36,996 nucleotides of DNA from Fidelibacterota bacterium (GCA_013202495.1 JABMQQ010000024.1:1-36996), one strand, 5' to 3'. Shown: positions 1 to 36,996, counted from the stretch's first letter. The notes: generated from the sequence alone by a model not told the origin. Translations and numbers: made by a program.

Positions 1-219
1 CAGTACATGAAGGCAGTCTATGATAGTCTGGATTGGGAACGCGAGGAATTTGAGATTCCTGAAGAGTCTGTCGTGTTTACAAATGTTTGTTCTGAAACCC
101 ACAAATTGGCGACACAATATTGTACGCCAGAGCGTGAAGTCTTTTTACCTGGAACCGTCCCCACTCAAAGTTGTGATGTTCACGGAAATCGTTCAAAACC
201 AAAAGTCATCGACTTTTAG
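1..219 (+). CDS. penicillin-binding protein 1A-like, C-terminal tail (5' truncated)
   Basis: The reading frame is open from the first base of the window and stops at TAG 217-219, so only the last 72 residues of a longer protein are present. The tail has the spaced pattern FTNVCSETHKLATQYC...FLPGTVPTQSCDVHG. This matches the stretch after the transpeptidase domain of class A penicillin-binding proteins (PBP1A/PonA family), where Cys, LAT, PGT.PT and C-x-H recur. Such proteins polymerise and cross-link peptidoglycan on the periplasmic side of the inner membrane. The catalytic glycosyltransferase and transpeptidase domains lie outside the window, so the assignment rests on the tail motif alone. 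An internal ATG at position 7 is not a real start. Confidence 0.75.
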   Translation, partial: QYMKAVYDSLDWEREEFEIPEESVVFTNVCSETHKLATQYCTPEREVFLPGTVPTQSCDVHGNRSKPKVIDF

Positions 220-379
220 CTCTTCAAAGTCCTGATGTATTGTCTCGATTCCATTCTGTCTCGCTGCCTGTCAGGTCGTAGCTGACAAGCGTAACTGAAG
301 GGAACTCGAAGCGTTCAAAACATGGGTCTCAATATCCTTCCAGTATCCTCGCTACACTCGGCCTCAGGAAGACAAATGT

Positions 380-780
380 CGAGATATTCGTGTCTGGAAA
401 CTCCATGGTTTGTCTAGATGAGAAATGTTTGAATGATTCGCTTGGTTTTAGACACGAATAACACCAATCTTCACCAAAGGCCACGAATAACTAGGAAGAA
501 AAAAGCTGTTTGCCTTAATTATTCTTCGTGTTAATTCGTCCAATTCGAGATATTCATGTCTGGAAACTCTATGGTTTGTCTAGATGAGAAATGTTTGATT
601 GATTCGCTTGGTTTTAAACACGAATAACACCAATCTTCACGAAAGGCCACGAATAACTAGGAAGAAAAAAGCTGTTTGCCTTACTTATTCTTCGTGTTAA
701 TTCGTCCAATTCGAGATATTCGTGTCTGGTAACTCCATGATTTGTTTAAAACGAGAAGTGCTTGATTGATTCACCTTGCT
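380..780. repeat. 166-bp tandem repeat, two full units and a partial third
   Basis: Unit 1 is 380-545 and unit 2 is 546-711; they differ at about six positions. A third, diverged partial copy starts at 712 and fades near 775, inside the 3' end of the AMP nucleosidase gene. Each unit contains CACGAATAAC-type motifs and partial inverted matches to them (TTATTCTTCGTGTTAATTCG), so a transcript could fold. The bases 220-379 between the penicillin-binding protein and the repeat show no gene; there is only a faint resemblance near 345-373 to the REP-like arms described further on. Confidence 0.9.
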
Positions 781-1525
781 CGGCAATATGTGTCATGGCT
801 TCAATACCAATATCCAGGTGTAGATCCACATACTTCTTGGTGACACTCTGGTCCAACGCTTCGGTTTTGACACCGTCTGGTACCATGGGGAGATCACTAA
901 CCAGCAATAACGCTCCACGAGGAATGTTATTGGCCAGACCGGTAATGAAGATGGTAGCGGTTTCCATGTCAATTCCGATGCAGCGTGTCTCTTTCAAATA
1001 ATTCTTAAAAACTTCGTCATGTTCCCAAACTCGACGATTGGTGGTGTAGACCACGCCAGTTCTGTAGTCAAGGTCCTTCTCAACCAAAATTTGTGAGATG
1101 TATTTGTGTATCTTAAAGCTGGGCATGGCAGGCACTTCTGGTCGGAGGTAATCATTGCTGGTACCTTCACCTCGGATGGCGGCAATGGGCAGAATAAAGT
1201 GACCGAGATCTGTAGATTGCTTTAATCCCCCGCACTTACCTAAAAAGAGAACGCCATAGGGATCTATAGCTGAAAGCAAATCCATAATGGTTGCTGCATT
1301 GGCAGAACCCATCCCAAAGTTGATAATGCTCAATCCATCCTGGTTGGTGGAGACGATCATGGAACGATCTTCCCCAAACACAGGCACATCGAATCGATGG
1401 GCAAACTTCTCTACATAGTTTCTAAAATTTGTCAGTAAAATTCTATCACCAAAGGCTTCTGGTTCAACTCCTGTATAACGATAGATCCAGTTTTTTACGA
1501 TTGCTTGTTTTGTATCCATGCCCAT
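746..1525 (-). CDS. amn: AMP nucleosidase, short Bacteroidota type
   Basis: This 259-residue protein belongs to the nucleoside phosphorylase/nucleosidase fold (PNP_UDP_1). It should hydrolyse AMP to adenine and ribose 5-phosphate in the cytoplasm, linking purine salvage to pentose metabolism. Visible motifs are FGMGSANAATIMDLL (near 70-85), FLGKCGGLK (near 94-102), AIRGEGTSNDYL (near 115-127), TNRRVWEHD (near 162-170), IDMETATIF (near 185-193) and LLLVSDLPMVPDGVKTE (near 206-222). The length fits the compact family of about 258 residues found in Bacteroidota rather than the 484-residue E. coli Amn. The start is ambiguous between two in-frame ATGs six bases apart; no strong ribosome binding site precedes either. 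The stop codon lies inside the third copy of the 166-bp repeat. The assignment is firm at family level. Confidence 0.9.
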   Translation of the reverse strand: MGMDTKQAIVKNWIYRYTGVEPEAFGDRILLTNFRNYVEKFAHRFDVPVFGEDRSMIVSTNQDGLSIINFGMGSANAATIMDLLSAIDPYGVLFLGKCGGLKQSTDLGHFILPIAAIRGEGTSNDYLRPEVPAMPSFKIHKYISQILVEKDLDYRTGVVYTTNRRVWEHDEVFKNYLKETRCIGIDMETATIFITGLANNIPRGALLLVSDLPMVPDGVKTEALDQSVTKKYVDLHLDIGIEAMTHIAEQGESIKHFSF

Positions 1526-1723
1526 AATCTAACCAGCATCGCGTTTCTCCAAAACAGTTTGCTGAATTTTGGATAGGTACATCCCTCAGAGATTCTTTCA
1601 CTTTGACGCAGAATTGTTTTCAGGATAGGTATATCAGATCGCATTAGATTCTCTATCTAGAGAGCTCATATTTTGAGAACAAAAGTCTTGTCATCAATGT
1701 CGCCTGCGGGGAAATTCAAGGAC

Positions 1724-2374
1724 ATGTTCAAAAATCCGAAAAATTACTTTTTGTATTTATTTCTCATCGTGTTTACGGTGTCATGTACCTCACATGCAGT
1801 GATTTCTCCAGACCCGCTTAAACCCGAAGAAAGTTATAAGGGTGTGGTTCTTTCGGCTGAAAATATGATTCCACAATTTGTTTACAGGAAGGGCTTAGGG
1901 CAAAACATGGATGGTGGCATCCGAATTGGCATGTTGCCCGTTCATGGGAGCGGCGTAGATGCTACGATCAAGCTCAGAGATGAGGGCTCCAGATTACATA
2001 CCATTAATTTTGCCGCCACTTACGCTGATCAGAGTTCCTTTGGAGCGACCTACTACAATGTTTCCCGAAAAGATCGAACCAAGACTGTGCGCAGAGATGG
2101 CAAGGTATTTAAGCAAACTGAAACTGATGTTTTCAATTACGGCTATGTTGGCCTGCGATATAATTATATCCCTTCAGGCTTTTGGGGTGACAATGTGCAT
2201 CTTTTTGGATTGCTCTACGGAATGAATTTTAGAAAAACCTGGGGCTTTGAATTAGGATATTTCCATGATTTTTCCGGCCGGACGCCAGTTCCTGAATTTA
2301 TATATGACGCCAAATATGCCCCCCTCTCTGGGATATCCATGAGATTTTGGTTTGGTGAATTAATCAAAATTTGA
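1724..2374 (+). CDS. predicted lipoprotein with beta-rich C-terminus, unknown function
   Basis: The protein has 216 residues if it starts at ATG 1724. That start gives a compact signal peptide, MFKNPKNYFLYLFLIVFTVSC, with a lipobox-like TVSC and GGGGAA 11 bases upstream. The frame is also open back to a TTG at 1673, which would make an unusually long leader. After Cys21 the mature protein is rich in alternating aromatic and polar residues, with FGATYYNVSRKDRTK, YGYVGLRYNYIPSGFWG and GFELGYFHDFSG. It ends in SMRFWFGELIKI, which suggests a small beta-barrel or beta-sandwich at the outer membrane. I do not recognise a family. It stands alone between the divergent amn gene and the giant surface protein gene. 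Confidence 0.7.
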   Translation: MFKNPKNYFLYLFLIVFTVSCTSHAVISPDPLKPEESYKGVVLSAENMIPQFVYRKGLGQNMDGGIRIGMLPVHGSGVDATIKLRDEGSRLHTINFAATYADQSSFGATYYNVSRKDRTKTVRRDGKVFKQTETDVFNYGYVGLRYNYIPSGFWGDNVHLFGLLYGMNFRKTWGFELGYFHDFSGRTPVPEFIYDAKYAPLSGISMRFWFGELIKI

Positions 2375-2590
2375 GACCTCTATATATCTATATCACTAAT
2401 ATATATCATTTTCATGTCATCCAGAATGCTTCAGGCAATAGGCTTGAATTGGTTCTGAGCTAGCTCTATATTTGGTGTTTAACCAGAGAAATTGCACTTT
2501 TTTATTAGTGCTGTTTTTTTTGTAGAAAAAATTTTAACGGTAATAAGCCTAAATAAGGTCCCTGATAAAATGAATACTAAGGAGTATACC

Positions 2591-5500
2591 ATGAAACGAT
2601 TGTTCTCTAACGGATGGATTTTTGTCCTCGTCATGCTACTGGCAACTGGAGCCTTTGCCGACCGGAAGGTCGCACCAACAGCAGCCTGTGATGTATGTCT
2701 GAAGACATCAGCCGACGGAACGCTGGCTGTAAATTGGAATGCTGAGACAATCCCCGGTTCATCACTGCGCGATGAAGAAGCAGTCTATCATGATGGCTCC
2801 TTTGAAGGTCAAATTGGTTGTGGTGGAGGTTGTGGTTTCAGTGTGCGTTTCACCGCTGATACACCCATCTTCCTCACTGGCCTGACACTTTTTACCCAGG
2901 GTGGAAGTGCAACAGCAGCAGTTGTGAGCATCTATACCGATGCTGCTTCTGGTGTTGCTGGTCCTCCAACTCTTCCCATTGGCCCGAATGATGGCACTGC
3001 CCTCTGGGAATCTGACCCAATGGATCTTACGACCATTGATGATCCAGTTTCACAGTTTGATATTGTCCTGGACAACCTGGTTCTTGAAGCCGGAGATTAC
3101 TATGTTGTTGTCTGGGAAAATGGATCTGGATTCCTTGGAATTGCCAGTGACTTACAATCAAATTATCTAGATCGCAACTGGGCATACTCCGCCAATGGTT
3201 GGGAAATGATTAATGATGCTGTAGGTGGTGATCCGGAACTCGTTGGAAATTTTGGTATTTCTGCCCTATATCTTCCTCAGGAAATTACTGGTTCATACAT
3301 GACCGTTGATACTCGTAACATCAACTTTGGTGTTCTCCAGCTTGATGATGGTGCAGTTACTACCGATGTTACCATTGGCAATATCGGTCTTGATCCTTTT
3401 GATGTTACTGCAATCACCATTGCGGGCCTGGATTTCTCCACAGCTCTCGTAACACCTGTTACCGTCCTGGCAGATTCCTTTGTTGTTTTTGATGTCACAT
3501 TGACACCTTCTGTCGAGGGTGGAGCAAATGGTACCTATACGATTACTTCTACTGCTGACAATACTCAGGAAATAGTGGTTAATGCAACGGCTATGGTGTT
3601 CGATGGTTTTCCAGAATATATGATCTGGAATCCGGCTAGCTCTATTAGTGGACCAGCATTTGTTACCGCTTTTGGTGAGTTAGGTTTAACAGCTATTGAA
3701 ACTCCTGATTTATTCATATTTGGGAACCCAATCGACGCTGAGTATTCAGCCGTATTTGTAACCCTTGGTATTTACTCAAACAATTATGTCCTCCAGGATA
3801 GTTCTGCTGAAGTGTTGGCACTGGTGGACTATGCTAATGCAGGCAATCCACTTTATATGGAAGGTGGCGACACCTGGGCTTTTGATCCAGAAACAGTCCT
3901 CCATCCATATTTTGGAGTTGACGGTATTGCCGATGGTGGTGCCGATTTAGCCTTTGTTACAGGTCAGAACCTGCTCGCAGGAATGGATTACCCATATGTT
4001 GGTGAGAATAGCTTTATGGATCACCTCGGACCACTCACCCCAGATGCACAAATAATTCATATGAATCCTGCTGACGGTGAGGGTTGTGGAATCGCTAACC
4101 TCACTCCAAGCATGACTTCAATTGGTACTTCTTTTGAATTTGGCGGCTTGGTTGATAGTTCAGCAACCAAGACAGAACTACTTACAGAATATCTGGATTT
4201 CTTTACAACACCCTATACAGATGTAAGACCCCCAGTTATTTCTGGTGTAACTCAATTCACATTTACTCTGGACACCGATGGTCCTTATCCTGTTGAAGCA
4301 TATATTGCTGATAACGTTGAAATGGATTTTGCCGTCATCTTCTACAATTCAAATGGTGGTGCATTCTCAACTGCATCAATGAGTGATCTTGGCGATGGCA
4401 TCTATTCTGGGGATATCCCTGGACATCCAATTGGCAGCACGGTTGGATATTATATCCAGGCTTTTGACTCTGAAGGAAATGAAGGTTTTTCACCAGAAGG
4501 TTCTCCTGATGAATTGTATTTCTTCGATGTCGTCTCTCACCTGCCACCCATGTTTGTGGAAGCTATTTCAGGGCTTGATGGTACCATTGAGCTATCCTGG
4601 TTAGCACCTGGTACAGAAGCCCCTGCCCTGGTGGAATGTGCAGATTATCCAATCCCATCCCTGCCCTTCAACGCTACTGGTACAAATCTTGGTATGGGAG
4701 ATGATTTTGATGTAGCCGCTAGTGACGGTGAAGATGTTGCTTATCAGCTGAATGTTATGGTCCCCTCCACTTATACAATTTCACTTCTCGGTGGTACAGA
4801 CTTTGATTCCAAGCTGGAAGTCTTTTTTGATGACTGTGTCACCACAACTGGATACTACAATGATGATTCAGGCGGTCTTCAATCTGAATTGACCGATGTT
4901 TACCTGGATCCAGGTACCTATCTGGTTGTAGTTGATGGCTTTTTCGGAGCTACTGGAAATTATACCCTTGATATCTGGGAGCAAACTGCTCGTAGACAAT
5001 CTGTAGTTGTAGCTGAAAATGATTTGAGCTATGAGTTAGCAAAACTTCGGGCAGCAGGTATCGAAATAACCCCAGAAGTGTTGAGCTCCAGCCCAGGTCG
5101 CTATTTACGCGAATTGCGTGAGCTGACCAATTTTGGTGTTTATCGTAGCGAAGCATCACCTGTACTTATTGAAGCTGGAAACCAGGTTGCTGTTATTGAT
5201 ACACTCCCAATGGCTTACACAGATTTTCCATTGATTAACGGAACCACCTACTATTACCGCATCACTGCCATCTATGATGATGGTGAAGCAGCCTCTTCAC
5301 AGGTTGAAGGTGTCCCAATGAATCACGAACCAATGATGCCTACAGGTCTGGTTGGTACAGTAGATGATGTCACCAATGATATCTCATTGGATTGGAATGA
5401 CAATACTGACTATGATCTTGCTGGATACTTCGTGTATCGCGATGGTGAATATATAGCCACAGTGGACTCCTCTGCCTACACAGAAAACCTCATTGATGGC

Positions 5501-7903
5501 GCCTATACATACGTCGTATCTTCATTTGATACCGGCGCAATGGAATCTGACAACTCTGAAAGAGTTCAGGTTCTGGTTGGAGAAGTACCACCAAGTGAAC
5601 TTCGTGCAGATGGTTTCTTTGACGATCACATCGAACTTACCTGGAGGGTACCTGGCAACCCAGCGCCACCTCTCATGCCTTGCGCCGATGAAATCATCCC
5701 ATCACTCCCCTTCGTAACAAATGGAAGTACGGTTGGTATGGTTGATGACTTTGATGTGAGTGGTACCGATAACGAAGATTACGCCTACCAGCTTTTCATG
5801 TTTGAAGATGGCGCTATCGACATCACCCTGTGTGGACCAAACATTGATTATGATGCAAAGGTCGAAGTTTTCAATGGGGATTGTGATGTCATCTTATCAA
5901 CAGGATACTACGATGATGATGGTCCAGCTTGTGATGCCGCTCCAGGTCTCATTGGACCTTCTGAAATCCTGGGAGCATTTCTCCCTGAAGGTGTGTATTT
6001 CGTCGTTGTAGATGGATACAGCACCAATGCTGGAAATTATGATCTTACTGTGACTGAAGCAGTTGCACCAAGACAGTTCACACCAGAGACTACCCGTGAA
6101 ATGCTCAAGAAACTTGTGCTCAACAATGAAATGACGCGTATGGAAGCTGATGCCATTCTCGCTGCAGAAGAGTCCACTCCATTTGCTCCTGTTTTCATTG
6201 ATAATGCATATGCACAGAGTGACTTGCGCGAAACTACTGATCTCACTCACTATAATATCTATCGCGATGGTGGCGTAATTGGTACCACCACAGAGACTAT
6301 TTATAATGACGCAGTTGAAGAAGATATGCCTTACTTCTATCAAGTAACTGCCACTTATGACAATGGCGAAGAATCTGCTCCTACCAACCTGGTTGAAGCT
6401 CGCGCCAATATGGCTCCCGGTCCTCCTGCCAACCTGAATATTGAGGATGTCGGCCATACAGTTACCATGACCTGGCAGGATCCTCTATTCAACATGGATG
6501 GATCTCCATGTTATGATCTTGAGGGTCTTGAAATCAAACGGAATGGTTCCTTGATTTCCACTGTAGATGTCTTTGAGTGGAGTTTTATGGATTTCGCGTT
6601 ACCAGATGGACATTATGTTTATGAAATCTCTGGCTTTGACGAAGTTCCAAACCATGGTGCTTCGGTTAGTATTGAAGTCTGGGTAGGACCAAAACCAGTT
6701 ATTGTTCAGGTATTGACCGATAACTATCCCTATGAATCTTCATGGAATATTTATAACTCCAGTAGTGAAATCGTTGCCAGTATCGCAGCGGGTGATCTTA
6801 CTGAAGGTGGTGTACTCTATGAATGGGCCGTTGGTCTAGAGCCGGGAACCTATCTATTTGAAATGCTTGACACATATGGTGACGGTATCTTTGATCCAGG
6901 CTATTATCAGGTCATGCACGGCACCAACATCCTGGTTGGTCCTGGTGGCGATTTTGATACACAGGAAATCACACCCTTTGTTGTTGAATCAACCATCCTG
7001 CTTGGTGATCTAGATGGTGACGGATTCCTGAATATTTTGGATGTGACCCGTTTTATTGAAATCGTAACAGAAACTGGTGATGATCCCACATTTGATGAAC
7101 TGGCCCTCATGGACCTAAATGGTGATGGCAACCACAATATTTTGGATGTTGTCATGCTCATCGAGGAAGTTCTCAACATGGGTGGACTGGCTAAAAACAG
7201 TCCAATTATTGAGGATATCACAGCCACGATTGCTCCGCTTACTCTGACCAATACACGTGAATGGCAGAATATCCCAGTCACGGTGGATTGCTTTGAGATG
7301 GTAGCTGGATTTCAAGCAGATCTCGTATTCGATCCCAGTATCGTGGAACTAGGAATTCCTGTTCTCGCTGCAGGTAACGAATCTGTAGGAGTCTTTTCAT
7401 CTGTTAGTGGAAATACCATGCGTGTTCTGGGTATTGATCTCTCTGGAAACATGATCGACCTGGCATCTGGTCTGCTCATGAATGTGCCTGTTCAGGTCAT
7501 TGATGAAAATGCTACTGGCGCCATGGATTTCGCTGTTGAAGATCTGATTATTTCTGGTCCTGGCGGTGTTGAGATTGTTGCGGAATGCCTGGTTAGCATC
7601 ATTGATATTGGTCTGCCAGCACCAACAGAGTTCAGCTTACAGCAGAACTATCCCAACCCCTTTAATCCAACTACAAATATCCGCTATGATATCGCTGAAA
7701 GAGGCGATGCTCATCTCGTGATTTATAACATGTTGGGGCAGGAAGTCCGCTCATTGGTTAATGGAAATCAGGATGTGGGACGCTATGAAGTATCCTGGAA
7801 TGGTCTGGACAATTCTGGACAACCTGTAGCCACAGGTATTTATATCTATCAGTTGCATGCTGCTGGTTATTCCAAGACTATCAAAATGGCTTTCATCAAG
7901 TAG
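2591..7903 (+). CDS. giant secreted modular surface protein with T9SS type A sorting domain
   Basis: A protein of 1770 residues. ATG 2591 is chosen because AAGGAG precedes it by 7 bases and it opens a good signal peptide, MKRLFSNGWIFVLVMLLATG...AFAD; the frame is open about 100 bases further upstream. Modules in order (approximate residues): Cys-rich beta domain with GQIGCGGGCGF (70-215); ASH/choice-of-anchor-D-like domain (236-333); an uncharacterised globular segment (340-545); a split FN3 domain (653-672 and 844-907) carrying an inserted PPC-like domain (679-797); a complete FN3 (915-1000); a second split FN3 with PPC-like insert (1029-1157); another FN3 (1277-1367); two dockerin-like calcium loops, GDLDGDGFLNILDV and MDLNGDGNHNILDV (1471-1532); a cohesin-like domain (1547-1670); and a C-terminal sorting domain with FSLQQNYPNPFNPTT (1680-1770). 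Proteins of this kind are exported across the outer membrane and attached to or released from the surface. Adhesion or matrix binding is possible; no catalytic motif was seen. Confidence 0.92.
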   Translation: MKRLFSNGWIFVLVMLLATGAFADRKVAPTAACDVCLKTSADGTLAVNWNAETIPGSSLRDEEAVYHDGSFEGQIGCGGGCGFSVRFTADTPIFLTGLTLFTQGGSATAAVVSIYTDAASGVAGPPTLPIGPNDGTALWESDPMDLTTIDDPVSQFDIVLDNLVLEAGDYYVVVWENGSGFLGIASDLQSNYLDRNWAYSANGWEMINDAVGGDPELVGNFGISALYLPQEITGSYMTVDTRNINFGVLQLDDGAVTTDVTIGNIGLDPFDVTAITIAGLDFSTALVTPVTVLADSFVVFDVTLTPSVEGGANGTYTITSTADNTQEIVVNATAMVFDGFPEYMIWNPASSISGPAFVTAFGELGLTAIETPDLFIFGNPIDAEYSAVFVTLGIYSNNYVLQDSSAEVLALVDYANAGNPLYMEGGDTWAFDPETVLHPYFGVDGIADGGADLAFVTGQNLLAGMDYPYVGENSFMDHLGPLTPDAQIIHMNPADGEGCGIANLTPSMTSIGTSFEFGGLVDSSATKTELLTEYLDFFTTPYTDVRPPVISGVTQFTFTLDTDGPYPVEAYIADNVEMDFAVIFYNSNGGAFSTASMSDLGDGIYSGDIPGHPIGSTVGYYIQAFDSEGNEGFSPEGSPDELYFFDVVSHLPPMFVEAISGLDGTIELSWLAPGTEAPALVECADYPIPSLPFNATGTNLGMGDDFDVAASDGEDVAYQLNVMVPSTYTISLLGGTDFDSKLEVFFDDCVTTTGYYNDDSGGLQSELTDVYLDPGTYLVVVDGFFGATGNYTLDIWEQTARRQSVVVAENDLSYELAKLRAAGIEITPEVLSSSPGRYLRELRELTNFGVYRSEASPVLIEAGNQVAVIDTLPMAYTDFPLINGTTYYYRITAIYDDGEAASSQVEGVPMNHEPMMPTGLVGTVDDVTNDISLDWNDNTDYDLAGYFVYRDGEYIATVDSSAYTENLIDGAYTYVVSSFDTGAMESDNSERVQVLVGEVPPSELRADGFFDDHIELTWRVPGNPAPPLMPCADEIIPSLPFVTNGSTVGMVDDFDVSGTDNEDYAYQLFMFEDGAIDITLCGPNIDYDAKVEVFNGDCDVILSTGYYDDDGPACDAAPGLIGPSEILGAFLPEGVYFVVVDGYSTNAGNYDLTVTEAVAPRQFTPETTREMLKKLVLNNEMTRMEADAILAAEESTPFAPVFIDNAYAQSDLRETTDLTHYNIYRDGGVIGTTTETIYNDAVEEDMPYFYQVTATYDNGEESAPTNLVEARANMAPGPPANLNIEDVGHTVTMTWQDPLFNMDGSPCYDLEGLEIKRNGSLISTVDVFEWSFMDFALPDGHYVYEISGFDEVPNHGASVSIEVWVGPKPVIVQVLTDNYPYESSWNIYNSSSEIVASIAAGDLTEGGVLYEWAVGLEPGTYLFEMLDTYGDGIFDPGYYQVMHGTNILVGPGGDFDTQEITPFVVESTILLGDLDGDGFLNILDVTRFIEIVTETGDDPTFDELALMDLNGDGNHNILDVVMLIEEVLNMGGLAKNSPIIEDITATIAPLTLTNTREWQNIPVTVDCFEMVAGFQADLVFDPSIVELGIPVLAAGNESVGVFSSVSGNTMRVLGIDLSGNMIDLASGLLMNVPVQVIDENATGAMDFAVEDLIISGPGGVEIVAECLVSIIDIGLPAPTEFSLQQNYPNPFNPTTNIRYDIAERGDAHLVIYNMLGQEVRSLVNGNQDVGRYEVSWNGLDNSGQPVATGIYIYQLHAAGYSKTIKMAFIK

Positions 7904-7939
7904 GACCCATTTTGTAAGGGCTAGTCCCGATATATATCA

Positions 7940-7976
7940 AAAAGAGGCTGTCCCAAAAGGGCGGCCTCTTTTTTTG
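7940..7976 (+). terminator. rho-independent terminator of the surface protein gene
   Basis: AAAGAGGC pairs with GCCTCTTT around a 15-base centre that itself contains CCC-AAAA-GGG, and a run of T residues follows directly. It lies 37 bases after the stop codon at 7903. The remainder up to 8300 shows no gene. Confidence 0.85.
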
Positions 7977-8271
7977 TTATTAGTAACGGGGTATAGAGGT
8001 ATAGGGGGGTATATGGGTATGAAGAGGTCATTGTCCTCAATAATCTAGGAGCAACATTTATCGCAACTATTTCCCTTTAGTCTAGCTGATAGAATAGATT
8101 CCCTACCTTTTGATATTAGACGGTTCCTGCTCCCTTGTCTTGATAAGGTGAAAATTAAGTTTGGGTTGATTGATATTATTAATAATCTGATGAAACTATG
8201 GTTGAAGACAGCCGGATGAGCTGATTTTAGCTGAATACGCTCAGAAATTACTTTTAAAATTGAATCTTATA

Positions 8272-8306
8272 AAAATCTGTGCAAATCCGTGTGAATCTGT
8301 GGCTAA
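8272..8306. repeat. dispersed-type intergenic motif (ATCTGTGCAAATCCGTGTGA class)
   Basis: The stretch reads ATCTGTGCAAATCCGTGTGA followed by ATCTGTGGCTAAAA, a degenerate internal repetition of the unit AATCTGTG/AATCCGTG. It is the same style of low-complexity intergenic sequence as the CACGAATAAC motifs at 380-711. Only one copy is in this window, so its repeat status is inferred from the internal periodicity and from general knowledge that such sequences are dispersed in many genomes. Confidence 0.35.
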
Positions 8307-8340
8307 AAAAAACGGCCATCTCTTGTAATGAGACATCCTC
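8304..8340 (-). terminator. likely terminator of the prepilin-like gene
   Basis: Read on the minus strand, GGATGTCTC and GAGATGGCC flank a 7-base loop and form an imperfect stem with two G-T pairs, followed by a run of T residues (the A-run at 8305-8312 on the plus strand). It lies about 55 bases downstream of the stop of the minus-strand gene at 8396. A second T-run on the plus strand at 8341-8348 could make it weakly bidirectional. Confidence 0.55.
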
Positions 8341-8395
8341 TTTTTTTTAGCAAATTTAGAATTGTTTTTTGGGGGTGGTGCAGAATGGTTATTCT

Positions 8396-8815
8396 TTAAT
8401 AAGCCCAACCACGTTCTTCAGAAATACTCACACTCAGGCTGTCTTTAATATTATCCGGGTCAAACCAGGCAAACATGACAGTTACCTTGAGATAATCCGG
8501 CAATGAGGTATCCATAGGGGCGACACCGTCAAAGGGGTCATCGACTTCTCGAACTGTTGTGGTTCGGTAGCCTTGTATTCCATCCAGGGTAATAGGAATT
8601 GAATACTCGGGCATACTATCTTGAATGGTGAAATAATCCAGATCAACAGCGATGGCCATGCGGGTGGCCATGTTGGTCCATGCCAGCTGATCCCGCATCC
8701 CCTGATCGGCTTCCCAACGCAGGCGGTCGTAAATCTGGTATGATCCTACAGCCACTACTGAAAGTAGCACGGCGGATAACACAACCTCAACAAGGCTATA
8801 GCCACTATTCTTCAT
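8396..8815 (-). CDS. type IV prepilin-like / pseudopilin protein
   Basis: This 139-residue protein starts MKNSGYSLVEVVLSAVLLSVVAVGSYQIYD, the class III prepilin signature. It has a five-residue leader ending in Gly, then a hydrophobic helix with Glu at mature position 5 (YSLVE). The prepilin peptidase would cut after Gly5 and methylate Tyr or the equivalent first residue. The mature helix anchors the protein in the inner membrane or in a pseudopilus of a type II secretion or type IV pilus machine. The C-terminal domain (40-139) is acidic and shows no conserved family motif to me; it lacks the GspG calcium-site pattern and is short. It is a single gene, with no other pilus gene in the window, so its machinery must be elsewhere. 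A weak AGGT precedes the ATG. Confidence 0.8.
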   Translation of the reverse strand: MKNSGYSLVEVVLSAVLLSVVAVGSYQIYDRLRWEADQGMRDQLAWTNMATRMAIAVDLDYFTIQDSMPEYSIPITLDGIQGYRTTTVREVDDPFDGVAPMDTSLPDYLKVTVMFAWFDPDNIKDSLSVSISEERGWAY

Positions 8816-9431
8816 TTACCTGTATTGCTCAGCTAATCCCATATTTTTCCCACGCATGATTCCCCTACCGGAGTATCACCTGGATTGAACGTTGTGCTGA
8901 AGCAGAAAAATGGAGCTGTGAGCGAAGGGGAGTAAGCTGGCAATTCCCTCCCTGCCTATGCAGGATTGCCGACCCCCGGTAGCAACTAATTGTTTTTTCA
9001 ATACCTCTGTTTCAATTCAAGATGATCCCGTAATCATGATCGTCGTGGAACTTAGAAAAAATCATCTCTCATATCTATCTTTTATTTGTATCGTCAACTG
9101 ATGCTTTTCGTCAGTCATCCTCGTGAATCGAAACCCATCTATCGACGCCCATTTTAAGTGAGTAGTGGAGATTATTGAGTTATCAGGAAGATCTGAAATT
9201 TAAACACAAAGGTCCCGGTGCTCTGCCGGTGACCCCACCACCATAATACAATAGCCGGGAGGATTAGGTGTAGACTTCTTGTTGACTGATATTTATGTTA
9301 TCAGTGCTTGACGGCTGAATGGGGGGGATACCCAATCATTTACAAGCGAGTCGCAGAGGTGGACTAACAATTAGTTTTGCAGGTTCCATATAAGCACTTC
9401 CCTCCAGTCCTATCGCACTCACGGAGTAATC
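8816..9431. other. gene-free, hairpin-rich region upstream of the TcmP gene
   Basis: No frame longer than about 40 codons is convincing here. Three foldable elements sit in the last 220 bases. 9211-9234 is an 8-bp stem (GGTCCCGG with CCGG-T-GACC, one bulged T, 7-base loop). 9285-9305 is a perfect 7-bp stem (ACTGATA, 7-base loop, TATCAGT). 9318-9334 is a short TGGG/CCCA stem. The gene start at 9432 has GGAG 7 bases upstream. The region could be a 5' leader or a small RNA; no known riboswitch class was recognised. Confidence 0.4.
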
Positions 9432-10529
9432 ATGGTCAAAAAAGATATACACGCAGAACCTTTTGATGATACTACGATCTCAAAACTACTGATCTTTGAG
9501 AATTATGCTAAGGAATGGATACCCACTTTTATTTATCTCAAAGTTGAACGAATTTGCATATTTGATTTTTTCGCTGGTACTGGATTTGACAAGAATCATG
9601 TATCTGGTAGCCCAATCAGAATCCTTGATTCGTTAAAACAATACATTGCTGATATTCTTAAATGTGATGTCACTGTCGACTTGTTCTTGAACGAGTTTAA
9701 GCCCCAAAAATTCACTCTACTGAAAGATGCAATTGAAAGCTACTTGAGTAATGAACCTACCCTAGCAAGCTTGGTCAATGTTCATTATTTCAATGAGGAT
9801 TTTGATGTGCTATATGATCAACTTTACCCTCTTATTCGAGATTACCCTAGCCTTGTATTTTTGGATCAAAATGGCATTAAGTATATACGCGCAAAGTATT
9901 TGCTTTCCTTGGAAGAGACCACTCAAACAGATTTCCTCTATTTCATTTCTTCCTCCGCTTTCAAACGTTTTAAGGATACAAAGGAATTCACAGATATAAT
10001 TGACGTGGATATCGCTGAAATCGAAAAGTCTCCATGGAATTATATACATCGAACTCTTCTCCACCAACTGAGGCAATCCCTTCCAGAAAGAACTGACTTG
10101 AAGCTGTATCCCTTCACCCTGAAAAAACGGGGGAACGTCTACGGTATCATTTTTGGAGCTAAACACCCTAGAGCAGTGGAAAAATTTCTAAACGTAGCAT
10201 GGTCGATGAACCCAATTAATGGTGATGCTAATTTTGATATTGATGATGATGTATCCAAATTCCAAACTGACCTATTTGGGGGAACAAAAAGAACAAAAAT
10301 TGAGCTATTCGAATCACAGTTTGAAGAAGCAATTATGGAGCGAAAGGTTACGAACAACAAGGAGGCTTACTCTTTCACTTTAGATGCTGGCCATCCCACT
10401 AAACACGCTAACGCTGTAATTAGTAAACTACGTAAATTGAACAAAGTCCAGATTGCAGAGAGGAGTCTAAAGATTAACTTTAAAGCAATTAATCGAGGTG
10501 AAATTGTGGAGATCAGAGTACAGCCATGA
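9432..10529 (+). CDS. tcmP: three-Cys-motif partner protein TcmP
   Basis: 365 residues. The N-terminal half carries [16 protein letters not shown], then the Rossmann-like IFDFFAGTG (near 45-53) and a GSPIRIL segment (near 60-66), followed by LFLNEF and [11 protein letters not shown]. This is the order seen in the TcmP family, whose genes are by definition found beside a three-Cys-motif Gp37/Gp68 protein. The DFFAGTG strand-loop resembles the SAM-binding loop of class I methyltransferases, so a nucleotide or nucleic acid modification role is plausible; the biochemical activity is not established to my knowledge. It overlaps the next gene by four bases (ATGA), so the two are likely translated together in equal amounts. 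The protein appears complete. Confidence 0.85.
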
Positions 10530-11251
10530 GTAGTTCAAAAATTGAGTGGACTGAAGCTACTTGGAATCCGATTACTGGCTGCGATAAGATAAGCCCAGGG
10601 TGTAAGAATTGTTATGCTGAGCGCATGGCCAAGCGGCTTAAGGCTATGGGAAGTCCAAACTATGTAAATGGTTTTAAGACTACACTCCATCGCCACGTAC
10701 TTGACTATCCACTCCAGATGAAGAAACCTCAGATGATTTTTGTTAACTCCATGAGCGATCTTTTTCACAAAGATGTCCCAACTGAGTTTATTCAAGATCT
10801 CTTCAGTATAATGAGAGAGGCTTCTTGGCATACATTTCAAGTACTGACCAAGCGCTCTGAACGGCTCTTGGAGTTAGATTCAGAACTCGAATGGGCACCC
10901 AATATTTGGATGGGTGTAAGCGTTGAGAGCAATGGCTACCTGCACCGAGTGGATCACCTCCGCGAAACAACCGCTATTACAAAGTTTCTCTCCTGCGAGC
11001 CTCTAATTGGCAGCCTTTCGAAAATGGATATTTCCGGAATTGATTGGGTGATTGCAGGAGGCGAATCCGGACCTGGAGCCAGATATTTGAATGCAGAATG
11101 GGTATATGAGATTCGAGATAACTGTGTCGCTAACAGTGTCCCATTCTTTTTCAAGCAGTGGGGTGGTGTCAGAAAGAAAAAAAACGGTAGATCTCTCGAT
11201 GGAAAAACCTGGAGTGAACTTCCATCGATCGCGCACACTATTTCGCTCTAA
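10526..11251 (+). CDS. three-Cys-motif protein, phage Gp37/Gp68 family (DUF5131)
   Basis: 241 residues. The N-terminus has [17 protein letters not shown], then the cysteine cluster Cys19-x6-Cys26-x2-Cys29 in [16 protein letters not shown], typical of the DUF5131 (PF07505) family found in phages and bacteria. Later family blocks are present: [13 protein letters not shown] (near 71-83), [14 protein letters not shown] (near 98-111), [10 protein letters not shown] (near 124-133), FLSCEPLIG (near 152-160), [15 protein letters not shown] (near 170-184) and PFFFKQWGG (near 206-214). The three cysteines could hold an iron-sulfur cluster in a radical-SAM-like barrel, an inference from cysteine spacing and fold resemblance. 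It is translationally coupled to TcmP by the ATGA overlap at 10526-10529. Function is unknown; a phage-related or defence role is possible. Confidence 0.88.
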
Positions 11252-11417
11252 TTCCAACTTAAACTTAATCCCCTCGTCAGCTTTCACGGGCTAGGTGTAG
11301 CCCCTCGATTATCGTCCTTTCATTTAATTTACAAAAATCTTTCATTTAAAATGTGTATCGATACCCATCCCGAATAACTATTCGTGCAATTAGCGTAATT
11401 AGCGGTTAAAAAAGTCC

Positions 11418-11462
11418 TTGCATATTATATTGTGTTGGTGTTATAGTAATGTAGAACACCAA
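11418..11462 (+). promoter_or_regulatory. promoter with palindromic operator for the GntR/ABC operon
   Basis: A -35-like TTGCAT at 11418-11423 and a -10-like TATAGT at 11442-11447 are separated by 18 bases. A perfect 8-bp inverted repeat, TTGGTGTT (11435-11442) and AACACCAA (11455-11462), separated by 12 bases, covers the -10 and the expected transcription start. This is where a dimeric YtrA-type GntR repressor would block its own promoter. The GntR gene starts 16 bases after the second arm, behind AGAGGTG. The binding partner is inferred from position. Confidence 0.75.
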
Positions 11463-11477
11463 AAGAGGTGAAAGAAA

Positions 11478-11846
11478 ATGAACTTTGATCAAAAAACACC
11501 GATCTACCAACAGCTGGCTGAGTCTATTCGCCAGGACATACTTTCAGGAGCGCTACCCGCCGAAATGGCAATACCTTCTGTTAGACAGATATCTGTTGAG
11601 TATGGACTGAATCCTCAGACCGTATTAAACGCGACACAATTACTGATTCAGGAGGGTCTCTTGGAAAAAAGAAGAGGATTGGGCATGTTTGTCCAAAGTA
11701 GCGCTCGTAAACAGCTCAATAGGAGCGCCAGCGATCGCTTTAAAAATGAAACCATTCAAGCACTGGTCCAGGAAGCTCAACTGCTATCCATCTCTCAAAC
11801 GGACCTGATTAAACTCATCCAAAAAAATTACGGGGAGGTGGTCTGA
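11478..11846 (+). CDS. GntR family transcriptional regulator, YtrA subfamily
   Basis: 122 residues. The N-terminal winged helix-turn-helix (about 5-75) has [17 protein letters not shown], then [18 protein letters not shown] (recognition helix region), then [17 protein letters not shown] (wing), the usual GntR block order. The C-terminal part (76-122) is a short helical segment, the hallmark of the YtrA subfamily, which lacks a large ligand domain. YtrA regulators normally sit first in an ABC transporter operon and repress it, relieved by cell-envelope stress. Here the gene is followed by an ATPase and a permease, and a palindromic site covers its promoter. Its stop overlaps the next start by one base (TGATG). 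Confidence 0.92.
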
Positions 11847-12703
11847 TGTCTGCCCTCATAGAATTAAAAAATGTTAGCAAATCCTACGGCGATCTTAAAG
11901 CCCTGGATGCTGTCAATCTTGAAATCCCACCAGGGAAAATCGTCGGTCTTGTCGGTCCCAATGGCGCAGGCAAAACCACACTACTCCGCGCAATCACTGG
12001 AGAGCTGGATTATCAAGGTGAAGCAAAAGTCCTGGACTGTGAGCCACGCACTCAACGTGCTGAGCTTATGGGAAAAACTGGAGTCATCCACGACATTGCT
12101 GTACTGCCATCCTGGATGAAGGTCAATGAGCTTCTCAATTTCATGGAAGGTATTCATCCTGGATTCCATCGTGAAAAAGCTGAAGCCTTTCTCAAAACAA
12201 CCACTATCCCCATGGATAAAAAAATCAAGTCCTTAAGCAAGGGCATGAAAACACAATTGCATCTGGCAGTTACGCTTTCAGCTGATTCCCGTCTGCTTAT
12301 CCTAGATGAACCGACGCATGGCCTGGATATTCTTTTTAGAAAACAACTCTACACCAGTGTTCTGGAAGATTATTTCGATGAAGAAAAATCCATCCTGATC
12401 TCAACCCACCAAATTGAAGAAGTTGAGCATATCCTCTCCGATGTCATTTTCATCAACAAGGGGAAAATCCTGCTCTATGCCAGCATTGAAGAACTGGCCC
12501 AGCGCTTTACCCAATTAACCATACCTGCAGATCAGGCAGATACACTGAGGGAGCAACTCAAACCCATGAGTGAGTATGGTATTCTTGGACGGAGAGTCTT
12601 TTTACTTGAAAATACTGAGAGCAAAGCATTGGTCGAGCTGGGTGATATCCAAACCCCATCTGTGGCTGATATTTTTGTTGCTCTTATGGGAGGTGAGGCA
12701 TGA
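11846..12703 (+). CDS. ABC transporter ATP-binding protein (YtrB-like)
   Basis: 285 residues. Walker [10 protein letters not shown] (near 37-45), a degenerate signature [16 protein letters not shown] (near 131-146), Walker [13 protein letters not shown] (near 151-162) and the switch His in [11 protein letters not shown] (near 185-195). The signature has SKGM in place of SGGQ, which is common in the CcmA/YtrB-type ATPases that pair with GntR-YtrA regulators. The C-terminal 70 residues form an extra domain after the ATPase core. It overlaps the GntR gene by one base and the permease gene by four bases (ATGA), indicating a tight operon. It should energise the membrane partner encoded next; the substrate is not deducible. 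Confidence 0.93.
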
Positions 12704-13701
12704 AACCATTAATGATTCTGTTAAAACGTGAATGGCTGGAATGGCAGAGGGTCGTCATCGGCACTATCATAGTCATCACATTTCTAAATCTGCTTATGCT
12801 GCTTTCTGTTTCCCGTGGTTCAGACTACCTCCACTCAGAACTGGAAAAAGATGGTCATATCCTCATTGAAGATGTCCAATTCAGTGATGAGGACGAGGAA
12901 TTTGATGTCGATGTTCGCATGAATGGGAACGATGTGGAGCTTAGTATCGATGGGGATGGAACTCCTCGTAGTGTTGAACAAATGCTCAAGAAAGTAGCCC
13001 TTCCTGTCGCCTTTGGTCTTCGATTGGGCATGATGGGTACCTTCGCTTTTATCCTGTTTCTCAGCCTGTTCTATTTTTCAGATGCCATCTATAAGGAGCG
13101 TGCAGACAATAGCACTCTATTCTACCGGAGTTTACCTGTCAATGATCATATGCTCCTCGGCTCAAAAATAGCAGCTGGTCTCATTGGTGTGATTGGATTG
13201 ACTCTATTTCTCTCCATTGAGTATCTGGCATTTCTCCGAATTGCTATTTGGATTATGGGTGAACCTTTCACTTCCCTGGCTGGTCTCGTGTTGAATCAGA
13301 TATCGTATCTCAGACTCATCTGGGACTGGTTCGGTTACCTGATCTTTGCAGCTATCCACATGGCACCCCTGGCCTTATTCCTGATGCTGGTTGGAACCTA
13401 TGTCAAGGGTCGACCCCTTCTCATTGGAATTGGTGCTCCCATTCTCTTGTCCATTAGCTGGGCCATTGTTTTCCAGAGTGCTGCCCTGTTAAGAACTATC
13501 GGAAAATTTTTCTGGGGATTTAACCAAGTCGTCATAGACCAATGGGAATCTATTGAAAAAGGACTTGATACGGATATGGCCATATACGGGAATTTCTGGG
13601 CCTATATCTTCAATGTTGATACTGCCATTTCTGTTTTGGTATCAGCCTTGCTTTACTATGGCATATGGCACACGTATCGAAAAAACATACCGACGGGATA
13701 A
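12700..13701 (+). CDS. ABC-2 type transporter permease
   Basis: 333 residues. An N-terminal membrane segment (about 18-36), then a strongly acidic extracytoplasmic loop (about 40-95, [14 protein letters not shown]), then five or so further hydrophobic stretches, including [33 protein letters not shown], a characteristic ABC-2 permease passage in which the SLP motif precedes the next helix. The Glu-Arg-Asp stretch followed by the FYRSLP turn is shared with GntR-linked YtrC-type permeases. The protein would form the membrane channel for the ATPase encoded just upstream, with which the gene overlaps by four bases. Substrate unknown; envelope stress or lantibiotic-type resistance is a common theme for such operons. 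Confidence 0.88.
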
Positions 13702-13733
13702 AACCCAGGAACTTTGGAGAAAGAGAATTTATT

Positions 13734-14555
13734 ATGAAAACTAGAACCGCATTAATCATCGCAGCTATTTTGGGGCTATTCACTTATACCCTGCCCCTCT
13801 ATGCCGGCGATAAAGAATATCATGTCGAGGAAAAAACAGTTATTGAGATTCCCGTCGTGGGCAAGATTACTACCACGACATCAAGCTATCTCTCAGGCTG
13901 CAGGCTAAAAGAAGACACGGCTGTCAAGATGCATAACGCACTTATCAAAATGGTGAGTGATTCAGATGGCAAAAGTACTGAGGTTGTTCTTTCCAACTTA
14001 TGCGAAGAAGTTCAGTGGCAATACAATGCAGAATCGGATGCTTTTGCGCCCCATTCTTTCGAAGAACTCCGTGAATTGAAAGCCGACAAAGAGGGCGATC
14101 ATGAAACTCATATTGATATGGGGTCAGATCAAAATGATATAGATGATCTCCCCAAAATGGTCCGTGAAATTTTGGACTATGAAAAAAATATAAATGGCTT
14201 TAAAGCCAGAAAAGTAGTTACCTCAGTTTACCCTGAAGATTCTGATAGTCGGATCATCGTTGAGGAATTCTATACAACCAAGTCCCATGCATTATCAAAA
14301 ATCTCTAAAGCACGAGAAGATCTTAGCCAGAAACTAGGCTATGATGAAGATCATGTGGAAGGTATCCCATCTCTAGTGGATGTCATCTACGAAAGCATTA
14401 AAAGGGATGAGGAATGGGCGCGACCTGATGGTGAGATCGTCAGATTTGTAATCAGACTCCTGGATGAAGATGACGATGATATCTTCACCATGAAGTATGA
14501 TGTCATTGAGGCTGAGACAACGCGTTATCAAGAGGATCATTTCGCTCTGAAGTGA
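13734..14555 (+). CDS. secreted acidic protein, unknown function, end of the GntR/ABC operon
   Basis: 273 residues from ATG 13734, which has GGAGAAAGAG upstream and opens a clean signal peptide, MKTRTALIIAAILGLFTYTL...YAG. The frame extends upstream into the permease gene, but that start is unlikely. The mature protein is rich in Asp and Glu, with a conserved-looking core DLPKMVREILDYEKNINGFKARKVVTSVYP (written here as two blocks: DLPKMVREILDYEKN and INGFKARKVVTSVYP). The INGFKARK segment recalls the DUF4412-like periplasmic proteins in which a protein of interest is described as having its modification or cofactor state tracked, but I would not assign it. It lies 32 bases after the permease stop and is probably co-transcribed, so it may be an accessory extracytoplasmic component of the ABC system. 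Confidence 0.75.
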   Translation: MKTRTALIIAAILGLFTYTLPLYAGDKEYHVEEKTVIEIPVVGKITTTTSSYLSGCRLKEDTAVKMHNALIKMVSDSDGKSTEVVLSNLCEEVQWQYNAESDAFAPHSFEELRELKADKEGDHETHIDMGSDQNDIDDLPKMVREILDYEKNINGFKARKVVTSVYPEDSDSRIIVEEFYTTKSHALSKISKAREDLSQKLGYDEDHVEGIPSLVDVIYESIKRDEEWARPDGEIVRFVIRLLDEDDDDIFTMKYDVIEAETTRYQEDHFALK

Positions 14556-14645
14556 GTTAATGCTTCAAGTTAGATATACTTACAGAAAGTAATACCCCTG
14601 ACCTGAACAAGTGGCATATTGATTGCCGATTAAAAGAAAGTTCGG

Positions 14646-14666
14646 AGTGAACTGGGTCGGTTCACT
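14646..14666. promoter_or_regulatory. perfect 7-bp inverted repeat before the Yip1 gene
   Basis: AGTGAAC and GTTCACT are separated by TGGGTCG. No T-run follows, so it is not an obvious terminator. It sits 57 bases before the next start and could be an operator or an mRNA hairpin. Confidence 0.35.
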
Positions 14667-14722
14667 TCAGCTGGATAAAATGACACCTATACCGATCCAC
14701 AATTGCAAGAGGGTTTAATCTC

Positions 14723-15526
14723 ATGGAAAACACATCATTTCTTCAACGGATTATTGATTTATTTTTTACTCCGAGCAAAGCTTTTGACGGATTAGTTGAT
14801 GGGGTTTCATACAAGGATTGGCTCTACCCCCTACTCATTGTAGCGGCCGGGCTTGTCATCCTACCTCTCTTTTACAGAGATATTAGCCTTGATGAAGGTG
14901 AATATCGACTTAACAAGATTATACGTTCAATCGAGAACAATGCCGATATGTCTGAAGAACAAAAAGCTGCATATCTTGAAAAGATGTATGAGGGTTTTGA
15001 TAAAGTTGAGGATGCCAGAGATAACCCGTTTGCTTTTAGAAATATGTGGGGCTATTTCTTACTTCCCGTTATGCTTTTCGTCATGACAGCTTTTTTTGCT
15101 GCCATCTTGCTTCTGGTCGGCAATTTTGGAATGGGAGGGAAAGTCAAATTCTTCCAGATGTTTACCATGGTGATGATGACATACCTGATTGGTGGCAACG
15201 GATTTTTTATGAATATGATTCCAGGGATTGGAACTTTGGAACTCATGGTCAAAACCCCTATGATCATTATCAAGGAATCGACAAATCTGGTATTAAGTCC
15301 CGGACTTTTGTTCGATGAGGTCGACAGCTTCTTCCAGCATTTTCTGAATCAACTCGACATATTCCGTATCTGGGGTATGGTGGTGATGGGATTTGGTTTT
15401 GCCAGACTCTATAACAAATCAACAGCTACAGGAATGATGTCTGTAGGATTTCCCTGGCTTATACTTGTCTCCATCGGAGCAGCTCTCATGAAAGCCAATT
15501 CAGCGGCCATGGGCTCACTCAACTAA
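14723..15526 (+). CDS. Yip1 family integral membrane protein
   Basis: 267 residues. The N-terminus FLQRIIDLFFTPSKAFDGLVD is the amphipathic lead-in typical of bacterial YIP1 (PF04893) proteins, followed by DWLYPLLIVAAGLVILPLF (first membrane helix, about 33-52), a helical acidic loop (53-105), and four more hydrophobic helices (about 112-138, 147-170, 215-235, 243-262). The family is found in the cytoplasmic membrane of many bacteria, often beside transport operons; its biochemical role is unknown. AGAGGG precedes the ATG. It is followed after 31 bases by the TolC-like gene and may be the first gene of the efflux operon. Confidence 0.82.
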   Translation: MENTSFLQRIIDLFFTPSKAFDGLVDGVSYKDWLYPLLIVAAGLVILPLFYRDISLDEGEYRLNKIIRSIENNADMSEEQKAAYLEKMYEGFDKVEDARDNPFAFRNMWGYFLLPVMLFVMTAFFAAILLLVGNFGMGGKVKFFQMFTMVMMTYLIGGNGFFMNMIPGIGTLELMVKTPMIIIKESTNLVLSPGLLFDEVDSFFQHFLNQLDIFRIWGMVVMGFGFARLYNKSTATGMMSVGFPWLILVSIGAALMKANSAAMGSLN

Positions 15527-15557
15527 CAATTAAATCATATTTACGATAGGAAATTTC

Positions 15558-16823
15558 ATGCGTTTAAAAACAATAGGCTCACTACTCATCATTGGGTTCT
15601 GTCTCCCCGGATTTAGTCAGTCAAATTCACCAATAACTTTGGACGATTGCATCCGTATTGGATTGGAAAACAATCAATCTCTAATAATAAACCGCTTTGA
15701 AACCGACCGAAGTGTCTCCCAGGCTAAGAGCAATATTGGTATGGTCTTGCCAGTAGTTAATTTTTCAGTATCAGGTGGTAGTTCTGATCTCGCTGGGACT
15801 GGCTGGAACGATGGCTACTCCTCCTCACTTACTCTGTCTCAGAATATATGGGATGGTGGTGCCTGGTGGAATACCCTCAAATCCGCTAAAGTTGCTCAAG
15901 ATGCAGCCTCCATCCAGTATGAGAGTTATGAAGTTAATACCGTATACAAGACTAAAGCTGCCTACTACAACTACCTTTCCACCCAGCAATTGCTGGATGT
16001 CTACCGTGAGAATCTCACAACAAGTGAATATCAACATCAGCTCACACTTGAAAGATTCAAATTGGGTGCCGCCTCCCAGAATGATACCCTGAGAACCAGA
16101 GTAAACATTGAACGAGCTCGTCTCCAGATCGTTAATGGAAAGGTTGACTTACAATCAAGATCTCGCAACCTCAACATCATTCTAGGCCGTGATGCAAATG
16201 ACCCACTGTTCCTGGTGAACCCAGTTTGGCAAGCTGTTGTTGTCCCTGGAGTCGATCAAATCATGGATGAGGTTCTGGCCTCAAATCATTCTCTCAAATT
16301 ATTGGAACAGAATAAAGAAATCATGGCATATAATGTAAAAATTGCCAGATCAGGCTATATGCCCTCCCTGGGAATGTCCGCTTCTTATGGAAATAATGGT
16401 GCCACCGCACTAGGAGATGTTTTTGGTGAGAGCACTTCATCAAAGTCTGCGGGAATTTCCCTGAATTGGAACCTCTTCAACGGAACCCGGACAAGCCGTG
16501 GTGTAGAGCAGGGAAAGATTAACGCCAAGCTAGCCATGGAAAACTATGATTTGTCTGAGCGAAATCTCCGCAAAGAGTTGACTCAAACCCTGGAGCAAAT
16601 GGATGCTCTAAACGAATCCGTAACCATCTCTCAACTTATACTGACTGCTTCCGAGCAAGATCTGCTTTTAGCTCAGGAACAGTACAAAATTGGTTCCCTC
16701 TCCATTCTGGATGTATTGAGAATCACGGCGAGCTACGAAGATGCAAAATCGAATTTAATCCGCACCCAACACAATCTGAAAGTTGCTGAAGCAGGACTGC
16801 TTCAATTGATGGGAAAGTGGTAA
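15558..16823 (+). CDS. TolC family outer membrane efflux protein
   Basis: 421 residues with a signal peptide (MRLKTIGSLLIIGFCLPGFS). It then has the two internally related halves of the OEP family: ITLDDCIRIGLENNQSL (near 26-42) opens the first, and the second spans about 225-421. LDDCIRIGLENN and the SYNG/SASYGNNG and ISLNWNLFNGTRTSRGVEQGK passages (near 300-320) are typical of the TolC barrel-tunnel proteins. The trimer would form the outer-membrane duct for the efflux system whose adaptor starts nine bases downstream. AGGAAATTTC precedes the ATG. Substrate cannot be predicted. Confidence 0.93.
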   Translation: MRLKTIGSLLIIGFCLPGFSQSNSPITLDDCIRIGLENNQSLIINRFETDRSVSQAKSNIGMVLPVVNFSVSGGSSDLAGTGWNDGYSSSLTLSQNIWDGGAWWNTLKSAKVAQDAASIQYESYEVNTVYKTKAAYYNYLSTQQLLDVYRENLTTSEYQHQLTLERFKLGAASQNDTLRTRVNIERARLQIVNGKVDLQSRSRNLNIILGRDANDPLFLVNPVWQAVVVPGVDQIMDEVLASNHSLKLLEQNKEIMAYNVKIARSGYMPSLGMSASYGNNGATALGDVFGESTSSKSAGISLNWNLFNGTRTSRGVEQGKINAKLAMENYDLSERNLRKELTQTLEQMDALNESVTISQLILTASEQDLLLAQEQYKIGSLSILDVLRITASYEDAKSNLIRTQHNLKVAEAGLLQLMGKW

Positions 16824-16832
16824 GGGGTTGAT

Positions 16833-18074
16833 ATGTCCAAAAAGAAAATAATAATAATTGTCCTGGTTGTCATTGTTGTAGGTGTTGGTGGATATTTTGC
16901 TGTAAAGAAGGACCAGGGCAATACTAAGGAAGTCCAATCTGCAAAGGTTGAGCGTGGACAAGTCGTTCATAAAGTGGCTGCCTCAGGCAGAATCCAGCCC
17001 GTTGTTGAAGTCGATGTGAGTGCCGATGTGGCAGGTCGTGTCATTCGCATGGCTGTCAAGGAGGGTGACTGGGTCGAGAAGGGTCAATTCCTGGCACAAC
17101 TCGATGCTACGCGCTATAAGGCTGATGTAGATCGTGCTGAGCAGGTCCTGGCTTCCTCGGAAGCTTCATTATCACTGGCTGAACTTGAAAAAAATCAGCA
17201 GTTCGAATTATTCCAAAAAAAATTAGTGAGCGAGCTCATCTATCAGGGAGCTCTCGTTCGTTTTCAGCAAAGCATGTCAGCTAAAAAACAGGCTGAAGCT
17301 GCACTGGCTCAGTCACAGGATAACTATAAAAAGACGATGATGTTTGCACCCATGTCAGGAACCGTTACTCTGGTCAACAAAGAAGTCGGGGAAATGGCTT
17401 TGGGTTCCGCCTTTAGTCGGGACATCATCATGATTATTGCCGACTTGAATGAGATGGAAGTTCTTGTTGATGTAAATGAAAACGATGTAGTTGATGTCTC
17501 CCTGGGTGATACCACTGAAATCGAAATCGATGCACTTCAGGACACCATGTTTCAGGGAATCGTGACTGAGATTGCCCATAGTGCTCAGAATACAGGCGGT
17601 GGTAGTCTTGACCAGGTGACCAATTTTAAGGTACAAATCCGTCTTTTGGATCCACCCCGGGAAATTCGCCCCGGTATGTCTGCAGCGGTAGATATCCGTT
17701 CAGATGTTCAAAATGATGTTCTGTTTGTTCCCATTCAAAGCATCACCATGAGAAAACCCATGCAACTCAAGGAAAAGCAGGATAAAGAACTTTCCCGAGC
17801 TGACAGCAGTATGAATATGGAAGATGAAGATCTGGAGCCCGTTGAAGTCGTCTTTGTCCTGGTAGACAGTGAAAAAGGCAAGGGCAAGGAAGTGATTCAA
17901 CGTGAAGTCGTCACTGGGATTATCGGAGAACGAGATTTTGAAATCCTGTCTGGTTTGGAGCTGGATGATGAAATTGTCACCGGTCCCTATAAAGAAATCA
18001 GCCGTGGTCTAAATGATGGTGACAAGGTAAAGATTACCAAGCGCAAAAAGTTTAACGTTGATGATAAGATATAG
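16833..18074 (+). CDS. periplasmic adaptor (membrane fusion protein), MacA-like
   Basis: 413 residues. An N-terminal membrane anchor (KKIIIIVLVVIVVGVGGYFAV, about 4-24) is followed by a lipoyl-like first half, SGRIQPVVEVDVSADVAG and VKEGDWVEKGQFLAQLD (about 50-90). Then come a helical hairpin (about 95-155), the second lipoyl half with MFAPMSGTVTLVNKEVGE (about 170-190), a beta-barrel domain and a C-terminal membrane-proximal domain. The order matches HlyD/MacA adaptors, which bridge an inner-membrane ABC transporter and a TolC duct. A charged insertion (KEKQDKELSRADSSMNMEDEDLEP, in two halves KEKQDKELSRAD and SSMNMEDEDLEP) lies near 310-335. Part of the operon starting at 14723 or 15558. Confidence 0.92.
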   Translation: MSKKKIIIIVLVVIVVGVGGYFAVKKDQGNTKEVQSAKVERGQVVHKVAASGRIQPVVEVDVSADVAGRVIRMAVKEGDWVEKGQFLAQLDATRYKADVDRAEQVLASSEASLSLAELEKNQQFELFQKKLVSELIYQGALVRFQQSMSAKKQAEAALAQSQDNYKKTMMFAPMSGTVTLVNKEVGEMALGSAFSRDIIMIIADLNEMEVLVDVNENDVVDVSLGDTTEIEIDALQDTMFQGIVTEIAHSAQNTGGGSLDQVTNFKVQIRLLDPPREIRPGMSAAVDIRSDVQNDVLFVPIQSITMRKPMQLKEKQDKELSRADSSMNMEDEDLEPVEVVFVLVDSEKGKGKEVIQREVVTGIIGERDFEILSGLELDDEIVTGPYKEISRGLNDGDKVKITKRKKFNVDDKI

Positions 18075-18086
18075 TCACGCTGAAGT

Positions 18087-18521
18087 CAGAATACAGTAGA
18101 GAGTAGACAGAAGAAAGCAATGCGTAGCCCGGCTAGAAAATTTGAAGACCTCATTGTTTGGCAAAAGGCGCATGCATATGTATTGGCTGTATATAGCCTA
18201 ACCTCATCTTTTCCCAAGTCTGAAAAATATGGATTAGTCAGTCAATTCAGACGGGCCGCTGTTTCTGTCCCTGCAAATATCGCCGAGGGTTGGAGGTGGA
18301 ATGGAATTGCCGACAAAAAGAGATTCTACAACATTTCCCAGGCTTCACTCGAGGAGAGCAGATATTATTTGCTACTTGCTAAGGATTTAGAATATGGCGA
18401 GAGCTCTAAAGCAAATTCACTCTCTGAAGAAGTCTCAAAACTTCTTACTGCCTATATTAAGAATATCAAATTATTATGATTGAAATAACTACAGAATACA
18501 TAATCCCAATGCTCTCTACTG
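18087..18521. repeat. short inverted and direct repeats flanking the four-helix-bundle gene
   Basis: CAGTAGAGAG (18094-18103) and CTCTCTACTG (18512-18521) are a perfect 10-bp inverted pair around the gene at 18120-18479. CAGAATACA occurs as a direct 9-bp repeat at 18087-18095 and 18492-18500. Both flanks have the low-complexity GAATAC/ATTCTG style often seen beside genes of this family. This supports the idea that gene and flanks were inserted as a unit. Confidence 0.5.
18120..18479 (+). CDS. four-helix-bundle protein (23S rRNA intervening-sequence protein family)
   Basis: 119 residues. Family blocks are FEDLIVWQKAHAYVLAVY (8-25), FPKSEKYGLVSQFRRAAVSVPANIAEG (about 32-57; read as FPKSEKYGLVSQFRRAA and VSVPANIAEG) and FYNISQASLEESRYYL (about 68-83). 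This is the S23/IVP-type four-helix bundle (PF05635), a small pentameric protein first found in 23S rRNA intervening sequences. Its function is unknown; nucleic acid binding is proposed. It is not part of an efflux machine, yet lies between the adaptor and ATPase genes, in the same direction, with short repeats on both sides. I read it as a gene inserted in the operon. Confidence 0.92.
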   Translation: MRSPARKFEDLIVWQKAHAYVLAVYSLTSSFPKSEKYGLVSQFRRAAVSVPANIAEGWRWNGIADKKRFYNISQASLEESRYYLLLAKDLEYGESSKANSLSEEVSKLLTAYIKNIKLL

Positions 18522-18594
18522 ACTACTATTTTCTATATTCTGAATTCTCATCACCCACTAAATGTCTGAATGGACAACAATCTCAGAGGGTAAA

Positions 18595-19293
18595 ATGTCA
18601 CTAATCAAGGTCAAAGATCTTTATAAAATATACCAGATGGGGAATACCGAAGTACGCGCCCTGGATGGGGTCTCAGTAACCATCGAAAAGAATGAATATG
18701 TGTCCATTATGGGTCCATCGGGGTCTGGAAAATCCACCCTTATGAACCTCCTGGGGTGCCTGGATACACCCACATCAGGCGAATTTTTTATGGATGGAAT
18801 AAATGTGGCGACCATGGGTGATGATGAATTGGCTCATATCCGAAATAAAAAAATCGGATTTGTATTTCAGACCTTCAACCTGCTTCCCAAATCCACCAGC
18901 CTACGTAACGTCGAATTACCTCTGATTTACAATGGGGAAATTAAAGCACATGAGCGTAGAGATATGGCCATTAAAGCCCTCACAAGGGTGAATCTAGGCG
19001 ATCGAGTGAGTCATAAGCCTAACGAGCTATCGGGTGGGCAGCGACAACGTGTCGCAGTAGCCAGAGCTCTGGTAAACAATCCAGCAATTATTTTGGCTGA
19101 TGAGCCTACTGGTAACCTCGACTCAAAAACAGGTGAAGAAATCATGGTTCTTTTTGATGAACTTCACAAGCAGGGTAACACCATTATTCTGGTTACCCAT
19201 GAGGAGCATATTGCTGCTCATGCTTCACGAGTGGTTAGACTCCTTGATGGCAAGATTGCTGTAGATGAAGCTACTAACAGAGGGAAACCTTAA
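18595..19293 (+). CDS. ABC transporter ATP-binding protein, MacB/LolD-like
   Basis: 232 residues from ATG 18595, which has GAGGG five bases upstream and begins with the usual [16 protein letters not shown]; an earlier in-frame ATG (18562) adds 11 unlikely residues. Walker [10 protein letters not shown] (near 39-47), Q-loop FQTFNLLP (near 90), signature [15 protein letters not shown] (near 143-157), Walker [13 protein letters not shown] (near 163-174) and switch His [11 protein letters not shown] (near 197-207) are all intact. The length and the NLD D-loop fit the MacB/LolD/FtsE class of ATPases that drive mechanotransmission rather than substrate passage. It should pair with the two separate FtsX-type permeases encoded at 19763 and 21402. 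Confidence 0.94.
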
Positions 19294-19329
19294 TCCCATG
19301 CTGTACCTGAAATCCAATGATTTGCAGTT

Positions 19330-19353
19330 TGTCTTCCCGAGCGGAGTCGAGGG
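19330..19353. repeat. REP-like arm, 5' side of GIY-YIG copy 1
   Basis: TGTCTTCCCGAGCGGAGTCG followed by AGGG. It matches the arm at 21026-21049 at all but one position. The GAGGGA at its end lies 11 bases before the nuclease ATG and may act as its ribosome binding site. Confidence 0.85.
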
Positions 19354-19364
19354 ATAATGATTCT

Positions 19365-19766
19365 ATGAAATCCGGTCAAGTTTATATCCTGGAATGTTCT
19401 GATTCGACATTATACACCGGTGTAACCAGCAATCTGGAAAATCGCTTGGCTCAACATCATGAAGGAAATTACCCAGGATACACACATTCGAGAAGACCGA
19501 TAAGATTACTGTGGAATACGGATTTAATGGATATACAGGACGCAATTATCCTCGAAAAGCAGATAAAGAATTGGAGCCACTTCAAAAAGAGAGCACTGAT
19601 TGAAGAGGATTGGGATATGCTTCATTTATTGGCTAAATGTAAAAACCATAGTCATCATAAGAATCTCTCCCTCGACGGAGTTTATACTGAGCGGAGCCGA
19701 AGTGCTCAGGAAGACGAGGTGAAAGTCAACACTAGCAATAAACAATTCCGAAGACTCCTCGTATGA
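19365..19766 (+). CDS. GIY-YIG nuclease domain protein, copy 1, embedded in REP-like arms
   Basis: 133 residues from ATG 19365; the frame is also open back through the 5' arm. A single GIY-YIG domain (about 5-85) shows VYILECSDSTLYTGVTSNL (variant GIY and YTG motifs), the Arg in ENRLAQH, and the catalytic-type Glu in LEKQIKNW. This UvrC/URI-like fold nicks or cuts DNA with a divalent metal; single-domain forms of unknown role are common in this lineage. After about residue 103 the sequence is the translation of the 3' REP-like arm (DGVYTERSRSAQEDE) and the frame ends only at TGA 19764-19766, overlapping the permease start by four bases (ATGA). It shares about three quarters of its residues with copy 2. 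Inserted between ATPase and permease genes of one operon. Confidence 0.88.
   Translation: MKSGQVYILECSDSTLYTGVTSNLENRLAQHHEGNYPGYTHSRRPIRLLWNTDLMDIQDAIILEKQIKNWSHFKKRALIEEDWDMLHLLAKCKNHSHHKNLSLDGVYTERSRSAQEDEVKVNTSNKQFRRLLV
19665..19718. repeat. REP-like arm, 3' side of GIY-YIG copy 1, expanded
   Basis: CCCTCGAC, then an inserted GGAGTTTATACTGAGCGGAG-type stretch, then CTCAGGAAGACGAGG. The ends are the reverse complement of the 5' arm (CCCTCGACTCCGCTCGGGAA); the middle is an extra segment of about 28 bases. The arm is translated in frame with the nuclease. Confidence 0.75.
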
Positions 19767-20983
19767 AAAGTTTCTTCTGGGAAAACTTACGCATTGCGCT
19801 CTCCGAACTATGGAGCCACAAAACTCGGTCAATTCTTACCGGAACCGGTATCGTCATTGGAATCATCGCCGTATCCCTCATGTCCACATTGATCAACGGT
19901 GTAGATGGTCTATTTGAAGAGAGTATGAAATTCCTCGGACGCGGAAATCTGTATATCGAGAAATGGCCCTGGTTTGGGGATGAAGATTGGTGGACCTTGA
20001 GAAATCGACCTCGCATCGAGCTTGACATGGCGGATGAGATTAAGGAACGCTCAGAGTACGCCATGGTCGTTGCTGCGGAAAGAGGGCGATCTGCGAATCT
20101 TAGCTATAAAGATTTATCTGCTGAAAACATTTATATTCATGGCGTGACATCAAACTACCCAGAGGTATCAACTGTAGATGTCGAATTTGGCCGCTTTTTT
20201 ACTGAATCTGAGGATCGAACCGGGGCACAAGTTGTGCTCCTGGGTTCTGAAGTGGCAAAGACCCTATTCCCACAGGGAAATCCTGTGGACAAAATGATTT
20301 TTGCTGGTTCAAAGCGGTTTAGGGTCATTGGTGTTCTGGCTGAAATGGGAAAATTCATGGGAGCCTTTTCAAATGATACCCAGGTTATCATTCCTCTCGC
20401 CACATTTAATAAAATTTTTCATGGTCCCTGGGGGCGCAGGAGTATCACCGTTAAGGTCCCGGAACACCTCGTGGAAGAAGCCAAAGAAGAACTACGAGGT
20501 GTTGTCCGGGTATTGCGTGGCCTCAAACCAGAAGAAAAAGACAATTTTGCCATCAATCAGCAAAATGCCTTTCGACAAACATACCAGGGTATCAAACTAG
20601 CCATCGGAGGAACGGGGATGATCATTACAGCCCTCTCCCTGCTGGTCGGCGGAATTGGAATTGCCAACATCATGTTCGTGTCAGTTAAAGAACGTACCCG
20701 AGAGATTGGCGTACGGAAAGCACTTGGTGCAACCCGTAGTCAAATTCAAGGACAGTTTCTTATTGAGGCCATGGTCATCACAGCTTCTGGTGGATTGGTG
20801 GGACTGATCATCTCTACTGTAATCAGCATGGCTATCAGTAAATTTTTATTCCCCGCGACCATGTCATTTGGCGTGGCCTTTATGGCCATTGCCCTCAGTG
20901 CTGCTGTGGGATTATTTGCCGGTCTGGCTCCTGCACGAAAAGGCGCAAAACTGGATCCCATCGAAGCCCTGAGATATGAATAG
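19763..20983 (+). CDS. ABC transporter permease, MacB/FtsX type, first copy
   Basis: 406 residues. An N-terminal membrane helix with RSILTGTGIVIGIIAVSLMSTL (about 19-40; shown as RSILTGTGIVIGII and AVSLMSTL) is followed by a long extracytoplasmic core (about 45-275, MacB_PCD type), then three helices of the FtsX domain (about 285-400). The sequence VKERTREIGVRKALGATRSQ (near 309-328) is the cytoplasmic coupling helix signature of the family, and APARKGAKLDPIEALRYE closes the protein. It lacks a fused ATPase, so it works with the separate ATPase at 18595. A GIY-YIG frame overlaps its ATG by four bases, so it may be translated by coupling. Confidence 0.93.
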   Translation: MKSFFWENLRIALSELWSHKTRSILTGTGIVIGIIAVSLMSTLINGVDGLFEESMKFLGRGNLYIEKWPWFGDEDWWTLRNRPRIELDMADEIKERSEYAMVVAAERGRSANLSYKDLSAENIYIHGVTSNYPEVSTVDVEFGRFFTESEDRTGAQVVLLGSEVAKTLFPQGNPVDKMIFAGSKRFRVIGVLAEMGKFMGAFSNDTQVIIPLATFNKIFHGPWGRRSITVKVPEHLVEEAKEELRGVVRVLRGLKPEEKDNFAINQQNAFRQTYQGIKLAIGGTGMIITALSLLVGGIGIANIMFVSVKERTREIGVRKALGATRSQIQGQFLIEAMVITASGGLVGLIISTVISMAISKFLFPATMSFGVAFMAIALSAAVGLFAGLAPARKGAKLDPIEALRYE

Positions 20984-21025
20984 TCCAGTCCAATGATTTT
21001 AGTTGTTAATTACATGACTTCAGAA

Positions 21026-21049
21026 TGTCATCCCGAGCGGAGTCGAGGG
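21026..21049. repeat. REP-like arm, 5' side of GIY-YIG copy 2
   Basis: TGTCATCCCGAGCGGAGTCG followed by AGGG. Its reverse complement matches 21365-21388 except for a few bases, so the two arms can pair across the nuclease gene. GAGGGA at the end lies 11-12 bases before the nuclease ATG. Confidence 0.9.
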
Positions 21050-21060
21050 ATATCGAACAG

Positions 21061-21411
21061 ATGAGACAGGGGCAAGCATACATATTAGAATGTTCTGATG
21101 GCTCATTATACACTGGAATAACCAGCAATCTAGAAAATCGATTAGCCCAACACCAGGAAGGAAATTTCTGGGGCTACACTCATTCTAGACGACCCTTGAT
21201 ATTGCTTTGGAATACCGATTTCTTAGATATTCAAGATGCCATTCTACTCGAGAAACAAATTAAAAATTGGAGTAGAAAGAAAAAGAGAGCTCTGATCAAT
21301 GAAGAATGGAATATTCTCCATTTGCTATCAGCGTGTAAAAACTCCAGTCACAGTAATAACATTTCCCTTTACTCCGCTCGGGATGACGAGGACAATTATC
21401 AATGTATGTAA
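21061..21411 (+). CDS. GIY-YIG nuclease domain protein, copy 2, embedded in REP-like arms
   Basis: 116 residues from ATG 21061; an in-frame ATG inside the 5' arm (21025) would add SSRAESRDIEQ. The domain has AYILECSDGSLYTGITSNL, ENRLAQH and LEKQIKNW, as in copy 1. The last residues (YSARDDEDNYQCM) are the translation of the 3' arm, and the frame runs 10 bases into the second permease gene. Single-domain GIY-YIG proteins are metal-dependent DNA-cutting enzymes by fold; the natural target is unknown. Being framed by inverted repeats that also occur without the gene (25099-25260) suggests a role in moving or maintaining those repeats, similar in logic to REP-associated RAYT transposases but with a different enzyme. 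This is inference. Confidence 0.9.
   Translation: MRQGQAYILECSDGSLYTGITSNLENRLAQHQEGNFWGYTHSRRPLILLWNTDFLDIQDAILLEKQIKNWSRKKKRALINEEWNILHLLSACKNSSHSNNISLYSARDDEDNYQCM
21365..21388. repeat. REP-like arm, 3' side of GIY-YIG copy 2
   Basis: CCCTTTACTCCGCTCGGGAT followed by GACG. It is the inverted partner of 21026-21049 and ends 13 bases before the start of the second permease. Confidence 0.9.
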
Positions 21412-22658
21412 GAACCACCCTAAAGACACTCAACGATGCCTTCTTCATGGCTCTGGAAGCTATTCGAGACAACTTGCTACGTTCTATACTTACCCTGCTG
21501 GGAATCGTTATTGGCGTGTTCGCCATTATCGCAGTGATGACTGCCATCCGTACCCTGGAATCATCAATCAACACCGGCCTAAACGTATTTGGCTCTGACG
21601 TAATTTTTGTCCAAAAATCACCTGTGATTCAGATGGGAGATCATAATAGCAGACGAAAATATTGGCGCCGTCCCAATATTACCTATGATATGGCGTTGGA
21701 ATTAAGAGATCGCATGCTTGGTGCTGAATTTGTCAGTGCTCAGGATGGGACTGGAGGCAAGACCATTCGCTATAAAAAAGAGAAGACCAATCCCAATGTT
21801 GGTGTCCAGGGAGTTGACGAATTCGGTTTGGAAGCCTTGAATCACAAGCTTGACTATGGCAGAAATTTCATCCCTGAGGATATTGAATACAGTCGCCGGG
21901 TGGTTATTCTGGGCACGGATGTCATTCAAAAACTATTTCCCTTTCAGGATCCAATAAATCAGACAATTACTATCAACGGCATTGGTTTTGATGTGATCGG
22001 CACCCTACAGCGCAAAGGAGAGATGTTTGGCCAAAGCCAGGATAATTTCGTCATTGTCCCTATCACTGCCTATCTCAATTACTATGGGAGTCGCTGGACT
22101 TCCCTGGGCATTTCCATTAAAGCACCAGATGGTGAGAGCTTTGATTTGACAAAAGAAGAAGTCATCGATCAAATGCGTATTGTCCGCGGACTGGGACCTG
22201 TAGATGAGAACGACTTTGAAGTGACCTCAAATGATGCTCTTATAGATACATTTGGCTCCTTTACTGCAGGAATTAAGATGTTCGCCGGAGCTGTGAGTGT
22301 CATCGCCCTGGTGGTTGCAGGTATTGGCATCATGAATATCATGTTGGTTTCAGTAAGTGAGCGCATCAAGGAAATCGGTGTCCGTAAAGCCATTGGCGCC
22401 ACGAGGAATAACATTCTCTTTCAATTCTTGCTGGAAGCTGTTTTTCTTTCGCTCATTGGTGGTGTAATTGGAGTATTGCTTGGTGTTGGTGTGGGCAATA
22501 TGGTGACCCTGGTTATGAAAAATGTGGAACCTGTTATTCCCATAGATTGGGTATTTATTGGATTGGGGGTCTGTTCATTTATTGGGATCGTATTTGGCAT
22601 CTACCCTGCTTATAAAGCCGCAGGCCTGGATCCAATTGAATCCCTGCGCCACGAATAG
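21402..22658 (+). CDS. ABC transporter permease, MacB/FtsX type, second copy
   Basis: 418 residues. The layout is that of the first permease: RSILTLLGIVIGVFAIIAVM (about 29-48) is the first helix, the extracytoplasmic core spans about 50-285, and the FtsX domain follows, with VSERIKEIGVRKAIGATRNN (near 322-341) as coupling motif and AYKAAGLDPIESLRHE at the end. Two different permeases with one ATPase imply a heterodimeric transporter of the YknXYZ/MacB kind, here joined to a TolC duct. The start ATG lies 10 bases inside the end of the preceding GIY-YIG frame. No strong ribosome binding site precedes it, since AATTATCA is the spacer, so coupling is possible. Confidence 0.93.
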   Translation: MYVRTTLKTLNDAFFMALEAIRDNLLRSILTLLGIVIGVFAIIAVMTAIRTLESSINTGLNVFGSDVIFVQKSPVIQMGDHNSRRKYWRRPNITYDMALELRDRMLGAEFVSAQDGTGGKTIRYKKEKTNPNVGVQGVDEFGLEALNHKLDYGRNFIPEDIEYSRRVVILGTDVIQKLFPFQDPINQTITINGIGFDVIGTLQRKGEMFGQSQDNFVIVPITAYLNYYGSRWTSLGISIKAPDGESFDLTKEEVIDQMRIVRGLGPVDENDFEVTSNDALIDTFGSFTAGIKMFAGAVSVIALVVAGIGIMNIMLVSVSERIKEIGVRKAIGATRNNILFQFLLEAVFLSLIGGVIGVLLGVGVGNMVTLVMKNVEPVIPIDWVFIGLGVCSFIGIVFGIYPAYKAAGLDPIESLRHE

Positions 22659-22709
22659 CACAAAAGACTATTTTAGACAAACAAACCAGTTGAATTATAA
22701 GGGGAAAAT

Positions 22710-23369
22710 ATGAGTAAAATTATAAAATTTGGAGAGGATGTTGAAGGATTTAACATCCCCGTGTTAAACGAACGCGAAATCAGGGCAACTGCCGGGATAC
22801 TCTTTCTGGTCATGTTATTTTCAATTCAAGCTGCTGCAGGTGCAGGGAACTTTACGCCCCTGAAATATGCTGTTACTTTTTTCCTGACTGATATGTTGAT
22901 TCGCGTTTTTATCACTCCGAAATACTCCCCTACCCTCATTGTCGGTAGATGGATTGTCAGAAATCAGACCCCTGAATATGTGGGTGCTCACCAGAAGAAA
23001 TTCGCATGGTACATCGGGATTGCTATGGCACTTATTATGTTTGTCTTGATCGTCCTGGTTAACTCATACAGCCCGATCACAGGTCTTATCTGTTTTATTT
23101 GTCTCATCTTCCTATTCTTTGAATCAGCATTTGGTATTTGCCTGGGATGTAAGGTTTATCCCTGGATCTATAAGGAGAAAGCTCAATACTGTCCCGGAGA
23201 AATATGCGAGCTTAAGGATAGGCAAGAAATACAGAAGACCTCTAAGGTACAATGGTTAATTCTATTGGGCTTTGTACTCTACTGCATTTTGATAGTTGTA
23301 TTGTTCAATGATTTTTATAGCAGACCAGCCTTTGATCTATTTGGTCTTGAGGGAGCGATGCATCAATAG
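22710..23369 (+). CDS. DUF4395 family membrane protein
   Basis: 219 residues. The opening VEGFNIPVLNEREIRATAG (about 11-29) is the DUF4395 signature, followed by membrane helices (about 30-46, 55-70, 105-128, 130-150, 185-205). The conserved AHQKKFAWYIG lies near 92-102 and the CLGC motif in FGICLGCKVYPW near 148-159. Two more cysteines follow in QYCPGEIC. The CxxC pair suggests a redox or metal role, which is inference; the family has no established function. AAGGGGAAAAT precedes the ATG. It sits 51 bases after the last permease and may be read through from that operon; a strong palindromic terminator follows. Confidence 0.88.
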   Translation: MSKIIKFGEDVEGFNIPVLNEREIRATAGILFLVMLFSIQAAAGAGNFTPLKYAVTFFLTDMLIRVFITPKYSPTLIVGRWIVRNQTPEYVGAHQKKFAWYIGIAMALIMFVLIVLVNSYSPITGLICFICLIFLFFESAFGICLGCKVYPWIYKEKAQYCPGEICELKDRQEIQKTSKVQWLILLGFVLYCILIVVLFNDFYSRPAFDLFGLEGAMHQ

Positions 23370-23392
23370 TGTATCTTGATCCGATAGGATTA

Positions 23393-23424
23393 AAAAGCCC
23401 CTGCCAATTGGCAGGGGCTTTTCT
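23393..23424. terminator. fully palindromic bidirectional terminator
   Basis: A perfect 30-base palindrome (23393-23422) made of AAAAGCCCCTGCC, an AATT centre and its exact complement. It has T-runs on both strands. It lies 23 bases after the DUF4395 stop and about 105 bases after the proS stop on the other strand, so it can end both transcripts. Confidence 0.92.
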
Positions 23425-23428
23425 TTCC

Positions 23429-23522
23429 AAACCTGTTTTCAGCGAGTGGAACGAGTCAAACAGGTTTAAGTGATTTGATATTGCCAATTGAAACCAGTTT
23501 GGCTACGCTGAAAACTGGTTTC
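23429..23522. repeat. two REP-like hairpins in opposite orientation
   Basis: Hairpin A pairs AAACCTGTTT (23429-23438) with AAACAGGTTT (23458-23467). Hairpin B pairs GAAACCAGTTT (23490-23500) with AAACTGGTTTC (23512-23522). Read on opposite strands, both stems lead into the same TTTTCAGCG apex, so B is an inverted relative of A. The pair resembles a BIME-type arrangement. Hairpin B ends seven bases from the proS stop. Confidence 0.8.
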
Positions 23523-23528
23523 GGAATA

Positions 23529-24968
23529 TCAATATGCCTTGGCAAAAATCACCTGCTGAGAGCTCTTCTCTCCAGTGTAAACACACTTTCCAGCCTCTGT
23601 AGGTTGATCAAAGGGAATACACCGAATGGTTGCCTTGGTCTCGTTCTTGATTTTTTCCTCAACCTCAGCGGAGCCATTCCAATAGGCTTTGATAAAACCA
23701 CCCTTCGTCTCCAGCGTATCTTTAAAATCATCCCAATTGTCCACTGTATGAGTATTGGCTTCACGGAAATTCAGAGCACGCTGAAATAATTCGGCCTGAA
23801 CGATATCCTGTTGATCAGCAAGAAATTGCACAAGCTCAGGTAGCTTAATAAAGTGCTTCTCCCCAGAATGTCTGATCACAACCACGGCGTGTCCCTTTTC
23901 AATATCCTTGGGACCGAGTTCCACCCGCATGGGCACACCACACATCTCCCACTCGTTGAATTTGAAACCAGGTGAACTCTTCTCGTCATCATCCACATGG
24001 ACACGAACTTCAGCCTGCTTTAAATCAGCAACAATTTCGTCAACCTTATCCATGACCAGCTCCCTGGTATCTTTCCTGAAGATTGGAATGATAACAACCT
24101 GATAGGGTGCCACCTTGGGAGGCAGAATTAATCCTTTGTCATCTCCATGAGACATTATCAGACCACCAACCAGACGGGTACTTACACCCCAGCTCGTGGC
24201 CCAAACTAATTCTTCCTTATTATCTTTGCTCTGAAAAGACACTTCAAAAGCCTTGGCGAAATTCTGACCAAGATTATGACTGGTACCAGCCTGTAATGCC
24301 TTGGTGTCACGCATCATAGCTTCAATGGAGTAGGTGCTGACTGCACCAGCAAACTTCTCAGATTCAGTTTTCAGTCCTGTGATAACAGGCATTGCCATAT
24401 AGTCCTCGGCAAAACGACGATAAACCTCCAGCATCCTCAAGGTCTCTTCCTGAGATTCTTCAGGCGTGGCGTGAGCTGTATGCCCTTCTTGCCATAAGAA
24501 CTCAGTTGTGCGTAGGAATAGGCGTGTACGCATTTCCCAGCGTACCACATTGGCCCACTGATTAATCAGCAGGGGCAGATCACGATAGGATGAAATCCAT
24601 TTCTTATACATGTTCCAGATAATGGTCTCGGATGTGGGGCGCACCACCAGGGCTTCGTCCAGCTTCTTGCCGCCTGCATGTGTAACTACAGCAACTTCTG
24701 GAGCAAAGCCTTCAACATGCTCTGCTTCTTTCTGCAAGAAGTGCTCAGGAATAAACATGGGGAAATAGGCATTTACATGACCCGTGTCCTTAAACATTTG
24801 ATTCAGGATGCCTTGAAAATTCTCCCAGATCGCATATCCATACGGTCGGATGACCATGGTTCCCTTAACAGGACCATAATCTGCCAGCTTGGCTTGTCTG
24901 ACCACATCGGTATACCATTTTGAAAAATCTTCGCTCTGTTTTGTTACCCCTTTTGACACAACGGGCAT
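23529..24968 (-). CDS. proS: prolyl-tRNA synthetase, type 3 (archaeal/eukaryal-like)
   Basis: 479 residues. It charges tRNA-Pro with proline in the cytoplasm. The start [21 protein letters not shown] is that of type 3 enzymes. Class II motif 1 lies around [20 protein letters not shown] (about 49-68), and motif 2 around [22 protein letters not shown] (about 141-163) is followed by [11 protein letters not shown]. Motif 3 is [17 protein letters not shown] (about 267-283). The C-terminal anticodon-binding domain and a zinc-site-like tail end in KAY. The length fits the compact class without the long editing insertion of the E. coli type. A purine run, AGAAAGG, abuts the ATG, giving a weak ribosome binding site. 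Confidence 0.97.
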
Positions 24969-25098
24969 CCTTTCTGTTTGAACCTGAACCGCTTATTCGG
25001 CACAGCGATGCAATCATAACATAAGTACCCCCATGACACAACGAAGAATAGATCAAAATTCAAACTCAGATCATCCAACTCGGAGTCACTCTAAATCC

Positions 25099-25260
25099 GT
25101 CATCTTGAGCCTGCCTATGCCGTAGCAGTTTCGTGCAGGCAGGCGGAGTCGAGAGATACAAATACTAATTATCAACATCAAAAGATCACCTCGAATTACC
25201 CCTTCTAACCTTTCCTGGACACGCTAATTATCCCACCTCTCGACTCCGCTCGAGGTGACG
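25099..25260. repeat. solo REP-like inverted pair without a GIY-YIG gene
   Basis: Left arm 25099-25156: GTCATCTTGAGC, then an inserted hairpin (CCTGCCT 25110-25116 with AGGCAGG 25137-25143), then GGAGTCGAGAGA. Right arm 25236-25260: CCTCTCGACTCCGCTCGAGG followed by TGACG. The arms are inverted relatives of those framing the GIY-YIG genes, but only about 80 bases lie between them. The rest of the 24969-25391 gap shows no gene; a TTGACA at 25324 has no convincing -10 partner. Confidence 0.85.
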
Positions 25261-25391
25261 AGGCTATGACCATTATAGTGCAGGAGTGATCAAGCGCAAA
25301 ATGGCGTATATCACCACTCGTCTTTGACAATCAAACCTTGTCTTAAACACTGGAAAACACTAGAATACATGCCATACAGCGGAGGCATTTT

Positions 25392-26804
25392 ATCTTAAAA
25401 CGCTTTACAATAATTCTTCTCTTGGGTACATGCCTCATTGCCTGGGGTAATCCTATACCTGATACGACGAAATTTGATCGGTCTGTCCATGGTCGACCTT
25501 TCGATCTTGAGGAATTCATTGGCACAACGGTCATCGACGATATCCTTAGTCCTCAAAATGGCACGCCTCAGTGGGTCAAGACAGAAGAGCTGAGCTCTGA
25601 CACCCTCTATTATGGAATTGGAAAATCTACTGAATCCCAGGAAGCTGCAGACAATGATGCCCGTTTGAGTTTTGCTCAACATGTTGAAGTCAGTGTACAG
25701 AGTATTGCTACACAGCAAATTGAAGAGAACAAGGATCGACTGGATGAGAACTACAGTTACGAATCGCTGGTCTCCACCAATATGAACCTACGCAGTATTA
25801 AAATTACTAACAGGCATATTTCCACCGATTCTACCTTTTATAGCCTGATTAGTTATGGAAAGTCCACCTACCATCGCCTGGTAACTCAGGAGATTCAAAT
25901 ATCCCTGGAAGCAAATATTCGGCAACAAGAATTAGAACATCAGGCGACGGAAGCCCTCAGAGCAGATTCACTGCGACATAAAATTACCATGGACAGTCTG
26001 GCTTTAGGTAGGAAACAAGCTGTCATTGATTCCCTCGATCATATATTGAAAATGGAAGAAGCCCGCCTCAGACAGGATCAAGACAGGGTCAAGCTGATAA
26101 AAAGTCAGTCCGCAGCTTTTCTCAAAATCAAGCCACGCTATCAGTTGATCGATGTCCCCACAGCATCCACGCCAAGAACCTGGATCTACGTATCAGGTCG
26201 ATGGAACCCCGATACTGAAGCTATTCGACAACTCAAAACCGGGATTTCCATCTGGTTAATCAGTGCAGAAGCCAATGTCTGGGCTACCGAATCGGTTATC
26301 GATCAAACAGATCTCATGCTCAAACTTCAACTACTCCCAGAGCGGGGTGAAGTCTATAAAGTCAGTCTCGCCTTTGGCTGGGTTGACTATCTCTCAGCAT
26401 TCTCTCAGGCAAATCGAGCCCGATTACAAGAAAGTGGTGGTCACAAAAAACTAATCAGCATCGTAGAGGATGAGTTGAAAGATCCCTATGCACATGCCTC
26501 CTCATTTTTTGTTACAGGAACCGTGGGGATACCTCAGATGAACAATCATTTATCAATGTATCTGGACAAACGTCGGATTTCCCTGGCAAATATCTGGTAC
26601 CCCTTCCCTAGAAACATGGGTGACGCCATAAGTATTATTAATCAATTGGATTATATCAGTTCAGAGTACTATCGGAATCGATTTGATGACAAAATCCAGT
26701 GGCAATTTGGAATTCGCATAATTGCCATCCCCGATCGCTTTGCCACTATGATCAGCTATGAGGACCATGAGGTTTGGATGCTGAATTTCGAATTTCAGTA
26801 TTAA
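25392..26804 (+). CDS. secreted LPP20-like protein with coiled coil and beta-rich C-terminus
   Basis: The frame encodes a signal peptide, LKRFTIILLLGTCLIAWGNP, only if translation begins upstream of the TTG at 25422, since the charged KR lies before it. The codon placed correctly behind GGAGG (25381-25385) is ATC at 25392; I use it as the likely start, giving 470 residues, but TTG 25422 is the first conventional start. The segment GTPQWVKTEELSSDTLYYGIGKST and the following EAADNDARLSFAQHVEVSV resemble LPP20-family envelope proteins, where a WV...YGIG...A...A..A pattern recurs (each block here about 50-85). A coiled coil (about 175-245) follows, then a beta-rich domain ending in WMLNFEFQY, like an outer membrane strand. 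Role unknown. A relic of a paralogue's last codons is at 29094. Confidence 0.75.
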   Translation: MLKRFTIILLLGTCLIAWGNPIPDTTKFDRSVHGRPFDLEEFIGTTVIDDILSPQNGTPQWVKTEELSSDTLYYGIGKSTESQEAADNDARLSFAQHVEVSVQSIATQQIEENKDRLDENYSYESLVSTNMNLRSIKITNRHISTDSTFYSLISYGKSTYHRLVTQEIQISLEANIRQQELEHQATEALRADSLRHKITMDSLALGRKQAVIDSLDHILKMEEARLRQDQDRVKLIKSQSAAFLKIKPRYQLIDVPTASTPRTWIYVSGRWNPDTEAIRQLKTGISIWLISAEANVWATESVIDQTDLMLKLQLLPERGEVYKVSLAFGWVDYLSAFSQANRARLQESGGHKKLISIVEDELKDPYAHASSFFVTGTVGIPQMNNHLSMYLDKRRISLANIWYPFPRNMGDAISIINQLDYISSEYYRNRFDDKIQWQFGIRIIAIPDRFATMISYEDHEVWMLNFEFQY

Positions 26805-27024
26805 AGCACCAAATTCGTTCAACCGAATCTCTACTAACTTCCTTAGCATCGTACATCAACGCCAAGGTCTCGTATGCTGAAATTTATCGATTTTGTTAAC
26901 ATATTTCGTCTAATTCATTAACTTATAAACGTCACTAATTGAGATTGGACATGTTCTTTGTAGAGGTAGTTGAGATTATATAGTCAAACATCTCATTATT
27001 TTTTCCGAATTGGAAGGAGAGTGT

Positions 27025-27738
27025 ATGATGAAAAGTCATTTTAATATCCCACCAAGTATCGAGAGACGCTTACAAATAAAGAATGACTTGAAGCAATCTC
27101 ATGAAAAACAGAGAGATGTACTCAAACCATCTATCACTATCTCCAGAGAATATGGCTGTAAAGCTTACCCCCTAGCAAAACTGCTACAGGATCATCTAAA
27201 TGAACATGTTATCGATTCTAATGAAGAATGGACAGTTCTCGATAGACTTCTTCTAGATAGAATTGCTATTGCATCAGGGTATTCAAAATCAGAACTGGAG
27301 CACATCACTAAAGTCAATCCTAACTATCAGGCATTGATCACAAATATTGCCGGATTTAAACATGCCGATTCATTTGAAGTATTTAAGTACATCAAAGCGA
27401 TGCTTATCCATTTTGCTCAAATAGGAAATAGCATCATCATTGGTCGAGGAGGGGTTATAGTTACGCAGGATATGCCAAACATTCTGCATGTCAGACTCAT
27501 TGCACCCATGGCATATCGGGCAAAAAATATCAGTCAGAGTTTGGGTCTGTCAATAGTAGAAGCAGAACGGCATATTAAGTCACGACAAAATGAAAGAGAC
27601 GATTTTATCAATCATTTTACCCAAAGAGACACCAGCGATCCGACCCTATATCATTTGGTAATAAATAATGAAAAATGCACAACTGAGCAAATATCGAAGA
27701 TCATCCTTGCACACTTGGAGAGTTTAGCGGCGGGATAG
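27025..27738 (+). CDS. cytidylate kinase-like family protein
   Basis: 237 residues from ATG 27025 (a second ATG follows directly), with AAGGAGAG upstream; the frame also opens at TTG 27010. The core begins with PSITISREYGCKAYPLAKLL (about 35-54), followed by LDRLLLDRIA, GRGGVIVTQDMPNILHVRLIAP (about 143-164) and HIKSRQNERDDFINHF (about 187-202), the block order of the Cytidylate_kin2 family (PF13189). Typical members have GSGGREIGK-like glycine-rich residues at the nucleotide loop; here it reads GCKAYPLAK, so the loop is glycine-poor and activity is uncertain. Substrate is unknown. It stands alone, with a 220-base gap upstream where I see no clear gene or promoter. Confidence 0.82.
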   Translation: MMKSHFNIPPSIERRLQIKNDLKQSHEKQRDVLKPSITISREYGCKAYPLAKLLQDHLNEHVIDSNEEWTVLDRLLLDRIAIASGYSKSELEHITKVNPNYQALITNIAGFKHADSFEVFKYIKAMLIHFAQIGNSIIIGRGGVIVTQDMPNILHVRLIAPMAYRAKNISQSLGLSIVEAERHIKSRQNERDDFINHFTQRDTSDPTLYHLVINNEKCTTEQISKIILAHLESLAAG

Positions 27739-27795
27739 GGATAGCTCATACTCATCAACAGCTTCCTCCAAATTATCGACGAAAGTCAAATCTAG

Positions 27796-29070
27796 TCAAA
27801 GTTGAGCGCCAAATAGAATGATCGGACCTGCATTTAATGCATATCCTTCAAGAAAGCCCGCCGATTTGTAGCCCAGTTCAACAACGAGTTTAATTGGAGT
27901 TGATACATCTGGTAGACGATAATAAGTCCTGAAAGAGGCCGCTCCACCAATACCGCCACCCACGACTTCTTCAGCCCCACCCAACATTAACTCAGGTTGA
28001 TTCCAGATATTCATTGACAGATCTATGGAAAAATCAGATTTAGCAAAAGGATTAGAGATAAACAGACCAAGACCACCCCAGCCATTATGAAATGTCTCGT
28101 CACCCTTGCTCAGCGTGATTCTATATAGCACTTCGTCGATTACTATATTGTTTCCAAGGTGTGTTTCAACACCAAAGGGAGTTAACCCAACATGAACACT
28201 TGGTAAATATTTTATTGAGCCAAACTTGAGCATGGGTAAGGCTGAAATCGGGTCACCATTCCATAGATATTTGATGAGGCCATTGTATAAGCTGAAAAAT
28301 AACATAGGATCAAGAGCATTACGATTCACAGCACGCTTCAAATCATCCAGTGAGAATGGCAAATTCATAACATCTGCGTATCCATTGTACATGTTCAGAA
28401 GATTGATATATGCTTGAGGATCATTGTAGTTTTGTTGGGCGGGATACAGATCCTCAGAATCCTGTATATAGGTCAGAGATATTTGAAATGACCAAAAATA
28501 TGTCAGTGCTTCACGATAATGCTGCTCACCCAGCACCATCCAGCGTTGACGCAAGGCGCTATTGAGCATTTGATGGGATTCCAGCCCACCCGTCCAAATG
28601 GCTATCTCTTCGTGCCTACTGATAATGCCGGGACCAATATTGGTGGATGCCTGGCCGCCTCCATCCCCATATGGAGGTGGAAGGTCATAACCATAATCAA
28701 TGTTTGTGATGTCCAACTCTCGATATCGAGCACCATGACCGAAATATTCATGCAATAGCACAACTGTGAAATAATCCATGGGTACATCCAGCAGGATCAA
28801 TTTGGATACTCGACCTGCAAGATTGATGGCTTTGCCTTTGAGCGATTGTTCATTCATCCACTGGATACCGACAAATCGATCCTCTAACAGAGCAAGGGTA
28901 GCATGTGCTGTAAGAATACTTTCGGAACCGGCTCGCATATTCAGTTGGGGGCTCAGCATAATACTGTGGGGAGCACTTGCGCCAACCTCACTGGATTCCA
29001 TTGCAAGCAGACTGGTGGAATTCCAGACTACCATCACAATACACATCTTAAAGATGATATGCCTATACAC
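27796..29070 (-). CDS. exported protein with HExxxH motif, unknown function
   Basis: 424 residues. GTG 29070 is the start, supported by AAAGGAGG eight bases upstream and by the signal-like MYRHIIFKMCIVMVVWNSTSLLA. A hydrophobic helix leads into VVLLHEYFGHGARYRE (His107, Glu108, His112). This resembles a zinc-protease helix, but with three residues rather than two between Glu and the second His. ISRHEEIAIWTGGLESHQ (about 149-166) could offer further ligands. The second half is rich in Gly and aromatic residues (GWGGLGLFISNPF, GGGIGGAASFRTYYRLP) and ends in GPIILFGAQL, like a beta-barrel or outer membrane-associated domain. I recognise no named family. It is the last gene of a minus-strand run, after the YiiX-like gene, separated from it by a 113-base gap that holds a gene relic. 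Confidence 0.72.
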   Translation of the reverse strand: MYRHIIFKMCIVMVVWNSTSLLAMESSEVGASAPHSIMLSPQLNMRAGSESILTAHATLALLEDRFVGIQWMNEQSLKGKAINLAGRVSKLILLDVPMDYFTVVLLHEYFGHGARYRELDITNIDYGYDLPPPYGDGGGQASTNIGPGIISRHEEIAIWTGGLESHQMLNSALRQRWMVLGEQHYREALTYFWSFQISLTYIQDSEDLYPAQQNYNDPQAYINLLNMYNGYADVMNLPFSLDDLKRAVNRNALDPMLFFSLYNGLIKYLWNGDPISALPMLKFGSIKYLPSVHVGLTPFGVETHLGNNIVIDEVLYRITLSKGDETFHNGWGGLGLFISNPFAKSDFSIDLSMNIWNQPELMLGGAEEVVGGGIGGAASFRTYYRLPDVSTPIKLVVELGYKSAGFLEGYALNAGPIILFGAQL

Positions 29071-29093
29071 CTAGAAATCCTCCTTTCTTTACA

Positions 29094-29156
29094 CCACGAT
29101 GATCAGCTATGAAGACGATGAGACCTGGACGCTGAATTTTGAAGTTTAGTATTGAG
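29094..29156 (+). pseudogene. relic of the 3' end of an LPP20-like gene paralogue
   Basis: The frame ATG ATC AGC TAT ... encodes MISYEDDETWTLNFEV and a stop. It matches MISYEDHEVWMLNFEFQY, the end of the protein encoded at 25392-26804. DNA similarity extends over about 60 bases, including the trailing AGTATT(A/G)A. Nothing similar lies upstream of it, so it is a fragment of a duplicated copy left between two minus-strand genes. Confidence 0.8.
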
Positions 29157-29183
29157 ACATCACCTAATAACGGATCGTCAAGG

Positions 29184-30740
29184 TCAATCCTCGCCAAGCA
29201 GCAACCTATCCGATGGTAAGCTCTGGTAAAAACCGAGTCTTCTCCAACTATCTCTAAAAACTGCTTCATCTTTGCGAACACTCAACTTCTCAAATTCATT
29301 CCCATCATAAAACAGGACAAAGTCAAGATTGATTGATTCATGCTCTTGGTCGAACTGTTTTACCATGATATTCGCAGGGGTCATGACCCTACCGGCCACT
29401 TCAGTAGTAATAAAGGCTATGCCGCTGAAATTATTTCCAGGTTCTAATGACTTATATATGAGCTCTGAGCAGACCAGACTTGAGTCCGTGAGAAAATCAA
29501 AATTATAATCATATCCTCGACCAAAATATTGAAAGGCGTTATATATGGATTCTGCCTTATCCTCTTTTGAAAGTCTGGGTCTCAGAACGCCCAGCCCATC
29601 ACAGCTCAAAGATGCTGTCAATGATTGGAATACAACGCCTCTACCAATTGCTTCCAACACGGTTTGCTTTCCTGGTGATTCGTTCTGTAGCATGTTGCTT
29701 GCATATGCCTCAGGGAAAGTCTTTTCTAATAATTCTTCAAAGGATCCGCTTGCTACCCCCTCAGCTTTTACCCAGGTTCTCACAGATTCAGTGTCGAAAT
29801 ATTCTACCCTTTCTAAAGAATCTCCAACATAGAAGGCAGCATGAGTCCAGTAGCCAGGAATACCAGCGTTGGTCATATACCATTCACGTCTCTGGAACAG
29901 AATATCACCAGGATTTAGATCGGTTTGAATCTTCATTATATCCTTAGAGGATATGAGGTTTTCACCTTCTCTAAATACGCGGATATGACCTACCCACTCT
30001 GCAAAATTCTTCTGGATTGGGAACCACCAGGAAAAGGATTGATTCTCAAGAACATCCCGAGCATGCCTGACACTCAATCTTACCCCATAATCTATACCCA
30101 GACTCGTATTGTAACCTTCCAGCATGGCTATTCTTGAATAATATGGATTTACATCAGGACGCTGATCTCGATAGATTATTTGCAGAGCGGCAAATTCAGC
30201 AGCCTGTTTTACGCTCAGAAAATGGGTTTTAAATTGAGTGTAGGTATTAGCCTCCAAACTGTACTCTGGATGTCCCTCGTTCAAAATGGTTTGAAGTGCC
30301 TCATTACGATCAACTATATGGATGAAATGAACGGCCCTGGAGCTTTGGACCAGGAAAGCCCAATAGTAGTTGATAAGACTCTCAAAATGGATATCCGTTT
30401 TTAGATTGGTGAAGAAACCATTGTGGGTATAACGGATCATCTCAAGATGTGCCATATAATCCAGGACGCTAGCCCAGACCATTATTAGATCAGCTTTAGC
30501 GACTCGGTCAAGCATTTGATATTGATCCACCTTATCGATACCAAATCGAGCACCATTACGCTCGAGATATGTGAGATTTGAATCTAACATGTTTTGATAG
30601 CGCTCTATTTCAACCTGGAAATCTGGTCCTTGAAATTGCATGTCTTGCGATGGAGGGACGGCACAAGAAATGGTAACTATGGCTCCAATCAGAATTACAA
30701 GCTTCCGTAGGACTGACAATTTTGATATTCTCCATTTCAT
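29184..30740 (-). CDS. predicted lipoprotein with YiiX-type permuted papain-like (NlpC/P60-related) domain
   Basis: 518 residues from ATG 30740, which opens MKWRISKLSVLRKLVILIGA and a lipobox-like TISC (Cys26). A TTG-started extension to 30803 would hide the signal peptide and is unlikely. Residues 30-265 are helical and of unknown type. The C-terminal part is a YiiX/YebB-like circularly permuted NlpC/P60 domain: LNPGDILFQRR (about 276-286), the catalytic-type His300 in YWTHAAFYVGD, and Cys424 in SSLVCSELIYKSL. His before Cys is the permuted order. Such enzymes are thought to act on amide or thioester bonds of peptides or lipids. It lies 69 bases downstream of the DUF2135 gene on the same strand and is probably co-transcribed with it. 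Confidence 0.85.
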   Translation of the reverse strand: MKWRISKLSVLRKLVILIGAIVTISCAVPPSQDMQFQGPDFQVEIERYQNMLDSNLTYLERNGARFGIDKVDQYQMLDRVAKADLIMVWASVLDYMAHLEMIRYTHNGFFTNLKTDIHFESLINYYWAFLVQSSRAVHFIHIVDRNEALQTILNEGHPEYSLEANTYTQFKTHFLSVKQAAEFAALQIIYRDQRPDVNPYYSRIAMLEGYNTSLGIDYGVRLSVRHARDVLENQSFSWWFPIQKNFAEWVGHIRVFREGENLISSKDIMKIQTDLNPGDILFQRREWYMTNAGIPGYWTHAAFYVGDSLERVEYFDTESVRTWVKAEGVASGSFEELLEKTFPEAYASNMLQNESPGKQTVLEAIGRGVVFQSLTASLSCDGLGVLRPRLSKEDKAESIYNAFQYFGRGYDYNFDFLTDSSLVCSELIYKSLEPGNNFSGIAFITTEVAGRVMTPANIMVKQFDQEHESINLDFVLFYDGNEFEKLSVRKDEAVFRDSWRRLGFYQSLPSDRLLLGED

Positions 30741-30809
30741 AATTTCATTTGGTTGAGGAAAGTGAAAGCTTTTACACTTTATAAACACACTTAGCTCATC
30801 CAAAAAGAG

Positions 30810-32729
30810 CTAGTTCTTGGCCGGCAGCTTTTGCATGTCAGAAAGAATCTTCCGTTTCAGTTGTTCTGAAAGAGGTGGTTGCTGAATTCCAGACGGTTCA
30901 GCATTTGGATAAAAGGTTACTACTTCCCACCATGCTTCAGGATTATTTCCATTTTGATCTGAAATAAGAAATGAATGTGGTCCAAAGACAGTAATTGGAC
31001 TACCATTTAATCTCATCTGGATATTGGCATCAGCGAATTCGTCTCGATCCAGGGTCCAACTATTCACCATCAATACGTAAGCACCCAGAATAGCACTTTC
31101 AGCGGTAAATGTTTCAGGTCCATAACCTTCCACATCATCAATATCAAGAAAACCTTCAGATGTGTTCATATTGCCATAAAAGCAATGTTCTCCAAGAGGG
31201 GTCCACAGATGCAAGTCCAAATCGGAGGTCGGTGTGTTCCATGCAAGGGTTACTTCAATATCTGGTGCTGGGAAGGTCCCAACACAAGTTATTAATTCAC
31301 TGAGCCCTGTATTGCCTTCTGGACTGTTTGCCCTGACCTGTAAGGTGTTTTCCCCTGAGGTTATCGAGACAGCCTGGAGAAAGGATCCATCAGCCACGGA
31401 GATATCCTGATCATAATTATTTATAGATAAAATAGCGTGTTCACCAATATACGGTAACATCTCACCACTAGAATCCTGTAAGGTAATTGATCCAGAAATT
31501 GTAATAATGTTATCGGCAAATTGAGCTCCTTCCCCAGGATTTGAAATACTGACAATTGGGAGGGGGAATCCTGGCTCTTCGAGTACAACATCGATAAGGT
31601 GAGATTGATCAGTTTGATGCACTATGTGTGCAATGTATTCATTATACCCCGGTAAAAACAATCTGATCTGATGTGTTCTAGCTGTTAGGCTTGTGATCGT
31701 TGCCGGTGTTACCATGTTCACATTTGTACCGTCAATATATATCGAGGCGCCACTGGGATCCGAAATCAGATCCACAGAATTGGGCTCACCGGAACTTGTA
31801 TGCTCTACCTGCATAGTGACACTAATTTCTGCCTCTCCGCCATTTGAGTTCAGATGCAATTGCCCCTGATAAGTACCTTCAACTAAATTCCCTCGATTCA
31901 CGAGTGCCAATACTACATCTGTCTCTGTTTCTGTCTCACCATCATTTGGTTCGAGGTGCAACCAATTCTCATCACTGCTTATAAACCATTGAAGATTCCC
32001 ATTGCCAGTATTCATTATATTGAAGGGAATTTCGGTAACGTTTGGAGGAAATTCCAAGTTTTGTTCACTCACCCACAGTACTGGTGTCGCTGAAACCGTC
32101 ATGGTTACCGGAATTGTCTGGCTCCCAAATTCAGAATCAAACTCAACTTCACCTGCATAATCACCAATTTCCAGCTCATCTCGGATTACAGAAATTATAA
32201 CTGTATCTGCTTCACTCACAGTGGATCCACTTATTGGATTAATTTCTATCCAGGAAGAGGTTTTGGAAAGACTCCAATCCAAAGTGTCAGAGCCATCATT
32301 CATGACAACTAATGATAATTCGTTCGACAAACTGCCAAACACCAGTGCTGATGGCGTTAAACTTGCGATGGGTTGAGGTGGAGAGATGATTGTGAGTGAT
32401 AGCGTATCAGAGACACCAACATTGCCAGCTTCATCATATGCTATTCCGTACAACTGGTGTTCCTGGTCATCTGCATATTCAGTGGTTATCCATTCGAAAG
32501 TCCAGGGCAACGAATCGAGGACATCCAGAAGTGATTCGTCAAGAAAAATTTCTACTCTAACGACGGCTACATTGTCTTCGGCCAGAATAACCACAGACAC
32601 GGTATCCAACACAAGACTACTATCCAGGGGGCTTATTATAGAAATAGTTGGAGATGTACTGTCTGATTCTTCACACTGAAACATCAAAATCATGGAAATA
32701 CAGTACAATAATAGTCTGAATATCTTCAA
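30810..32729 (-). CDS. multidomain lipoprotein: Ig-like, BACON x2, PEGA, Ig-like, DUF2135 (YfaP)
   Basis: 639 residues from TTG 32729, supported by GAGGGGG seven bases upstream. A hydrophobic leader ends at Cys19 (ILMFQC, an imperfect lipobox). Domains in order: Ig-like (27-115, ISIISPLDSS...DEAGNVG); two BACON repeats (about 122-213 and 217-310, each with a SWIEINPISGS or ENWLHLEPNDG core); PEGA (about 317-385, SDPSGASIYIDGTNV and LFLPGYNEY); Ig-like (about 390-478); and a DUF2135/YfaP domain (about 482-600) with VTLAWNTPTSDLDLHLWTP and FLDIDDVEGYGPE. All are extracytoplasmic adhesion or binding modules. It is the first gene of a three-gene minus-strand cluster. Confidence 0.9.
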   Translation of the reverse strand: MKIFRLLLYCISMILMFQCEESDSTSPTISIISPLDSSLVLDTVSVVILAEDNVAVVRVEIFLDESLLDVLDSLPWTFEWITTEYADDQEHQLYGIAYDEAGNVGVSDTLSLTIISPPQPIASLTPSALVFGSLSNELSLVVMNDGSDTLDWSLSKTSSWIEINPISGSTVSEADTVIISVIRDELEIGDYAGEVEFDSEFGSQTIPVTMTVSATPVLWVSEQNLEFPPNVTEIPFNIMNTGNGNLQWFISSDENWLHLEPNDGETETETDVVLALVNRGNLVEGTYQGQLHLNSNGGEAEISVTMQVEHTSSGEPNSVDLISDPSGASIYIDGTNVNMVTPATITSLTARTHQIRLFLPGYNEYIAHIVHQTDQSHLIDVVLEEPGFPLPIVSISNPGEGAQFADNIITISGSITLQDSSGEMLPYIGEHAILSINNYDQDISVADGSFLQAVSITSGENTLQVRANSPEGNTGLSELITCVGTFPAPDIEVTLAWNTPTSDLDLHLWTPLGEHCFYGNMNTSEGFLDIDDVEGYGPETFTAESAILGAYVLMVNSWTLDRDEFADANIQMRLNGSPITVFGPHSFLISDQNGNNPEAWWEVVTFYPNAEPSGIQQPPLSEQLKRKILSDMQKLPAKN

Positions 32730-32801
32730 TATTTACCCCCTCGAATGAGCCATTGTCTTTTTATCGATACCGACCCAATAGGTTGACATTTCTGAGAATC
32801 T

Positions 32802-33974
32802 TTAAATCCTCACAAAAATCTTTTTAGAATACAGAACCCACAGGATAGCCAGCCAGAATGCGATATTGGTCAGTGCATAAAATAGCGAACCATTCAGTTC
32901 TCCTGCCAGCGGTACGAAAACACCACTATATAAGGCATGCTTGATAGAAATAATATCACCCTCAACATTGCTAGTTTTCACCATGTACATCAAGCGGCCA
33001 AGAATCCCTGATCCTACAAATACCACGAGAGCATTACTACCAAAAACAATAGCCGGTTTGATCCAGAAATCCATCTTTTTAACATCAATGAGATAAGAAG
33101 AGACAACAATCATCATGATGGCCAATCCATCCATGGTGATAACATACGATACTGTCCATAACTGCTTATTGATGGGTTCAATGAGGCTGAGGAGTGAGCC
33201 TGCAAAGAACAACATGATCCCGAGTACACTCAAGTTGCTGAGCTTATCCTGATGATCGATGGGTTTGCGCAAATATTCACCCAACCAGAAACCACTCATA
33301 AGTGTAGCAACTGCAGGCAGGGTCGACAATAATCCTTCTGGATCAAAGGGGACGCCTGTACCACCGTACAAGTGAGCTTTACCAAAAAGCAGGATGTCCA
33401 TGTAACGGATAAAATTATCAGCCAGTTCAAAACTGCCAGCTCCCCATCCATCCACCAGTGGAACTCGCATAAAAAACTCATAAATGGCTATCAGAGCTCC
33501 CACTGCAAGTATTCTGGAAGAGGTTCTCGGGAAATAAAGGATGATCAATCCCCCAATGAGATAACTCAGACCGATCCTCTGTAAAACACCCCAGTATCGT
33601 AAGCTGAGAAAGCGTCGAAAAATATCCATAAATTCGAAATCAGAAGCCATCTGGGCATTGAGGGGAATATTGAAAGGGAAACCATTCAGAAAAAGACCCA
33701 AACCAATGATGATGGCACCCCTGGACCAAACTTTTTTCTTAAGGGCTGCCACATCAGCACCAGCCTCCATTCGCTTTCCAAAACTGAGGGCCATAGCCAC
33801 ACCAACGATAAAGAGAAAAAATGGAAAGACCAAATCCGTGGGTGTCCATCCATGCCACCGGGCATGTCGCAATGGTCCATATATATGTGACCAGCTTCCG
33901 GGATTATTGACCAGAATCATCAATCCGACGGTCAAACCTCGAAATACATCCAGAGAAATCATACGATCTTTCAT
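32802..33974 (-). CDS. NagX-like membrane acyltransferase (heparan-alpha-glucosaminide N-acetyltransferase family, DUF5009)
   Basis: 390 residues with about ten membrane helices. The opening RMISLDVFRGLTVGLMILVN (4-23) and HARWHGWTPTDLVFPFFLFIVG (about 37-58) are the signature of the HGSNAT/NagX family, which moves acetyl groups across a membrane onto amino sugars. The family His in the HARWHGW loop is present. Bacterial members are linked to chitin, N-acetylglucosamine or cell-wall sugar modification, but the substrate cannot be stated here. AAGGAGCCTGC precedes the ATG, a strong ribosome binding site. It has the same orientation as the lipoprotein cluster downstream, with a 72-base gap. Confidence 0.9.
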   Translation of the reverse strand: MKDRMISLDVFRGLTVGLMILVNNPGSWSHIYGPLRHARWHGWTPTDLVFPFFLFIVGVAMALSFGKRMEAGADVAALKKKVWSRGAIIIGLGLFLNGFPFNIPLNAQMASDFEFMDIFRRFLSLRYWGVLQRIGLSYLIGGLIILYFPRTSSRILAVGALIAIYEFFMRVPLVDGWGAGSFELADNFIRYMDILLFGKAHLYGGTGVPFDPEGLLSTLPAVATLMSGFWLGEYLRKPIDHQDKLSNLSVLGIMLFFAGSLLSLIEPINKQLWTVSYVITMDGLAIMMIVVSSYLIDVKKMDFWIKPAIVFGSNALVVFVGSGILGRLMYMVKTSNVEGDIISIKHALYSGVFVPLAGELNGSLFYALTNIAFWLAILWVLYSKKIFVRI

Positions 33975-34265
33975 GCAGGCTCCTTTATTTGATGAGTCTT
34001 ATGATGATAACAAAATAGATGAGGAGAAGTTAATATGCACATGTGAATTAATCGGACCTTCAAATAGTTCAGTCAATTTAATGGGAATGGTTTAATATTT
34101 GCTCTGAGCAACCATGACTAATCCACATCAATTCTAAAATGATAGGATGATGGGCATACTTCACACTTGAAATTTGTATTGGGGAGTTGATATTTACCCT
34201 GTGTTAAACCAACAATCGAAACGGCAATTTACCCTAGCCTTTAAACATAGATCGGAGATGGTATC

Positions 34266-35054
34266 ATGACTGGTATTGATACTGAACTATATCCGAAAGC
34301 GGAAACTCGACACAGTAAAAAGAGCAGCGCTTTCAAAAACGCAAAAAAAGCTTTACGGGACGAACGTATCAGTGGTCTTACTGGTGCCTTTTTAGCCATG
34401 TTTATCTGGGGACACCTGCTTGCAGAGTCTTCAATTATTTTTGGGAAAGAAACCTACAACATGGTTGCCAATTTTATGGAACATACCATTCCCATGGCTC
34501 AACCGGTTCTATTTGTTGTAACTATTGCTTTTTTCGTTCACTTCATCTGGGCGAGTCGTAAAATTCCAGGTAAGCTACGTGATAGAAAAAGAATGTTGGA
34601 ATTGGGTGAGAAACTACAGCAATCCAGCAAGGGGTGGCAACAAGATCCGAAATCAGACATCAAATTAAGATCACATTTTGAGACCTCCTTGTGGATTACA
34701 CAAGTTCGAACGGGGATGATCGTTTTAGCTGCTGGCTCTTTCCATTTAGTTTTGGTTACCTGGAACCTGTTTTCAGATATGGGCTATGTTGGACAAGCTA
34801 TCGGTTATACCGCGGATCTTACGGTCTCTCGCATGAGCAGTGGTCTATGGATTCTGTACTCCGTACTCATGGTATCTGTGGTGGCACACATGGCAATTGG
34901 TGTCTATCGTCTCCTGGTTAAGTGGTTAGCAGATACCTGGTTTGTTCGCAATTACGCCAAAGCATTTTTCTATTTACTTTTCACCTTTTATATCGTGCTG
35001 GGTACCATCACAATTCTTAGTGCAACCGGCGTATGGGAAGGACTACTCACATGA
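34266..35054 (+). CDS. frdC: fumarate reductase/succinate dehydrogenase cytochrome b subunit, dihaem (Wolinella FrdC type)
   Basis: 262 residues, five membrane helices. The four haem-ligating histidines of Wolinella succinogenes FrdC (H44, H93, H143, H182) correspond to His50 (IWGHLLAES), His92 (FFVHFIWASRK), His160 (GSFHLVLVTW) and His208 (VVAHMAIGVYRLLVKW). A Glu72 in NFMEHTIP may match the menaquinol-site Glu66. The residue two before the last His ligand is Val206, where Wolinella has the E-pathway Glu180. It anchors the complex in the cytoplasmic membrane and passes electrons between menaquinone and the flavoprotein. GGAGATGG precedes the ATG; the gene overlaps frdA by four bases (ATGA). 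The 291-base gap upstream shows no gene or clear promoter. Confidence 0.92.
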   Translation: MTGIDTELYPKAETRHSKKSSAFKNAKKALRDERISGLTGAFLAMFIWGHLLAESSIIFGKETYNMVANFMEHTIPMAQPVLFVVTIAFFVHFIWASRKIPGKLRDRKRMLELGEKLQQSSKGWQQDPKSDIKLRSHFETSLWITQVRTGMIVLAAGSFHLVLVTWNLFSDMGYVGQAIGYTADLTVSRMSSGLWILYSVLMVSVVAHMAIGVYRLLVKWLADTWFVRNYAKAFFYLLFTFYIVLGTITILSATGVWEGLLT

Positions 35055-36996
35055 GAACCTTAATTAGTGATGTTCTGATCATTGGTGCCGGTCTGGCCGG
35101 AGAACGGGCCGCCATTGCCAGCGCGCAAGCGGGTTTGGATGTAACCATGCTTTCCCTGGTTCCCCCACGAAGAAGTCATTCTGCTGCTGCCCAGGGTGGT
35201 ATGCAAGCTTCACTAGGCAACTCCGTAAAAGGAAAAGGTGATAATCCCACGGTTCATTGGTTAGATACTGTCAAAGGATCTGACTGGGGAGCCGATCAGG
35301 AAGTTGCCCGCATATTTGCAGACAATGCCCCCATCGCCATGCGCGAAATGGCGCATTTTGGTGTTCCCTGGAACCGCGTCGAGGGTGGTCCCCGTGATGT
35401 ATATATCAAGGGCAAGAAAACCACTATCGTTGAAGATGATGCAAATGAAGGTCTCATTACCGCCCGTGATTTTGGTGGTACGGCGAAATGGCGGACCTGC
35501 TATACTGCTGACGGAACAGGACATACTGTACTTTATGCCATGGATAATCTGGCTGTTCAGCTAGACATCACCATCCACGATCGCATGGAAGCCTTAAGTC
35601 TCATTCACGACGATGGCGTGTGTATTGGAGCCATTGTGCGCTCATTGAGAGATGGTGAGATTCTCGCCTACCTGGCCAAGGCCACAGCTATCGCAACTGG
35701 TGGATATGGTCGACTCTACGGTGAATCAACCAATGCTATTATCAATGAGGGAACTGGATCCTGGCTGGCACTCCAGACTGGATTGGTCCCGCTCGGCAAT
35801 ATGGAAGCCGTTCAGTTTCACCCCACTGGCATTGTACCCACGGATATTCTGGTTACAGAAGGTTGTCGTGGTGATGGTGGACTCCTCTTGGATGTCGATG
35901 AATATAGATTCATGCCTGAATATGAACCTGAAAAGCAAGAATTAGCCTCACGTGATGTGGTTTCCCGAAGAATGAAACAACACATTTTAAAGGGCAAGGG
36001 TGTTCAATCATCCTATGGTGAACACCTCTGGCTCGACCTACGTCATCTCGGTGAAGAGCACCTGACTACCAAACTTCGCGAAGTCTATGACATCTGTATG
36101 TTTTTCATTGGTGTGAACCCCATTAAAGAACTCATTCCTGTACGTCCCACCCAGCACTATTCCATGGGTGGTATTCGTGTAAACAAAGATGGTCATGCCT
36201 ATGGTATGAAGGGTCTATTTGCACTGGGTGAAGTTGCCTGCTGGGATATGCATGGATTCAACCGACTGGGTGGTAACTCACTGGCTGAAACCGTGGTGGC
36301 AGGTATGGTTGTTGGCAATAAGATAGCAGACTATGCCAAATCCGCTGAACTGAATGCCAATGTCTCTCTCGCCGAGAAATTCGGTAAGGAGCAAACTGAT
36401 CTTATTCAGCATCTTCTGACCAACTCAGGGACTGAGGATGTATATGCCCTCCGTGATGAAATAGCTGAATTGCTGAAGGATCATGTTCACATTTTCAGAA
36501 CAGGGGAAGGTCTTGAAAAGGCTGTCACCGGTCTTAAAGAAATTCTAGGTCGTCTGAAGAATGTGAGAGTTAAAGCACAAGCCCCAGGTATGAATCCTGA
36601 ACTCTCCCAGGCACTTCGGATTGAAGGTATGGCAAAACAGGCCTATATCATCGCCAAGGGAGCACTCCTCAGGACTGAATCTCGAGGTGCTCACACGCGT
36701 GAAGATTATCCAGCCAGAGACGACAAAAACTGGTTGAATAGAACACTGGCATCCTGGAATATTGGCGCCGATGAACCTGAATTTAAATATGAACCAGTTG
36801 GTCCTCTCGATCTACCCCCAGGTGATCGTGGGTATGGTGGTGGTCAGATGATCGATATGGATCTCAGTCTTGAAGAATACAACGCCAAGGTCGATGCCGA
36901 GCAAAAAGCGCTTGGAAAACATACAACAAGTGAACCTATTGGAATTAGCCTTCCTAAAGAAGCCTGGCGTGAAGAATCACCCTATAAGGATGCAAA
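35051..36996 (+). CDS. frdA: fumarate reductase/succinate dehydrogenase flavoprotein subunit (3' end cut by the window)
   Basis: The frame runs open from ATG 35051 to the window edge, 648 complete codons. Wolinella FrdA is 656 residues, so only the last few codons are missing. The N-terminal FAD-binding VLIIGAGLAGERAA (8-21) is followed by RSHSAAAQGG with His43, the residue that carries covalent FAD. Further blocks are DFGGTAKWRTCYTADGTGH (about 139-157), the catalytic-region HPTG and TEGCRGDGG (about 258-282), VVSRRM, TQHYSMGGI, and HGFNRLGGNSLAE. It oxidises succinate or reduces fumarate on the membrane surface. Its start overlaps frdC by four bases; the iron-sulfur subunit gene should follow outside the window. 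Confidence 0.96.
   Translation, partial: MRTLISDVLIIGAGLAGERAAIASAQAGLDVTMLSLVPPRRSHSAAAQGGMQASLGNSVKGKGDNPTVHWLDTVKGSDWGADQEVARIFADNAPIAMREMAHFGVPWNRVEGGPRDVYIKGKKTTIVEDDANEGLITARDFGGTAKWRTCYTADGTGHTVLYAMDNLAVQLDITIHDRMEALSLIHDDGVCIGAIVRSLRDGEILAYLAKATAIATGGYGRLYGESTNAIINEGTGSWLALQTGLVPLGNMEAVQFHPTGIVPTDILVTEGCRGDGGLLLDVDEYRFMPEYEPEKQELASRDVVSRRMKQHILKGKGVQSSYGEHLWLDLRHLGEEHLTTKLREVYDICMFFIGVNPIKELIPVRPTQHYSMGGIRVNKDGHAYGMKGLFALGEVACWDMHGFNRLGGNSLAETVVAGMVVGNKIADYAKSAELNANVSLAEKFGKEQTDLIQHLLTNSGTEDVYALRDEIAELLKDHVHIFRTGEGLEKAVTGLKEILGRLKNVRVKAQAPGMNPELSQALRIEGMAKQAYIIAKGALLRTESRGAHTREDYPARDDKNWLNRTLASWNIGADEPEFKYEPVGPLDLPPGDRGYGGGQMIDMDLSLEEYNAKVDAEQKALGKHTTSEPIGISLPKEAWREESPYKDA

Follow-up and report, generated by a model that had tools for sequence, protein, structure and literature searches.

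Two short genes encoding GIY-YIG nucleases are inserted between the genes of a MacAB-like efflux operon in the genome of an uncultured Neomarinimicrobiota bacterium, and each is accompanied by two copies, in opposite orientations, of a short imperfect palindrome that we call the arm. This locus raises two questions: whether nuclease and arm belong together, and whether the nuclease moves the arms. We analyzed the window, that is the whole stretch of 36,996 nt, together with related genomes and with nuclease loci from other phyla.

Two Nuclease Genes at the Junctions of an Efflux Operon

The two genes match PF01541 (E values of 3e-15 and 8e-16) and are 73–75% identical, as expected from the original prediction of two single-domain genes with about three quarters identity. 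They occupy two stop/start junctions of the operon, ATPase/permease-1 for gene 1 and permease-1/permease-2 for gene 2. The features of the locus are as follows:

15558-22658, efflux operon: outer-membrane efflux protein, HlyD, ABC ATPase and two MacB/FtsX permeases
18120..18479, + strand, four-helix-bundle gene (PF05635, 23S rRNA intervening-sequence protein), HlyD/ATPase junction of the same operon
18562..22658, + strand, host operon segment
18562-19293, + strand, ABC ATPase
19331..19354, + strand, left arm of unit 1, GTCTTCCCGAGCGGAGTCGAGGGA, with its GAGGGA end 10 nt before the nuclease ATG
19365..19766, + strand, GIY-YIG nuclease gene 1, 133 aa, TGA stop sharing bases with the ATG of the downstream permease gene (ATGA)
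19668..19715, - strand, right arm of unit 1
19763-20983, + strand, MacB/FtsX permease 1
21027..21050, + strand, left arm of unit 2, GTCATCCCGAGCGGAGTCGAGGGA
21061..21411, + strand, GIY-YIG nuclease gene 2, 116 aa, overlapping the start of the downstream permease gene
21364..21387, - strand, right arm of unit 2, within the coding sequence
21402-22658, + strand, permease 2 (MacB/FtsX)
25099..25156, + strand, left arm of a gene-less pair
25236..25259, - strand, right arm of the gene-less pair

The left arm has the form GTC(A/T)TCCCGAGCGGAGTCGAGGGA in both units and ends 10 nt before the ATG. Each gene had been described as bounded by a left arm and, on the right, by its reverse complement. The left arms agree with this description, whereas the right arms are neither simple nor gene bounding: both lie within the 3′ ends of the genes, that of unit 1 being split by a nested hairpin (at about 19677-19704) that includes a second arm-like core, and that of unit 2 carrying 2 mismatches. 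The arm starts of unit 2 are 337 nt apart, matching other genomes. The right arm encodes the C-terminal tail of the nuclease (SLDSARDD in relatives), and the ORF runs into or close to the beginning of the following gene before it stops. This overlap of the nuclease stop with the permease start reads A/GTGA in six of the seven nuclease copies at site 1.

According to the nuclease tree, the 15 arm-bearing nucleases form one clade (support 100/98), hereafter clade A. All 15 clade-A genes carry arms, which bears out the proposal that the arms and this nuclease clade belong together. The suggestion that GAGGGA acts as a Shine-Dalgarno-like sequence also holds throughout the clade, GGGA being placed 8–10 nt upstream of the ATG in 15/15 members and at exactly 10 nt in 12 of them. 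The proteins consist of a single GIY-YIG domain with the conserved Tyr, Tyr, Arg, His, and Glu of the superfamily; Y7, Y17, G19, R27, H31, and E64 are invariant in the 15 clade-A nucleases and in 38 diverse relatives. The closest PDB structures to an AF2 model (pLDDT 91.6) are the UPF0213 proteins 1ZG2 and 1YWL, followed by Slx1. Both the modeled fold and the residues are those expected of an intact GIY-YIG enzyme. With a dN/dS of 0.05–0.20 where dS is unsaturated, the gene is under purifying selection, and hence the enzyme is retained. Searches of plasmids and phages returned only distant GIY-YIG relatives, all with <60% identity.

Arm Sequence and Structure

The 15-nt core of the arm has five matches in the window (≤3 mismatches) for 0.37 expected, a number reached in none of 100 shuffles. 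Pattern searches allowing at most 3 mismatches, on which all our genome counts are based, identified 30 copies of the 24-nt arm in the genome and none of the reversed control. These shuffles and the reversed control rule out chance or low complexity as the source of the arms.

The arm can be folded on paper into a hairpin that has, besides the head, an outer stem of 4 bp, a GA bulge of 2 nt, an inner stem of 2 bp, and a loop of 6 nt. Covariation in the outer stem is pronounced, with 17 cells altered on both sides for 4.0 in shuffles (0/500), and the signal is lost when the partner column is slid. Compensatory changes of one pair were found in 27 of the 37 arms with two mismatches (chance 0.7% each), a proportion that overstates the number of events given the non-independence of related copies (of 13 distinct types, 3 are compensatory). 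As the folding energy of a single DNA arm (−1.7 to −4.2 kcal/mol) corresponds to no significant stability, the case for a hairpin rests on covariation and not on energy.

Some arms are part of, or contain, other structures. A lone arm in locus L100 (G000:C189:10100-12100) is embedded in a longer terminator-like hairpin (AAAGTCTTTGTGTCATCC...GGGACACAAAGACTTTT). Others are interrupted right after the GAG of the loop, at 25110-25143 in the window and in L356 (G002:C52), L354, L355, L357, L358, and L212. The interrupting inserts are small hairpins, either CCTGCC...GGCAGG or a nested arm, and it looks as if the arm loop were a hot spot of breakage or insertion.

Dispersed Gene-Less Pairs

Close arm pairs follow a strict orientation rule: in five genomes, 41 are head-out, one is same-strand, and none is head-in. 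Their spacings fall mostly at 47–56, 89–104, and 336/337 nt, with two intermediate values of 60 and 69 nt, and the 336/337-nt class corresponds to the gene unit. The gene-less pairs are intergenic and dispersed genome-wide. One had been recognized in the window; it is indeed there (25099-25259), with a left arm that is not intact, being split after GAG by a CCTGCC...GGCAGG palindrome. Comparison of orthologous spacers revealed presence and absence of such pairs. At one spacer, a gene-less pair is present in G000, G009, and G008 and absent in G010, G007, G004, G003, and G005; at another, G000 has a pair, G009 and G010 have remnants of one, and five other genomes have none.

Only three of the 30 arms listed in this genome adjoin a GIY-YIG gene of the clade. 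Arms mostly unlinked to nuclease genes had been named in advance as a finding against a REP-mobilizing element. This proportion does not decide the matter because REPIN-type systems look the same. Across 19 genomes the number of arms correlates only moderately with the presence of the nuclease (Mann-Whitney p 0.009), and arms persist in genomes with no clade-A nuclease detected in assemblies about 90% complete (30 arms in G016 and 18 in G009).

Empty and Occupied Operon Junctions

We compared 16 operons from fifteen genomes of the same genus (one genome has two), which provided 31 readable junctions. Thirteen are empty, with 3–11 nt from stop to start codon, 11 contain a GIY-YIG unit with arms, and seven contain other inserts: three GxxExxY genes (PF13366), one four-helix-bundle gene (PF05635), and three arms or hairpins only. 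The unit is common to separate assemblies, which rules out an assembly artifact. All 15 clade-A nucleases are in this operon and none was found elsewhere. Three are located at HlyD/ATPase (including the G008 copy, which sits at a contig end and whose ATPase neighbor is inferred), seven at ATPase/permease-1, four at permease-1/permease-2, and one after permease-2. Because these copies occupy four sites of one operon, the gene has moved, or been gained and lost, between neighboring junctions. The original prediction of an autonomous element with a non-autonomous derivative is therefore supported by the genome-wide gene-less pairs and not by the gene unit, which does not disperse freely (15/15 in one operon, at four junctions).

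Junctions with and without the element thus exist as anticipated, although neither exact ends nor target duplications could be defined at the junctions and spacers compared. The exact boundaries are not fixed because the relatives are 75–90% identical there, and the ends of the inserts are undefined because the inserts extend beyond the arms, by 30–50 nt past the left arm and by about 12 nt or more past the right arm. The inserted DNA is longer than the arm-to-arm interval, which had been taken as the extent of the element. The exact terminal inverted repeats and target duplication of insertion sequences and MITEs were not seen in these elements. Nor is the unoccupied allele an intact target, as it is for homing elements: the empty junctions have no arm.

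Association of Hairpins and Nucleases across Phyla

A single scan of named genomes returned 80 nuclease loci from phyla including Bacteroidota, Cyanobacteria, Nitrospinota, Nitrospirota, and Cloacimonadota, as well as from Ignavibacteria, Calditrichota, Gammaproteobacteria, a Sulfurovum, and Actinobacteria. Hairpins of the type stem-GAG-N(1-16)-CGA-stem occur at 2.40/kb within about 300 bp of these nucleases and at 0.10/kb further out, an enrichment of about 24-fold. Scrambled motif constants gave 0–0.02/kb; a run with TCG/CTC does not serve as a control, being the motif's own reverse complement. Same-phylum controls gave 0.11/kb around GxxExxY genes, 0.05/kb around four-helix-bundle genes, and 0 around three Y1 transposase genes. 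With a stem length of 4, a hairpin is found upstream in 57 loci, downstream in 52, and on both sides in 43. The nearest upstream arm is on the + strand in 44/56 loci and the nearest downstream arm on the - strand in 42/51, which repeats the head-out orientation seen in the window. The loop-closing pair is T-A in 176 of 182 hairpins.

The core of the loop differs between nuclease clades. All 14 clade-A genes for which a hairpin was scored have CGAGCGGAGTCGAG; a sister clade has TGAGGCTCTCGAA and a third clade TGAGTGAAACGAA, while the stems vary. Within the phylum the loop core thus tracks the clade of the nuclease (0 of 1000 permutations; Mantel rho 0.30), a correlation that includes a contribution from the shared ancestry of gene and flank. 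Near other GIY-YIG clades of the phylum, we observed GTCATTGCGAGG...GCAATCT repeats flanking L008, L118, L120, and L137 and GTCATCCTGAACTTGTTTCAGGATCT repeats flanking L119 and L131, which appear to be further clade-specific arms.

Other Small Genes at the Same Junctions

Unexpectedly, two unrelated families of small genes, with their own unrelated arms, occupy the same operon junctions. Inverted arms of the CCGCAGAG/AACCACAGATT type exceed the shuffled null in 13/30 GxxExxY (PF13366) loci, and arms of the AATTANGAATT type do so in 17/25 four-helix-bundle loci; this null is lenient for both, their arms being of low complexity and periodic. The PF05635 gene of the window has inverted AGAATA-type flanks (region 18074-18562) and represents a different element family at an equivalent operon position. 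Located at these same junctions, the GxxExxY genes in L072 (G002), L075 (G003), and L071 (G001) are enclosed by inverted arms of the CCACAAAGGCACAAAG or CGCAGAG type, and site 2 of G002 contains an arm-only remnant of 186 bp. An inverted doublet at 23424-23526 in the window (AACCTGTTTTCAGCG.../...CGCTGAAAACTGGTTTC) is similar to the palindromes on either side of the Y1 transposase (RAYT) gene in L011 and represents a distinct REP system of this genome.

A Candidate Nuclease–Hairpin System and Its Alternatives

The association of arms and nucleases, the orientation rule, the stem covariation, the match of loop and clade, the presence and absence at orthologous sites, and the purifying selection are best explained, in our judgment, if the arms are the cognate single-stranded hairpin target of the GIY-YIG nuclease that they enclose. 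We consider it probable, with a good deal of doubt left, that the two form a two-part system like REPIN-RAYT in which the tyrosine transposase has been replaced. Recognition of the arm by the nuclease, as judged from sequence, is well supported by their association. The loop would be the recognition code: the enzyme would read GAG-N5/6-CGA, and probably the GTCA head too, in single-stranded arms such as those of a cruciform, of transforming DNA, or of a replication fork. We infer that it cuts the single-stranded arm, at a site likewise inferred, and that this cutting drives the spread. Once two head-out arms had been cut, the strand from arm to arm (the 360-bp gene unit or a pair without a gene) would be released or exposed, and host repair would copy or paste it elsewhere; to our knowledge, no strand-joining step has been described for a hydrolytic nuclease of the GIY-YIG fold. 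Expression of the nuclease would depend on the Shine-Dalgarno-like end of the arm and be coupled to the following gene. Its gene would be retained by selection in one efflux operon while the gene-less pairs, as the non-autonomous form, spread through intergenic space. The absence of gene units outside the operon counts against a mobile unit; it is also typical of REPIN-RAYT.

The purifying selection and operon coupling also suggest a gene useful to its host, and the gene units are not dispersing. These observations suit a nuclease that moves nothing but cuts single-stranded arm DNA, tuning natural transformation or recombination, while homologous recombination and gene conversion spread the arms passively. 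Such a role is reported for the Neisseria enzyme Ssn, said to act on hundreds of dispersed repeats and to affect transformation. We regard it as rather unlikely here, as precise head-out doublets with discrete spacings, gained at orthologous spacers, imply a replicating unit. Homing, in which the nuclease would cut a lone arm elsewhere and repair would copy in the unit or the pair through arm homology, has a precedent in the known GIY-YIG homing enzymes; gene units and arm-only remnants share the same operon junctions, and the recurrent interruption after GAG looks as if arms had been broken and patched. However, homing predicts gene units at many of the ~30 dispersed arm sites, and 15/15 are in one operon, next to empty junctions devoid of an arm, so that we find this mechanism improbable.

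Two further alternatives seem to us very improbable. One would make the arms ordinary REPs mobilized by a RAYT (Y1 transposase), the nuclease having come between them by chance or by hitch-hiking. The genome does encode three Y1_Tnp proteins, and the arm, with its head, imperfect hairpin, and doublets, has a REP/REPIN-like architecture (PMC3116915). Nevertheless, these three genes are flanked by other palindromes and have no GAG-N-CGA hairpin within ~300 bp, on which ground we reject RAYTs as the mobilizers, and the arm–nuclease association recurs in many phyla. The other would reduce the arms to signals of expression or transcript stability (supply of a Shine-Dalgarno sequence, attenuator, or 3′ hairpin), gained with small genes by ordinary recombination. 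It accounts for the fixed GGGA-ATG spacing in clade A and for the ability of inverted arms to pair in mRNA (z −6.95), but hardly for arms located about 70–110 nt from the ATG in other nuclease clades, or for the majority of arms in the own genome, which have no gene nearby.

More tentatively, and with doubt prevailing, the GIY-YIG, GxxExxY (PD-(D/E)XK), and PF05635 families may be convergent members of one unrecognized class of miniature mobile elements. Each would consist of a small gene between its own inverted arms at operon stop/start junctions, with gene-less pairs as non-autonomous derivatives, the GIY-YIG nuclease reading a clade-specific loop and driving the spread. Operon junctions at which three gene families come and go are a natural experiment on the tolerance of operons to insertion. 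A nuclease clade that predicts the repeat loop would explain why GAGCGNAGTCGA-type REP-like hairpins, which we found beside this nuclease in Bacteroidota, Neomarinimicrobiota, Cyanobacteria, Nitrospinota, and other phyla, exist and would give a direct assay; if this is true, it provides a catalog of natural sequence-specific single-stranded DNA nucleases with predicted targets.

Comparison with Known Systems

UPF0213/YhbQ-like GIY-YIG proteins (PDB 1ZG2 and 1YWL) have the same fold and the same length; both were deposited as uncharacterized proteins, and the entries name no repeat association. Slx1, matched by fold at ranks 3–7, acts on branched DNA, but is a multi-domain protein that works with Slx4 and has no repeat partner. 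The homing endonucleases I-TevI and I-BmoI share the class of catalytic domain and the combination of an inserted gene with a target. Unlike them, the nuclease described here has no DNA-binding tail or intron, and its gene is inserted beside its own repeat and not in a conserved gene.

The original prediction that no mechanism had been described for the pairing requires qualification, since the pairing of GIY-YIG nucleases with repeated targets has a precedent. The nearest relative of the arm-linked nucleases is presumably the Ssn/NTS system of Neisseria meningitidis. Ssn enzymes are reportedly site-specific GIY-YIG nucleases that cut single-stranded DNA (a study of 2025 in Nature Communications), and the family is said to include many homologs with differing target sequences. 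Both systems combine a small single-domain GIY-YIG nuclease with a palindromic repeat in many dispersed copies, also near the gene, as seen here from the 30 copies in the own genome and the cross-phylum enrichment. They differ in features known here from sequence: the position of the gene between two inverted arms, the head-out orientation and preferred spacings of gene-less doublets, presence and absence at orthologous operon junctions, and loop-clade matching. Our search of the open-access literature found no report linking GIY-YIG proteins to REP-like repeats and no relevant paper with the arm sequence. It likewise contained no description of arm-gene-arm units, of doublets in head-out orientation, of their presence or absence at orthologous sites, or of the cross-phylum loop motif, which is weak evidence of novelty.

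The REPIN-RAYT comparison made originally is upheld by the gene-less inverted pairs scattered over the genome. In REPIN-RAYT systems, dispersal is seen for the inverted doublets, and the phylogeny of RAYTs mostly mirrors that of the species (Bertels and Rainey 2011, PMC3116915). Both systems have short extragenic imperfect palindromes with a head, arranged as inverted doublets of preferred spacing, and repeat copies flanking one stationary gene, while the doublets are dispersed. The protein, by contrast, is a GIY-YIG nuclease here and not the HUH/Y1 tyrosine transposase that defines RAYTs, the copies number tens here and hundreds there, and the genuine RAYTs of the same genome have other palindromes. 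If our reading is true, the REPIN-RAYT lifestyle has evolved with a different enzyme chemistry. The organization thus resembles that of REPIN-RAYT, and the pairing of a GIY-YIG nuclease with repeats is already reported for Ssn/NTS.
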